NCBI RefSeq assembly: GCF_003751635.1
Contig: NZ_RJVI01000002.1
Location: forward strand, 917,986 to 981,985
Source of the DNA: Inmirania thermothiophila
GTDB lineage: Bacteria > Pseudomonadota > Gammaproteobacteria > DSM-100275
Length of the DNA: 64,000 nt
Reading direction: 5' to 3'
Positions 1-64,000 of this stretch are shown one piece after another. The position numbers and the translations under genes are program-made. The stretch's first letter is position 1. Each line of letters begins with the position of its first letter. The notes under the pieces were generated by a model. It was not told the origin of the DNA. It made no database searches and worked only from the letters and a program-made list of their open reading frames with translations.

Positions 1-234
1 GCCTCCGTCTTCGGCCTCCTCGGCGCCTGCCTCGGGCTGCGCTTCGAGCCCGAGCGGCCGCGCCTGTGCCTGGTGCGCCCGGCGCTGCCCGACTACCTGG
101 AGTGGCTCGAGATCCGCAACCTGCGCCTGGGCGAGGGCCACGTGGACCTGCTGCTGCGCCGCCACGGCGACAACGTCACCGCCGAGGTCATCGGCAAGGA
201 GGGCGACGCCGAGGTGGCGGTGATCGTGGGCTGA
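1..234 (+). CDS. Glycogen debranching enzyme (amylo-alpha-1,6-glucosidase), C-terminal fragment
   Basis: Only the last 77 codons lie in the window; the reading frame is open from base 1 and ends with TGA at 232-234. The visible tail (LPDYLEWLEIRNLRL, then DLLLRRHGDNVTAEVI) matches the C-terminal end of bacterial amylo-alpha-1,6-glucosidase-type proteins, where a six-hairpin glucosidase domain is followed by a short beta-strand tail. Such enzymes hydrolyse alpha-1,6 branch stubs of glycogen in the cytoplasm. The assignment fits the glycogen genes at 16.4-26.8 kb, although those are 16 kb away. No catalytic residue is visible in this fragment, so the call rests on tail resemblance only. Confidence 0.6.
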   Translation, partial: ASVFGLLGACLGLRFEPERPRLCLVRPALPDYLEWLEIRNLRLGEGHVDLLLRRHGDNVTAEVIGKEGDAEVAVIVG

Positions 235-255
235 CTCCGTCTCGGGGCGCGGGCC

Positions 256-1068
256 TCAGCCGCCGCCCGCGGCGACCACCGGGTTGCTCAGCGCCCCGAT
301 CCCCTCCACCTCCACCGTGATCTCGTCGCCGGGGGCGAGGAAGATGGGAGGCGTGCGGGTGAAGCCGACCCCGGCCGGGGTGCCGGTGAGGATCACGGTG
401 CCGGGCAGCAGCGTGGTGTCGCGGCTGAGGAAGGCGACGAGCTCGCGCACACCGAAGATCATGTCCGCGGTGCTGCCGTCCTGGAGCGTCTCGCCGTTTC
501 GCACCGTGCGCAGGCGCAGCCGCTGCGGGTCGCCGAGCTCGTCCGCCGTCACCAGCACCGGGCCCAGCGGGCAGAAGGTGTCGAAGCTCTTGCCCCGCAC
601 CCACTGGCCGGCTCCGCCGTGCTTCTGCCAGCGCCGCGCCGAGACGTCGTTGGCCACGGTGTAGCCGAGGACGTGCTCGAGCGCGCGCTCGGCGGGGACG
701 TCGCGCGCCGCGCGCCCGATCACCACCGCAAGCTCCACCTCGTAGTCCACCTCGGGGCCGTGCTCGCAGGCGGCCGGGAGGAGGATGGCATCGCCCGGAC
801 CGATCACGGTGGTGGTGGGCTTCATGAAGAGGACGGGGTTCTCCGGCGCCGGCATCCCGGTCTCGGCGGCATGGTCGCGATAGTTGAGGCCGATGCCAAA
901 GATGTTGACGGGGGCGAGGGGCGCCAGGACCCGCGCCACCTCCGCCTCCTCGCCGGTGGGCTCGAGCGCCCAGGGCGCCTCGCCGGCGAGCACCCGGGCC
1001 CGGCCCTCGCCCGCCGGCTCGCCGTAACGGATCCGCCCCTGAGGGTCGCGGAAACGGATGATCCTCAT
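256..1068 (-). CDS. Fumarylacetoacetate hydrolase family protein
   Basis: 270 aa, a usual length for the FAH/2-hydroxyhepta-2,4-diene-1,7-dioate isomerase family. The N-terminal about 60 residues form the small domain. The FAH catalytic domain follows, with GIGLNYRDHAAE, an ExE metal motif in EVDYEVELAVVIG, GYTVANDVSAR, WVRGKSFDTFCPLGP and LTGTPAGVGF. Members cleave or hydrate beta-diketone and 2-keto acids, often from aromatic-ring catabolism, or decarboxylate oxaloacetate; the substrate cannot be told from sequence. The ATG at 1068 is chosen because GGAGG lies 8 nt upstream; an in-frame GTG at 1083 overlaps that ribosome-binding site. The gene lies just downstream of the terminator at 1143-1167, so it is probably transcribed separately from the operon above it. 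Confidence 0.85.
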   Translation of the reverse strand: MRIIRFRDPQGRIRYGEPAGEGRARVLAGEAPWALEPTGEEAEVARVLAPLAPVNIFGIGLNYRDHAAETGMPAPENPVLFMKPTTTVIGPGDAILLPAACEHGPEVDYEVELAVVIGRAARDVPAERALEHVLGYTVANDVSARRWQKHGGAGQWVRGKSFDTFCPLGPVLVTADELGDPQRLRLRTVRNGETLQDGSTADMIFGVRELVAFLSRDTTLLPGTVILTGTPAGVGFTRTPPIFLAPGDEITVEVEGIGALSNPVVAAGGG

Positions 1069-1142
1069 AAGCGGTGCCTCCACGATTCACGTCGGAGGCC
1101 CATTGTGCACCGTCCCGCATGGCGGGGCGAGTTGCGCAGGAC

Positions 1143-1167
1143 AAAAAAAGGCGCCCGCGAGGGCGCC
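1143..1167 (-). terminator. Rho-independent terminator of the P-loop/ABC/hydrolase operon
   Basis: A 7-bp all-GC stem (GGCGCCC / GGGCGCC) closes a 4-nt loop. On the minus strand it is followed by seven U residues (plus-strand A run 1143-1149). It lies 59 nt beyond the stop of the alpha/beta hydrolase gene and so closes the minus-strand unit that begins near 4856. Confidence 0.8.
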
Positions 1168-1225
1168 CAGGGCCAGGAGGAGACGCATCGTCGGCGGCGC
1201 CCTGCCGCCGTCCTGGAGCCTTTTT

Positions 1226-2056
1226 CTACCCGCCGCCCGACGCCGCCGCCGTGATCCGCGTCACATGGCGGCGCGGAGCCACCCCGAGGGCCTCGGCGAG
1301 GGCGTCCACGAGTCCGGCGCGGGCGGCCTCGGCGAAGTCGTGCCCGACCCCCGGAAGCACCCGCAGACGCACCGGGGCGCCGCCGGCCCGCCGCCGGGCC
1401 CTCAGCGCCGCCACCCAGCGCCGGGCCCGCTCGAGCCGGTTGCGGCCGAGGAGGCGGTCGACGGCGGGGTCGGCGTTGAGGCTGACGTCGCGACGGGTGT
1501 CGTCCGCCCCCACCACCACGGTGACGGGCAACCGCAGGAAGCCGGCGAGATCCACTGCGGCGGGCGCGGTCCCCGGCGCGACCCCCAGCGGCCAGGGCAG
1601 GGCCGGATCCGGCAGCGTGTACCAGCCGGCGGCGCCCAGGAGCAGGGACTCGATGCGCCCCGGCCGGAGCATGGCGTAGCGGTGCGCGAACTGCGCCCCG
1701 CCCGAGAACCCGACGAGGACGAAACGGGGGAAGGGCCGCCCGGCGCGCGCCGCGGCGTCGGCCACCACGTCCTCCACCGCCTCGGCGGCCCCGGCGCGCA
1801 GCCGCTGGAAGCCCCGGAACCGCCCCGGCGGCAGCAGCGGCGCCACCACGGCGTAGCCGGCCGCGGCCGCCGCGGGCGCCAGCCGCCGCACGTGCTCGGC
1901 GGCGTTGCGCGAGATCCCGTGCACCGAAACCACCAGCCCCGCCGGCCGCTCCTCCGGGAACCAGGCGTGATAGCGCACGCCCTCCGGGGTGCGCAGCCGC
2001 TGCACCCCCGCGCCCTGGGCAAGACCGGCCACCATCACGAGCACCGCTGCCGTCAT
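1226..2056 (-). CDS. Alpha/beta hydrolase, probably exported
   Basis: 276 aa. A short hydrophobic N-terminus (about residues 1-17, ending AQGA) looks like a signal peptide. The body shows an alpha/beta-hydrolase fold: an oxyanion strand in VVSVHGIS, the nucleophile elbow GFSGG in FVLVGFSGGAQFAHRY, an acidic residue in VVVGADDTRRD and a catalytic His in LPGVGHDF. It resembles PHB-depolymerase/poly-esterase-like or dienelactone-hydrolase-like proteins, but the substrate is unknown. The ATG at 2056 has a GGAGG-type site just upstream. It is the last gene of a three-gene unit, 11 nt after the ABC exporter, and ends at the terminator at 1143-1167. Its apparent export and its pairing with an exporter suggest action on a transported or envelope compound; that is inference. 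Confidence 0.75.
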   Translation of the reverse strand: MTAAVLVMVAGLAQGAGVQRLRTPEGVRYHAWFPEERPAGLVVSVHGISRNAAEHVRRLAPAAAAAGYAVVAPLLPPGRFRGFQRLRAGAAEAVEDVVADAAARAGRPFPRFVLVGFSGGAQFAHRYAMLRPGRIESLLLGAAGWYTLPDPALPWPLGVAPGTAPAAVDLAGFLRLPVTVVVGADDTRRDVSLNADPAVDRLLGRNRLERARRWVAALRARRRAGGAPVRLRVLPGVGHDFAEAARAGLVDALAEALGVAPRRHVTRITAAASGGG

Positions 2057-2067
2057 CGTCCCCCTCC

Positions 2068-3720
2068 TCACCCCTGCGCCCCCGCCACCACCGGCCGCGG
2101 CGTCCACCGCCCCGCCGCCGCCAGCACCTCCGCCGGCCGGCCACGGGCGACCACCCGCCCGGCCTCCAGCAGCCAGACCTCGTCGGCGAGCGCCGCGAGC
2201 TCGCGCCGGTGGGTGGCCAGGAGCACGGTGCACGGGCGCTCGCGCAGGAGCGCCGCCACCGCCTCGATGCCCTCCGCGTCGAGCCCGCCCTCGGGCTCGT
2301 CCAGGAGCAGCACGCGGCAGCCTCCGGCGAGCGCGCGCGCCAGCGCCGCGCGCTGGCGTTCGCCGGCCGAGAGCCCCCGGCCGCCTTCGCCGACCCGACG
2401 CGCCCCGTCGCGGCCCGCGGCGGCGAGGCCCACCCGCGCCGCCAGCCGGCGGTAGGCCCCTTCCCCAACCGCCGGCGCGCGGTAGAGCACGTTGCGCCGC
2501 ACCGTCCCCCGCAGCAGCGGCAGATCCGGCGCCAGCACCGACACCGCCGCGCGCAGGGCGCGCGGCGCCACCTCGGCGACGTCCACCCCGTCCAGCAGGA
2601 CCCGCCCCGCATCCGGCGCCGCCATCCCGTTCACCAGGCCGATCAGCGTGCTCTTGCCGGCGCCGTTGGGCCCGACCAGCGCCACCACGCGCCCCGGCGC
2701 CACGTCGGCCTCCAGCGGAGCGAGGGCGGTGCCCACCCGCACCCCCTCGAAGCGGACGCGGCCCCCCCCCGCGGGCAGCGCGCGCCCGCGGCCGGGCGCC
2801 CGCGCCGGCAGGGCGAGAAAGGCCTCCAGGCGCTCCCGCGCCACCCGCGCGCCCTGCCAGTACTCGTGCACGCGCCCGAGCTCGCGCACCCGGGGCGCAA
2901 GCAGCGCCGCCAGCGTGAGCCCGGCCACCAGGTCCCCTGCCGCGAGCCGTCCCGCCGCCATCTCGGCCCCGCCCACCAGCACCAGCGCCGCCCAGGCGAG
3001 GCCCGCGGTCACCTCCGCCGTCCCGCGCAGCGCCCCCGCGTGTCGCGCCCGCCTCACCATCGCCGCAGCGAGATCGCGGCTGCGCCGGCGCACCCGCGCC
3101 CGCTCGCGCCGCCACTGGCCGAAGGCCTGGATCACCGCGAGCGCCGCCGCCCGCTCCCCCACCTCGGTGGCAAGCCGCGCCCGCGCCCGCCTCGCCGCGC
3201 GGGTCGCGCGCCGAAGCCCCGGACCCAACCGCCACTGCAGGGCGCCCCCCGCAACCAGCACCGCGCCCACCGCCAGGGCCAGGCGGGGGCTGTGCAGGCC
3301 CATCGCCGCCAGCGCCCCGGCGACCACCATCCCCGCCACCACCAGCCGCGCGAGCCCCTGCGTCAGCCACAGGCGGACGGCGCCCAGGTCGTGCACCAGG
3401 CGCAGCACCACGCCGCCGCGGCTCGGCCGCGCCCGCGCCGCCGGGGCTAGGTGGACGAGGTGGCGGAAGAGCCCCTCGCGGGCCGCGACCACGTAGGCCT
3501 GGCCGAGGCGCTCGGCGCCCACGCGCTCCCACGCGCGCATCAGGCCCAGCCCGAGGGCGGCCGCGGCGACGGCGCCGGCCGCCCTCCAGCCGGGACCGGC
3601 GAACGCCTCGCGCACGGCCAGCGCCATCGCCAGCGAGGCCGCGGCCTGCGCCGCGCCGCTGACGGCGAGGCCGGCGAGCAGCCGCCAGCGGCCCCCGCCG
3701 AGAAGGGCGGGCAGGCTCAC
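2068..3720 (-). CDS. ABC exporter half-transporter (membrane domain fused to ATPase)
   Basis: 550 aa. About residues 1-310 form a type-I exporter membrane domain with several hydrophobic helices. The ATPase domain follows: Walker A GPNGAGKST, a signature LSAGERQ in place of the usual LSGGQ, Walker B VLLLDEPEGGLD, and the H-loop His in LLATHRRE. The layout resembles CydC/CydD-like and lipid/peptide exporters, which work as dimers in the inner membrane. Only one half-transporter is present here, so a homodimer or a partner elsewhere is needed. The start is GTG at 3720, overlapping the TGA of the upstream P-loop gene by 4 nt (GTGA), which implies translational coupling. The substrate is unknown; the neighbouring P-loop protein and hydrolase suggest one shared pathway. 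Confidence 0.85.
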   Translation of the reverse strand: MSLPALLGGGRWRLLAGLAVSGAAQAAASLAMALAVREAFAGPGWRAAGAVAAAALGLGLMRAWERVGAERLGQAYVVAAREGLFRHLVHLAPAARARPSRGGVVLRLVHDLGAVRLWLTQGLARLVVAGMVVAGALAAMGLHSPRLALAVGAVLVAGGALQWRLGPGLRRATRAARRARARLATEVGERAAALAVIQAFGQWRRERARVRRRSRDLAAAMVRRARHAGALRGTAEVTAGLAWAALVLVGGAEMAAGRLAAGDLVAGLTLAALLAPRVRELGRVHEYWQGARVARERLEAFLALPARAPGRGRALPAGGGRVRFEGVRVGTALAPLEADVAPGRVVALVGPNGAGKSTLIGLVNGMAAPDAGRVLLDGVDVAEVAPRALRAAVSVLAPDLPLLRGTVRRNVLYRAPAVGEGAYRRLAARVGLAAAGRDGARRVGEGGRGLSAGERQRAALARALAGGCRVLLLDEPEGGLDAEGIEAVAALLRERPCTVLLATHRRELAALADEVWLLEAGRVVARGRPAEVLAAAGRWTPRPVVAGAQG

Positions 3721-4814
3721 GGGTGCGCCCCGGCCGCCGCCGCACGGCCCGCCGCACCGGGCAGCCCGCCCCCGGACGCCGGCCCCGCCCGCCCGGGCGC
3801 CGCCCGCCGCCAGTCGAGACTCCACAGCCCCTCGAGGTCCAGCACCGGCGCCGCGCACGCCGCCTGCGCCTCGCGCACCGCGAGGGGCGAGCGCGTCAGC
3901 GCCCCGGAGATCCCGAGCACCCGCCGCCCGCGAGCGGCGAGCCACTGCGCCCCCGCGACCGCCCCCATGGCGTCGCCGGCGGCGAAGAAGACCGCGTCCA
4001 CACACTCCGCGAAGGCCGTCCCCGTCAGCAGCGCCTCCGTCTCCCGCTGGTAGAGGCCGTCGGCCACCTCGAGGACGACGGCCTCGACACCCCGCGCCGC
4101 GAGCTCCGCCGTCAGCAGCCGCAGCACCTCCTCCACCGCCGCCGGCTCCAGCAGGTAGGTGGAGGCGTGGCCCGCGTCCACGAAGTCCAGCACGTGCTCC
4201 GCGCCGGCGTCCGTCAGGTGCCAGACGTCGCCGCCCGCCCCCGTGCCCGTGATCTTGGCCGCGCCCACCCGCAGGCCGCACGCCCGCATCCCGTGCACGA
4301 TCCCGGCCGCGGTGGTGGTCTTGCCCGCGTTCATGGAGGTCCCCACCACCGCGATGGTGGGCACCCGGGGCGCCACCCGCCGCGCCAGCCGGTAGCGCCG
4401 CAGGTTCAGCACTGCCCCGTCGGCGCCGGCGAGCAGCCCCACCGGCTCCAGCCGCGTCGGCTCCTGCATGCGATCGTGGGCCGAGCGGGCGCGCGCCGCG
4501 ACCCCGCCCGCCGCGACGAGGTCGCACGGCCCCAGGTCCGCCGGCACCACGGCCTCGAACTGATCGGGGGCGTAGCGGTTGCCGTAGGCCACCACCACCT
4601 CGTCCCCCCGGAAGAGACGCGCGCGCCGCCCGTCCGCCAGCTCGATGCGCTTGTGCTGGCCGATGGCCGCCACCCGCGCCAGGACCAGGTCCCCGGCCTG
4701 CGGCCGCCGCCCGTGGACGAGGCCGCACACCCCGCTCCAGTCCACCCGCCGCGTGGTGTACGCCTTCTTCGCCCGCCGCAGCCGCGTCCCGCCGATCCGC
4801 TCGATGCCGTTCAT
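3717..4814 (-). CDS. Unrecognised P-loop NTPase of the dethiobiotin-synthetase/CobQ-like type
   Basis: 365 aa. The N-terminal half (about 1-150) holds a strand-rich stretch (VLARVAAIGQHKRIEL, LFRGDEVVVAYGNRYAPDQF) of unknown function. Residues about 152-300 form a P-loop domain with Walker A GTSMNAGKT (158-166), then AAKITGTGAGGD and VVLEVADGLYQRET, a pattern like SIMIBI-class ATP-dependent ligases (BioD/CobQ/MobB) or DUF1611-type proteins. About 35 Ala/Gly/Pro-rich residues close the chain. I do not recognise the family's function. The start is set at ATG 4814, with GGAGG 7 nt upstream; an in-frame ATG at 4850 would lie inside the operator. It is first in an operon with an ABC exporter (4-nt overlap) and a hydrolase. 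A substrate-activating or ligating step before export is possible but unproven. Confidence 0.7.
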   Translation of the reverse strand: MNGIERIGGTRLRRAKKAYTTRRVDWSGVCGLVHGRRPQAGDLVLARVAAIGQHKRIELADGRRARLFRGDEVVVAYGNRYAPDQFEAVVPADLGPCDLVAAGGVAARARSAHDRMQEPTRLEPVGLLAGADGAVLNLRRYRLARRVAPRVPTIAVVGTSMNAGKTTTAAGIVHGMRACGLRVGAAKITGTGAGGDVWHLTDAGAEHVLDFVDAGHASTYLLEPAAVEEVLRLLTAELAARGVEAVVLEVADGLYQRETEALLTGTAFAECVDAVFFAAGDAMGAVAGAQWLAARGRRVLGISGALTRSPLAVREAQAACAAPVLDLEGLWSLDWRRAAPGRAGPASGGGLPGAAGRAAAAGAHP

Positions 4815-4832
4815 GTCCGGTCCTCCGCGTAT

Positions 4833-4860
4833 GTGGGATAAATTTCCCACTTCTTGGGAT
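4833..4860. promoter_or_regulatory. Phased operator: three TGGGA/TCCCA half-sites
   Basis: On the plus strand the half-sites are TGGGA (4834-4838), TCCCA (4845-4849) and TGGGA (4855-4859). Their centres are 11 and 10 bp apart, one DNA turn each, so all lie on one helical face. The first two form the inverted repeat GTGGGATAAATTTCCCAC. The array covers the predicted transcription start (about 4856) and the first 20-odd transcribed bases, as expected for a repressor site. No regulator gene lies beside it. Confidence 0.5.
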
Positions 4861-4862
4861 CG

Positions 4863-4891
4863 AGCCTAGACCCCCCGGGGAAGTCCGTCAA
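4863..4891 (-). promoter_or_regulatory. Sigma-70-type promoter of the P-loop/ABC/hydrolase operon
   Basis: On the minus strand, TTGACG (4891-4886) and TAGGCT (4868-4863) are separated by 17 nt. The -35 is near consensus and the -10 is weak (T, A and final T match). The predicted start near 4856 falls on the third TGGGA half-site, and the ribosome-binding site and ATG lie 30-42 nt further on. Confidence 0.5.
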
Positions 4892-4902
4892 GGGCGGTCA
4901 GG

Positions 4903-4934
4903 AAAAAAGACGCCGCCCCCGCAGGGGCGGCGTC
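4903..4934 (-). terminator. Rho-independent terminator of purL
   Basis: A perfect 11-bp stem (GACGCCGCCCC / GGGGCGGCGTC) with a 4-nt loop is followed on the minus strand by six U residues (plus-strand A run 4903-4908). It lies 18 nt after the purL stop and separates purL from the promoter of the next minus-strand operon. Confidence 0.9.
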
Positions 4935-4952
4935 GTCACGGGCGGCGGCCGC

Positions 4953-7900
4953 TCAGCCGAGCCAGGCGCGGGCGTTGCGGAAGAGCCGCAGCCACGGCCC
5001 CTCGTCGCCCCACTCGGGCGGGTGCCAGGCGTGCTGCACGGTGCGGAAGACGCGCTCCGGATGCGGCATCATGATGGTGACCCGCCCGTCGGGCGTGGTC
5101 AGGCCGGTGATGCCCCCGGGCGAGCCGTTGGGGTTGTCGGGGTAGCGCTCGGCGATGCGGCCGTGGCCGTCCACGTAGCGCAGGGCGACCATCCCTGCCC
5201 GCTCGGCGGGCGCAGGCCCCTCGGCGCCGAAGTCGGCGCGGCCCTCGCCGTGGGCCACCGCCACGGGCAGGCGCGACCCCGCCATGCCGGCGAGGAGGAT
5301 GGAGGGCGAGTCGGTGACCTCCACCAGCGACAGCCTCGCCTCGAACTGCTCGGAGCGGTTGCGCACGAAGCGCGGCCAGGGCGCCGCGCCGGGGATGAGC
5401 TCCTTGAGGGCGGCGAGCATCTGGCAGCCGTTGCAGACCCCGAGGGTGAAGGTGTCGTCGCGGGCGAAGAAGGCGGCGAAGGCCTCCCGCGCCCGCGGGT
5501 GGAAGAGGATGGACTTGGCCCAGCCCTGGCCGGCGCCGAGGACGTCGCCGAAGGAGAAGCCGCCGCAGGCGGCCAGCCCGTGGAACCCCGCGAGGTCCTC
5601 CCGCCCGGCGAGGATGTCGCTCATGTGCACGTCCACGGCCTCGAAGCCCGCGGCGTGGAAGGCGGCCGCCATCTCCACCTGCCCGTTGACCCCCTGCTCG
5701 CGCAGGATCGCCACCCGCGGCCGCGCCCCCGTGGCGACGAAGGGCGCGGCGACGTCCTCGGCGGGATCGAAGGTGAGCCGGGGACGAAGGCCCGGCGCCT
5801 GGGGGTCGGTGGCGGCGGCGTACTCCTCGTCGGCGCAGGCCGGGTCGTCGCGGAGCCGCGCCATGCGGTGGCTCGTGTCCCACCACGCCCGGAGCCACGC
5901 GCCGAGCTCGCCCGCCAGGAGCTCCCGCCGGCCGCGGCGGAAGCGGATCACGGGCTCGTCCACGACCCGGCCGACCACGTGGGTGCAGCGGCCGAGGCCG
6001 GCGTCGGCGAACCACTTGAGCACGGTGTCGGTGTCGCAGTGGCGCACCTGCAGCACCGCCCCCAGCTCCTCGGCGAAGAGCGCCGCCACGGGGTCGTCGC
6101 CGAGATCGTCGAGGGCCACCTCGACCCCGGCGCGGCCGGCGAAGGCCATCTCGCACACGGTGGCGAAGAGGCCGCCGTCGCTGCGGTCGTGGTAGGCGAG
6201 GAGCAGCCCCTCGGCGTTGAGCTCCTGCACCGCGCGGAAGAAGGCGCGCAGCCCCTCGGGGTCCTCGAGGTCCGGCGCCCGGCGCCCGAGCTGCCGGTAG
6301 ACCTGCGCCAGCGCCGAACCGCCCAGGCGGTTGCGCCCCCGGCCGAGGTCCACGAGGACGAGGTCGGTGTCGCCGCAATCGGTGCGAAGCTGCGGCGTGA
6401 GCGTGCGCCGCACGTCCCGAACCGGCGCAAACGCCGTCACCACCAGCGACAGCGGCGCGGTCATCTCGCGCCGCTCGCCCCCCGCCTCCCACACCGTCTT
6501 CATGGAGAGGGAGTCCTTGCCCACCGGGATCGCCACGCCGAGGCGCGGGCAGAGCTCCATCCCCACCGTGCGCACCGCCTCGTAGAGGGCCGCGTCCTCG
6601 CCCTCGTGGCCGGCCGCCGCCATCCAGTTGGCCGACAGCCGCACGCGGCCGAGGTCGCCGACGTCGGCGGCGGCGATGTTGGTCAGGGCCTCGCCCACCG
6701 CCATGCGCACCGAGGCCGCGGCATCGAGCAGGGCCACGGGCGGGCGCTCGCCCAAGGCCATGGCCTCGCCGGCATGGCCGTGGAAGTCCGACAGGGTGAC
6801 CGCGACGTCGGCCACCGGCACCTGCCACGGCCCCACCATCTGGTCGCGCGCCACCAGCCCGCCGACGCTGCGGTCGCCGATGGTGACGAGGAAGGACTTG
6901 CAGGCCACCGCGGGCAGGCGCAGGACGCGCTCGGCGGCCTCGCGCAGGTCGATGCCGGCGGTGTCGAAGGCGGGCTTGGGCCTGCTCAGGCGGCGCACGT
7001 CGCGGGTCATGCGCGGCGGCTTGCCCAGCAGCATCTCCAGCGGCATGTCCACCACCACCTCGCCGCTGCGGCTGTCCTCCACCACCAGGCGCTCGTCGGC
7101 GGTGGCGCGGCCGATGACGGCGAAGGGGCAGCGCTCGCGCACGCAGAGGGCGGCCAGCGCCTCCACGCGGTCGGCGGGCACGGCGAGGACGAAGCGTTCC
7201 TGGGCCTCGTTGCACCAGATCTCCCGCGGCGACATGCCGGGATCGTCGCTGGGCACCGCGGCGAGGTCGATGCGCCCGCCTCGCCCGCCCCCGTGCAGCA
7301 GCTCCGGGACCGCGTTGGAGAGGCCGCCGGCGCCGACGTCGTGGATGGCGAGGATGGGGTTGGCCTCGCCCATGGCCCAGCAGCGGTCGATGACCTCCTG
7401 GGCGCGGCGCTGCATCTCGGGGTTGCCGCGCTGGACCGAGGCGTAGTCCAGCACCTCGTCGCTCTCGCCGCTGGCCACCGACGAGGCGGCGCCGCCGCCG
7501 AGGCCGATCAGCATCGCCGGCCCCCCCAGCACCACGATGGCCGCGTCCACCGGCAGCGGGCGCTTCTCCACGTGGGGCGCGCGGATGTTGCCGAGGCCGC
7601 CGGCGATCATGATGGGCTTGTGGTAGCCGCGAAGCTCCGGCCCCCGCGGTCCCGGCACGCGGGCCTCGTAGGTGCGGAAGAAGCCGGTGAGGGCGGGACG
7701 CCCGAACTCGTTGCCGAAGGCGGCGGCGCCGATGGGGCCCTCGAGCATGATCTCCAGCGCCGAGGCGATCCGTCCGGGACGGCCGAAGTCCTCCTCCCAC
7801 GGCTGCTCGAAGCCCGGGATGCGCAGGTTGGAGACGGCGAAGCCCACCAGCCCCGCCTTGGAACGGGCCCCGCGCCCGGTGGCGGCCTCGTCGCGGATCT

Positions 7901-8849
7901 CGCCGCCGGCCCCGGTGGCCGCCCCGGGGAAGGGCGAGATGGCGGTGGGGTGGTTGTGGGTCTCCACCTTGGCGACGATGTGCACGGGCTCCTCGTGCTC
8001 GCGCCAGACGCCGTCGGCGTCGGGGAAGAAGCGCCGCGCGGTCCAGCCCTCGAGGACGGCGGCGTTGTCCCGGTAGGCCGAGAGCACCCCCTCCGGGCTC
8101 GCCCGGTGGGTGTTGCGGATCATCTCGAAGAGGCTGTGGGGCTGGGGCCGACCGTCGAGGATCCAGCGCGCGTTGAAGATCTTGTGGCGGCAGTGCTCGG
8201 AGTTCGCCTGCGCGAACATCATGAGCTCGGCGTCGGTGGGGTTGCGCCCGAGGGCCTGGAAGCCCTCCACGAGGTAGTCGATCTCGTCGTCGGAGAGGGC
8301 AAGCCCCAGGGCGCGGTCGGCCTCCTCGAGGGCGGCGCGGCCGCGGCCGAGGACGTCGACGCGGGCCAGCGGTCCCGGCTCGGCCTCGGCGAAGAGCAGC
8401 GCCTCGACGTCCTCGTCGGCGCCGAGCAGGCTCTCGGTCATGCGGTCGTGCAGAAGCGGCGCGAGCGCCGCCACCTCCCCCTCGGCAAGCGGAGCGCCGT
8501 CCGCGGTGACGAGGAAGTAGGCCGTGCCGCGCTCGATCCGAAGGACGGCGTCGAGGCCGCAGTTGCGCGCGATCTCGGTGGCCTTGGTGGACCAGGGGGA
8601 GATGGTGCCGATGCGCGGCAGCGCGAGCAGCCGCTCCCCCTCGGGCCGCACCGCCGGGGGCGGCTCCCCGTAGTCGAGCAGGCGCGCAAGGCGCGCCTGC
8701 TCCGCGCCATCCAGCCGCCTCGCCGTGCGCACGAAGTGGCGGTACTCGGCGGCCAGCGCCCGGATGCGCGGCACCCGGGCGCGCAGCCGCTCGAGCAGGC
8801 GGTCTCTGCGGAAGGGGGAAAGGGCGACCGGCCCTCTGAGCTCCAGCAT
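4953..8849 (-). CDS. purL: Phosphoribosylformylglycinamidine synthase, large single-chain form
   Basis: 1298 aa, the size of the proteobacterial single-chain enzyme. It converts FGAR to FGAM with ATP and glutamine, the fourth step of purine synthesis, in the cytoplasm. Seen: the N-terminal PurS-like region, the linker ([39 protein letters not shown]), two AIR-synthase-like halves ([38 protein letters not shown]), and a C-terminal class-I glutaminase domain. The glutaminase has a nucleophile Cys in [14 protein letters not shown] and a catalytic His in MPHPERVFR. The ATG at 8849 has only a weak GAGCGAGG site. A TATCAT -10-like hexamer lies at 8882-8887 on the minus strand, about 33 nt upstream, so it may have its own promoter. 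Confidence 0.98.
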
Positions 8850-8913
8850 CCTCGCTCACCCGATGGCGTGGGGAGGCGCGAATGATACCGGAAAGCCGTC
8901 TGCGGCGCGGCCC

Positions 8914-9123
8914 TCAGGGCCCGATGCGGGCGGCCCCGCCGGCGCCGCCCGCGATCGGCCGCGGGCGCGCTCTCGGCGCGGGAGGCGGGCAGGCGGCGGC
9001 CAGGGCCAGCTCCCGCACCCCCTCGAGGGCGTCGCGCATGACCCAGGCCAGGGCGGCGTCGCGCGGCCCCGGCACCGGGGGCCGCCGCCGGATGGCCTCG
9101 TAGCTGTCGGCCGGGGCGTCCAT
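8914..9123 (-). CDS. Possible small protein of unknown function, 69 aa
   Basis: This frame lies in the 314-nt gap between suhB and purL, starting 40 nt after the suhB stop. The first about 45 residues (SYEAIRRRPPVPGPRDAALA then WVMRDALEGVRELALAAA) look like real protein with an amphipathic helix; the last third is Pro/Ala/Gly-rich low complexity. Only a weak G-rich stretch precedes the ATG. I do not recognise the family. It may be spurious, because GC-rich DNA opens many frames by chance. The remaining bases of the gap hold only the -10-like hexamer upstream of purL. Confidence 0.3.
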   Translation of the reverse strand: MDAPADSYEAIRRRPPVPGPRDAALAWVMRDALEGVRELALAAACPPPAPRARPRPIAGGAGGAARIGP

Positions 9124-9163
9124 GCCCCCTGCATCGGCCGCCCCCCCGGCGGCCTTGAGGGGC

Positions 9164-9964
9164 TCAGCCGCGCAGGGCCTCGGTCAGATGCGGCCGCATC
9201 CTGCGCAGCATCTCGGCGTGGATCTTCGGCGTGCCGGCGACCACGTTGCCGCTGCGAAGATAGCGGTCGCCGCCGGCGAAGTCGCTCACGATCCCCCCCG
9301 CCTCCTGCACCAGCAGGGCGCCGGCGGCCACGTCCCAGGGCGACAGCCCCACCTCCCAGAAGCCGTCCAGCCGCCCGGCGGCGACATAGGCGAGATCGAG
9401 GGCGGCGCTGCCCGCGCGGCGCACGCCGGAGCTTTCGGGGAAGAGGGCGCGGAAGGTGGCGAGATAGGCGTCCAGGTGCCGGTGGGCGCGGAACGGGAAG
9501 CCCGTGCCCAGAAGCGCGTCGGCGAGGCGGGTGATGCCGCTGACGCGGATGCGCCGCTCGTTGAGCAGCGCCCCCTCGCCGCGGCTCGCGGTGAAGAGCT
9601 CGTTGCGCAGCGGATCGTAGACCACCGCGTGCTCGATGCGGCCGCGGTGGCGCAGGGCGAGGGAGACGGCGAAGTGGGGGAAGCCGTGGACGAAGTTGGT
9701 GGTGCCGTCGAGGGGGTCGATGATCCACTGCGGGGCATCGTCGCGCCCGTCGGCGCCGCTCTCTTCGGCGAGGATGGCGTGATCGGGGTAGGTGCGGCGC
9801 AGGATGCGCACGATCTCGGCCTCGGCCCGACGGTCCACCTCGGTGACGAAGTCGTTGCGATCCTTGCGCGTCACCTCCAGGGTGTCGACGCGGTCGACAT
9901 AGCGCAGGATCAGGTTGCCCGCCGCCCGTGCGGCGCGGACCGCGATGTTCACCACCGGATGCAT
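9164..9964 (-). CDS. suhB: Inositol monophosphatase family protein SuhB
   Basis: 266 aa, the usual length. Motifs of the Mg-dependent, Li-sensitive phosphatase family are intact: EES (metal ligand Glu) in HAILAEESGAD, WIIDPLDGTTNFVHGFPHFAVS (metal-binding DPLDGT), and SPWDVAAGALLVQEAGG near the C-terminus. SuhB hydrolyses inositol-1-phosphate and related substrates. In gammaproteobacteria it also joins the NusA/B/E/G antitermination complex on rRNA operons. It is transcribed away from trmJ, whose GTG lies 123 nt to the right; suhB-trmJ adjacency in divergent orientation is common in gammaproteobacteria. Confidence 0.95.
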   Translation of the reverse strand: MHPVVNIAVRAARAAGNLILRYVDRVDTLEVTRKDRNDFVTEVDRRAEAEIVRILRRTYPDHAILAEESGADGRDDAPQWIIDPLDGTTNFVHGFPHFAVSLALRHRGRIEHAVVYDPLRNELFTASRGEGALLNERRIRVSGITRLADALLGTGFPFRAHRHLDAYLATFRALFPESSGVRRAGSAALDLAYVAAGRLDGFWEVGLSPWDVAAGALLVQEAGGIVSDFAGGDRYLRSGNVVAGTPKIHAEMLRRMRPHLTEALRG

Positions 9965-10087
9965 GGCCGCTCCCTTCCCGTCGCTGCCCGTCGCGGGGGC
10001 GCGAAGGATAGCAGAATCGCCCCGCGCGCGCCTTGCCGCCGCCGGCCGCCGCCGCTATCTTGCCGCCTTCCCGATGGAGGGGCGCCC

Positions 10088-10816
10088 GTGCTCGAGCAGG
10101 TCCGCATCGTCCTCGTCGGCACCACCCACCCCGGCAACGTGGGCGCCGCCGCCCGCGCCATGAAGAACATGGGGCTCGCCGACCTCGTCCTGGTCGCCCC
10201 CAAGGCCGGGGTCTTCCCCAGCGAGGAGGCCGCCGCGCGGGCCTCGGGCGCCGACGACGTGCTGGCGCGGGCGCGGGTGTGCGCGAGCCTCGACGAGGCG
10301 GTCGCCGACTGCCGCCTGGTGGTGGGCGCCAGCGCGCGGCTTCGCAGCATCCCCTGGCCGGTGTGGACGCCGCGCGAGGCCGCGCCGCGCCTGCTCGCCG
10401 AGGCCGCCCGCGGGCCCGTGGCGGTGGTCTTCGGCCGCGAGCGCTCGGGGCTGACCAACCGCGAGCTGGAGCGCTGCAACGCCCTTCTGCACATCCCGGC
10501 GAACCCCGCCTATCCGTCCCTGAACCTCGCCCAGGCGGTGCAGGTGACCGCCTACGAGCTGCGCATGGCGGCGCAAGGGACGCCGCCGGCCGAGGCGCTG
10601 CCGGAGGCGGCCACGGCGGCGGAGGTGGAGGCCTTCTTCGCCCACCTGGAGCGCGCCCTGGTGGCCATCGGCTACCTCAACCCGGCCGCCCCCAAGCAGC
10701 TCATGCGCCGGCTGCGCCGGCTCTTCCTGCGCGTGCGCCTGGAGCACGACGAGGTGAGCCTGCTGCGGGGCATCCTCACCGCCGCCGAGCGCCTCGCGCC
10801 GCGGCGCGAGCCCTAG
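10088..10816 (+). CDS. trmJ: tRNA (cytidine/uridine-2'-O-)-methyltransferase TrmJ
   Basis: 242 aa, a SPOUT-class methyltransferase. Seen: IVLVGTTHPGNVGAAARAMKNMGL at the N-terminus, VVFGRERSGLTNRELERCN (SAM-binding knot loop) and IPANPAYPSLNLAQAVQVTAYELR (motif 3 with the NLAQAV signature). TrmJ 2'-O-methylates position 32 in the anticodon loop of several tRNAs. The start is GTG at 10088, preceded by GGAGGGG; the ATG that overlaps this ribosome-binding site is in a different frame. It is divergent to suhB and convergent with secF, leaving a 9-nt gap with no clear terminator. Confidence 0.95.
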   Translation: MLEQVRIVLVGTTHPGNVGAAARAMKNMGLADLVLVAPKAGVFPSEEAAARASGADDVLARARVCASLDEAVADCRLVVGASARLRSIPWPVWTPREAAPRLLAEAARGPVAVVFGRERSGLTNRELERCNALLHIPANPAYPSLNLAQAVQVTAYELRMAAQGTPPAEALPEAATAAEVEAFFAHLERALVAIGYLNPAAPKQLMRRLRRLFLRVRLEHDEVSLLRGILTAAERLAPRREP

Positions 10817-10825
10817 CGCGCCCCC

Positions 10826-11761
10826 TCAGGGGCGGTCGTCCGCCGCCTCCTCCCGCTTCGGCGCCACGAGATCGCTGCGGCTGACGCCGAGGGCCAGCGC
10901 CGCGGGGCTCGCGATGAAGATCGAGGAGTAGGTGCCGACGACGATGCCGACGATGAGGGCGAGGGCGAAGCCGTGGATGATCTCGCCGCCGAAGGCGAAC
11001 AGCGCCACCAGCACCAGCAGGGTGGTGAGGGAGGTCATGAGGGTGCGCGAGATGGTCTGGTTGATGGAGGCGTTCATGACCTCGAGGGCGCTGCCGCGGC
11101 GCATCTTGCGGAAGTTCTCGCGGATGCGGTCGAAGACCACGATGGTGTCGTTGAGGGAGTAGCCGATCACCGCGAGCACCGCGGCGAGCACCGTCAGGTC
11201 CACCTCGATCCGGAACACCGAGAAGAAGCCCAGGGTGATGAGGACGTCGTGCACCAGCGCGGCCACCGCCCCGAGGGCGAAGCGGTACTCGAAGCGGAAG
11301 GCGACGTAGAGGAGGATGCCGATGAGGGCGTAGAGCATGGCGAGCCCCCCCTTCTCGGCGAGCTCCTCCCCCACCTGCGGGCCCACGAACTCCACCCGCC
11401 GCATGGCCGGCCCGCCGCCCTCCTCCTGCAGCAGCTCCAGCACCCGGGTGCTGACGTCGGCGCTCGCGAGCCCCTCGCGCGGGGCGACGCGGATGAGGAC
11501 GTCGCGGGCGGTGCCGAAGTGCTGCACGACGACGTCGCCGAGGCCGCCGCCGGCGAGGCGCTGCCGCACCTCGGAAAGCTCCACCGGCCGCGGATAGGCC
11601 ACCTCGATGAGCGTCCCCCCGGTGAAGTCGAGCCCGAGCACCAGCCCCTGCGCGAGCAGCGAGACCAGCGAGACCAGCATCAGCAGCCCGGAGACCACCG
11701 CGGCGATGCGCCGCCTGCCGAGGAAGTCGATGCGGGTGGTGCGGCCGAGGATCTGCAGCAT
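10826..11761 (-). CDS. secF: Protein translocase subunit SecF
   Basis: 311 aa. An N-terminal membrane helix (about 20-42) is followed by a periplasmic segment starting with GLDFTGGTLIEV, then five C-terminal helices with the RND-type signature (LAAVLAVIGYSLNDTIVVFDRIRE). SecF pairs with SecD and YajC to drive proton-motive-force-dependent late steps of Sec export in the inner membrane. It is the last gene of the queA-tgt-yajC-secD-secF cluster and starts 13 nt after the secD stop. Its 3' end faces trmJ. Confidence 0.98.
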   Translation of the reverse strand: MLQILGRTTRIDFLGRRRIAAVVSGLLMLVSLVSLLAQGLVLGLDFTGGTLIEVAYPRPVELSEVRQRLAGGGLGDVVVQHFGTARDVLIRVAPREGLASADVSTRVLELLQEEGGGPAMRRVEFVGPQVGEELAEKGGLAMLYALIGILLYVAFRFEYRFALGAVAALVHDVLITLGFFSVFRIEVDLTVLAAVLAVIGYSLNDTIVVFDRIRENFRKMRRGSALEVMNASINQTISRTLMTSLTTLLVLVALFAFGGEIIHGFALALIVGIVVGTYSSIFIASPAALALGVSRSDLVAPKREEAADDRP

Positions 11762-11774
11762 GGTCCGTCCCCGC

Positions 11775-13622
<1,848 letters not shown>

Positions 13623-13631
13623 GGGCGGGCG

Positions 13632-14000
13632 TCAGCTCTCGGTCTTGGCGCCCTTCTTCTCGCCCTTGCCGCGCCCCTGCCGCAGCGTCCCCTTGGGGAG
13701 CAGCGCCGCGATCATCGGCCGCTGCACCTGGACCTCGACCCCGTCGGCCACCTGCAGGGTGACGAACTGGTCGTCCAGCGCCGTGATGCGGCCGGCGAGC
13801 CCGCCGTTGGTCACCACCTCGTCGCCCTTGGCCAGGGCCTCGATCATCTTGCGGTGCTCCTTGGCCCGCTTGGACTGGGGACGGATGAGGAGGAAGTAGA
13901 AGACCACGAACAGGATCACCAGCGGGAGCATCCCCAGGAGGGGATCAGCCTTCGGCGCCGCGCCCTCCTGGGCGAGGGCATCGGAGATGAGGAAGTTCAT
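13632..14000 (-). CDS. yajC: Sec translocon accessory subunit YajC
   Basis: 122 aa. A single membrane helix (about 23-42, MLPLVILFVVFYFLLIRPQSKRAKEH) is followed by a small cytoplasmic domain (LAKGDEVVTNGGLAGRITAL). The basic tail (GKGEKKGAKTES) is typical. It associates with SecD and SecF in the inner membrane. AGAAAGGA lies a short distance upstream of the ATG. A 70-nt gap separates it from the upstream tgt; I see no terminator there, so read-through from queA-tgt is likely. Confidence 0.95.
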   Translation of the reverse strand: MNFLISDALAQEGAAPKADPLLGMLPLVILFVVFYFLLIRPQSKRAKEHRKMIEALAKGDEVVTNGGLAGRITALDDQFVTLQVADGVEVQVQRPMIAALLPKGTLRQGRGKGEKKGAKTES

Positions 14001-14070
14001 CGGAGACCGTCCTTTCTGGTTGTGGCGTTGGGTGTCCGGGCCGCGTCCGCGGCGCGCGTATTATGGCACA

Positions 14071-16198
<2,128 letters not shown>

Positions 16199-16206
16199 CG
16201 GCGCGG

Positions 16207-16235
16207 ATGGTAGGCGCGGGCGGCGGCGAGGGCAA
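16207..16235 (-). promoter_or_regulatory. Predicted queA promoter (leaderless geometry)
   Basis: On the minus strand, TTGCCC (16235-16230), a 17-nt spacer, then TACCAT (16212-16207). The expected start is near 16200 and the queA GTG is at 16198. The divergent tRNA-Leu promoter uses the same TACCAT hexamer. Confidence 0.45.
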
Positions 16236-16244
16236 GCGCCGCCC

Positions 16245-16274
16245 TTGCCGCCGTGCCGCGCCGGCCCCTACCAT
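16245..16274 (+). promoter_or_regulatory. Predicted promoter of tRNA-Leu (and perhaps glgP)
   Basis: TTGCCG (16245-16250), an 18-nt spacer, and TACCAT (16269-16274). The predicted start near 16281 is 5 nt before the mature tRNA 5' end. No terminator is visible between the tRNA and glgP. Confidence 0.45.
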
Positions 16275-16285
16275 TGCCCAACCGC

Positions 16286-16372
16286 GCCGGGATGGCGGAA
16301 CCGGTAGACGCGGCGGACTCAAAATCCGCTGGTGGCGACACCGTGAGAGTTCGAGTCTCTCTCCCGGCACCA
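16286..16372 (+). tRNA. tRNA-Leu(CAA)
   Basis: 87 nt including an encoded CCA. The acceptor stem is GCCGGGA paired with TCCCGGC (16362-16368), followed by ACCA. The anticodon stem GCGGA/TCCGC closes the loop CTCAAAA, giving anticodon CAA at 16320-16322, which reads UUG. A long variable arm (TGGTGGCGACACCG) marks a class II tRNA, and the T arm contains GTTCGAGTC. It lies 38 nt upstream of the glgP start codon on the same strand. Confidence 0.97.
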
Positions 16373-16410
16373 CAGGCCCACCCACCCGATCCCAGACGGA
16401 AGGCGACACC

Positions 16411-18972
16411 ATGCAGGGAACCCGCTACGTCCTCGAGGTCCAGCCCCGCATCCCCGAGCGCATCGAGCGCCTCGCGGAGCTGGCCGACGACCTCTTCTAC
16501 AGCTGGGACCGCGGCGTGCGCGGCCTCTTCCGCCGCCTCGACAGCGCCCTCTGGGACGCCTGCAACCACAACCCCAAGGTCTTCCTGCGCCGGGTGGCGC
16601 AGAAGCGGCTCGAGGAGGCGGCCCAGGACCGGGTCTTCCTGGAGGACTACCGCCGGGTCCTGTCCGCCTACGAGACCTACCTGCAGGAGCAGGTCCAGTC
16701 CGACGTCGGCCTGCTCTTCGACCCGCAGCGCGACCTCGTCGCCTACTTCTGCGCCGAGTTCGGCTTCCACGAGAGCCTGCCCGTCTACTCCGGCGGCCTC
16801 GGCATCCTCGCCGGCGACCACTGCAAGGCCGCGAGCGACCTCGGCCTGCCCTTCGTCGCCGTGGGCCTGCTCTACCGCCAGGGCTACTTCACCCAGACCA
16901 TCGACGCCCATGGCAACCAGGTCGCCCACTACCACCCCACCGACTTCGGCGACCTGCCCCTGCACCCGGCCACCGACGCCGAGGGGCGCGAGCTGTGCAT
17001 CCGCGTGGAGCTGCCGGGCCGCACCGTCTGCGTGCGGGTCTGGACCGGCCGCGCCGGGCGCATCCGCGTGGTCTTCCTCGACACCGACCTGCCCCAGAAC
17101 AGCGAGGCCGACCGCCGCATCACCTACCAGCTCTACGGCGGCGACGAGAACACCCGCATCCAGCAGGAGATCGTCCTCGGCATCGGCGGCGTGCGGGCGC
17201 TGCGGGCGCTGGGGCTCACACCCACCGTCTGGCACCTCAACGAGGGCCACGCCGCCTTCGCCGTGCTCGAGCGCTGCCGCGAGCAGGTGGAGGCCGGCCT
17301 CGACTTCGACGCCGCCCTGGAGCTCGTGGCCGCGGGCACCGTCTTCACCACCCACACCCCGGTGCCGGCGGGGCACGACGTCTTCGACCACGGCCTCTTC
17401 CGCGGCTACTTCGAGGACTTCGCCGCCCGCCTCGGCATCCCCATGGACCGGCTGCTCGCCCTCGGCGCCAGCCCCGCCAACCAGGGCGGCTTCAACATGA
17501 CCGCGCTGGCGCTGCGCGGCTCGCGCTTCCACAACGGCGTCAGCCGCATCCACGGCCGCGTCGCCTCCAGCATGGAGGGCTACGTCTGGCCCCAGATCCC
17601 CCACGAGGAGAACCCCATCGGGCACGTCACCAACGGCATCCACCTGCCCACCTTCCTCGCCCGGCAGTGGGCGGGCCTGTTCGACATGCACTTCGGCGCC
17701 GAGTGGCGCAGCGAGCTCCTCGACGAGGCCTACTGGCAGCGCATCGACTCCATCCCGGACTACACCTTCTGGTCCACCCACCAGCTCCTCAAGGCCGAGC
17801 TGCTGGCGGAGCTCGGCGAGCGGGTGCGGGCCCAGCACCGGCGCAACGGCCTGTCCGAGGCCCACATCCGGCGCCTGACCCGCCACCTCAACCCCGACCG
17901 CACCGACATCCTCCTGCTGGGCTTCGCCCGCCGCTTCGCCACCTACAAGCGGGCGACGCTGCTGTTCCAGGACCCGGCGCGGCTGGCGCGCATCCTCAAG
18001 GACCCGGAGCGCCCGGCGGTGATCGTCTTCGCCGGCAAGGCCCACCCCCGCGATCTCCCCGGGCAGGAGCTCATCCGCACCATCCACGAGTACGCCATGC
18101 GGCCCGAGTTCGAGGGCCACATCGTGCTCGTGGAGAACTACGACCTCGCCCTCGCCCGCGCCCTGGTCACCGGCGTCGACGTCTGGGTCAACACCCCCGA
18201 GCACCCCCTCGAGGCCAGCGGCACCTCCGGCATGAAGGCCGGGGTCAACGGCGTGCTCAACCTCAGCGTCCTCGACGGCTGGTGGGCCGAGGGCTTCGAC
18301 GGCACCAACGGCTGGGGCATCACCCCCCACGCGCCGCACTACGACCTCGCGCACCGCAACCGCGAGGAGGGACAGGAGCTGCTGGACCTGCTGGAGGAGG
18401 AGGTGGTGCCGCTCTACTACCACCGCGACGGCCACGGCTACTCGCCGGGCTGGGTGCGCATGGCCAAGGCCTCCATGCGCACCCTGATCCCGCGCTTCAA
18501 CGCCCAGCGCATGGTGATGGACTACGTGCTCCAGCACTACGGCCCGGCCAACCTGCAGGCGCGCACCCTCGCCGAGGACGGCGCCGCCCCGGCGCGGGAG
18601 CTGGCGGCATGGAAGGCACGGGTGATCGCGGCCTGGCCGAAGGTGCGCGCGCGCCGGCTCGATCCGCCCCCGGCGCGGCTCTACAACGGCGAGGTCCTGC
18701 CCATCCGGGTGGCGGTGGACCTCGCCGGGCTCGCGCCCGAGGACGTGGTGGTGGAGTGCCTGATCGGCACCGAGCGCGCGGACGGCACGGTGGAGACCCG
18801 CCAGCGCTTCCCCTTCCGCCCCCTCGAGGAGCGCACCGAGGAGGGCGAGGCGGTCTACGCCCTGGATCTCACCCCCACGCTGCCGGGGCTGCAGGTCTAC
18901 CGCCTGCGCCTCCACCCCTACCACCGGCTCATGAGCCACCCCCTGGAGCTGGGCTGCATGCTCTGGCTCTAG
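16411..18972 (+). CDS. glgP: Alpha-glucan (glycogen) phosphorylase, GT35, with N-terminal DUF3417
   Basis: 853 aa. It releases glucose-1-phosphate from alpha-1,4-glucan ends with phosphate. Residues about 10-110 match the DUF3417 cap of the AgpP-type phosphorylases (ERLAELADDLFYSWDRGVRGLF), and the GT35 domain follows. Seen: YSGGLGILAGDHCKAASDLGLP, TVWHLNEGHAAFAVLER, and the PLP site EASGTSGMKAGVNGVLNLSVLDGWW, whose Lys carries the cofactor. The ATG at 16411 follows GGAAGG at about 10 nt. It sits 38 nt after tRNA-Leu, with no terminator between, so it may be transcribed with the tRNA and released by RNase processing. A PEP-CTERM gene faces its 3' end. Confidence 0.96.
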   Translation: MQGTRYVLEVQPRIPERIERLAELADDLFYSWDRGVRGLFRRLDSALWDACNHNPKVFLRRVAQKRLEEAAQDRVFLEDYRRVLSAYETYLQEQVQSDVGLLFDPQRDLVAYFCAEFGFHESLPVYSGGLGILAGDHCKAASDLGLPFVAVGLLYRQGYFTQTIDAHGNQVAHYHPTDFGDLPLHPATDAEGRELCIRVELPGRTVCVRVWTGRAGRIRVVFLDTDLPQNSEADRRITYQLYGGDENTRIQQEIVLGIGGVRALRALGLTPTVWHLNEGHAAFAVLERCREQVEAGLDFDAALELVAAGTVFTTHTPVPAGHDVFDHGLFRGYFEDFAARLGIPMDRLLALGASPANQGGFNMTALALRGSRFHNGVSRIHGRVASSMEGYVWPQIPHEENPIGHVTNGIHLPTFLARQWAGLFDMHFGAEWRSELLDEAYWQRIDSIPDYTFWSTHQLLKAELLAELGERVRAQHRRNGLSEAHIRRLTRHLNPDRTDILLLGFARRFATYKRATLLFQDPARLARILKDPERPAVIVFAGKAHPRDLPGQELIRTIHEYAMRPEFEGHIVLVENYDLALARALVTGVDVWVNTPEHPLEASGTSGMKAGVNGVLNLSVLDGWWAEGFDGTNGWGITPHAPHYDLAHRNREEGQELLDLLEEEVVPLYYHRDGHGYSPGWVRMAKASMRTLIPRFNAQRMVMDYVLQHYGPANLQARTLAEDGAAPARELAAWKARVIAAWPKVRARRLDPPPARLYNGEVLPIRVAVDLAGLAPEDVVVECLIGTERADGTVETRQRFPFRPLEERTEEGEAVYALDLTPTLPGLQVYRLRLHPYHRLMSHPLELGCMLWL

Positions 18973-18984
18973 GGGCCGGGGCAG

Positions 18985-19012
18985 AAAAGGGGCCGCGCGG
19001 CGGCGCGGCCCC
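18985..19012 (-). terminator. Rho-independent terminator of the PEP-CTERM gene
   Basis: A perfect 10-bp stem (GGGGCCGCGC / GCGCGGCCCC) closes a 4-nt loop and is followed on the minus strand by UUUU (plus-strand AAAA 18985-18988). It lies 27 nt after the PEP-CTERM stop. On the plus strand there is no U tract after it, so it may stop glgP transcription poorly. Confidence 0.8.
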
Positions 19013-19039
19013 CCTCGTCGTGACGCCGGCGCTGCGGCC

Positions 19040-19957
19040 TCAGCGTCGCCCGCGGCGCACCAGGGCCGCAAGCCCCGCGCCGAGCAGCACCAGCGTGCCC
19101 GGCTCCGGCACCGTGGTGGGCGGCTCCGGCGGCTCCCCTGCCGGCGAGCCCCCGAGGGAGAAGATCACCGAGGCGAAGGTGGCGTCGGGGTCGAGGTCGA
19201 AGGCGATGGCCGAGGTGATGTCCCGGGGACCGAAGGCCGGGCTGCCGGGGAAGCGGGGATCCGCCATGGGGGGCAGATCCGCCGTGTCCACGACGCCGGC
19301 GATGCTGTAGCTCGCCCCGCCGGACGATATGATGGCGGACAGAAGGTCCGCGAACTCGTCCGCCGCCCAGCCGATGTAGCTCATGCCCACGGCGCTGAGA
19401 TAGGTGGCGGCGTGGGCGACGCCGACGTTCGCCGTCCTGTCGACGGTGAGGAGCTGGAAGTCCGCCGCCCCCGGCGTGCCCAGCACCACCAGGACGTCGT
19501 CGCTGGAATCCAAGACGTCCTCGTCCAGGTACTGGATCAGGCGCACCGGGCCGAAGGGCTGGTCGGACTCGAAGACGAGCTCGGTGAGGTAGTTGGTGCT
19601 GCCCGCGGCGATGGTGCTGCGCGCCCGCCAGCGGATCGCGTCGTGGGTCCCGGCGAAGCTGCCCTCGGAGAGCACGGCACCGCCGCTGAGGGCGGCCGGG
19701 CTGGTGACGGTGGTCGCCGAGAGGGCCACCGCGCCGCCGTCGGCGCCCACGTCCACGTAGTGCTCGTATTGGAAGATGACGTCCGTGGGCCCCTGCGAGC
19801 CGACCGGGTCGAGGATCCCGTCGGAGGCGCTGCCGCCGTCCTGAACGTCCACGCTCCAGGCACCGTCCCCCGCCACACCGTTGGTGATCACCACCGCATG
19901 CGCCGGCAGGGCCAGGGCCGCAAGCACCGCCGTGAGGAGATGCGTTTTCCGGACCAT
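19040..19957 (-). CDS. PEP-CTERM sorting domain protein
   Basis: 305 aa. A signal peptide (HLLTAVLAALALPAHA, about 5-20) starts the chain. The middle is an acidic, Ser/Thr/Gly-rich extracellular-type domain that I do not recognise. The C-terminus is the classic sorting signal: VPEPGTL, a hydrophobic stretch (VLLGAGLAALV), and the basic end RRGRR. Such proteins are cut by an exosortase and are linked to exopolysaccharide or floc formation; no exosortase is in this window. The ATG at 19957 is chosen for AGGGAGA and the adjacent hydrophobic signal; an upstream in-frame ATG at 20089 would add a basic, unsignalled extension across the promoter. It has its own sigma-54 promoter at 19991-20006 and terminator, and is an insertion within the glycogen region. 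Confidence 0.85.
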   Translation of the reverse strand: MVRKTHLLTAVLAALALPAHAVVITNGVAGDGAWSVDVQDGGSASDGILDPVGSQGPTDVIFQYEHYVDVGADGGAVALSATTVTSPAALSGGAVLSEGSFAGTHDAIRWRARSTIAAGSTNYLTELVFESDQPFGPVRLIQYLDEDVLDSSDDVLVVLGTPGAADFQLLTVDRTANVGVAHAATYLSAVGMSYIGWAADEFADLLSAIISSGGASYSIAGVVDTADLPPMADPRFPGSPAFGPRDITSAIAFDLDPDATFASVIFSLGGSPAGEPPEPPTTVPEPGTLVLLGAGLAALVRRGRR

Positions 19958-19990
19958 GAGCCGTCTCCCTGCGTGACCCGCAGCAACCCT

Positions 19991-20006
19991 AGCACTTTCC
20001 GTGCCA
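19991..20006 (-). promoter_or_regulatory. Sigma-54 (RpoN) promoter of the PEP-CTERM gene
   Basis: The minus strand reads TGGCACGGAAAGTGCT. The -24 GG and -12 GC are separated by exactly 10 nt, and the TGGCACG block is a perfect match; the -12 box is GTGCT rather than TTGCT. The expected start near 19980 gives a leader of about 23 nt with AGGGAGA before ATG 19957. Sigma-54 control of PEP-CTERM genes through the PrsK/PrsR pair is established in other proteobacteria. Confidence 0.85.
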
Positions 20007-20071
20007 CCTGCTCGCGCGATCTTTCCGATCAAGATCTTGCGTGCCCCCGGCGGACGCCGCCGCGGCCTGGC

Positions 20072-20088
20072 TGTCAGATTTTTCGACA
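20072..20088. promoter_or_regulatory. Candidate enhancer palindrome for the sigma-54 promoter
   Basis: TGTC-N9-GACA (TGTCAGATTTTTCGACA), centred about 100 bp upstream of the predicted PEP-CTERM start, the usual place for a sigma-54 activator. It resembles TGTC/GACA dyads proposed for PrsR-type regulators, although the exact published spacing should be checked. The A/T-rich centre stands out in this GC-rich DNA. Confidence 0.45.
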
Positions 20089-20101
20089 CCCGCCGCGCGG
20101 C

Positions 20102-21547
20102 TCAGCGGCCGTAGAGCGCGGCGAGGGCCGCGACCTGCGCGGCCAGGTCCGGGGGCACCTGCGCCCAGCCGAAGCGCCAGCGCCAGTTGCCCTCGGTGGT
20201 GCCGGGGCGGTTCATGCGGTGGCCGGCGCCGAGCCCCAGCAGATCCTGCATGGGCACCATCGCGAGCACCGCCACCGAGGCCAGCGCCGCGCGCACCAGC
20301 GGCCACGGCATGGGCTCGCCCGGCCGCCCGAGATAGTCCAGCACGCGCCCGCGCACCGCGCCGTCCAGGCCCTCGAACCAGCCCAGGGTGGTGTCGTTGT
20401 CGTGGGTGCCGGTGTAGACCACGAGGTCGCGGGCGTGGTTGTGGGGCAGGTGGGGGTTGTCGGCGCCGCCGTCGAAGGCGAACTGCAGCACCCGCATCCC
20501 CGGCAGCCCCAGCCCCTCGCGCAGCGCGACCACGTCGTCGGTGATGTAGCCCAGGTCCTCGGCCACCAGCGGCAGCGGCCCGAGGGCCTTGCGCAGGGCG
20601 TCGAAGAGGGCCCGCCCCGGCCCCGGCACCCAGCGCCCGTTGCGCGCCGTGGGCTCGCCGGCGGGGATCGCCCAGCAGGCGGCGAAGCCGCGGAAGTGGT
20701 CGATGCGCACGAGGTCGAAGTGGCGCAGCAGCCAGCCCACGCGCCGGACCCACCAGCGGTAGCCGTCGGCGGCGTGGACCTCCCAGCGGTAGAGGGGGTT
20801 GCCCCAGCGCTGGCCGTCGGCGCTGAAGTAGTCCGGCGGCACCCCGGCCACCGTGCGCGGGCGGCCCTCGGCGTCGAGGTCGAACAGCCCCCGCGCGGCC
20901 CAGACCTCGGCGCTGTCGAGGGCGACGAAGATGGGCAGGTCCCCCATGAGGCGCACGCCGGCCCCCGCCGCCGCCTCCCGCAGCCGCCGCCACTGGCGCC
21001 AGAAGACGAACTGCTCGAAGCGCACCTGCGCCACCGCGTCGGCGAGCCCCCGGGCCGCCTCGGCGAGGGCCGCCGCGTCGCGGTCGCGCAGGGGCGCGGG
21101 CCAGCGCCACCAGGGCGCGCCGCCGTGGGCCGCGCGCAGGGCGGCGAAGAGGGCGTAGTCCTCGAGCCACGCCGCGGCCTCGGCGCAAAAGCGCGCGTAG
21201 TCGGCCCGCGCCGCCTCGTCCGCGCCCGCCTCGAGGCGCTGCCGCGCCGCGGCCAGGGCCTCGGCGCGCGGGCGGTGCGGGTCGTCGAGCCAGCCCTCGG
21301 CGGCGAGGGCCTCGAGGTCGATCAGGCGCGCATCCCCGGCGAAGGCCGAGAGCGGCTGATACGGGGAGCGGTCCTCGTGGGTCGGCCCCAGGGGCAGGAC
21401 CTGCCACCAGCGCAGCCCCGCCTCCCCCAGCCAGCGCGCGAAGCGGTGCGCCTCGGCGCCGAGGGTGCCGCCGTCCGGGTCGGGCCCCGGGAGCGAGGTG
21501 ACGTGGCAGAGGACGCCGGCGGCGCGGCCGCCGGGGATCGGACTCAC
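20102..21547 (-). CDS. malQ: 4-alpha-glucanotransferase (amylomaltase)
   Basis: 481 aa, GH77. It disproportionates maltodextrins and feeds linear glucans to the phosphorylase. Seen: GVLCHVTSLPGP, WWQVLPLGPTHEDRSPYQPLSAFAG, LMGDLPIFVALDSAEVWA, the nucleophile Asp in LVRIDHFRGF, the acid/base Glu in LVAEDLGYITDDV, and YTGTHDNDTTLGWF. The start is GTG at 21547, overlapping the TGA of the upstream GH57 gene by 4 nt (GTGA). Gene order on the minus strand is glgC, GH57, malQ, all overlapping, so this is a coupled operon for glucan synthesis and remodelling. Confidence 0.96.
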   Translation of the reverse strand: MSPIPGGRAAGVLCHVTSLPGPDPDGGTLGAEAHRFARWLGEAGLRWWQVLPLGPTHEDRSPYQPLSAFAGDARLIDLEALAAEGWLDDPHRPRAEALAAARQRLEAGADEAARADYARFCAEAAAWLEDYALFAALRAAHGGAPWWRWPAPLRDRDAAALAEAARGLADAVAQVRFEQFVFWRQWRRLREAAAGAGVRLMGDLPIFVALDSAEVWAARGLFDLDAEGRPRTVAGVPPDYFSADGQRWGNPLYRWEVHAADGYRWWVRRVGWLLRHFDLVRIDHFRGFAACWAIPAGEPTARNGRWVPGPGRALFDALRKALGPLPLVAEDLGYITDDVVALREGLGLPGMRVLQFAFDGGADNPHLPHNHARDLVVYTGTHDNDTTLGWFEGLDGAVRGRVLDYLGRPGEPMPWPLVRAALASVAVLAMVPMQDLLGLGAGHRMNRPGTTEGNWRWRFGWAQVPPDLAAQVAALAALYGR

Positions 21548-23229
21548 GCCCCCTCCCGCCCCGGGCGCATGGTGCCGCCGCCCGCCGGGGCGCCGTGGCC
21601 CTCGCCGAGGGGCGCCGCGAGGCCCTGCGGGACCTCGCGCCCGAGGGCGCGGTAGAGGGCCGCGAGGTGATGGCGGTAGAGGGCGTCGAAGTCGCGCACC
21701 GCCTCCGGCGGGTTGTAGTCGCCGTACCACCAGAACCAGTCCGAGCCCTCGCAGACCGCGAGCCGGCGCACCGCGTCCTCGCGCGCGGCCCCGCCGAGGG
21801 CCGGGGCGGCCTCGTCGAAGGCCTGCTTCGCCGCCACCAGCGCGTCCCACGCCCGGTTCTTGTCGGGATCGCCCATCCAGGTGGAGAAGGTGCCGTAGAC
21901 CCAGCTCCCGGCCACGACGCGCCCGAGCGGCGCCAGCGGCAGCCCCTCCTCGAGCAGCCCCTCGAAGGTGGCCGGGCGCAGGCGCGGGTGGTCCTCGAGG
22001 GCGCCGTAGAGGCGGTCGAGGAAGGGGAAGCCGTTCTCGGCGTAGTGCTCCCAGGCGTTCTCGCCGTCGAGGATCACGGCCACCACGCGCCCCGGACGGC
22101 CGGCGGTGGCGGCGTCGATGTTCTCCAGATGCCCCACGAGGTCGGCCACCGCCTCGGCGGGCTCGCGCGCGGCGTACTGGAAGCCGATGAGGTCGGAGAG
22201 GCCGTCGTCGCGGAAGAAGAGGGCCGGGCCCGTGCCGTGGCGGTAGCCGCGGTGGACCCAGTCCCGCCCCTCGGGGGCCCCGCCGAGGCTGTTGCGCAGC
22301 ACCCCCTCGCCGCTCGCCGCCCAGCGGAACCCCGCCTCGCCGACGAGGCGCAGCGCGGCCTCGCTCACCCCGCCCTCCGACGGCCAGCAGCCCGCCGGCT
22401 CGCGGCCGAAGTGGCGGGCGAAGGCGCGGCGGGCCTCGGCCAGGTGCCAGCGCACCCGCGCCTCGCCGCCGGGGTAGCCCTTGCTCGCCGGCAGCGCCGC
22501 CTCCGGCCAGGCCTCGCGGGCGGCCGCGAAGTCGAGCAGCAGCGGCAGCATGGGGTGCCCCCAGGGGCTCGCCGCAAGCTCCACCCGCCCCGCCTCCCAC
22601 AGGCGACGGTAGCGGCCGGGGATGCCCGCAAGCTGCTCCCCCACCCGCTCCAGGAGGAGGCGCCGCTCGGCGGCGCCGAAGCCGCCCTCGCGGGCCATGA
22701 GGTCGCGCAGGCGCGGGTCCGCGCGGCGCACCGCCTCGCCCATCCACGCCAGGTGGTACCAAACGACGAGGTCCTCGACGAAGGCGTCCCCGAGCCACGC
22801 CACCCCGGCCCGCGCCGCGAGGGCCTCGCGGGCGATGCGCACCATCCGGGCGTAGGCGGGGAAGCGCGCGATCATGCGGTGTTCGTTGGCGCGCAGGCAG
22901 GCGCGCACCACCGCCTCGCGCGCCTCGCCCGCCGGCGGCGCGCCTTCGGCGAGGGCCGCGAGCAGCGGGTCGGGCAGGGGCGCCCCCTCGTGCAGGTGGG
23001 CGGCGACGGCCTCGGCGTACTCGGCGAGCTGATCGAGCAGCACAGGGGCGAAGTTGACCACCGCCCGCATCCCTTCGTGGGCCTCCAGGTGGGCCGCCAT
23101 GTCGGTGTAGTCCTTGATGCCGTGGAGATAGGTCCAGGGCTGGTGATAGCGGCCGTCCTCGGGGTCGCGGTAGCAAGGCTGGTGCATGTGCCAGAGGAAG
23201 ACCACCGGCAGGCGGTCAGCGCGGGACAC
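21544..23229 (-). CDS. Glycoside hydrolase family 57 protein (alpha-amylase/alpha-mannosidase-like)
   Basis: 561 aa. GH57 signatures: the N-terminal [25 protein letters not shown], the catalytic region with the presumed nucleophile Glu in [13 protein letters not shown], and [15 protein letters not shown] with the conserved Asp and Glu. It resembles the COG1449 branch found beside glgC/malQ in many proteobacteria. Its exact reaction (alpha-amylase, amylopullulanase, 4-glucanotransferase or branching) cannot be told from sequence. The GTG at 23229 has AGGAG 7 nt upstream and overlaps the end of glgC by 14 nt. A GH13 branching enzyme is encoded separately at 24586, so this is probably not the sole branching enzyme. 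Confidence 0.88.
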
Positions 23230-24484
23230 GGTGGATCTCCTGGCCCAGCATCTCCGGCACCACCAGGCGCACGCCCTGCTCGGTGACGTGGAAGCGCGCG
23301 GCGTCGGCCTCGTCCTCGCCGATCACCGTCCCGTCCGGGATGCGCGTGCCCTTGTCGATGACCGCGCGGCGGATGCGGCAGCCGCGGCCGATCACCACGT
23401 CGGGCAGGACCACGCACTCCTCGAGGACGCTGCCCTCCTCCACGCGCACGTTGGAGAAGAGGAGCGAGCGGCGCAGGAACGCGCCCGAGATCACGCAGCC
23501 TCCCGAGACCATGCTGTCGACCGCCATGCCGCGGCGCCAGTCGTCGTCGAAGACGAACTTGGCCGGCGGCAGCTGCTCCTGGTAGGTCCAGATGGGCCAC
23601 TCGGCGTCGTAGAGGTTGAGCTCCGGGGTGACGTCCAGCAGCTCCAGGTTGGCGCGCCAGAAGGCGTCCACGGTGCCCACGTCACGCCAGTAGTAGGGCC
23701 GCCCGGTGGCGGGATCGCGGAAGGGGTAGGCATAGACCCGGGCGGTGGCGATGGCGCGGGGGATGACGTCGTGGCCGAAGTCGTGGCTCGAGGCCGGATC
23801 CTCGTGGTCGGCGAAGAGGATGTCGTAGAGGAAGGCGCGGCGGAAGACGTAGATCCCCATGGAGGCCAGGGCGACGTCGGGACGCCCCGGCACCGGCGCG
23901 GGATCGGCCGGCTTCTCGGCGAAGGCGGTGACGCGGCCGTGCTCGTCCACCGCCATCACGCCGAAGGCGCGGGCCTCGGCCCGCGGCACCTCGATGGCGG
24001 CCACGGTGACGTCGGCGTCGTTGGCCACGTGGGCCGCCACCAGCGCGCCGTAGTCCATCTTGTAGATGTGGTCGCCGGCGAGGATCAGCACGTACTCGGG
24101 GCGGTGGGCGTGGATGATGTCCAGGTTCTGGAACACGGCGTCGGCGGTGCCCGCGTACCAGCCCTCGCCGGTGCGCTGCTGCGCCGGCAGCAGCTCGATG
24201 AACTCGCCGAGCTCGGCGCGCAGGAAGTTCCATCCCTGCTGGATGTGGCGGGTCAGCGAATGGGCCTTGTACTGGGTGAGGACGCTGATGCGGCGGATCC
24301 CCGAGTTGAGGCAGTTGGAGAGCGGAAAGTCGATGATGCGGAACTTGCCGCCGAAGGGGACCGCCGGCTTGACCCGCCAGTTGGTGAGGTCCCGCAGGCG
24401 GGTGCCGCGGCCGCCCGCGAGCACCAGGGCGAGGGTGTCGCGGGTCAGGCGGCTGACGAAGCGTGCGCTGTAGCGGAATGCCAT
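23216..24484 (-). CDS. glgC: Glucose-1-phosphate adenylyltransferase (ADP-glucose pyrophosphorylase)
   Basis: 422 aa, the usual bacterial length. It makes ADP-glucose from ATP and glucose-1-phosphate, the committed step of glycogen synthesis. Seen: the nucleotide-binding [91 protein letters not shown], and the C-terminal left-handed beta-helix repeats ([23 protein letters not shown]). GGGAGGG precedes the ATG at 24484. It diverges from glgB across 101 nt and leads the glgC-GH57-malQ operon. Glycogen synthase (glgA) is not in the window. Confidence 0.98.
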
Positions 24485-24585
24485 GGTTCCCTCCCACGCG
24501 CGCGGGCGGTTACCCTACCCGCCTCGGCGGACCCCGCCGACGCACCTACTGTAGCCCGCATCACGGGGAGCGGAAAGCACCGGAC

Positions 24586-26763
24586 ATGGACGCACTGGAC
24601 CCTTCGGACCCGGAGATCGCGCGGCTGCTCGGCTTCCGCCATCACGACCCCTTCCGCATCCTCGGCCGCCACTACGCGGGCACCGGCGAGGTGGCGGTAC
24701 GCGCGCTGATCCCGGACGCCGAGGAGGTGGCGGTGGTGGACGGGCCGACCCTCGGCCGGGTGGCGGGGACGGCGCTGTTCGCCTGGCAGGGCCCGGCGCG
24801 GGCGGTGCCGCCCCGCTACCGCCTGCGCTGGCGTGCGGGCGGGCGCTGGCACGAGGCCTGGGACCCGTACTGCTTCCCGCCCCAGATCCCGGACTTCGAC
24901 CTCCACCTCTTCGGCGAGGGCCGCCACTGGCACGCCTGGCGCTTCCTCGGCGCCAACCCCTGGGAGGCCGACGGCGTCCCCGGCGTCCTCTTCGGCGTCT
25001 GGGCCCCCAACGCCGAGCGCGTGAGCGTGGTGGGCGACTTCAACGGCTGGGACGGGCGGCGCCACCCCATGCGCTCGCGCGGCGGCTCCGGGGTGTGGGA
25101 GCTGTTCCTGCCCGGGATCCCGGCCGGCAGCCACTACAAGTTCGAGCTCCGCACCCGCGCAGGCCACATCCTCCTCAAGTCCGACCCCTACGGGCGCTGG
25201 TTCGAGCCGAGGCCGGGCACGGCGGCCCGCGTCCCCGCCGCGCCCGCCCATGCCTGGGGCGATGCCGAGTGGATGGCGCAGCGCGCCCGCGCGCCCTGGC
25301 TGCACCGCCCCATGAGCATCTACGAGGTGCATCTGGGCTCGTGGCGGCGCGCCCCCGACGGCGGCTTCCTCGGCTACCGCGAGCTCGCGGAACGGCTGGC
25401 CGACCACGTCGAGACCCTGGGCTTCACCCACGTGGAGCTGCTGCCCGTCACCGAGCACCCGCTGGACGCCTCCTGGGGCTACCAGACCACCGGCTTCTTC
25501 GCCCCCACCTCCCGCTTCGGCACGCCCGACGACTTCCGCGCCTTCGTCGACCACCTCCACCGGCGCGGCATCGGCGTCCTCCTGGACTGGGTGCCCGGGC
25601 ACTTCCCGCGCAACGAGGACAGCCTCGCCCGCTTCGACGGCACGCCCCTCTACGAGCACCCGGACCCGCGCCGCGGCGAGCACCCGGACTGGGGCACCCT
25701 GGTCTTCGACTACGGCCGCAACGAGGTGCGCAACTTCCTCCTCGCCAGCGCGCTGTACTGGCTCGAGGAGTTCCACCTCGACGGGCTGCGCGTCGACGCC
25801 GTCGCCTCCATGCTCTATCTCGACTACTCGCGCCGCGACGGCGAGTGGCTGCCCAACGTCTACGGCGGGCGGGAGAACCTCGAGGCCATCGCGTTCCTGC
25901 GCGAGCTCAACCGCGTCGTCCACGAGCGCTGCCCGGGGGCGGTGGTGATCGCCGAGGAATCCACCGCCTGGCCCATGGTCTCGCGCCCCACCTGGCTCGG
26001 GGGGCTGGGCTTCTCCATGAAGTGGAACCTGGGCTGGATGCACGACACCCTGGACTACTTCGGCCACGACCCGATCCACCGCAAGTACCACCACGACCGC
26101 CTCACCTTCGGCCTGCTCTACGCCTTCAGCGAGAACTTCGTGCTGCCCCTCTCCCACGACGAGGTGGTCCACGGCAAGGGCTCGCTGATCGCGCGCATGC
26201 CGGGCGACGCCTGGCAGCGCATGGCCAACCTGCGCCTGCTCTACACCTGGATGTGGACCCACCCGGGCAAGAAGCTCCTCTTCATGGGGGGGGAGTTCGC
26301 CCAGGAGCGGGAGTGGAACCACGACGCCGAGCTGGACTGGCCCCTCTGCGACGACCCCGCGCGGCAGGGGGTCATGCGCCTCGTCGCCGACCTCAACGCC
26401 CTGCACCGCAGCCGCACGCCCCTGCACCGCTACGACTTCGAGGCCCAGGGCTTCGAGTGGATCGACTGCCATGACGCCGACCAGTCGGTGCTGAGCTTCC
26501 TGCGGCGCGACGGCGAGCGCTTCGTGGTGGTGGTGCTCAACTTCACGCCGGTGCCGCGCCACGGCTACCGCCTCGGCGTCCCCCACGCCGGCCGCTACCG
26601 CGAGATCCTCAACTCCGACTCCGCCCTCTACGGCGGCAGCAACCTCGGCAACGCCGGCGCCGTGGAGGCCGAGCCGGTGCCCTGGATGGGCCGGCCGGCC
26701 TCGCTGGTGCTGACGCTGCCCCCGCTCGCGGGCCTCGTCCTGGAGCCGGAGGCGGACGCCTGA
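24586..26763 (+). CDS. glgB: 1,4-alpha-glucan branching enzyme
   Basis: 725 aa, GH13. Two N-terminal carbohydrate-binding modules ([11 protein letters not shown], then [29 protein letters not shown]) precede the catalytic barrel. Seen: [40 protein letters not shown], the nucleophile Asp in [17 protein letters not shown], the acid/base Glu in [16 protein letters not shown], and [15 protein letters not shown]. It introduces alpha-1,6 branches into glycogen. The ATG at 24586 gives a normal N-terminus. It is divergent from glgC and convergent with amtB, leaving 20 nt between stops and no terminator. Confidence 0.98.
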
Positions 26764-26783
26764 CACGGCGCCCGCCCCCGGCC

Positions 26784-28572
<1,789 letters not shown>

Positions 28573-28583
<11 letters not shown>

Positions 28584-29238
28584 GGGGCAGCAGGGTCAGG
28601 CGGGCCCCCTCGAAGCCGTAGCCGGCGCCGGTGTCGATGAACCAGACGTTGGCGATGCGGGCCACATCGTCGAAGACGGTGTGGCCGCAGTAGACCCGGA
28701 CCACGTCGGGGACGGGCTCGGTGCACAGGCCGCGGGCGCGCTGGCGGCTCCACAGCGCGAACTGGCGCAGCTCCGCGTCCTCCGCAAGGCGTGCCGTGAA
28801 CTCCGCCCAGGGCATACCGCAGGGCACGTCGGCGTGGACGATGCCCACCAGCCCGGCGTCGGTCTCCACCTCCAGGGCGAGGGGAAGGCGGGCGAAGATC
28901 TCCACGAAGCGCTCGCGGGTGGGCGGGTCCACGCCCAGCCACCAGTCGCCGCCGTTGACCCCCACCCACCAGGAGAGGTCGTCGACGTTGTGCACCGCGG
29001 TGTGCACGAACTCGTCGTGGTTGCCGCGGCAGGCGTGGAACCAGGGCCTCGCGAGCCAGTCGAGGGCCTCGCGGGAGGCGGGGCCGCGGTCCACCAGGTC
29101 GCCGACGCAGAAGAGGCGGTCGCGCGCCGGATCGAAGCGCACCTGCGCGAGCGCCCGCTCCAGCATCCGGTACTCGCCGTGGATGTCGCCGCAGACGAAG
29201 TCCCGGCCCTCGGTGTTGCGGCTGTAGTGCTCGACCAC
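28573..29238 (-). CDS. PPP-family serine/threonine phosphatase / metallophosphoesterase
   Basis: 221 aa. The metal-binding signature is complete: GDIHGEYRML (GDxHG), CVGDLVDRGPASREALDWL (GDxxDRG), CRGNHDEF (GNHD), then VHADVPC and YCGHTVF for the last His ligands. It is the size of the small bacterial PrpA/PphA-like protein phosphatases and lambda phosphatase, shorter than ApaH; the substrate may be a phosphoprotein or a dinucleoside tetraphosphate. The start is GTG at 29238 with a G-rich but weak site upstream. It lies divergent to the Sir2-MazG gene and upstream of glnK-amtB; its 3' end contains an NtrC dyad. Confidence 0.85.
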
Positions 29239-29307
29239 CTGCCCCGCGATCCCCCAGCTCGACCCCTACAAGGTAGGGCGCCGGCCGGCCCCTGTACAGG
29301 GCCGCGC

Positions 29308-29336
29308 TTGACCCCAGGCGCCGCGCCCTCTACAAC
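29308..29336 (+). promoter_or_regulatory. Predicted sigma-70 promoter of the Sir2-MazG gene (leaderless geometry)
   Basis: TTGACC (29308-29313), a 17-nt spacer, and TACAAC (29331-29336). The expected start, about 7 nt past the -10, coincides with the GTG start codon at 29343. No clear Shine-Dalgarno sequence precedes that GTG, so a leaderless mRNA is predicted. Confidence 0.5.
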
Positions 29337-29342
29337 GGGGGC

Positions 29343-30887
29343 GTGGAGGAACCCGTCCCGCCGCAGGCCCTCGTGCAGGCGCTGGCCAAGGCCCGGCGCA
29401 TCGCCGTCCTCACCGGCGCCGGCGTCTCCGCCGAGAGCGGCGTGCCCACCTTCCGCGACGCCGCCACCGGCCTCTGGGCCCGGTACGACCCCCACGAGCT
29501 GGCCACCCCCGAGGCCTTCGCCCGCGACCCCGCGCTGGTCTGGGACTGGTACGCCTGGCGGCACGCCCTCGTCGCCCGCGCCGAGCCCAACGCCGCCCAC
29601 CGCGCCCTCGCCCTCGCGGAGGCCCAGTCCGAGCACTTCACGCTGGTGACGCAGAACGTCGACGGGCTGCACCGCCGCGCCGGCAGCCGCCGCCTCGTGG
29701 AGCTGCACGGCACCCTCACCCGCGCCCGCTGCACCGGCTGCGCCGCCCGCTACCCCTTCCCCCCGCCGCCGCACCCGCCGCACTGCCCCCGCTGCGACGC
29801 GCTGCTGCGCCCGGACGTGGTGTGGTTCGGCGAGGCGGTGCCCGCCGAGGCCCTCGACACCGCCCGCGCGGCGGCCGCCTCGTGCGAGGTCCTGCTGGTG
29901 GTGGGTACCTCGGCACGGGTGGAGCCGGCCGCCTCCCTCGCGCGGGTGGCGCTCGCCGCGGGCGCCGTGGTGGCGGAGATCAACCCGGAGGCGACCCCCC
30001 TCAGCGCGCACGCCCACCACGTGCTCCGCGGCCCCGCCGCCGGGGTGCTCCCGCGCCTGATCGCCGCCGCCTTCCCCGGGCTCGCCCCCGCCCTCGAGGA
30101 CGACGCGGCGCGGCTGCGCCGCCTCATCGACCTCATGGCACGGCTCCGCGACCCGGAGCGGGGCTGCCCCTGGGACCGCGCCCAGACCTTCGCCACCATC
30201 GCCCCCTACACCATCGAGGAGGCCTACGAGGTCGCCGACGCCATCGCCCGCGGCGACCTCGGGGCCCTGCGCGAGGAGCTGGGCGACCTCCTCTTCCAGG
30301 TGGTCTTCCACGCCCGCATGGCGGAGGAGCAGGGCGCCTTCGACCTGCGCGCCGTCATCGACGGGCTGGTGGCCAAGATGCGCCGCCGCCACCCCCACGT
30401 CTTCGGCGACGCGTCGGTGGACGACGCCGCGGCGCAGAGCCGCCACTGGGAGGCCATCAAGGCCGCCGAGCGGGGCGCGGCGGACAGCGCCCTCGACGGC
30501 ATCGCCCTCGCCCTGCCGGCGCTGGTGCGGGCGGCCAAGGTGCAGCGGCGCGCGGCCCGCGTCGGCTTCGACTGGGACGCGCCGGAGGCGGTGCTGGAGA
30601 AGGTGCGCGAGGAGACGGCGGAGCTCGCCGCCGAGCTCGCCGCCCGCGACCGCGCCCGGCTCGCCGACGAGCTCGGCGACCTCCTCTTCGCCGCCGTCAA
30701 CCTCGCCCGCCACCTGGGGGTGGACGCCGAGGACGCCCTGCGCCGCGCCACCGCCCGCTTCGAGGCCCGCTTCCGGACCATGGAACGCCTCGCCGCGGCG
30801 CGCGGGACGGCCCTCGCCGCGCTCGATGCCGAGGCCCTCGAGGCCCTGTGGGCGGAGGCCAAGGCGGCCGAGGCCGCCAGGTCATAA
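29343..30887 (+). CDS. Sir2 (sirtuin deacylase)-MazG (NTP pyrophosphohydrolase) fusion protein
   Basis: 514 aa in one uninterrupted frame. Residues about 12-240 are a CobB-type sirtuin: TGAGVSAESGVPTFRD (24-39), the acyl-pocket Y70-x-x-R73 motif found in class III desuccinylase-like sirtuins, QNVDGLH (104-110), catalytic His122, and a Zn knuckle of Cys130/133/148/151. Residues about 245-514 are a full two-repeat MazG: RLRDPERGCPWDRAQT, then EEAYE (292-296) with EELGD (311-315), and EETAE (423-427) with DELGD (442-446), the acidic Mg sites. NAD-dependent lysine deacylation and hydrolysis of NTPs to NMP plus PPi are the family activities. No stop and no good internal start separates the halves. 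The GTG at 29343 coincides with the predicted transcription start. It precedes maeB, a Nudix gene and aacS on the same strand. Confidence 0.92.
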   Translation: MEEPVPPQALVQALAKARRIAVLTGAGVSAESGVPTFRDAATGLWARYDPHELATPEAFARDPALVWDWYAWRHALVARAEPNAAHRALALAEAQSEHFTLVTQNVDGLHRRAGSRRLVELHGTLTRARCTGCAARYPFPPPPHPPHCPRCDALLRPDVVWFGEAVPAEALDTARAAAASCEVLLVVGTSARVEPAASLARVALAAGAVVAEINPEATPLSAHAHHVLRGPAAGVLPRLIAAAFPGLAPALEDDAARLRRLIDLMARLRDPERGCPWDRAQTFATIAPYTIEEAYEVADAIARGDLGALREELGDLLFQVVFHARMAEEQGAFDLRAVIDGLVAKMRRRHPHVFGDASVDDAAAQSRHWEAIKAAERGAADSALDGIALALPALVRAAKVQRRAARVGFDWDAPEAVLEKVREETAELAAELAARDRARLADELGDLLFAAVNLARHLGVDAEDALRRATARFEARFRTMERLAAARGTALAALDAEALEALWAEAKAAEAARS

Positions 30888-30897
30888 CCCATGCTTA

Positions 30898-30906
30898 TGC
30901 TAGAAT
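30898..30906 (+). promoter_or_regulatory. Extended -10 promoter of maeB
   Basis: TGCTAGAAT contains an extended -10 (TGN) followed by TAGAAT, 5 of 6 to consensus. It sits in the only AT-rich patch of the 115-nt gap between the Sir2-MazG gene and maeB. No good -35 lies upstream, as is usual for extended -10 promoters. The leader would be about 90 nt. Confidence 0.5.
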
Positions 30907-31002
30907 TGAACGGCTTGGGGCGCGGCAGCGGAAGGCCCGCCCCCCACCCCGCCGCCGCGGCTCCCCCCGGGAGGCGGCGGCGTTCGCGTTGCGGAGGAGC
31001 CC

Positions 31003-33293
<2,291 letters not shown>

Positions 33294-33297
<4 letters not shown>

Positions 33298-33838
33298 GCC
33301 GGCGTCCGATCCATCGCGGCCGCGTCGTCGACCTCGGCATCGAGGAGGCGGTGCTGCCGGACGGGCGGCGCATCGCGCTCGAAGTGGTGCACCACCCGGG
33401 CGGCGCGGCGGCGGTGGCGCTGGAGGCCGGGCGCGTGTGCCTGCTGCGCCAGTACCGCCACGCCGCCGGGGGCTGGCTCTGGGAGCTGCCGGCGGGCAAG
33501 ATCGACCGCGGTGAGGACCCGCTCGAGACCGCTCGCCGCGAGCTCGCCGAGGAGGCGGGCGTCGAGGCGGCGCGGTGGACGCCGGTGGCCTCGTTCCTGA
33601 CCACGCCCGGCTTCTGCGACGAGGTGATCCACGTCTTCCGCGCCGAGGGGCTGCGGCGGGTGGGCACCGCCCACGAGCGGCACGAGTGCATCGAGGTGCA
33701 CTGGGTGGATGCCGGCGAGGCCCTCGCTTGGTGCCGCGACGGCACCATCCGCGACGCCAAGACCCTGATCGGCCTGCTGCTCGCGCTCGCCCCCCCGGCA
33801 GGTAGAATCCCGCCACAGCGCGGAGGAAGGAGGAGCCC

Positions 33839-33842
<4 letters not shown>
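33294..33842 (+). CDS. Nudix hydrolase, ADP-ribose pyrophosphatase type
   Basis: 182 aa. The Nudix box is complete, G-x5-E-x7-REL-x-EEAGV, within ELPAGKIDRGEDPLETARRE; the preceding VCLLRQYRHAAGGWLWELPAG and the following FLTTPGFCDEVIHVFRAEGL are typical of NudF/ADPRase proteins. These cleave ADP-ribose, including the O-acyl-ADP-ribose released by sirtuins, to AMP and a ribose phosphate. It starts with GTG at 33294 inside the maeB stop (4-nt overlap) and ends inside the aacS start (ATGA at 33839), so all three genes are translationally coupled. The last about 15 residues are Arg/Pro-rich and may be non-conserved, since they carry the next gene's ribosome-binding site. Confidence 0.88.
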
Positions 33843-35800
<1,958 letters not shown>

Positions 35801-35818
35801 GACCGCGCGCCCCGGGCC

Positions 35819-36115
35819 TCAGTCCGGGTCGTGGACGATGGGCTCGCCGAGGTCCCGCAGGCGGAAGAGGCGGAAGGCGCGCTCACCGTTGTAGTCGAGC
35901 ACGCGCAGGTCGTCGCTCTCGCGCAGGTCGTTGACCACCACCTGGAAGTGCCCGCCGTAGCGCGCCCTCGCCTCCTCCAGGGGGATGGGATAGGCGATGA
36001 ACTTCTCCACCCCCTTGGCGCGCAGCTTCTCCAGCAGCGAGGGGTCGGTGAGGCTGGCGTGGGAGGTGAGGATCACCAGGGGGCCGCTGCCGGTCATGAG
36101 GAGATAGGCACGCAT
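35819..36115 (-). CDS. Conserved-looking small protein of unknown function, 98 aa
   Basis: 98 aa, soluble, with no signal peptide. The sequence starts with alternating hydrophobic residues ([19 protein letters not shown]) like a beta-strand/turn/strand. It continues with a helix ([20 protein letters not shown]) and a mixed region ([27 protein letters not shown]). It has a normal amino-acid mix and GGAGG 8-9 nt before the ATG, both strong signs of a real gene. I do not recognise a named family. It lies between aacS (convergent) and the apgM gene (same strand, 57 nt upstream). Confidence 0.8.
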
Positions 36116-36172
36116 GACCCTGCCTCCATGGGACGCCTGCCCTGAGGATAGCCGCTGCGCGGCCGCGCCGCC

Positions 36173-37369
36173 TCAGCCCCGCCCCAGGAACCAGGGCAGG
36201 AGCCCGTGGCCCGGGTCGAAGACCCGCCCCGGGTGCGCGAGCAGGTCCTCGTCGTAGCGCGTGTTGCCGTCGGGGGCGATGCCCTCGCCGCAGGCGGCGA
36301 AGGGCACGGGCCCCGCGGCGTGGGTGCGCAGGCGCACCGGGGTCGGGTGGTCGGGCAGGGCCAGCGCGCGCCACGGCCCGCCCCGCGCCTCCAGATGCGC
36401 CAGCAGCGGCCCCAGGAGCCGCCGGTCCAGATCCTCGATGGCCTGCACCTTGAGGTCGGCGCGACCGGCATGCCCGGCCTCGTCCGGCGCCTCCAGGTGG
36501 ACGCAGACGAGATCGTGCCGATCCAGGGCCGCCATCGCCGCCGCGGCCTTGCCCTCGTAGTCGGTGTCGATCCACCCGGTGGCGCCCGGCACCTCCACCA
36601 CCTCCATCCCCAGGTGCAGGGCGATGCCCTTGAGCAGATCCACCGCCGAGATCATGGCGCCCGTGACCCCGAAGCGCTCGGCGAGCGGCGCAAGGCGCGG
36701 CCTGCGCCCCTGCCCCCAGAGCCAGATGCCGTCCGCGGCCGCCTCCCCCCGCGCGCGCCGGCGGCGGTTGACGGGGTGGTCGGCGAGGATCGCCCGCGCC
36801 GCCTCCATCAGCCCCCGCAGCCGCTCCGCCCCGGGCCCCGTCGGCAGGTGCGGCGCGAGCGCCCGGCCCATGATGTCGTGCGGCGGCACGCAGCGCACGG
36901 CATCACTCCCGCCGGCCCAGACCATCAGGTGGCGGTAGCCGACGCCGGCGTGGAAGCGGATGCCGTCGCCGCCGAGGCGGCGGTCCAGGTCGGCGACGAT
37001 CTCCGCCGCCTCGGCGCTGCCGATGTGCCCGGCGGAGAAGTCGCCCATGACGGTGCCCTCCCCCGCGAGGCTGACCAGGTTGCAGCGAAAGGCGACGTCG
37101 CCGGGTCCGAGGGCGACCCCCATCGCCGCCGCCTCCAGCGGGCTGCGGCCGGTGTAGCCCTCGCGCACGTCGCAACCCAGCAGCCCGAGGTTGGCGACGT
37201 CGCTGCCGGGCTCGAAGCCCTCCGGAGTCAGGCGCGCCGCGCCCCCCACCCCCGCGCGTACCATGCGGTCGAGGTGCGGCGTGCACGCGGCCGCGAGCGG
37301 GGTGCGCCCGCCGAGGGCGGCGACGGGCTCGTCGCTCATGCCGTCGCCGACGACGATCAGGTACTTCAC
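36173..37369 (-). CDS. apgM: Cofactor-independent phosphoglycerate mutase, archaeal type
   Basis: 398 aa, alkaline-phosphatase superfamily. Seen: metal-binding VVGDGMSDEP at the N-terminus, the presumed nucleophile Ser56 in PGSDVANLGLLGCD, YTGRSPLEAAAMG, NPVSLAG-like FRCNLVSLAGEG, and the C-terminal metal ligands in HLEAPDEAGHAGR and ALPDHPTPVRLRTHA. It interconverts 2- and 3-phosphoglycerate without 2,3-BPG. The family is named from archaea but also occurs in many proteobacteria, often beside homoserine kinase or alone. It is transcribed towards the small 98-aa gene and lies 31 nt downstream of the Nudix gene at 37401. Confidence 0.93.
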   Translation of the reverse strand: MKYLIVVGDGMSDEPVAALGGRTPLAAACTPHLDRMVRAGVGGAARLTPEGFEPGSDVANLGLLGCDVREGYTGRSPLEAAAMGVALGPGDVAFRCNLVSLAGEGTVMGDFSAGHIGSAEAAEIVADLDRRLGGDGIRFHAGVGYRHLMVWAGGSDAVRCVPPHDIMGRALAPHLPTGPGAERLRGLMEAARAILADHPVNRRRRARGEAAADGIWLWGQGRRPRLAPLAERFGVTGAMISAVDLLKGIALHLGMEVVEVPGATGWIDTDYEGKAAAAMAALDRHDLVCVHLEAPDEAGHAGRADLKVQAIEDLDRRLLGPLLAHLEARGGPWRALALPDHPTPVRLRTHAAGPVPFAACGEGIAPDGNTRYDEDLLAHPGRVFDPGHGLLPWFLGRG

Positions 37370-37400
37370 CGGGGACCTCCGGGAGCGGACCGGGGGCCGA

Positions 37401-38012
37401 TCATACCCCGGCGGCGGCGTCGGCGCAGCGGCAGGCGAGCCGGTAGAGGATCCCGGCGGTGGCCCCCCAGATGAAGTGCCGCGGGTGGGGCAGGACGCGG
37501 AAGGTGCGCCGCCGGCCCGCCACCTCGCGCCGCTCCAGGCGGTAGGCGGCGGGATCGAGGACCTGCGCCAGCGGCACCTCGAAGACCTCCGCCACCTCGA
37601 AGGGGTCGGGCCGCGGCACGAAACCGCCGTCCACCAGCGCCAGCACCGGCGTGATGGCGAAGCCCGTCACGGTCTCGTAGCGCTCCAGGCGCCCGAGGAT
37701 CTCCACCGCCCCCGGGGCGAGCCCGATCTCCTCCTCGCTCTCGCGCAGGGCGGTGGCCTCCGGGTGCGGATCGCCGGGTTCGCAGCGCCCCCCCGGCAGG
37801 CTCACCTGGCCGGCGTGGTCGTGGAGATGGTCGGTGCGGCGGGTGAGGAGGACGGTGGGCGCAGGCCGGCGGAGCACGGGCACCAGCACCGCCGCCGCCA
37901 CCGCCGGGGCGCGCGGCGCCAGCCCCGGATCGAGGCGATGGTCGCCGCCGGCCTCGCCGGGCGGCCCGGCAACGGCACGGCGCAGGCGGCAGATGAGCGT
38001 GTCGGTCTCCAT
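37401..38012 (-). CDS. Nudix hydrolase, CoA pyrophosphatase-like (NudL type)
   Basis: 203 aa. The motif DHAGQVSLPGGRCEPGD matches the CoA-type (UPF0035) signature, followed by the Nudix helix EATALRESEEEIGL. Family members split CoA or acyl-CoA into 3',5'-ADP and phosphopantetheine. The first acidic residue of the classic box is Asp rather than Glu (GD at the x5-E position), as is common in this subfamily. ATG 38012 is used, with GGGACCGAGG just before it; upstream in-frame starts lie in the DUF2892 gene. A GC hairpin at 38020-38044 lies between this gene and DUF2892 without a U tract. Confidence 0.85.
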   Translation of the reverse strand: METDTLICRLRRAVAGPPGEAGGDHRLDPGLAPRAPAVAAAVLVPVLRRPAPTVLLTRRTDHLHDHAGQVSLPGGRCEPGDPHPEATALRESEEEIGLAPGAVEILGRLERYETVTGFAITPVLALVDGGFVPRPDPFEVAEVFEVPLAQVLDPAAYRLERREVAGRRRTFRVLPHPRHFIWGATAGILYRLACRCADAAAGV

Positions 38013-38083
38013 CCTCGGTCCCGGCCCGCCCGCGGCGGGCCGGGCCATTGTACCGCGGCCGCCGCCGGCCGCCCTGACCCGGG

Positions 38084-38287
38084 TCAGGAGAAGATCGTGC
38101 CCCTGGGTGCGCCGAGGCGGGCGAGGATCCGCGCCAGCGGGCAGAAGCGGGTGAAGGCCGCCTGCAGCAGGTTCGCCCCCACGAAGGCCGTGAACCACAG
38201 CCAGCGCGGGTCGTGCAGCTGCGCGAGGGCCAGGCTTGCGAGGATGAAGAGGCCCGCGAAGGCCAGCACCAGTCGATCCACCGTCAT
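38084..38287 (-). CDS. DUF2892 family small membrane protein
   Basis: 67 aa. Two hydrophobic segments (VLAFAGLFILASLAL; WLWFTAFVGANLLQAAFTRF) are followed by CPLARILARLG, the DUF2892 hallmark found in YgaP-type inner-membrane proteins. Family members are often linked to rhodanese or sulfur handling; no rhodanese domain is present here. GGGAGG lies 8 nt before the ATG. It is divergent from the porin gene across 276 nt. Confidence 0.88.
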   Translation of the reverse strand: MTVDRLVLAFAGLFILASLALAQLHDPRWLWFTAFVGANLLQAAFTRFCPLARILARLGAPRGTIFS

Positions 38288-38435
38288 GGCTTCGTCCTCC
38301 CGTGCGGTCGCAGGGGCGGTACTTTAGCATCCGATGATATTCTGATCCACGCCTGCGGCCCTGTAGCGTCTGGGCAACGGCCGTGGACGTCGGCGCATCG
38401 GGGCAACGCTGGTCTTGCAATTGTTGTATAGGGGT

Positions 38436-38450
38436 CAAAACTGCGTTTTG
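38436..38450. promoter_or_regulatory. Inverted repeat CAAAAC-TGC-GTTTTG upstream of the porin
   Basis: A perfect 6+6 dyad in an AT-rich island of the 276-nt DUF2892/porin gap, 114 nt before the porin ATG. It lies just after TTGCAATTGTTGTATAGG, the most promoter-like stretch in the gap. The binding protein is unknown. Confidence 0.4.
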
Positions 38451-38457
38451 GTCCGGT

Positions 38458-38469
38458 CGTTCCGGAACG
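38458..38469. promoter_or_regulatory. Palindrome CGTTCCGGAACG upstream of the porin
   Basis: A perfect 12-bp palindrome 7 bp after the CAAAAC/GTTTTG dyad and 94 nt before the porin ATG. Together they could form a composite operator. The rest of the 38288-38563 gap shows only the porin ribosome-binding site (GGAAGGAGAG) and no gene. Confidence 0.35.
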
Positions 38470-38563
38470 TCTCCGGCGGCCGGGGAGGGGCCCCCGCCAC
38501 CACCCCGGGGCAGAAGAGGGTGGGGCTTTCCGTCGAGACACCCGAGAGAGGAAGGAGAGCACC

Positions 38564-39746
38564 ATGACGCGAGGCAGCCGTTCCTTCGTCGCCACCGCGA
38601 GCGCCGCCGGCACCCTGGCCGCCGCCCTCGCCGCGGCCCCGGCCGCGGCCGTCGAGTTCCAGGTGCCGGGCACCAGCACCAAGCTCGACCTCGGCGGCTA
38701 CGTCAAGCTCGACATCATCTACAACGACGTCACCGCCGGCGAGGACTCGCAGGCCAACATCGAGTTCACGCCCTCGGCCATCCCCATCGACGGCAAGGAG
38801 GAGGGCACCGACCAGATCCAGTTCAACGGCCGCGAGAGCCGGGTCTGGATCAAGACCTCCACCCCCACCGACAAGGGCCCCCTCAACAGCCACCTGGAGT
38901 TCGACTTCGACACCGCCGAGGGCAACCAGGTGGTGTCCAACTCGCGCGGGGCGCGCATCCGCCACGCCTACTTCACCTGGAACAACATCCTCATGGGGCG
39001 CACCTGGTCGACGGTGATGATCCTGCCGGCGCTGCCCGAGACCAACGACTTCGGCGGCCCCGCCGGCGACAGCTTCGTGCGCCAGGGCCAGGTGCGGCTC
39101 ACCTTCCCCTTCGAGGGCGGCAGCTTCCAGCTCGCCTTCGAGAACCCGGAGTCGTTCCTCTTCGACGCCTCCGGCGGCAGCTTCATGGTCGTGGACGACG
39201 ACCAGATCCCCGACATCATCGGCCGCGTCAATCAACTGGAACCGCGCCTGGGGCACCGTCTCGGTGCTGGGCGTCTTCCGGCAGCTGCGTAACGAGGGGA
39301 CCAAGGACGAGACCGAGACCGCCTTCTGGGGCGCCGTGGGCGGGCGCATCAATGTGGGCGGGGGCAAGGACAACCTCCGCTTCGAGATCAACGGCGGCGA
39401 CGGCATCGGCCGCTACGCCAGCCTCGCCCTCTCCCCCGACGCCGTGCTGCGGGCCGACGGCACCCTGAGCGCGGTCTCGTCGGTGCAGGGCTTCGTCGCC
39501 TATCAGCACTGGTGGACGCCGACGGTGCGCTCCAACCTGGTCTACGGCATCGCCGACATCGACCAGGAGACGGGCCTCGCCGACACCGAGGAGGAGACGG
39601 TGCAGTCGGTGCACCTGAACCTGATGTGGAGCCCGCAGAAGAACGTGCGCTACGGCATCGAGTACCTCTACGGCAAGCGCGAGCTCTTCAACGGCGACGA
39701 GGGCGAGCTCAACCGCCTGCAGTTCTCCGGCCGCTACGTCTTCTGA
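38564..39746 (+). pseudogene. DcaP-like outer-membrane porin gene with a frameshift
   Basis: Two frames together encode a porin of about 394 aa. The first (38564-39292) has a signal peptide ending APAAA, then KLDLGGYVKLDIIYND, typical of DcaP-like trimeric porins, and runs through DDDQIPDIIGRVN. Matching protein then continues in the +1 frame from about 39234 (NWNRAWGTVSVLGVFRQLR) to the C-terminal GRYVF with the terminal Phe needed by BAM. One extra base (or two lost) between about 39229 and 39234 explains it. In the first frame the protein ends early at 39292 after unrelated residues. A sequencing error is the simplest alternative to a true mutation. GGAAGGAGAG precedes the ATG and a strong terminator follows. 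Confidence 0.85.
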
Positions 39747-39771
39747 GCGCGCCGGCGGACCGCCGCCGCCC

Positions 39772-39801
39772 GGGGGGAGGGGGCGACCCCTCCCCCCTTT
39801 T
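39772..39801 (+). terminator. Rho-independent terminator of the porin gene
   Basis: A perfect 11-bp stem GGGGGGAGGGG / CCCCTCCCCCC with a GCGA tetraloop is followed by TTTT (39798-39801). It lies 25 nt after the porin stop. Confidence 0.92.
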
Positions 39802-39841
39802 CGTGGCATCCTCGCGCCGACGCCGGCGCGGATCGGGCAGC

Positions 39842-40537
39842 ATGCACTGGATCTATCTCCACGGCTTCGCCTCGGGGCCCGCCACCACCAAGGGGACCTT
39901 CCTGCGCACGCGCCTCGCCGCGTGCGGCATCGACCTCGAGACCCCCGACCTCAACCTCCCCCGCTTCGAGACCCTGACCCTCACGGCCCAGGTGGAGGCG
40001 GTGCGCGGGCGCATCGCCGCCGCCCCGGGGCCCGTGGCCCTCGTCGGCTCCAGCATGGGGGGGTACGTGGCCGCCCTCGTCGCCGACGACGAGCCGCGCG
40101 TCGCCGCCCTCGCCCTCCTCGCCCCCGCCTTCCGCTTCCTCGAGCGCTACCTCGCCCACATCGGCGAAGCGGCCCACGACGCATGGCGGCGCCGCGGCTG
40201 GATGGAGGTGGCGCACTACGCCCGGGGCGGCCGGCACCGCCTCCACTACGGGCTCGTCGAGGACGCCCGCCGCCACCCCGCCGAGCCCGGCCGCCGGACC
40301 CTGCCGGCGCTGGTGGTGCACGGCATCCGCGACGAGGTGGTCCCTTGGAGCGACAGCGTCCGCTACCTGGAGCGCAATCCGCAGGCGGAGCTGCTGCTGC
40401 TCGCCGCCGACCACGCCCTCACCGACCGCCTCGAGACCCTCTGGCGCGCGCTGCGGGCGTGGGGCGCCGCGCTGGATCCGCGCCTCGGGCGCAGGGAGGC
40501 GGCGCCTCAGAGCCCGGGGCAGCGGCCTGCGAGGTAG
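39842..40537 (+). CDS. YqiA/YcfP-family alpha/beta-fold esterase
   Basis: 231 aa. Seen: [14 protein letters not shown] at the N-terminus (the YqiA signature), the nucleophile elbow [14 protein letters not shown], an acidic residue in [12 protein letters not shown], and a His in [11 protein letters not shown]. YqiA-like enzymes hydrolyse short acyl or palmitoyl-CoA esters; the physiological role is unclear. The ATG at 39842 lies 40 nt after the porin terminator. The 3' end overlaps the galU 3' end by 31 nt in convergent orientation; the last about 20 residues are Arg/Gln/Pro-rich and probably not conserved. Confidence 0.85.
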
Positions 40538-41382
40538 CGGCGGAAGTCCTCGCCCAGCTCCGGGTGGCGCAGCCCGTACTCCACCGTCGCCTCGAGATAG
40601 CCCAGCTTGCTGCCGCAGTCGTAGCGCCGGCCGCGGTAGCGGTAGGCGAAGACGGGCTCGTGATGGAGGAGCTCGGCGATGGCGTCGGTGAGCTGGATCT
40701 CGCCGCCGGCGCCGCGCTCGGTGTGCTCGAGCAGGTCGAGGATCCGCGGCGTCAGCACGTAGCGCCCCACCACCGCGAGGTTGGAGGGCGCCACCTCCGG
40801 GTGCGGCTTCTCGACGATGCCCCGGATGCGCACCAACGCCCCCTCGCCCCCTTCGGGCTTGACCACCCCGTACTTGTGGGTCTCCTCGGGGTCCACCTCC
40901 TCCACCGCGAGGATGCTCGCCCCCTCGCGCTCGAAGGCCTCCACCATCTGCGCCAGCACGGGACGGTCGCCGCCGTCGATGAGGTCGTCGGCGAGGATCA
41001 CCGCGAAGGGCTCCTCGCCCACCACCTGGCGGGCGCACAGCACCGCGTGGCCGAGGCCCAGGGCCTCGGGCTGGCGCACGTAGACGCAGCTCACCCCCGC
41101 CGGGACGATGCGGCGCACCTGCTCGAGCAGCGCGTGCTTGCCGCGCCGCTCCAGCTCCACCTCCAGCTCGAAGTTCTTGTCGAAGTGGTCCTCGATGGCG
41201 CGCTTGGCGGAGCTGGTGACGAAGATCAGCTCGCTGATGCCGGCGGCCACCGCCTCCTCGGCGGCGTACTGGATCAGCGGCTTGTCCACCACCGGCAGCA
41301 TCTCCTTGGGGCTCGCCTTGGTGGCGGGCAGGAACCGGGTGCCGAGCCCGGCGACCGGAAAGACGGCCTTGCGTACCTTCAC
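40507..41382 (-). CDS. galU: UTP-glucose-1-phosphate uridylyltransferase
   Basis: 291 aa. Seen: [33 protein letters not shown] (nucleotide site), [41 protein letters not shown] and [18 protein letters not shown]. It makes UDP-glucose from UTP and glucose-1-phosphate for envelope polysaccharides and so draws on the same glucose-1-phosphate pool as glgC and glgP. The start is GTG at 41382, with GGAGGAGG about 9 nt upstream. It follows the dedD-like gene on the minus strand, where cvpA-purF would be expected in many gammaproteobacteria. Confidence 0.97.
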
Positions 41383-41467
41383 CTTGGGCTTCCTCCTCCG
41401 TCGGGTGCGTGGACCGGGCCCGAAATGGGGGCCGGCGGCGCCGCCTTCAAGCCGCGGGCGGTGCGCC

Positions 41468-41983
41468 TCAGCGCAGGCGCAGCACCACCCCCTCGAGCCC
41501 CTGCTCGCCGGCGAGCCGCCGCTGCAGGGCCTTCGCCTCGTCCTCGCCGAGCTCCGGCCCGACGCGGACCCGGTAGGCGGTCTCCCCGCCCGCCTCCGCC
41601 TCCTCGATGAAGGCGGTGAAGCCGGCCTTGCGCAGCCGATCGCGCAGGGCGACGGCGTTGTCGCGGCGGCCGAAGCTGCCCACCTGCACCACCCAGGCCT
41701 CGGCGGGCGGGATGGCGCGGGCCGCCTCGGCGGCCTCACGCGCCTGCGGCGGCACCGGCACCTGCGGGGCCGGCTCGGGCTGGCGCGGCGGCACCGCCGC
41801 CACCTGCGGCGGCGCCACGGGCTCGGGGGCGCGGTCGAGGGCCGGGGGGATCTCGGGCCGCGGCGGGATCGCCGCCTCGGGCAGCGCGCCGCCGCCGCGC
41901 TCCAGGATCATGGGGACGAAGATCACCGCCAGGGCCACCAGGACCACGGCCCCGACCAGGCGCTGCTGCATCCGGTCGCTCAC
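41468..41983 (-). CDS. dedD: SPOR-domain protein, DedD-like
   Basis: 171 aa. An N-terminal cytoplasmic tip and one membrane helix ([20 protein letters not shown], about 9-28) lead to a Pro-rich linker (about 35-90). A C-terminal SPOR domain follows ([30 protein letters not shown] to the end). SPOR domains bind denuded peptidoglycan at the septum, and DedD helps cell division in E. coli. The GTG start lies 10 nt after the folC stop, and the order accD-folC-dedD is the gammaproteobacterial norm. Confidence 0.9.
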
Positions 41984-41993
41984 GCGCCCAAGG

Positions 41994-43253
41994 TTACGGC
42001 GCCGCCCCCACCAGCGGCAAGGCGGCGCCGACGGTGAGGAAGGAGCCGGTCACCACCACCCGCCCCTGTGCCGGCACCGCCGCGCGCGCCGCCGCAAGGG
42101 CCGCCCCCACATCGGGCCAGGCCGCCACCACCGCCCCCGGGGCCGCGCCCCGCACCGCCCGCGCCAGATCCTCCGCGCTGCGCCCGCGCGCCCCCGGCAG
42201 CGGGATCGTGTGCCAGGCGTCCACCACCGGCGCCAGCGCCGCCACCGTCGCCGCGGCGTCCTTGTCCGCGAGCATCCCGAGGACCGCCGCCGTCGGCCGC
42301 CTGCAGGCCGCGAGCCAGGCCGCAAGGGCCGCCGCGGCCGCCGGGTTGTGGGCCACGTCCAGGACGAGCTCGGGCGTCCCCGGCACCACCTGCAGCCGCC
42401 CCGCCAGACGCACCCGCACAAGCCCCTCGGCGAAGGCCGCGGCCGGTGCGGCGAGATGCGTGCGCAGCAGCTCGAAGGCCATGCGCGCGCAGGCGGCGTT
42501 GGCGAGCTGGTGCGCGCCGGGGAGCGCCGGCGCGGGCAGGCGCTCGTCCACCCCGTCGCAGCGGAAGCGCCAGCCGCCGCCCGCCGCCTCCCAGCGGTAG
42601 TCCCTGCCCGCCACGCGGATCGCCGCCCCGAGCCGGGCCGCCGCCTCGAGAACGCTGCGCGGCGGCGCCGCCTCGCCCACCACCGCCGGGCGCCCCGGGC
42701 GCAGGATCCCCGCCTTCTCGGCGCCGATGGCCTCGCGGTCGGGCCCCAGCCACTCGGTGTGGTCGAGGGCGACCTGGGTGATCACGGCCACGTCCGGGTC
42801 GACGGCGTTGACCGCGTCCAGCCGCCCGCCGAGCCCCACCTCCAGCACCGCCGCCTCGATCCCGGCCTCGGCGAAGAGGACCAGCGCGGCAAGGGTGGCG
42901 AACTCGAAGTAGGTGAGGGGGATGTCGCCGCGGGCGGCCTCGACGCGGGCGAAGGCCTCGCACAGGGCCTCGTCGCCGGCCTCGGCACCGCCGATGCGCA
43001 CCCGCTCGTTGAAGCGCACGAGATGGGGCGAGGTGTAGGCCCCGACACGGCGCCCGGCGGCGAGGCAGGCCGCCTCCAGCAGGGCCACCACCGAGCCCTT
43101 GCCGTTGGTCCCCGCCACCGTCACCACCGGCCACGGCGCCCCCTGCCAGCCGAGCCGCGCGAGCACGGCCCGCACCCGCTCGAGGCCGAGCTCCATGGCC
43201 CTGGGGTGGGCCCGCCCGATGCGATCGAGCCACCCGGCGAGATCGGCGGCCAC
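41994..43253 (-). CDS. folC: Bifunctional dihydrofolate synthase / folylpolyglutamate synthase
   Basis: 419 aa, Mur-ligase family. Seen: VVTVAGTNGKGSVVALLEAACLAAG (P-loop), YTSPHLVRFNERVRI, LTYFEFATLAALVLF, EVGLGGRLDAVNAVDPDVAVITQVALDHTEWLG, and the C-terminal domain VLDVAHNPAAAAALAAWL. It adds glutamate to dihydropteroate and then further glutamates to folates. The GTG start is 3 nt after the accD stop, so it is co-transcribed with trpA-accD. Confidence 0.96.
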   Translation of the reverse strand: MAADLAGWLDRIGRAHPRAMELGLERVRAVLARLGWQGAPWPVVTVAGTNGKGSVVALLEAACLAAGRRVGAYTSPHLVRFNERVRIGGAEAGDEALCEAFARVEAARGDIPLTYFEFATLAALVLFAEAGIEAAVLEVGLGGRLDAVNAVDPDVAVITQVALDHTEWLGPDREAIGAEKAGILRPGRPAVVGEAAPPRSVLEAAARLGAAIRVAGRDYRWEAAGGGWRFRCDGVDERLPAPALPGAHQLANAACARMAFELLRTHLAAPAAAFAEGLVRVRLAGRLQVVPGTPELVLDVAHNPAAAAALAAWLAACRRPTAAVLGMLADKDAAATVAALAPVVDAWHTIPLPGARGRSAEDLARAVRGAAPGAVVAAWPDVGAALAAARAAVPAQGRVVVTGSFLTVGAALPLVGAAP

Positions 43254-43256
43254 GGC

Positions 43257-44117
43257 TCAGGCGGCGGCGCCGCCGAGGAGGAGGTCCAGCAGCAGCGCGA
43301 TGCGCGGGCGCAGCGCGCGGCGGTCCACGATCATGTCGATGGCGCCGTGCTCGAGGAGGAACTCGCTGCGCTGGAAGCCCTCCGGCAGGGTCTCGCGCAC
43401 GGTCTGCTGGATCACGCGCGGCCCGGCGAAGCCGATCAGCGCCCCCGGCTCGGCGATGAGGAGGTCGCCGAGCATGGCGAGGCTCGCCGAGACGCCGCCG
43501 GTGGTGGGGTCGGTGAGGACGCAGATGTAGGGCAGCCCGGCGCGGTGCATCCGCTCGAGGGCGGCGCTGGTCTTGGCCATCTGCATGAGGGAGAAGAGGG
43601 CCTCCTGCATGCGCGCGCCGCCGCTCGCGGTGAAGCAGACCAGGGGGATGCCCTCGTCGAGGCAGCGCTCGACCCCGCGCACGAAGCGCTCGCCCACCAC
43701 CGAGCCCATGGACCCGCCCATGAAGGCGAACTCGAAGGCCGCCGCCACCAGGGGCCGGCCCTCGAGGGCGCCGCGCAGCACCACCAGCGCATCCCGCTCC
43801 CCGGTGCTCTTCTGGGCCTGGGCGATGCGATCCTTGTAGCGCTTGCTGTCGCGGAAGCGCAGGGCATCCACCGGCGCCAGCTCCGCCCCGATCTCCTCGC
43901 GCGGCTCGGCGTCGAGGAAGGCGTCGAGGCGGCGGCGGGCGCCGATGCGCATGTGGTGGCCGCACTTGGGGCAGACCTCCAGGTTGCGCTCCAGCTCGGG
44001 CCGGTAGAGGATCGCGGCGCACCCCGGGCACTTGGTCCAGAGCCCCTCCGGGACCTTCTTGCTGCGCCGCCCCTCGGTGCGGATCCGCGACGGCACCAGG
44101 CGCTCGAACCAGCTCAC
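43257..44117 (-). CDS. accD: Acetyl-CoA carboxylase carboxyltransferase subunit beta
   Basis: 286 aa. The N-terminal four-Cys zinc ribbon ([20 protein letters not shown] then CPKCGHHM) is followed by the carboxyltransferase fold: [87 protein letters not shown]. With AccA it moves the carboxyl from biotin to acetyl-CoA in fatty acid synthesis. The start is GTG at 44117 overlapping the trpA stop by 4 nt (GTGA). Co-transcription of trp and fatty-acid genes is common in this gammaproteobacterial order. Confidence 0.97.
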
Positions 44118-44928
44118 GGCTCCCCCTCCCCTGCGTCCAGGGCGGCGCGCATCGGCGCCAGCACCTCGGCTGCGGCCGCGGCCGGATCGGCGCCCGCCGC
44201 CTGCGCCGCCTCCATGGCCGCCACCACCGCGCTGCCCACCACCACCGCGTCGGCGAGCCGCCCCACCCGCGCCGCCGAGGCGGCGTCGCGGATGCCGAAG
44301 CCCACCGCCACCGGCAGATCCACCGCCGCGCGCACCCGCGCCACCCCCTCCGCCACCGCCCCGGGATCGAGGTGGGCGGCGCCGGTCACCCCCTTGAGGG
44401 AGACGTAGTAGAGGAACCCGGAGCCCTCGGCGCCGATGCGCGCAAGCCGCGCCGGCGGCGTCGTGGGGGCGGCGAGCAGCACCGGATCGAGCCCGCGGGC
44501 GCGCAGCGCGGCGAACAGCCCCTCGCCCTCCTCCGGCGGCAGGTCCACGGTGAGGACGCCGTCGGCGCCCGCCGCCGCGGCGGCCTCGGCGAAGGCCTCG
44601 TAGCCCATGCGCTCCACCGGGTTGAGATAGCCCATGAGGACCACCGGGGTCTCGGCATCGGACTCGCGGAAGCGACGGACCAGCTCCAGCACGCCGCGCA
44701 GGGTCATGCCGGCGGCGAGGGCGCGCTCGCTGGCGCGCTGGATCACGGGGCCGTCGGCCATGGGGTCGGAGAAGGGCACCCCCAGCTCCACCACGTCGGC
44801 CCCCGCCGCCACCAGCGCGTGCAGGGCACGCAGGGTCGTCTCCGCGTCCGGGTCGCCGGCGGTGAGGAAGGGCACCAGCCCCGTCCGCCCCGCCGCGCGC
44901 AGCGCCTCGAAGCGGGCCGCGATCCGGC

Positions 44929-44932
<4 letters not shown>
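44114..44932 (-). CDS. trpA: Tryptophan synthase alpha chain
   Basis: 272 aa, TIM barrel. The catalytic Glu is in [22 protein letters not shown] and the catalytic Asp in [24 protein letters not shown] and VAVGFGIRD bind the phosphate. It splits indole-glycerol phosphate to indole and glyceraldehyde-3-phosphate and channels indole to TrpB. ATG 44932 overlaps the trpB stop (ATGA), and the trpA stop overlaps accD, giving tight coupling for the 1:1 complex. Confidence 0.97.
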
Positions 44933-46120
<1,188 letters not shown>

Positions 46121-46137
<17 letters not shown>

Positions 46138-46753
46138 CGCGCACCTCCCCCAGAAAGGCCTCCATCCGCGCCGGGTCCTTCTCCCCCGGCGCCCGCTCCA
46201 CGCCGCCGCTGACGTCCACCGCGTAGGGCCGGACCGCGCGCACCGCGGCGCCGACGTTGTCCGGCCGCAGCCCCCCGGCGAGGATCAGCGGCAGCCGCCT
46301 GTGCGCCGGCACCAGCGACCAGTCGAAGGTCTCGCCCGTGCCGCCGGGCCTGCCCGGCCGGTCGGTGTCGGCGAGCAGCGCCGCGGCGTCGCCCCAGCGG
46401 GCCTCGGCCCGCGCCCAGTCGCCCGCCTCCCGCAGCCGCACCGCCTTGATGTAGGGGCGGCCGAAGCTGCGGCAGAAGGCGGGCGGCTCCTCGCCGTGGA
46501 ACTGGAGAAGCTCCACCGGCACCGTGGCCAGCACGCCCCGCACCAGCTCGGGATCCGGATCCACGAACAGGGCCACGCGGGCGACGAACGGGGGCACCGC
46601 CGCCGCCACCGCCAGCGCCTGCCCCAGGTCCACCGCCCGCGGGCTGGGCCCGTAGAAGACGAGACCGATGGCGTCGGCGCCCGCGGCCGCCGCGGCGACG
46701 GCGTCCGCCGGCCGCCTCAGGCCGCAGATCTTGACCCGGGTGCGCGTGGGCAT
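46121..46753 (-). CDS. trpF: Phosphoribosylanthranilate isomerase
   Basis: 210 aa TIM barrel. The catalytic Cys is in [12 protein letters not shown] (near residue 10) and the catalytic Asp in [31 protein letters not shown] and [12 protein letters not shown] are the substrate and phosphate loops. It converts PRA to CdRP in tryptophan synthesis. It begins 12 nt after truA with no obvious Shine-Dalgarno sequence, so it may depend on coupling to truA. Confidence 0.96.
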
Positions 46754-46765
46754 AGGCGGGCAAGG

Positions 46766-47569
46766 TTAGCAGACGGTGCAGCCGGCCCCAAGGTCGGGCT
46801 CGGGGATGCCGAAGTGCGCCGGGTAGCGCACCGCCACCAGGTAGAGCCCCTCGGGCGGCGCGGTGAAGCCGCCGCGGGTGCGGTCGCGGCCCTCCAGCAC
46901 CTCGCGCGCCCACGAGGGCGGGCGCTTGCCCCGGCCGATGTCGATGAGCACGCCGGCGATGTTGCGCACCATGTGATGGAGGAAGGCGTTGGCCTCGGCC
47001 TCCAGGATCACCAGGTCCCCCGCACGGCGCACCGTGAGCTCGCGCAGCTCCCGCACCGGGTGGCGCGCCTGGCAGGCCACGGCACGGAACGCGCTGAAGT
47101 CGTGCTCGCCCACCAGGTGGGCGGCAGCCTCCGCCATGCGCGCCGCGTCCAGGGGCCGGTGCACCCAGGCCACGCGGCCGCGGGCGAGGGCCGGGCGGTC
47201 CATGCGGTTGAGGATGACGTAGCGGTAGCGGCGCGCGGTGGCCGAGAAGCGGGCGTGGAACGCCTCCGGCACCTCCCGCGCCCAGCGCACGCCCACATCC
47301 GGGGGCAGGTTGACGTTGGCCCCCAGGACCCAGCTGCGCGGACTGCGCCGGGCCTCGGTGTCGAAGTGGACCACCTGCGCGGTGGCGTGGACGCCGGCGT
47401 CGGTGCGCCCCGCGCAGACCACCCGCACCGGGGCGTCGGCGACCACCGACAGCGCCCGCTCCAGCTCCGCCTGGACCGTGCGCTCGCCGTCCTGCGCCTG
47501 CCAGCCGCGGAAGGCGCTGCCGTCGTACTCGACCCCGAGGGCGACCCTCACCGTGCCCGCCGCGGGCAC
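46766..47569 (-). CDS. truA: tRNA pseudouridine(38-40) synthase
   Basis: 267 aa. Seen: ALGVEYDGSAFRGWQAQDGERTVQAELERAL, the catalytic Asp in VCAGRTDAGVHATAQVVHFDT, and NAFLHHMVRNIAGVLIDIGRGKR. It isomerises uridines 38-40 in the anticodon stem of many tRNAs. GTG 47569 is used; a second GTG at codon 7 (V-R-V-A-L-G-V-E-Y-D-G) would also leave an intact protein. It lies 30 nt after fimV, the usual place in gammaproteobacteria. Confidence 0.95.
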   Translation of the reverse strand: MPAAGTVRVALGVEYDGSAFRGWQAQDGERTVQAELERALSVVADAPVRVVCAGRTDAGVHATAQVVHFDTEARRSPRSWVLGANVNLPPDVGVRWAREVPEAFHARFSATARRYRYVILNRMDRPALARGRVAWVHRPLDAARMAEAAAHLVGEHDFSAFRAVACQARHPVRELRELTVRRAGDLVILEAEANAFLHHMVRNIAGVLIDIGRGKRPPSWAREVLEGRDRTRGGFTAPPEGLYLVAVRYPAHFGIPEPDLGAGCTVC

Positions 47570-47599
47570 CCGCGGCCCGCGATCCGCGCCCGCCCCACG

Positions 47600-50500
47600 T
47601 CAGGCCCCCGGCAGCCGCCCCAGCAGCTCCTCGGCCTCGCGGCGCTGGGCCTCGTCGCCCTCCTCGAGCACCTCCTCGAGGATCTCGCGCGCGCCCTCCT
47701 CGTCGCCCATGTCCAGGTAGGCGCGCGCGAGGTCCAGCTTGGTGGCGACCAGATCCTCCTCCGCCCCCTCGCCGAGCTCGGCGAGATCCACCTCGCCGCT
47801 GGCCTCGCCCGGGGCGCCCGCATCCCATTCGACCGAGAAGTCGCCGCCCAGGCTGTCGGCCGGCAGGGGCGCCCCGGCGGCCTCGCCGTCACCGGCGGCC
47901 GAAGGCCCTTCGGGCGCCCCCGTCGGCTCCGTGCGGGCGGCATCTGCCCCCGTGGGCGCCTCTCCCACAGGCTCCGCGCCTGCGGCGGCCTCCTCCGGCA
48001 ACACCTCCTCCACCCGGTCCCCGCCGGCACCGACCTCCTCCGCGGGCGGCTCCGCCCGCCGCGCCTCCTCGGGGGACGCCCCTTCGGCGGGCGCCTCGGA
48101 CACCCCCGCGGTCTCCCACTCGATGGAGTAGTCGCCGCTCTCGTCAAGGGCGCGCCTCGGCGGGGCCTCCGCCGCCTCCGCCGCCTCCTCCGGGGCCGCC
48201 CCCTCCTCCCCGACGCCGAGATCCAGGTCCAGCGGTTCTTCCGCCGCCCCCTCCGGCGGCGTCTGCGCCGCGGCATCGCCCCCCTCGAGGCCTTCCTCGA
48301 GCTCGCGGATGCGCTCGGCGCGCGGCCCCACCTCGCTCCAGTCGATGGAGAAGTCCTCCTCCTCGGGCACCGGGCCCGCCTCGGGCGCGACCTCGCCCTC
48401 GGGCGCCGCCCCGGGGGCGCCCGCCGACTCGCCGGCATCCCAGGCCACCGAGAAGTCCTCGACGCCGGCCTGCTCGGCCCCCGCGTCCTCCTGCGCCGGC
48501 GGCGCCTCCTCGGCGCCCTTGCCGAGCCCGGAGCCGGTGACGTCCCATTCGATGGAGAAGTCGCGACGCCCCTCGTCCTCCTCCGCGGGCGCCGCTTCCC
48601 CGGCCTCCCCTTCCGGGGTCCCCAGCTCGGCGTCCAGCGGCGCCTGCCCGCGCACCGTGTCCAGCTCGAGGTCGAAGTATTCCTCCTGATCCTCCCCCCC
48701 CGCGCCCGGGATCTCCAGGTCCACGCTGGAGCCCTCGCCCTCCGGGGCCTGCGTCGCCTCGTCCTCGAAGTCGAGCCGGAAGTCGACCGGCGGGGGGCCC
48801 TCCGCCGCCGCGGGCGCCTCCCCCGCCTCGGCGAGGTCCGCGGCCCCGTCGCCCGCGAAGGCCGGATTGTCGGGGCAGAGGTCGCGCCCCATAAGGACGA
48901 GCTTGCCGTAGTCGCCGCCGCCCCGGGCCTTGAGCGCATCGGCAAGCTCCATCGCCAGCGGCTCGAAGGCCGCGCGGTCGCGGTTGGCGTAGTGGATCTC
49001 CGCGAGCTTCAGGCGCAGATCCAGGCGGTCGGGGTAGGACTCGAGCCCCCTGCGGACGATGGCCTCGGCCTGGTCGGCACGCCCGTAGGCGAGATAGACG
49101 TCGGCCTCGGCGAGCATCCGCTCCACCTCCTCGGCGCCGGCCGGGGACTCCTCGAGGAGGATGGTGTCCTCGCCCGGCGTCTCGGCCGGCGGCGCAGCTT
49201 GCGGCACGTCCATCGCCGCCGCCTCCGCCGGCTCCGGCTCGGGCGCCGGCACCTCCGGGGCGGGCGCGGCCTCGGCCACCGCCGGAGCCGCCTCGGCGGC
49301 GGGCCGGCGCCGACGCACGGCGAGCAGCAGCAGGAGGAGAAGCAGCACCAGGGCGCCGCCGGCCGCGGCCATCCGCATCGGATCCCCCAGCAGGGCGTCG
49401 CGCACCGCCTCCACGGGGCCCGGCGGCGGCGGGGCCGCCGCCGGGGGCGGTGCCGGCGCCGCGGATGGCGCCGGCCTCGGGGCGGGCACCGGCTCCGGGG
49501 TCGGCGCCTGCGCCGACTCCTCCGCTGCGGGTGCGGTCGGCGCCTCCGTCTCGGCACCGGCGCTCCCCGGTGCCGTCCCGGCGCCGCCCGCCTCGCCGGT
49601 CGCGGGTGCGCCCGCCGCGGCCTGCTCGGCCTCCGCCGCCTGCCGCGCCTGCAGCTCCGCCAGCGTCTGCGCGCGCAGGCTGATCAGGCGCTGCATCTCG
49701 GCGATGCGCTTCTCCAGCTCCGCGAGCCGCTGACGCAGCTCCTCGTTCTCGAGCCGGCGCGCCTCGGCGGCCTCGGTGGCGAGCGCAAGCTCGCGCTGGA
49801 GGCGGCGCACCTCGTCATCGGCGGCGGCCTCCGCGGTGCCGCCCACGGCGCCGCCGGGGCGCCCGCCCCCCTCCTCGCCCTCCGGGGCCACCACCTCGAG
49901 GCGCGCCGGCGCCGGGGCCTGCGCCACCTCCGGCGGAGGCTCCCGGCGCCCGCCGGCGGCCGTGCGCCAGGCGGCGTTCTGCCGCCGCACCTCGGCCAGC
50001 GCCTCGGCGGCGCCCACGGCCTCGATCTCGGCCCGGCTGGGGACGCGCAGCACCACCCCCGCCTTGAGACGGTTGATGTTGCCGCCGAGGAAGGCGTCGG
50101 GATTGGCGCGCTGCAGCGCCACCATCATGCGCGCGACGCTCACCGACGGATCCGGGCGCAGGCGCGAGGCGATGGCGTAGAGGGTGTCGCCGCGCCGGGT
50201 CGGCCCGTAGGTGTCCGGCGCGGCGGAGGCCTGCGCGAGCGGCGCCGGGGCGCGCGGGGCCGGGGCAGGGACCGCCTCCGGGGCGGCGGGCGGGGCCGCC
50301 GCCGGGGCCGCCACCGCCGCGGGGCCGCGCCGCGCCAGCACCGGCGGATCCAGCAGCAGCGTGTACTCGCGCACGAGGCGGCCGCTCGGCCACTCCGCCA
50401 CCAGCAGCAGGCTCACGAAGGGCTCGCGCACCGGGTCACGGGTGGTCACCTCGATCCAGGCGCGGTCCCCCTCGCGGCGGACCTCGAAGCGCAGATTTCC

Positions 50501-50731
50501 GAGCAGGGCCGAGCGCTCGATGCCGGCACGACGGAACTCCTCCGGCGTGGCCAGGCCGACGCGCAGCGCCTCGATGTCCTCGGCCGGGCCCACCCGCAGC
50601 GCGATGCGCGCCCGCAGCGGCTCGTTGAGGGCCGAGCGCAGCTCGACCCCTCCCAGGCCGAGGGCCCGGACACCGCCCGGCAGGGCGGCGACCAGGAAGC
50701 CGAGGACCAGGGCGTAGAGGCCTCTTCGCAT
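47600..50731 (-). CDS. fimV: FimV-family pole/motility protein with repeated D-F-S-x-x-W motifs
   Basis: 1043 aa. A signal peptide (about 1-23) precedes the conserved FimV N-domain (LGLGGVELRSALNEPLRARI). A LysM domain (about 172-230, RRGDTLYAIASRLRPD) binds peptidoglycan, a coiled coil spans about 305-375, and one membrane helix about 455-473 (GGALVLLLLLLLLAV). The cytoplasmic part begins with a TPR-like region (AEADVYLAYGRADQAEAIVRRGLESYP). It is then very acidic and ends in the FimV C-domain (TKLDLARAYLDMGDEEGAREILEEVLEEG). The acidic region carries five copies of D-[FY]-S-[IV]-x-W at residues 724, 759, 793, 867 and 964. FimV organises the cell pole and type IV pili in Pseudomonas. GGGAGGG precedes ATG 50731. 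An inverted repeat sits in its leader. Confidence 0.93.
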   Translation of the reverse strand: MRRGLYALVLGFLVAALPGGVRALGLGGVELRSALNEPLRARIALRVGPAEDIEALRVGLATPEEFRRAGIERSALLGNLRFEVRREGDRAWIEVTTRDPVREPFVSLLLVAEWPSGRLVREYTLLLDPPVLARRGPAAVAAPAAAPPAAPEAVPAPAPRAPAPLAQASAAPDTYGPTRRGDTLYAIASRLRPDPSVSVARMMVALQRANPDAFLGGNINRLKAGVVLRVPSRAEIEAVGAAEALAEVRRQNAAWRTAAGGRREPPPEVAQAPAPARLEVVAPEGEEGGGRPGGAVGGTAEAAADDEVRRLQRELALATEAAEARRLENEELRQRLAELEKRIAEMQRLISLRAQTLAELQARQAAEAEQAAAGAPATGEAGGAGTAPGSAGAETEAPTAPAAEESAQAPTPEPVPAPRPAPSAAPAPPPAAAPPPPGPVEAVRDALLGDPMRMAAAGGALVLLLLLLLLAVRRRRPAAEAAPAVAEAAPAPEVPAPEPEPAEAAAMDVPQAAPPAETPGEDTILLEESPAGAEEVERMLAEADVYLAYGRADQAEAIVRRGLESYPDRLDLRLKLAEIHYANRDRAAFEPLAMELADALKARGGGDYGKLVLMGRDLCPDNPAFAGDGAADLAEAGEAPAAAEGPPPVDFRLDFEDEATQAPEGEGSSVDLEIPGAGGEDQEEYFDLELDTVRGQAPLDAELGTPEGEAGEAAPAEEDEGRRDFSIEWDVTGSGLGKGAEEAPPAQEDAGAEQAGVEDFSVAWDAGESAGAPGAAPEGEVAPEAGPVPEEEDFSIDWSEVGPRAERIRELEEGLEGGDAAAQTPPEGAAEEPLDLDLGVGEEGAAPEEAAEAAEAPPRRALDESGDYSIEWETAGVSEAPAEGASPEEARRAEPPAEEVGAGGDRVEEVLPEEAAAGAEPVGEAPTGADAARTEPTGAPEGPSAAGDGEAAGAPLPADSLGGDFSVEWDAGAPGEASGEVDLAELGEGAEEDLVATKLDLARAYLDMGDEEGAREILEEVLEEGDEAQRREAEELLGRLPGA

Positions 50732-50849
50732 GATCCCTCCCTCTCCCAGCGCGGGCCGCGGCCCGCGGGCCTGCTTCCCCCCGAAGCGGATCGGCGCGCG
50801 GCCGGCTTTCTTGAACCGATGCCGTCGCGCCGCGGGCTTGCAGCCGCCT

Positions 50850-50877
50850 CCCCAGGGCGTACTTGAAGTCCCTGGGG
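50850..50877. repeat. Inverted repeat at the fimV transcription start
   Basis: CCCCAGGG (50850-50857) and CCCTGGGG (50870-50877) form a perfect 8+8 dyad around CGTACTTGAAGT, which itself contains ACTT-G-AAGT. It covers the predicted fimV start (about 50873) and could be an operator or the first hairpin of the 140-nt leader. No U tract follows, so it is unlikely to be a terminator. Confidence 0.45.
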
Positions 50878-50879
50878 CA

Positions 50880-50909
50880 ACTATAGCCTCAGCGCCCGCC
50901 CCCCACCAA
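50880..50909 (-). promoter_or_regulatory. Predicted fimV promoter
   Basis: On the minus strand, TTGGTG (50909-50904), an 18-nt spacer, and TATAGT (50885-50880). The -10 matches at 5 of 6; the -35 is weak. It overlaps the last codons of the upstream Asd-like gene. Confidence 0.45.
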
Positions 50910-51845
50910 CGGCAGCACCGCCCCCACCGCCACCTCGGCCAGGAGCCGCAGATCGTCCACCGCCACCCACAGGGCAAGCCCGCCGGTGCCGTCGGCGCGC
51001 ACCCGCCCCACGTGGACCGCGCCTGTGCCCAGGGCCTCGGTGGCCGGCGCCGCCGCCGATCCGCCCGCCGCCAGCCCGGGGGCGGCCGCGAGCAGCGCCT
51101 GCGCGCGCTGCGGCGCGAGCGGCCGCGCCGGGCGCAGGTGCACCGCGGCGGCATGGCCGAAGAAGACCGGGACCTCGGTGCGGGTGAGGGCGAGCGGCGG
51201 CGGCGCGATGCCGAGCAGCCGCCCCAGCGCCGCCGCGAGCGCCGCCTCGGCCCGCGCCGCCCCCTGCGCATCCCCCAGGGGCAGGACGTTGAAGGCGATC
51301 CGGCCGGGAAAGACCACCGGCTCCACCGGACGGCCGTTGAGGAGCAGCGCGCTCTGGCGCGCCAGCTCCTCGACCCCCTCGCGGCCGCGGCCCGAGGCCG
51401 CCTCGTAGGTGACGACGTGGAGCGCCTCGAGGCCGGCCTCGTCCGCGAGCGGGCGAAGCGCCAGCGCCAGCGCCAGGGGCAGGGCGTCGGGGACCGTCGC
51501 CACCGCGCCCGGCGCCGCCGCGCCCCCCGGCATGAGCACGATCCCGTCGTCCTCGCCGCCGAGGCGGACGACGGCGCAGCCGGCGCCGGCGCAGCGGGCC
51601 GCCCACGCCGCCGCCTCCCGCGGCGGCAGGGCCACCAGGACCACCGCCGCCGCACCCGGGTCGAAGGCGGCGAGCGCCCCCACCGGCAGCTCCGCGGCGC
51701 CGAACGGCACGGTGTCCCCGGCCGCCTCCGCCCCGTCCCAGGCGCCGACCCGCGCCGCCTCCACCCCCGCCTCGGCGAGGCGCTCGAGGACGACGCGGCC
51801 GAGGCTGCCGGCCGCGCCGAGGACGGCGAGGGCGGGCGCGCTCAC
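50889..51845 (-). CDS. Aspartate-semialdehyde dehydrogenase-like paralogue, probably non-catalytic
   Basis: 318 aa. It aligns with Asd: a Rossmann start [19 protein letters not shown], a middle [19 protein letters not shown] like the [17 protein letters not shown] of true Asd, and a C-terminal [15 protein letters not shown]. The Cys-bearing GNCTVSLM motif of the enzyme next door has no counterpart; the matching stretch is [17 protein letters not shown]. It therefore resembles the USG-1 type of catalytically dead homologue found between asd and fimV/truA in gammaproteobacteria. Its role is unknown; a regulatory or structural partner of Asd is possible. GTG 51845 overlaps the asd stop by 4 nt (GTGA). 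Confidence 0.85.
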
Positions 51846-52957
51846 CGCTCCAGGAGGATCCCCAGCATGCGCCGGAGCGGCTCGGCGGCGCCCCACAGGA
51901 GCTGGTCGCCGACGGTGAAGGCGCCGAGATACTGCGGCCCCATGGCGAGCTTGCGCAGGCGCCCGACGGGGATGTCGAGGGTGCCGGTGACCGCCGCCGG
52001 GGTGAGCTCGCGCACGGTGCGCTCGCGCTCGTTGGGCACCACCCGCACCCACGCGTTGGCCTCGGCGATGATGGCCTCGAGCTCGTCGAGCGGCACGTCG
52101 CGGGTGAGCTTGATGGTGAGCGCCTGGCTGTGGCAGCGCATGGCGCCGATCCGCACGCAGATGCCGTCCACCGGGATCGGGTTGTCCTCGCGCCCGAGGA
52201 TCTTGTTGGTCTCCACCGCCCCCTTCCACTCCTCGCGGCTGCGCCCGTCCGGCATGGGGACGTCGATCCAGGGGATGAGGCTGCCCGCCAGCGGCACCCC
52301 GAAGTGGGCGGTGGGAAAGTCCGCCGCCCGCAGGGCCTCGGTCACCGCGCGGTCGATCTCGAGGATGCCGCGCGCGGGGTCGTCGAGGGCATCGCCGGCG
52401 GCCTCGCGCAGCCGCCCCATCTGCGCCAGCAGCTCGCGCATGTTCTGGGCGCCTGCACCCGAGGCCGCCTGGTAGGTCATGGAGGAGACCCATTCCACGA
52501 GCCCGGCGCGGAACAGCCCCCCGACGGCCATGAGCATGAGGCTCACCGTGCAGTTGCCGCCGATGAAGTCGCGCACCCCGCGCACCAGGGCGTCGCGGAT
52601 CGCATCGCCGTTGACGGGGTCGAGGACGATGACGCTGGTGGGCTCCATGCGCAGGGCGGAGGCGGCGTCGATCCAGTAGCCGTCCCAGCCCGCCGCGCGC
52701 AGCCGCGGGTGGATCTCCCGCGTGTAGTCCCCCCCCTGGCAGGAGACGATGGCGTCCATGGCCGCAAGGGCCTCGAGGTCGCGCGCATCCGCAAGCGGCG
52801 GCACCTCGCGCCCGATGTCCGGCCCCGGCTGCCCGGCCTGGGAGGTGGAGAAGAAGACGGGCTCCGGGATGCGCCCGAAGTCCCCCTCCGCGCGCATCCG
52901 CTCCATGAGCACCGAGCCCACCATGCCCCGCCAGCCGACGAACCCGATCCGTCTCAT
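51842..52957 (-). CDS. asd: Aspartate-semialdehyde dehydrogenase
   Basis: 371 aa, the proteobacterial group-1 length. Seen: [17 protein letters not shown] (NADP fold), the catalytic Cys in [55 protein letters not shown] and the catalytic His in [16 protein letters not shown]. It reduces aspartyl phosphate to aspartate semialdehyde for Lys, Thr, Met and diaminopimelate. It follows leuB by 31 nt and is coupled to the inactive paralogue downstream. Confidence 0.98.
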
Positions 52958-52988
52958 GACACCCCCTCGGTCCCGCACCGGAACCCCG

Positions 52989-56154
<3,166 letters not shown>

Positions 56155-56321
56155 CGCAGCCTCTCGTCGGGGGGCGCCCCAGCGCGCCCCTGCCCCCGGG
56201 CCCCGCCCGCTGCGGGGTGCCCTCGTCGAAGACCGGGCAGTTTACGGCATGGCGCGGATCCGGGCCACGGGGGCGCGGCCGCAGGCTCGCCGCCGGCGGC
56301 GGCGCGGCTTATCCTGCCCCC

Positions 56322-57212
56322 ATGGAGATCGCCGAGCTGGAGACCTTCCGCGAAGTGGCGCGCTGCGGCTCCTTCACCGCCGCGGCGCAGCGGCTGCATC
56401 TGTCCCAGCCCGCGGTGAGCAAGCGCATCCAGGCCCTCGAGCGCGAGCTCGGCGGGCCCCTCTTCGACCGCATGGGGCGCCGCGTGGTGCTCACCGAGGC
56501 CGGGCGCGCCCTGCTCGCCCGCGCCGAGCGCATCCTCGCCGAGGTGGAGGAGGCCCGCCGCGGCCTGCACCGCCTCGTGGGACGGGTCGCGGGGCGGCTG
56601 CCGCTGGCGATCAGCCACCACGTGGGCCTGCGCCTGCTGCCCCAGCTGCTGCGCCGCTACAGCGCGCGCTATCCCGAGGTGGAGCTGGACCTGCACTTCG
56701 CCGACTCCGAGGGCGCCTGCCGCATGGTGAGCGCCGGCGACCTGGAGCTCGCCGTGGTCACCCTGCCGCCGCGCCCCATGGAGGGGCTGCGCTTCGAGCC
56801 CGTCTGGCGCGAGCGGCTGGTGGTGGCGAGCGCACCGGATCATCCGCTGGCGCGGCGGCGCAGCGTCACCGCCGAGGACCTCTCGCGCCACGCCGCGGTG
56901 CTGCCGGGGGTGGAGACCTGCACCCGCGGGATCATCGAGGAGGGCCTCGCCCGCATCGGCGTCAAGGTGCGCGAGCGCCTCGCCACCAACTACATGGAGA
57001 CGGTGCGGGTGATGATCTCGGTGGGCCTCGGCTGGGGCTGCCTGCCGGCCTCCATGGTGGACGACGGCCTCGTCGTCCACCGCGTGCCCGGGCTGGTGCT
57101 GCGCCGCCAGCTCGGCGCCGTGACCCACGTCCACCGCACGCTCTCCAACCCCGCCCGCGCCTTCCTCGACATGCTGCGCGAGGAGCGCCCGGCGCCGCCG
57201 TCCGCGCCCTAG
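56322..57212 (+). CDS. LysR-family transcriptional regulator divergent from leuC
   Basis: 296 aa. The N-terminal helix-turn-helix is clear (FREVARCGSFTAAAQRLHLS then QPAVSKRIQALERELGGPLF). A linker helix and a periplasmic-binding-like effector domain follow (LPLAISHHVGLRLLPQLLRRYSA to the C-terminus). LysR proteins usually repress themselves and activate a divergent operon, here leuCDB, with a co-inducer that could be a leucine-pathway intermediate; this is inferred from position. I saw no convincing T-N11-A site in the 167-nt gap. The 3' end overlaps the MFS gene end by 4 nt. Confidence 0.92.
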   Translation: MEIAELETFREVARCGSFTAAAQRLHLSQPAVSKRIQALERELGGPLFDRMGRRVVLTEAGRALLARAERILAEVEEARRGLHRLVGRVAGRLPLAISHHVGLRLLPQLLRRYSARYPEVELDLHFADSEGACRMVSAGDLELAVVTLPPRPMEGLRFEPVWRERLVVASAPDHPLARRRSVTAEDLSRHAAVLPGVETCTRGIIEEGLARIGVKVRERLATNYMETVRVMISVGLGWGCLPASMVDDGLVVHRVPGLVLRRQLGAVTHVHRTLSNPARAFLDMLREERPAPPSAP

Positions 57213-58351
57213 CGCAGCCAGCGCCCGGCGACGAGGGCGCCGCAGGCGGCGACGAGGCCGGCGAGCGCGTAGGTGGCCTCGGGGCCGACGCTGCCCCAGA
57301 GGTGCCCGGCGGCGAGGCTGCCGACGGCACCCCCCGCGCCGAAGCTCAGGCTCGAGTACAGGGCCTGGCCGCGCCCCTCCCAGCCGTCGGGGAAGTGGCG
57401 CTGGATGAGGTGCATGGCGGCGCCGTGGTAGCTGCCGAAGCTCGCCGCGTGCAGGGTCTGGGCCAGCACAAGGACCACGGGCTGCTCGGCCAGCCCCGCG
57501 ATGAGCAGCCAGCGCGCCGCCGCAAGCCACAGGCTCGCGATCAGGATCGCACGCGCCCCGTAGCGCGCGAGCAGCCGGTGCATGACCAGGAACACCCCGA
57601 TCTCCGCCACCACCCCCAGCGACCACAGCCAGCCCGCCGCCTCGCGGCTGTAGCCGTGATCCACGAGGTAGAGGGTGTAGAAGGCGTAGTAGGGCCCGTG
57701 GCTCGCCTGCATGAGGAAGACCACCGCGAGCAGGGCGAGCACCGCCGGCCGCCGGAGCACGGCCGCGGCGCCCGCGCGCGCGCCGTCGCCCCCTGCGCCG
57801 GCGCGTTCCGGCACCAGCAGGCTGGCAAGCCAGATGCCCGCAAGGAGCCCGAGGATGACCCCGGGCAGCAGCGCCGGTCCGTGCCGATCGAGCAGCCGCC
57901 CGAGGGCGCCCACCGCGACGATGAAGCCCACCGAGCCCCACAGGCGGACGTGGGCGTAGCGGTGGCTGTGCTCGCCGAGGTGGCCGAGGGTGGTGGCCTC
58001 GAACTGGGGCAGCACGGCGTTCCAGAAGAAGCTGAAGGCCGCCGTGACGAGAAGCAGCCACCCGTAGCCGCTGCCGGCGAAGACCCCGGCGAAGCAGACC
58101 GCCGCCGCCAGCGCCCCGAGGCGCACGATGCCCATACGCACGCCGGCGTGGTCGGCGATCCAGCCCCAGAGGTTGGGGGCGACGATCTTGGTGCCCGCAA
58201 GCACCGCCATGAGGGTGCCGATGGCGGCGGCGTCGAGGCCCTGCGCCCGCAGGTACAGCCCCCAGTACGGGATCAGCGCCCCGAGCGAGGCGAAGTAGAG
58301 GAGATAGAAGGCGGACAGGCGCCAGTAGGGGACGGCGCGGACGGCCAGCAT
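57209..58351 (-). CDS. MFS transporter, HcaT/3-phenylpropionate-permease-like
   Basis: 380 aa with twelve hydrophobic segments. Seen: YLLYFASLGALIPYWGLYLRAQGLDAAAIGTLMA at the N-terminus, VRLWGSVGFIVAVGALGRLLDRHG, and ALYSSLSFGAGGAVGSLAAGHLWG. This matches the MFS_1-like/HcaT group often located beside aroC in gammaproteobacteria. The substrate is unknown; nucleoside or aromatic-acid uptake is a family-based guess. It starts 4 nt after the aroC stop and is co-transcribed with it. Confidence 0.88.
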   Translation of the reverse strand: MLAVRAVPYWRLSAFYLLYFASLGALIPYWGLYLRAQGLDAAAIGTLMAVLAGTKIVAPNLWGWIADHAGVRMGIVRLGALAAAVCFAGVFAGSGYGWLLLVTAAFSFFWNAVLPQFEATTLGHLGEHSHRYAHVRLWGSVGFIVAVGALGRLLDRHGPALLPGVILGLLAGIWLASLLVPERAGAGGDGARAGAAAVLRRPAVLALLAVVFLMQASHGPYYAFYTLYLVDHGYSREAAGWLWSLGVVAEIGVFLVMHRLLARYGARAILIASLWLAAARWLLIAGLAEQPVVLVLAQTLHAASFGSYHGAAMHLIQRHFPDGWEGRGQALYSSLSFGAGGAVGSLAAGHLWGSVGPEATYALAGLVAACGALVAGRWLR

Positions 58352-58355
58352 CCCC

Positions 58356-59453
58356 TCAGGCTTGCGGCGGAATGGGGGCGAGCGGGGGCTCGACCTCGCC
58401 GTTCTGGGCGCGGTGGCGCAGCCAGTGGTCCATGAGGACGATGGCGACCATGGCCTCGGCGATGGGCACGGCGCGGATCCCGACGCAGGGGTCGTGGCGC
58501 CCCTCGGTCACCACCTCCACCGCCTCGCCCCGCGCGTCCACCGTGCGCCCGGGGATGCGGATGCTGGAGGTGGGCTTGAGGGCGATGGCGGCGCGGATGG
58601 GCTGGCCGCTGGAGATGCCGCCGAGGACGCCGCCGGCATCGTTCTTGAGGAAGCCCTGCGGCGTGATCTCGTCGCGGTGCTCGGAGCCGCGCTGGGCGAC
58701 GCAGGCGAAGCCGGCCCCGATCTCCACCCCCTTGACGGCGTTGATCCCCATGAGGGCGTGGGCGAGATCGGCGTCGAGGCGGTCGAAGACGGGCTCGCCG
58801 AGCCCCGGCGGCACCCCCTCGGCGACCACCTCCACCCGCGCCCCCACCGAGTCGCCCTCGCGGCGCAGCCGCTCGATGAGCTCGCGCAGCCGCGCCACCT
58901 GGTCCGGGTCGCCGAAGAAGAACTCGTTCTCCTCCACCGCCTCCCACACCACCCGCGCCGCGCGTACCGGGCCGATCTGGGTCACGCAGCCGCGGATGCG
59001 CACGCCCAGGCGCTCGGCCAGGTACTTGCGCGCGATGGCCCCGGCGGCCACCCGCATCGCCGTCTCCCGCGCCGAGGCCCGCCCGCCGCCGCGCCAGTCG
59101 CGGCGGCCGTACTTCATGGTGTAGGTGTAGTCGGCGTGCCCGGGGCGGAAGCGGTCGCGGATGCGCTCGTAGTCGCGCGAGCGCGCATCCTGGTTGCGGA
59201 TCAGCAGCCCGATGGGGGTGCCGGTGGTGACCCCCTCGAAGACCCCGGAGAGGATCTCCACCCGGTCGGGCTCGCGCCGCTGCGTGGTGTAGCGCGAGCG
59301 CCCGGGACGGCGCCGGTCGAGGTCGCGCTGGAGATCGGCCTCGGTGAGCGCGAGCCCCGGCGGGCAGCCGTCGACGACGGCGCCGAGGGCGGGGCCGTGG
59401 CTCTCGCCGAAGGTGGTGACGGTGAACAGCCTGCCGATGGTGTTGCCGGACAT
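58356..59453 (-). CDS. aroC: Chorismate synthase
   Basis: 365 aa. Seen: [91 protein letters not shown] and [25 protein letters not shown]. It uses reduced FMN to convert EPSP to chorismate. ATG 59453 gives the standard N-terminus. It lies 65 nt after the threonine-aldolase-like gene, probably in the same transcript. Confidence 0.98.
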
Positions 59454-59518
59454 GGGATGGCGCCTGCGGACCCGGCGCAAAGGGTAGCCGGAAACCGGGG
59501 CCGACAGAAGGCCGCCGC

Positions 59519-60559
59519 TCAGCCGGCGGCGAGCTCCGCGATGTCGGCGGCGAGGAGGTCGACCGCGGCCTCCTCCGTGTCCCAGGCGCACAGGAAGCGG
59601 GCCCCGCCCCAGGCGGGCAGGGCGTGGAAGCGCCAGCCGCGGGCCTCGAGCCCCGCGGCCACCGCGGCGGGCAGCTCGAGGAAGACCGCGTTGGCCTCCA
59701 CCGGATGCGCGAGGCGCACCCCCTCGACCCCGGCCACCGCCTCGGCCAGGCGGCGGGCGCAGGCATTGGCGTGGGCGGCGTGGCGGCGCCACGCATCGCC
59801 CTCCAGAAGCCCCGTCCAGGGGGCGCTGAGGAAGCGCATCTTGGAGAAGAGCTGCCCGGCCTGCTTGTGCCGCCACGCGAAACCCTCGGCGAGCTCGAGG
59901 TCGAAGAACACCAGCGCCTCGCCGAGCCCGAGCCCGCCCTTGGTGCCGCCGAGGGTGAGCACGTCGACCCCGGCGTCGGGCCCGAGCGCCCGCGGCGCAC
60001 AGCCGAGCGCGGCCACGGCGTTGAACAGCCGCGCCCCGTCCACGTGCACCCGCAGGCCGTGCCCGTGCGCCAGCGCGCACAGCCCCGCCAGCGCCTCCGG
60101 GGTGTAGACGGTGCCGAGCTCGGTGGGCTGGGTCAGGGTGAGAGCGGCGGCGCGCCCGTGGTGGACGTCGGCGCGCCCGGCCAGGGCCCCGGCCAGCGTC
60201 TCCCGGTCGATCCGCCCGTGCGCGCCGGGAAGGGGCGTCAGCCGCACCCCGCCGCCGACGAGCCCCGGCGCCCCGCACTCGTCGTGGATGGCATGCGCGG
60301 CCTCGTGGCACAGGACCCGCTCATAGGGCCGGGCGAGGGTCGCCAGCGCCAGCGCGTTGCCGGCGGTGCCGGTGCCGACGAAGAAGACCCGGCACTCGGC
60401 CTCGAACCACGCCGCGATGGCGGCCTCGGCCCGGGCCGTCCAGGCATCGGCGCCGTAGGCCGGCGCCGGCCCCTCGTTGGCCCGCACCAGCGCCTCGAGC
60501 GCCTCCGGGCACATGGGGGCGTAGTTGTCGCTGGCGAAGCCCGGTCCGCGCACCGCCAT
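59519..60559 (-). CDS. Low-specificity L-threonine aldolase-like PLP enzyme
   Basis: 346 aa, fold-type I. Seen: [35 protein letters not shown] (cofactor cradle), [12 protein letters not shown] (base-stacking His), [16 protein letters not shown] (PLP-binding Asp) and the Schiff-base Lys in [17 protein letters not shown]. It cleaves L-allo-threonine/threonine to glycine and acetaldehyde or acts on related beta-hydroxy amino acids. The ATG overlaps the mmsA stop by 1 nt (TGATG), so it is coupled to the beta-alanine-type operon. Confidence 0.9.
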
Positions 60560-62052
60560 CAGCGCATCACCGGCATGGTGAGGCCGCCGCCGTCCGGCCC
60601 CTCGGGCCAGCGCGCGGTGACCGTCTTGCGCCGCACGTAGAAGCGCACGCCGTCGGGGCCGTGCACGTGCAGGGGGCCGAAGAGGGAGCGCTTCCAGCCG
60701 CCGAAGCTGTGGAAGGCCATGGGGACCGGGATCGGCACGTTGATCCCCACCATGCCGGCCTCGACCCGCTCGGCGAAGGCCCGCGCGGCGCGTCCGCTGC
60801 GGGTGAAGACGGCGGCGCCGTTGCCGTACTCGTGGCCGTTGACGATCCGCAGGGCCTGCTCGGCGTCGGCGGCGCGCACCACGCACAGCACCGGACCGAA
60901 GATCTCCTCGCGCCAGATGCGCATGGACGGGCGGACGCGGTCGAACAGGCACGGCCCGAGGAAGAAGCCCTCCTCGTGGCCCGGCACGCGCAGGCCGCGC
61001 CCGTCCACCACCAACTCCGCGCCCTCGGCCACCCCGAGGTCGACGTAGCCCCGCACCCGCGCCAGATGCTCCGGCGTCACCAGCGGCCCCATCTCCGAGG
61101 CCGGGTCCGTGCCCGGCCCGACCCGCAGCGCCCGCGCCCGCGCGGCGATGGCGGCGACGAGGGCGTCGGCGGTCTCCTCCCCCACCGCCACCGCCACCGA
61201 GATCGCCATGCAGCGCTCGCCGGCGGAGCCGTAGGCGGCGCCCACCAGGGCCTCGGCGGCGTGGTCGGGGTCGGCGTCGGGCAGCACCACGGCGTGGTTC
61301 TTGGCCCCGCCGAGGGCCTGCACCCGCTTGCCATGGGCGGCGGCGGTGCGGTAGACGTGCTCGGCCACCGGGGTGGAGCCGACGAAGCTGACCGCCGCCA
61401 CGTCGGGGTGGGCGAGGAGCGCGTCCACCGCCTCGCGGTCCCCCTGCACGACGTTGAACACCCCCGGCGGCAGGCCCGCCTCGGCCAGCAGCTCGGCGAG
61501 CCGCAGCGCGGTGGAGGGGACCCGCTCGGAGGGCTTGAGCACGAAGGTGTTGCCACAGGCGATGGCCACCGGGAACATCCACAGCGGCACCATGGCGGGG
61601 AAGTTGAACGGCGTGATCCCGGCGCAGACCCCCACGGGCTGGAAGAGGGCGTGGCTGTCCACCCCGGTGCCCACCGCGGCGGTGAACTCCCCCTTGAGGA
61701 GCTCGGGCGCGCCGCAGGCGTACTCCACCACCTCGAGCCCGCGCTGGAGCGAGCCGCGGGCATCGGCGAGCACCTTGCCGTGCTCGCGGGCGATGAGGGC
61801 GGCGAGCTCGTCCAGGTGGGCCTCGAGGAGGTCGCGGAAGCGGAAGAGCACCCGCGCGCGCCGCAGCGGCGGCGCCGCCGCCCACCCCGGGAGCGCCTCC
61901 GCGGCGGCGCGCACCGCCGCCTCCACCTCCGCCGCCCCCGCGAGCGCCACCTCCGCCTGCACCACCCCGCGCGCGGGGTCGTAGACCGGGGCCGTGCGCT
62001 CCCCCCCCGCGACCCGGCGCCCGCCGATCCAGTGCCCGATGATCCCGCCCAT
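60559..62052 (-). CDS. mmsA: CoA-acylating (methyl)malonate-semialdehyde dehydrogenase
   Basis: 497 aa, ALDH superfamily. Seen: [49 protein letters not shown], the [15 protein letters not shown] motif that replaces the usual general-base region, and the nucleophile Cys in [15 protein letters not shown]. It turns methylmalonate or malonate semialdehyde, CoA and NAD into propionyl- or acetyl-CoA, CO2 and NADH. It lies 31 nt after ald; together with the upstream omega-aminotransferase it makes a beta-alanine to acetyl-CoA route. Confidence 0.95.
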
Positions 62053-62083
62053 GGCGTGGCTCCCCGCGGCCTCCGGGCCGCCG

Positions 62084-63205
62084 TCAGTCGATCTCCAGGG
62101 CCTCGAGCGCCGGCGTGTACGGCTTGCCGAGGTCGCGCGCCACCGCCTCGTGGGTGATCCGCCCGCGGTGGACGTTGAGGCCGTTGCGCAGGTGCTCGTC
62201 CTCGCGCAGGGCCTGCCGCCAGCCCTTGTCCGCCAGCGCCAGCACGTAGGGCAGGGTGGCGTTGTTGAGGGCGAAGGCCGAGGTGCGCGGCACCGCCCCG
62301 GGCATGTTGGCGACGCAGTAGTGGACCACCTCGTCCACCACGTAGGTGGGATCGGCGTGGGTGGTGGGGCGGCTGGTCTCGAAGCAGCCGCCCTGGTCGA
62401 TGGAGACGTCCACCACCACCGAACCCGGGCGCATGGCGCGGATCATGTCGCGGGTGACGAGCTTGGGGGCCGCCGCCCCCGGCACGAGCACGGCGCCGAT
62501 GACGAGGTCGGCGTCGGTGACGTACTCCTCGAGGGCGCTGCGGGTGGAGAAGATGGTGTTGAGCTGGGCGCCGAACTGGGCGTCCAGCTCGCGCAGCCGC
62601 TCCAGCGAGCGGTCCAGCACGGTGACGTGGGCCTCCATCCCGATGGCCACGCGCAGGGCGTTGGTGCCCACCACGCCGCCGCCGATCACCACCACCCGGG
62701 CCGGCGCCACCCCGGGGACGCCGCCGAGCAGCATGCCGCGACCGCCCATCTCGCGCTCGAGGCAGCGGGCGCCGGCCTGGATCGACATGCGGCCGGCCAC
62801 CTCGCTCATGGGGGCGAGCAGCGGCAGATGCCCGTGGGGATCGGTGACGGTCTCGTAGGCGATGGCGGTGCAGCCCGAGGCCATGAGCCCCTCGGCCTGC
62901 GCCGGATCGGGGGCAAGGTGCAGGTAGGTGAAGAGCACCTGCTCCGGCCGCAGCATGCGCCACTCCTGCGGCTGCGGCTCCTTGACCTTGACGATCATCT
63001 CGGCCTCGGCGAAGACCGCCTCGGCGTCGGGCAGGATGCGCGCGCCGGCGGCGCGGTAGTCGTCGTCGCCGATGCCGATGCCGGCGCCGGCGCCGGACTG
63101 CACCAGCACCTGGTGGCCGCGCTCGGCGAGCTCGCGCACGCTCGAGGGCACGAGGCCGACGCGGTATTCGTGGACCTTGATCTCGGTGGGCACGCCGATC
63201 TTCAT
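62084..63205 (-). CDS. ald: Alanine dehydrogenase
   Basis: 373 aa. Seen: the N-terminal [32 protein letters not shown], the substrate Lys/His region [25 protein letters not shown], the NAD fold [27 protein letters not shown], and [23 protein letters not shown]. It interconverts alanine and pyruvate plus ammonia with NAD. Placed between the omega-aminotransferase and mmsA, it would regenerate pyruvate, the amino acceptor of the aminotransferase. It starts 19 nt after the aminotransferase stop. Confidence 0.98.
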
Positions 63206-63224
63206 GGCACTCTCCGTCCGGGGT

Positions 63225-64000
63225 TCAGTCGATGGTCTCCAGCACCTCGGCGAGCACGCCGAGGAGCTCGTCGATGTGCGCCCGCTCGATCACCAGCGGC
63301 GGCGCCAGCGCGATGACGTCGCCGGTGACGCGCACCAGCACGCCGCGCTCGAAGCAGCGCAGGAAGGCCTCGAAGCCGCGCGCCCCCGGGGCCCCGGGCC
63401 GCGGCTCGAGCTCCACCGCCCCCACGAGGCCGAGGTTGCGCAGGTCCGTCACGTGGCGCCGCCCGCGCAGGGCGTGGATCGCATCCTCCCACGCCGGGGC
63501 GAGCTCGGCCGCCCGCGCGAACAGCCCCTCGTCCTCGTAGACCCCGAGGGTGGCGAGCCCGGCGGCGCAGGCGAGGGGGTGGCCCGAGTAGGTGTAGCCG
63601 TGGAAGAGCTCGATGGGGGTCGCGGCCGCCTCCATGAAGGTGCGGTGCACCGCCTCGCTCACCAGCACCGCGCCCATGGGCACGGCGCCGTTGGTCAGCC
63701 CCTTGGCCACGGTCATGAGGTCGGGGACGACCCCGAAGCGCTCCGCGGCGAAGGCGGCGCCGAGGCGCCCGAAGCCGGTGATCACCTCGTCGAAGATGAG
63801 CAGGATGCCGTGGCGGTCGCAGAGCGCGCGCAGCCGCTCCAGGTAGCCCACCGGCGGCAGGTACACCCCCGCAGACCCCATCATGGGCTCGACGATGACG
63901 GCGGCGATGGTGCCCGCCCCGTGCAGCGCCACCAGATCCTCGAGGGCGTCGGCGAGGTGCGCCCCCCAGGCGGGCTGGCCGCGCGAGAAGGCGTTGTGCT
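63225..64000 (-). CDS. Omega-amino acid-pyruvate aminotransferase, C-terminal part (runs off the window)
   Basis: Class III aminotransferase; 258 codons are visible and the N-terminal part lies beyond base 64000. Seen: HNAFSRGQPAWGAHLADALE at the cut end, AAVIVEPMMGSAGVYLPPVGYLERLRALCDRHGILLIFDEVITGFGR (PLP Asp), the Schiff-base Lys in LMTVAKGLTNGAVPMGAVLVS, and YSGHPLACAAGLATLGVYEDE. The FSRGQP segment fits beta-alanine-pyruvate transaminase. It would make malonate semialdehyde and alanine for MmsA and Ald downstream. Confidence 0.92.
   Translation of the reverse strand, partial: HNAFSRGQPAWGAHLADALEDLVALHGAGTIAAVIVEPMMGSAGVYLPPVGYLERLRALCDRHGILLIFDEVITGFGRLGAAFAAERFGVVPDLMTVAKGLTNGAVPMGAVLVSEAVHRTFMEAAATPIELFHGYTYSGHPLACAAGLATLGVYEDEGLFARAAELAPAWEDAIHALRGRRHVTDLRNLGLVGAVELEPRPGAPGARGFEAFLRCFERGVLVRVTGDVIALAPPLVIERAHIDELLGVLAEVLETID

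Follow-up and report, generated by a model that had tools for sequence, protein, structure and literature searches.

A conserved operon of a P-loop protein, an ABC half-exporter and a PahZ1/LpqC-type hydrolase that may make, move and break a small acidic amide

The window analyzed here is a stretch of 64,000 nucleotides from Inmirania thermothiophila. Three of its minus-strand genes stand alone between two intrinsic terminators and form one unit (Table 1). They encode a P-loop protein, an ABC half-exporter and an alpha/beta hydrolase. The GTG start of the ABC gene overlaps the stop codon of the P-loop gene by 4 nt, and the hydrolase gene starts 11 nt past the ABC stop. An alternative GTG start of the hydrolase at position 2071 would add the residues MRRGT and result in a 4-nt overlap with the ABC stop. 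The gene layout and the terminator behind the hydrolase bear out the single transcription unit of three coupled genes with a strong terminator that was described in the first-pass annotation of this DNA. A promoter had been proposed as well. The two hexamers with their 17-bp spacing are present, but the -10-like element departs from the consensus at half of its positions, and the pair was absent from the output of a consensus promoter scan. The phased operator over the start site was seen as a palindrome, which is extended by a third half-site (TCCCA) to position 4859. No gene for a regulator of this palindrome lies in the operon. The palindrome occurs as a single copy in the 2.6-Mb genome. 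Since it is present only at the operon, the operator defines no regulon and gives no functional lead.

Table 1. Positions in the window of the three genes and of the signals around them
Feature	Coordinates	Strand	Description
P-loop protein, gene 1	3717..4814	-	365 aa; ATG start, GGAGGA upstream
ABC half-exporter, gene 2	2068..3720	-	550 aa; GTG start; TM domain and NBD
Alpha/beta hydrolase, gene 3	1226..2056	-	276 aa; PahZ1/LpqC family
-35-like hexamer TTGACG	4886..4891	-	read from sequence; 17 bp to -10-like hexamer
-10-like hexamer TAGGCT	4863..4868	-	read from sequence; 3/6 consensus match
Palindrome GTGGGA-N6-TCCCAC	4834..4851	-	over expected start site
Operon terminator, intrinsic	1149..1168	-	8-bp stem, T run
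Terminator of upstream purL-like gene (4953-8849), intrinsic	4909..4934	-	5' boundary of operon

The P-loop protein carries the Walker A motif GTSMNAGKTTT and consists of an N-terminal beta-rich domain (about residues 1-145) followed by a SIMIBI/BioD-like P-loop domain. Scanning against Pfam and NCBIfam gave only sub-threshold matches to P-loop families, with MobB and CbiA among the best, and did not identify the protein with a well-studied enzyme. The AlphaFold model was confident (mean pLDDT 93.6). In a Foldseek search with this model only the P-loop half was matched, to SRP GTPases and BioD, and no solved structure spanning the whole protein was found. These results agree with the BioD/CobQ-like fold and the new N-terminal domain that had been read from the sequence; the N-terminal domain is undescribed.

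With the P-loop domains of BioD, MobB and CobB/CobQ (SIMIBI) the protein has the Walker A motif in common. A lysine 22 residues past the P-loop lysine aligns with a lysine of BioD, and the aspartate that follows is also common to both. In contrast to these enzymes, gene 1 encodes an extra N-terminal domain with an RYAPDQFEA motif, and its neighbourhood is unrelated to biotin, molybdenum or cobalamin. Identity with BioD was rejected, as TIGR00347 reached 11.7 bits against a cut-off of 83.3, and no bio genes were recognized among the recurrent neighbours of the operon. MobB and CobB were discarded since all matches were sub-threshold. DUF1611 (PF07755), to which DgcN, a D-glutamate N-acetyltransferase, belongs, was considered too. 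The P-loop region is common to both families, and some homologues of gene 1 are annotated as 'DUF1611 domain-containing'. However, PF07755 matched with 21.4 bits over 42 residues only (gathering cut-off 25 bits), the EGQGS and TGQTGI motifs of aligned DUF1611 proteins are missing from the P-loop protein, and a profile comparison with hhalign gave a probability of 2.5% and revealed no homology over the full length. The annotated homologues of gene 1 on plasmids bear no other names than DUF1611, dethiobiotin synthase, transposase or hypothetical protein. The database label 'DUF1611' is misleading for this family. A literature search on DUF1611 yielded nothing relevant to the operon, and the papers found on DgcN did not describe its mechanism.

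The second gene encodes one chain with matches to PF00664 (59.3 bits) and PF00005 (91.4 bits). The motifs GPNGAGKST, LSAGERQR and LLLDEP and an H-loop were read, and Walker A and B are intact. The protein is thus a half-transporter of the type IV ABC exporters, and the half-exporter with an LSAGE signature named in the first-pass annotation was recovered. Domain order and NBD motifs are common to CydDC and MsbA-type exporters; gene 2, in contrast, scored far below their curated cut-offs. The operon family also differs from them in its signature LSxG[QE], where x is not G in most members, and its NBD is degenerate in some lineages. Walker A is absent from 8-9 of 51 ABC homologues. At eight loci (L013, L035, L038, L051, L052, L067, L074 and L077) an ABC protein that lacks Walker A and has largely lost the other ATPase motifs still lies beside the P-loop gene. 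At five others (L015, L018, L021, L022 and L069) an MFS carrier takes the place of the ABC exporter and follows the P-loop and hydrolase genes. ATP-driven export is therefore not universal, because the ABC ATPase is degenerate or replaced by an MFS carrier in several lineages. Export is the default reading of the transport direction for such a fold.

The third gene was assigned to the PahZ1/LpqC family, in agreement with the alpha/beta hydrolase named earlier. Searching the PDB with a profile of the hydrolase family returned PahZ1 of Pedobacter KP-2 (5e-41), LpqC (1e-37) and PahZ1 of Sphingomonas KT-1 (8e-36), far ahead of all other matches. The model of gene 3 was confident (pLDDT 89.7), and a fold search returned the same two PahZ1 proteins and LpqC. 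The triad S118, D186 and H239 is invariant or nearly so among homologues, and an oxyanion HG is present. The triad and the QF.HR and GWYT.PD motifs are common to PahZ1 and LpqC, although PahZ1 is only 23-25% identical to gene 3. The amide bonds that link beta-Asp units are the target of PahZ1 of KP-2 (PMC4456602). Gene 3 might cleave amides, too; this is not certain, as the PahZ1/LpqC relatives include esterases. A hydrophobic stretch at the N-terminus is plausibly a signal peptide, as had been claimed, but a clear one is found in only about 9-14 of 48 homologues. Since most homologues lack it, a hydrolase outside the cytoplasm does not hold as a general feature.

Among GTDB species genomes, 147 relatives of gene 1 were confirmed; 80 of these, at 44-62% identity, were retained. 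They come from alpha-, beta- and gammaproteobacteria and from a small number of records that bear the labels Chloroflexia, Acidobacteriota, Actinomycetota and Cyanobacteria; several of the genomes are MAGs. The gene set was counted at 60 loci whose downstream flank measured 5 kb or more. An ABC gene follows the P-loop gene in 47/60 and an MFS gene in five others, never both. The hydrolase lies within 5 kb in 43/60 and is missing from 17/60, and an outer-membrane porin (PF07396/PF13609) was found in 32/60. Copies on Rhodobacterales plasmids have the same gene set in a different order. The cassette thus recurs far beyond this genome, as anticipated for a conserved P-loop/ABC/hydrolase grouping, and the three genes almost certainly constitute a conserved unit. 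This recurring gene set appears to be undescribed so far. It is also rare, with three operon-type cases, the window's own included, in a sample of 398 genomes of the phylum.

Genes for Asp/Asn beta-hydroxylases join some versions of the operon, and two-component and ECF-sigma genes adjoin it in many loci; the two-component and Asp-rich neighbours were annotated in part only. In alphaproteobacteria and in one record labelled Chromatiales, secreted subtilases with long Asp-rich N-termini and ECF sigma/anti-sigma-like genes adjoin the operon; loci with such subtilases are L030, L037, L040, L042, L065, L078, L085 and others. One chromosome (L133, genome G518) carries two divergent P-loop/hydrolase pairs within about 10 kb (4057-6668 and 12163-14233), with no ABC match between P-loop gene and hydrolase.

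Profile comparison revealed two full-length sister groups of the gene 1 family, one in arginine operons and one beside M20 deacylase-like genes. Homology of the operon clade to the arginine clade extends over the full length (E 2e-34 over 315 columns), with an identity of about 30%. K165, K187, D196, D202 and E249 are among the residues that never vary within the operon family and recur at the corresponding positions of the arginine clade. In the tree the three P-loop groups separate with supports of 100/99, 98/91 and 100/100, and the operon family is one clade (100/99). The arginine clade differs from that of the window in its operon setting. Both types coexist in single genomes, for example G459, G473, G507 and G518. 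The window's genome encodes its own ArgA and ArgJ, and the operon contains no arg genes. Thus the P-loop protein of the window, which lies in a separate clade and not in an arg operon, is not the arginine enzyme. Members of the third clade directly adjoin an M20 deacylase-like gene (glutamate carboxypeptidase/DapE-like; L098, L101, L140, L141 and L142). A very divergent relative on a long branch is encoded on a Priestia megaterium plasmid (L089, 7899-8960). Its cluster contains a PEP-mutase-like gene, two ATP-grasp ligases, an M20 amidohydrolase and an ornithine carbamoyltransferase, and is likely a phosphonate peptide cluster.

The arginine clade was surveyed in 78 sampled genomes of the order of genome G017. 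The P-loop gene is present in 48 of them, and in 47 argB lies downstream of it, 3.3-3.8 kb away and in the same orientation. Nine loci were inspected, eight from this order (L100, L135-L139, L143 and L144) and one from another (L099). In all of them argC, argD, a carbamoyltransferase gene, argB and argH accompany the P-loop gene. The order in this clade is P-loop-argC-argD-carbamoyltransferase-argB-argH with argR nearby, so that the P-loop gene stands where N-acylglutamate synthase would be expected; the order is different in L099. Within the 78 genomes no ArgJ was found (0/78), nor any ArgA above the cut-off. The 48 genomes with the P-loop gene have a stand-alone ArgB, and 17 without an arginine-type P-loop gene have a longer, divergent ArgB that is NAGS/K-like; there were no exceptions (48/0/0/17). 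All four NAGS/K-like ArgB proteins that were read contain the LDKF and WRxR motifs, which are of the type known from bifunctional NAGS/K (PMC3236213). The Fisher value of the split is 5e-16, inflated by shared ancestry; the split belongs to a single order, with few independent events behind it. Outside this order, genomes G040 and G319 have the P-loop gene beside arg genes, with no ArgJ and no full ArgA. A short GNAT-only NAGS may still be encoded in genomes with the arginine-type P-loop gene.

Carbamoyltransferases for acetylornithine and for succinylornithine can be told apart by their residues 92, 185 and 302 (PMC4581275). At these positions the carbamoyltransferases of 9/9 P-loop genomes have A or P, P, and V, A or E, and those of 8/8 NAGS/K genomes have E, N, and K (seven) or Q (one). 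Succinyl-type residues are thus present in P-loop genomes in 9/9 at 92 and 185 and in 7/9 at 302, versus 0/8 in NAGS/K genomes. An arg-operon location, the lack of ArgA and ArgJ and succinyl-type carbamoyltransferase residues were found together in the sister clade only. Based on these features and on the mutual exclusion with NAGS/K, the arginine clade is best read as a putative N-succinylglutamate synthase. A succinylated arginine pathway in Pseudomonadota is probable. Such a synthesis is described for Bacteroidetes, with BT3761 as first enzyme (GapMind, PMC7311316); in the titles and abstracts covered, no such route in Proteobacteria was found.

BioD acts via ATP activation. The catalytic-looking residues common to the clades and the lysine aligned with BioD suggest that the enzyme of the window would form an amide on an amine, and the P-loop protein is probably an amide-forming enzyme. 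It would join a dicarboxylic acyl group, succinyl or beta-aspartyl, to an amino-acid amine, most simply by activating the carboxylate with ATP as in BioD. The order of the genes, their families, their recurrent linkage and the kinship of the P-loop protein to the arginine clade over its full length are direct results; the use of ATP as against CoA, the substrate, the acyl group, the reaction type and the transport direction we infer. Given an identity of only about 30% between the two clades, both the acceptor and the acyl donor may differ. By chemical reasoning, the beta-Asp bond is an aminosuccinyl-amine link and close to an N-succinyl amide, so that synthase and hydrolase would agree. A succinyl or beta-aspartyl amide as the product is nevertheless a tentative assignment, to which we give somewhat under an even chance. 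The half-exporter would carry the product across the inner membrane as a homodimer; related operons can use an MFS carrier instead, and a porin of the OprO/P type or another porin could provide the outer-membrane route. The PahZ1/LpqC-type serine hydrolase would then cleave a bond of this type. If its N-terminus is a signal peptide, this would happen in the periplasm here; if not, the hydrolase would stay in the cytoplasm and serve in recycling or limiting the product. The whole model, a small acidic amide that the operon would synthesize, export and cleave, is possible, though we would not call it probable.

Four other explanations were weighed, and each appears unlikely to us. The P-loop enzyme might polymerize aspartate via beta-amide bonds, with the exporter secreting a polyanion that the hydrolase trims, and this polyanion would be what PahZ1-like enzymes act on in nature. 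The homology to PahZ1, with its beta-Asp specificity (PMC4456602), the Asp/Asn beta-hydroxylase genes adjoining the operon and the Asp-rich subtilases nearby in alphaproteobacteria are in line with this. However, no polymerase-type domain was seen, the arginine clade would make a single amide on glutamate and no polymer, and Asp-rich proteins carry alpha-linked, not beta-linked, aspartate; we give this oligomer pathway a low probability. A small polycarboxylate chelator, from which the hydrolase frees the metal like siderophore esterases, is just as improbable. The grouping of an alpha/beta hydrolase with an exporter and a porin would suit such a metallophore, as would the two-component and ECF-sigma neighbours in many loci, but neither a TonB-dependent receptor nor an NIS synthetase was among the annotated recurrent neighbours and no metal-regulator site was found.

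Equally, there is little probability that the operon serves in detoxification or resistance, with a toxin modified by the P-loop enzyme, expelled by the exporter and broken down by the hydrolase. The recurrent porin and hydrolase are atypical of resistance cassettes, and library scans gave no known resistance modifier above the cut-off, even though the patchy spread among the 398 genomes, the plasmid copies and the partial exchange of the exporter for MFS would fit. Finally, the sub-threshold MobB and CbiA matches and the fold matches to SRP GTPases could point to a regulatory or cofactor-insertion NTPase (MobB/MeaB-like) that serves the exporter or the hydrolase without forming any product itself. 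Such an adaptor would not replace an enzyme of the arginine pathway, as the sister clade appears to do, and the operon is devoid of a cofactor enzyme, so that we regard this reading as improbable, too.

Returning to the acidic amide, the wider proposal covers the whole new P-loop family, which would form N-succinyl-type or beta-aspartyl amides on amino acids. The arginine clade would be a non-homologous N-succinylglutamate synthase of a proteobacterial arginine pathway that runs via succinylated intermediates, and the clade of the window would make an exported amide and have its own PahZ1-type amidase. We hold this more tentatively still than the model of the single operon. It suggests a natural role for the PahZ1-type hydrolase family, which is known so far from the degradation of a synthetic polymer. 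A gene set with the misleading names 'DUF1611' and 'dethiobiotin synthase' would thereby gain a named reaction, and the sister clade points to an unrecognized enzyme for the first step in making arginine, as well as to a succinylated arginine route outside Bacteroidetes.

Follow-up and report, generated by a model that had tools for sequence, protein, structure and literature searches.

A predicted sirtuin-MazG fusion protein of Inmirania thermothiophila and its probable origin from neighboring genes

Introduction

The window analyzed here, a 64,000-nucleotide stretch of the Inmirania thermothiophila genome, contains a gene in which a sirtuin and a MazG protein appear to be encoded as one chain. 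The locus raises the question of why a predicted NAD-dependent deacylase and a predicted nucleoside triphosphate (NTP) pyrophosphohydrolase should be joined: from what arrangement the joint gene arose, whether the two halves act on one another, and whether the cell makes a single protein from it.

Two complete domains in one open reading frame

The sir2-mazG fusion gene (29343..30887, forward strand) begins with GTG and encodes 514 residues with a computed mass of 55.2 kDa. The initial annotation had described one open frame encoding one chain, and this holds: the frame has no internal stops, and both families score over their cut-offs. The sirtuin half (29343..30074, forward strand, to about residue 244) is predicted to be a CobB/SIRT5-type NAD-dependent deacylase, with a complete domain at about residues 9-243. 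It matches Pfam SIR2 at residues 25-195 (E 3.3e-54) and exceeds the cut-off of the NCBIfam NAD-dependent protein deacylase subfamily PRK00481.1-3 (288.4 against 243 bits), while staying under that of the CobB equivalog NF040867.1 (263.5 against 320 bits). The residues on which the claim of a CobB-type sirtuin was based are all found, namely the YxxR pair (Y70 and R73), the catalytic H122 and the four zinc cysteines (C130, C133, C148 and C151), along with an NAD motif formed by G25-A26-G27 and Q104, N105 and D107.

The nearest solved structures to the sirtuin half are 4twi, 1m2g and 1ici, and SIRT5. The fold matches 1m2g in Foldseek (TMt 0.91), and the 50 PDB matches listed are all sirtuins that cover about half of the chain. 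The likeness to CobB/SIRT5-type sirtuins (1m2g and 4twi, which we take to be Archaeoglobus Sir2Af1, and the CobB structures 6rxj and 1s5p) extends over residues 9-240, which align to 4twi, and includes YxxR, the catalytic histidine and the four zinc cysteines; those proteins stand alone, however, whereas the chain examined here continues into a MazG.

The MazG half (30102..30884, forward strand, residues 254-514) holds two MazG repeats and is complete at about residues 254-510. Pfam MazG matches in two stretches, the better at residues 281-354 (E 3.7e-42), and two NCBIfam equivalogs score over their cut-offs (PRK09562.1, 345.5 against 208 bits; TIGR00444, 304.4 against 148.3 bits). All of the acidic metal motifs that had been claimed for a two-repeat MazG are present: EEAYE at 292 and EELGD at 311 in the first repeat, and EETAE at 423 and DELGD at 442 in the second. 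Residues 258-510 align end to end to the two-domain MazG structures 3cra and 3crc (presumably E. coli MazG), in which the N-terminus is free, whereas in the fusion protein it is joined to the sirtuin.

Residue conservation was read in nine sirtuin rows and nine MazG rows of aligned relatives, the fusion protein itself not counted. The metal residues E292, E293, E296, E312 and D315, and E423, E424, E427, E443 and D446, are identical in all nine MazG rows, and the other catalytic and metal residues named above are conserved as well, except for C133 and for the initial residue of EELGD and of DELGD, which varies. Zinc cysteine C133 is missing in five of the nine sirtuin relatives (L038, L189, L035, L188 and L092), all of which keep the other three. 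Judged by domain extent and catalytic residues, both halves are complete and their putative activities are probably retained, in keeping with the annotation's view that both look active.

Genomic neighborhood

The gene lies in a genome (G000) of 2.6 Mb in five contigs, 99.85% complete, that is the sole member of its order among the genomes compared. On the reverse strand, and divergent from the fusion gene, is a calcineurin-like phosphatase gene (28573..29238; Pfam Metallophos). Downstream, on the forward strand, are maeB (31003..33297), encoding an NADP-malic enzyme with a phosphotransacetylase-like domain; a Nudix hydrolase gene (33294..33842; Pfam NUDIX), which overlaps maeB by 4 nt; and aacS (33839..35800), an acetoacetate-CoA ligase gene over the TIGR01217 cut-off that overlaps the Nudix gene by 4 nt. 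Matches of the Nudix protein to ADP-ribose diphosphatase models are all below cut-off.

The fusion gene is separated from maeB by 115 nt. No promoter matches were found at the locus (0.1 expected by chance), the 5'-leader ahead of maeB folds no better than shuffles (z -0.23), and the one terminator-like site in 28500-34000 is inside maeB (0.7 expected). With this gap and no promoter matches, any operon link between the fusion gene and maeB is putative.

In this genome, no MazG domains other than those of the fusion gene exceed the Pfam cut-off (a third place, at 14.7 bits, falls short of it), so the MazG function of the cell probably rests on the fusion protein. The genome also encodes another sirtuin, which stands alone and is of the PRK05333.1 type (373.6 against 305 bits; L002, minus strand, about 1056-1900, G000:C1).

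Related arrangements occur elsewhere. In G083, of the same class, a Nudix gene 65% identical to that of the window lies directly 3' of mazG (L185:4862-6150). A Chloroflexi sirtuin gene is followed by a Nudix gene with 31% identity to the window's (L035:4001-5325), which might clear ADP-ribose products, and a Roseiflexus metagenome-assembled genome has two tandem sirtuin matches, 57% and 48% identical to the sirtuin of the fusion (L081:4001-5504).

An unfused counterpart in a syntenic relative

The most informative relative is G014 (locus L167), which belongs to the same class but to another order, where it stands alone, and which has the same block with sir2 and mazG as separate genes. The shared block comprises the divergent phosphatase, sir2, mazG, maeB and aacS, with identities to the window of 64%, 59%, 57%, 71% and 70%, respectively. 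Past the phosphatase, the G014 block continues with PII (79%) and a distant ammonium transporter (32%), and a ParA-like gene occupies the place of the window's Nudix gene. The G014 sir2 gene ends in TAG, and after 4 nt mazG begins with ATG in another frame. Between the LPRLIAA motif and a methionine that both share, G014 has 25 residues (10 from the sirtuin and 15 from MazG), compared with 23 in the fusion; that the combined tail lengths nearly add up supports derivation from a G014-like pair. Read from these alignments, the window gene is most likely a merged pair of G014-type sir2 and mazG neighbors, the ancestor itself being inferred.

Other relatives retain parts of this arrangement. G086 and G210 keep mazG next to maeB, and a sir2 match is absent from the fetched stretch in both. 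G031, also of the same class and 0.9 Mb in size, has a divergent sirtuin gene whose overlap with mazG is 17 nt (L174:4959-6477). In Microvirga lenta, a sirtuin is followed by MazG in the same frame, but with a stop and 78 nt between them. Both genes were found at E 1e-20 in nine of 218 loci, from four genomes, and within the fetched flanks they share one frame only in the window's genome.

Rarity of the architecture

A second one-chain sirtuin-MazG protein was not found among the matches listed from at least 1,094 genomes. The survey took in 369 genomes of the same class, 398 from across the phylum and 385 from the class of G380; of these, 237, 348 and 238 had a match, the last count at 1e-60. 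The class of G380 is probably Alphaproteobacteria, given that the named MazGs closest to those of its members come mostly from that class, although the one closest to G380's own comes from Stenotrophomonas. That the window's own class is Gammaproteobacteria fits the mazG of one of its genomes, G649 (L131), which shares 79.7% identity with E. coli mazG over 98%. Among the matches listed, the best non-self scores were 315.1 bits in the same class, 303.9 bits in the phylum and 315.9 bits in the class of G380, compared with 1090.7 bits for the fusion protein against itself, in a survey that scored the top few candidates per genome and could miss a divergent fusion.

A peptide-pattern scan of 84,980 species likewise returned no second fusion in the best 80 of 584 relatives, the topmost of these 80 being the unfused Microvirga pair. 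Among phages 237 records matched, and among plasmids 144; in neither group did any have a place covering over 80% of the fusion protein. In viral contigs, the matches at 12 loci were limited to the sirtuin half and linker. Phage cargo was considered and rejected, given that no fusion was seen among these phage, plasmid and viral-contig matches and that the neighborhood is a housekeeping one. The same one-chain architecture was not found in other lineages among the matches listed, and the fusion thus appears to be a lineage-specific, apparently new domain architecture, known from one genome.

The annotation knew of no described protein with this architecture, and a search of open-licence titles and the starts of abstracts returned none among the matches listed. 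As far as passages of the individual papers go, MazG occurs in PMC5107563 in the reference list only, is also mentioned in PMC7824862, and is not mentioned in those of PMC8603916.

MazG fusions with other partners

Fusion at the N-terminus of MazG is not confined to sirtuins. In two genomes of genus g661, an MBL-fold (Lactamase_B_2) hydrolase and MazG share one frame (L229:2018-3757 in G1004 and L230:2975-4615 in G1075), and in G777 a GNAT acetyltransferase is joined to MazG in one open frame of 453 residues (L238:3395-4756). In this last case the partner's chemistry is opposite to that of a deacylase. A further case is the methyltransferase-MazG protein YabN (NF052436), which resembles the fusion in having MazG as its C-terminal part, but which has a methyltransferase where the fusion protein has a sirtuin. 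The MazG half of the fusion scores 296.7 bits against the YabN model, where the cut-off is 525 bits, and matches only at model positions 228-485, and membership was rejected. N-terminal fusion to MazG thus recurs with varied partners (MBL-fold, GNAT and the YabN methyltransferase), and this variety weakens the functional reading of any single partner. Among loci L222-L238 there was no sirtuin match.

Several long frames around MazG proved not to be further fusions. Outside the window's genome, 26 had at least 100 residues open upstream. Three of them are the genuine fusions at L229, L230 and L238 described above; another 20 that were scanned, with L026 and the duplicates L169 and L170 left out, contained no Pfam family beyond MazG and the related PRA-PH, and were rejected. 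Such domainless frames are the open frames common in G+C-rich DNA. A match over query residues 112-511 in G861 (L224) was rejected on similar grounds, as a spurious long frame with no second domain.

A putative bifunctional housekeeping enzyme

We consider it probable that a lineage-specific fusion of neighboring housekeeping genes has produced a bifunctional enzyme, an NAD-dependent deacylase and an NTP pyrophosphohydrolase whose halves work independently. The ancestor would have had a cobB-type sir2 and mazG adjacent, and probably translationally coupled, in a sir2-mazG-maeB-(nudix)-aacS block. In this G014-like ancestor, a frame shift and the disappearance of the sir2 stop would then have brought both genes into one frame, the product being expressed, presumably, as one chain of about 55 kDa. 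The N-terminal domain would remove lysine acyl groups at the expense of NAD+, and the C-terminal domain would hydrolyze NTPs to NMP and pyrophosphate. Most likely, the halves function separately on either side of a linker of about 10 residues, and would be made in equal amounts. The description of the pair as metabolic house-cleaning enzymes, put forward when the locus was first annotated, fits the neighboring maeB, Nudix hydrolase and acetoacetate-CoA ligase genes and the unfused pair in G014.

Each particle would be expected to carry at least two sirtuins, because MazG proteins dimerize; passages of PMC10014863 describe the M. tuberculosis enzyme as active in dimeric form and dependent on its acidic magnesium ligands. 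By analogy, the acetoacetate-CoA ligase AacS of the same block is a plausible candidate target for deacylation. Its C-terminal lysine motif is PRTISGKK. Work by Tucker and Escalante-Semerena in 2013 reportedly placed the Streptomyces lividans acetoacetyl-CoA synthetase under the control of a protein acetyltransferase. CobB, as described in passages of PMC8556138, deacetylates acetyl-CoA synthetase and so reactivates it, and this precedent, together with the motif, would make AacS a reasonable target.

Alternatively, the halves could be functionally coupled, with the NAD+ state or deacylation by the sirtuin controlling MazG, or the reverse, and the fusion would then be a Rosetta-stone sign of a real link. 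This is a possibility to be taken seriously, if an unlikely one. Same-order adjacency in G014, in G031 (with its divergent sirtuin) and in Microvirga lenta speaks for it, as does rough arithmetic by which only 0.009-0.024 adjacencies in the same order and strand would be expected by chance over the 71 sirtuin-bearing genomes of the class other than the window's own, G014 and G031 both being among them. The linker is also short and, in the structural model, helical. However, the adjacency is rare: among the best 30 same-class sirtuin loci, only those of the window's genome and G014 have a MazG within flanks of about 1.5 kb. MazG is also fused to the unrelated partners described above, and there is no evidence of regulation.

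Phages offer a further parallel. According to passages of PMC9503650, phages of the Escherichia phage V5 and Proteus phage Mydo type have a sirtuin gene coupled to a MazG-superfamily gene and others, so that an association of sirtuin and MazG genes is already in print, as far as those passages go, though not as one chain. These neighborhoods mildly support coupling and count against mere independence. The initial annotation had recognized neither this parallel nor the derivation of the fusion from adjacent genes. They differ from the window, however, in that the genes are separate and accompanied by an RNA ligase, cREC and a nucleotide kinase, and the same passages place the phage sirtuins in a distinct clade, not that of the fusion's sirtuin, for which the authors propose a role in RNA repair.

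Two further systems described in part of the literature invite comparison. The PncC-COG1058 fusion (PMC3680494) also joins an enzyme of the NAD cycle, an NMN deamidase, to a pyrophosphatase, but its domains are unrelated to those found here and its pyrophosphatase is described as acting on ADP-ribose, whereas MazG acts on NTPs. The macrodomain-linked SirTM sirtuins (PMC4518038 and PMC8556138) are similar in that their gene context ties them to a protein related to ADP-ribose; as those passages describe them, they belong to another sirtuin class and their operon link is to a macrodomain. Membership of the fusion in that group was rejected.

A more specific proposal is that of a bifunctional regulator, in which an NAD+-sensing sirtuin half would deacylate lysines of MazG in the same chain, or else the block's metabolic enzymes, and would tie the cleaning of the nucleotide pool to acyl-CoA and NAD+ status. 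This we regard as somewhat more doubtful still than coupling in general.

The junction and expression as a single chain

A bifunctional enzyme of the kind preferred here presupposes that the junction (30075..30101, forward strand, residues 245-253) is real and is translated through. An AlphaFold2 model of the whole chain, built on an 18-row alignment, has a mean pLDDT of 90.7 and a pTM of 0.70. It places the last sirtuin helix at residues 232-243, a short helix at 245-251, followed by a break, and the first MazG helix at 254-268; with a pTM of only 0.70, the arrangement of the domains relative to each other is uncertain. The junction contains no in-frame start codon, and more broadly there is no in-frame ATG, GTG or TTG between GTG235 (30045) and ATG265 (30135).

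Other members of the two families were used for comparison. The GCPWD motif served as the anchor in 110 of 113 other MazG frames, the remaining three being dropped. A start codon occurs 14-30 residues before the anchor in 101 of the 110, and is absent there in the fusion gene; when the interval is widened to 14-40 residues, 109 of the 110 have one, and so does the fusion gene, in GTG235. For the sirtuins, 78 other frames were compared (62 anchored, 16 dropped), and all 62 end 27-57 residues past the anchor, whereas the fusion frame continues for 302 residues.

These data bear on an error of sequencing or assembly, by which two ordinary adjacent genes would have lost a stop and a start in assembly. 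The genes are indeed separate in relatives, and the fusion is seen in one genome only among the matches listed; a second assembly of the species was not found. An error would, however, have to remove two signals, the stop of the sirtuin gene and the start of the MazG gene, and the usual MazG start position has no start codon in this gene. With a single indel after 30058, the sirtuin frame would still run on to 30901 or 31271, and no nearby stop would be restored. Third-position G+C is unbroken, at 0.96-1.00 along the whole gene, and the assembly has few contigs and high completeness. An error is, on balance, improbable.

It may be instead that a separate MazG is also, or mainly, made, either by proteolysis or from an internal start at GTG235 or ATG265, both of which are in frame; the G014 mazG starts at the corresponding place. 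The annotation had named a single nearby start, an ATG whose use would remove the first MazG helix. ATG265 does fall inside that helix in the model, but GTG235, which is modeled inside the last sirtuin helix, had been overlooked. The positions of both codons within helices argue against their use, as does the lack, by eye, of a clear Shine-Dalgarno sequence just 5' of either, and we judge this no more probable than an assembly error.

RNA repair and defense

A role in RNA-end repair has been proposed in passages of PMC9503650 for phage sets of a sirtuin, MazG and a phosphoesterase; a similar role for the fusion would involve ADP-ribosyl transfer and not deacylation. Here the sirtuin and MazG do occur together with genes for a calcineurin-like phosphatase and a Nudix hydrolase, and similar sets occur in the phages. 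No RNA ligase was seen among the annotated neighbors, however, and, set against the separate clade of the phage proteins, the fusion's sirtuin is a predicted class III deacylase by model and motifs, which makes such a role very improbable.

NAD-consuming SIR2 effectors and nucleotide-depleting enzymes are established themes of bacterial defense. A device that depletes NAD+ and NTPs, whether against phages or as suicide under stress, would suit those themes, but is equally improbable given the housekeeping neighborhood, a deacylase-type sirtuin with zinc cysteines and a YxxR pocket, a MazG that is the genome's only one over cut-off, the failure of the fusion protein to match any PADLOC family (0 families at E 0.01) and the lack of a fusion among the phage, plasmid and viral-contig matches listed. 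Of the nine neighbors run against PADLOC, two had matches: GlgB, at 115.9 bits, to a GlgB model and the Nudix protein, at 37.7 bits, to a model of a candidate system. Each seems to be an ordinary representative of a broad family. The earlier suggestion of a defense-like role is accordingly not borne out, as there is no PADLOC match for the fusion, the nine tested neighbors are metabolic and the fusion has a deacylase-type sirtuin.

Significance

The unfused counterpart in a syntenic relative makes the fusion event readable almost base by base. If the halves are independent, the gene would be a clean example of the fusion of operon neighbors, and a warning against over-reading Rosetta-stone fusions. 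It is also a concrete case for asking whether sirtuins and MazG act together, at which the phage neighborhoods, as partly described, hint likewise. Should the regulator proposal prove true, this would be, to our knowledge, the first chain that joins a protein deacylase to an NTP pyrophosphohydrolase, and it would point to a hidden link between sirtuins and MazG in the bacteria and phages that encode them as separate genes.
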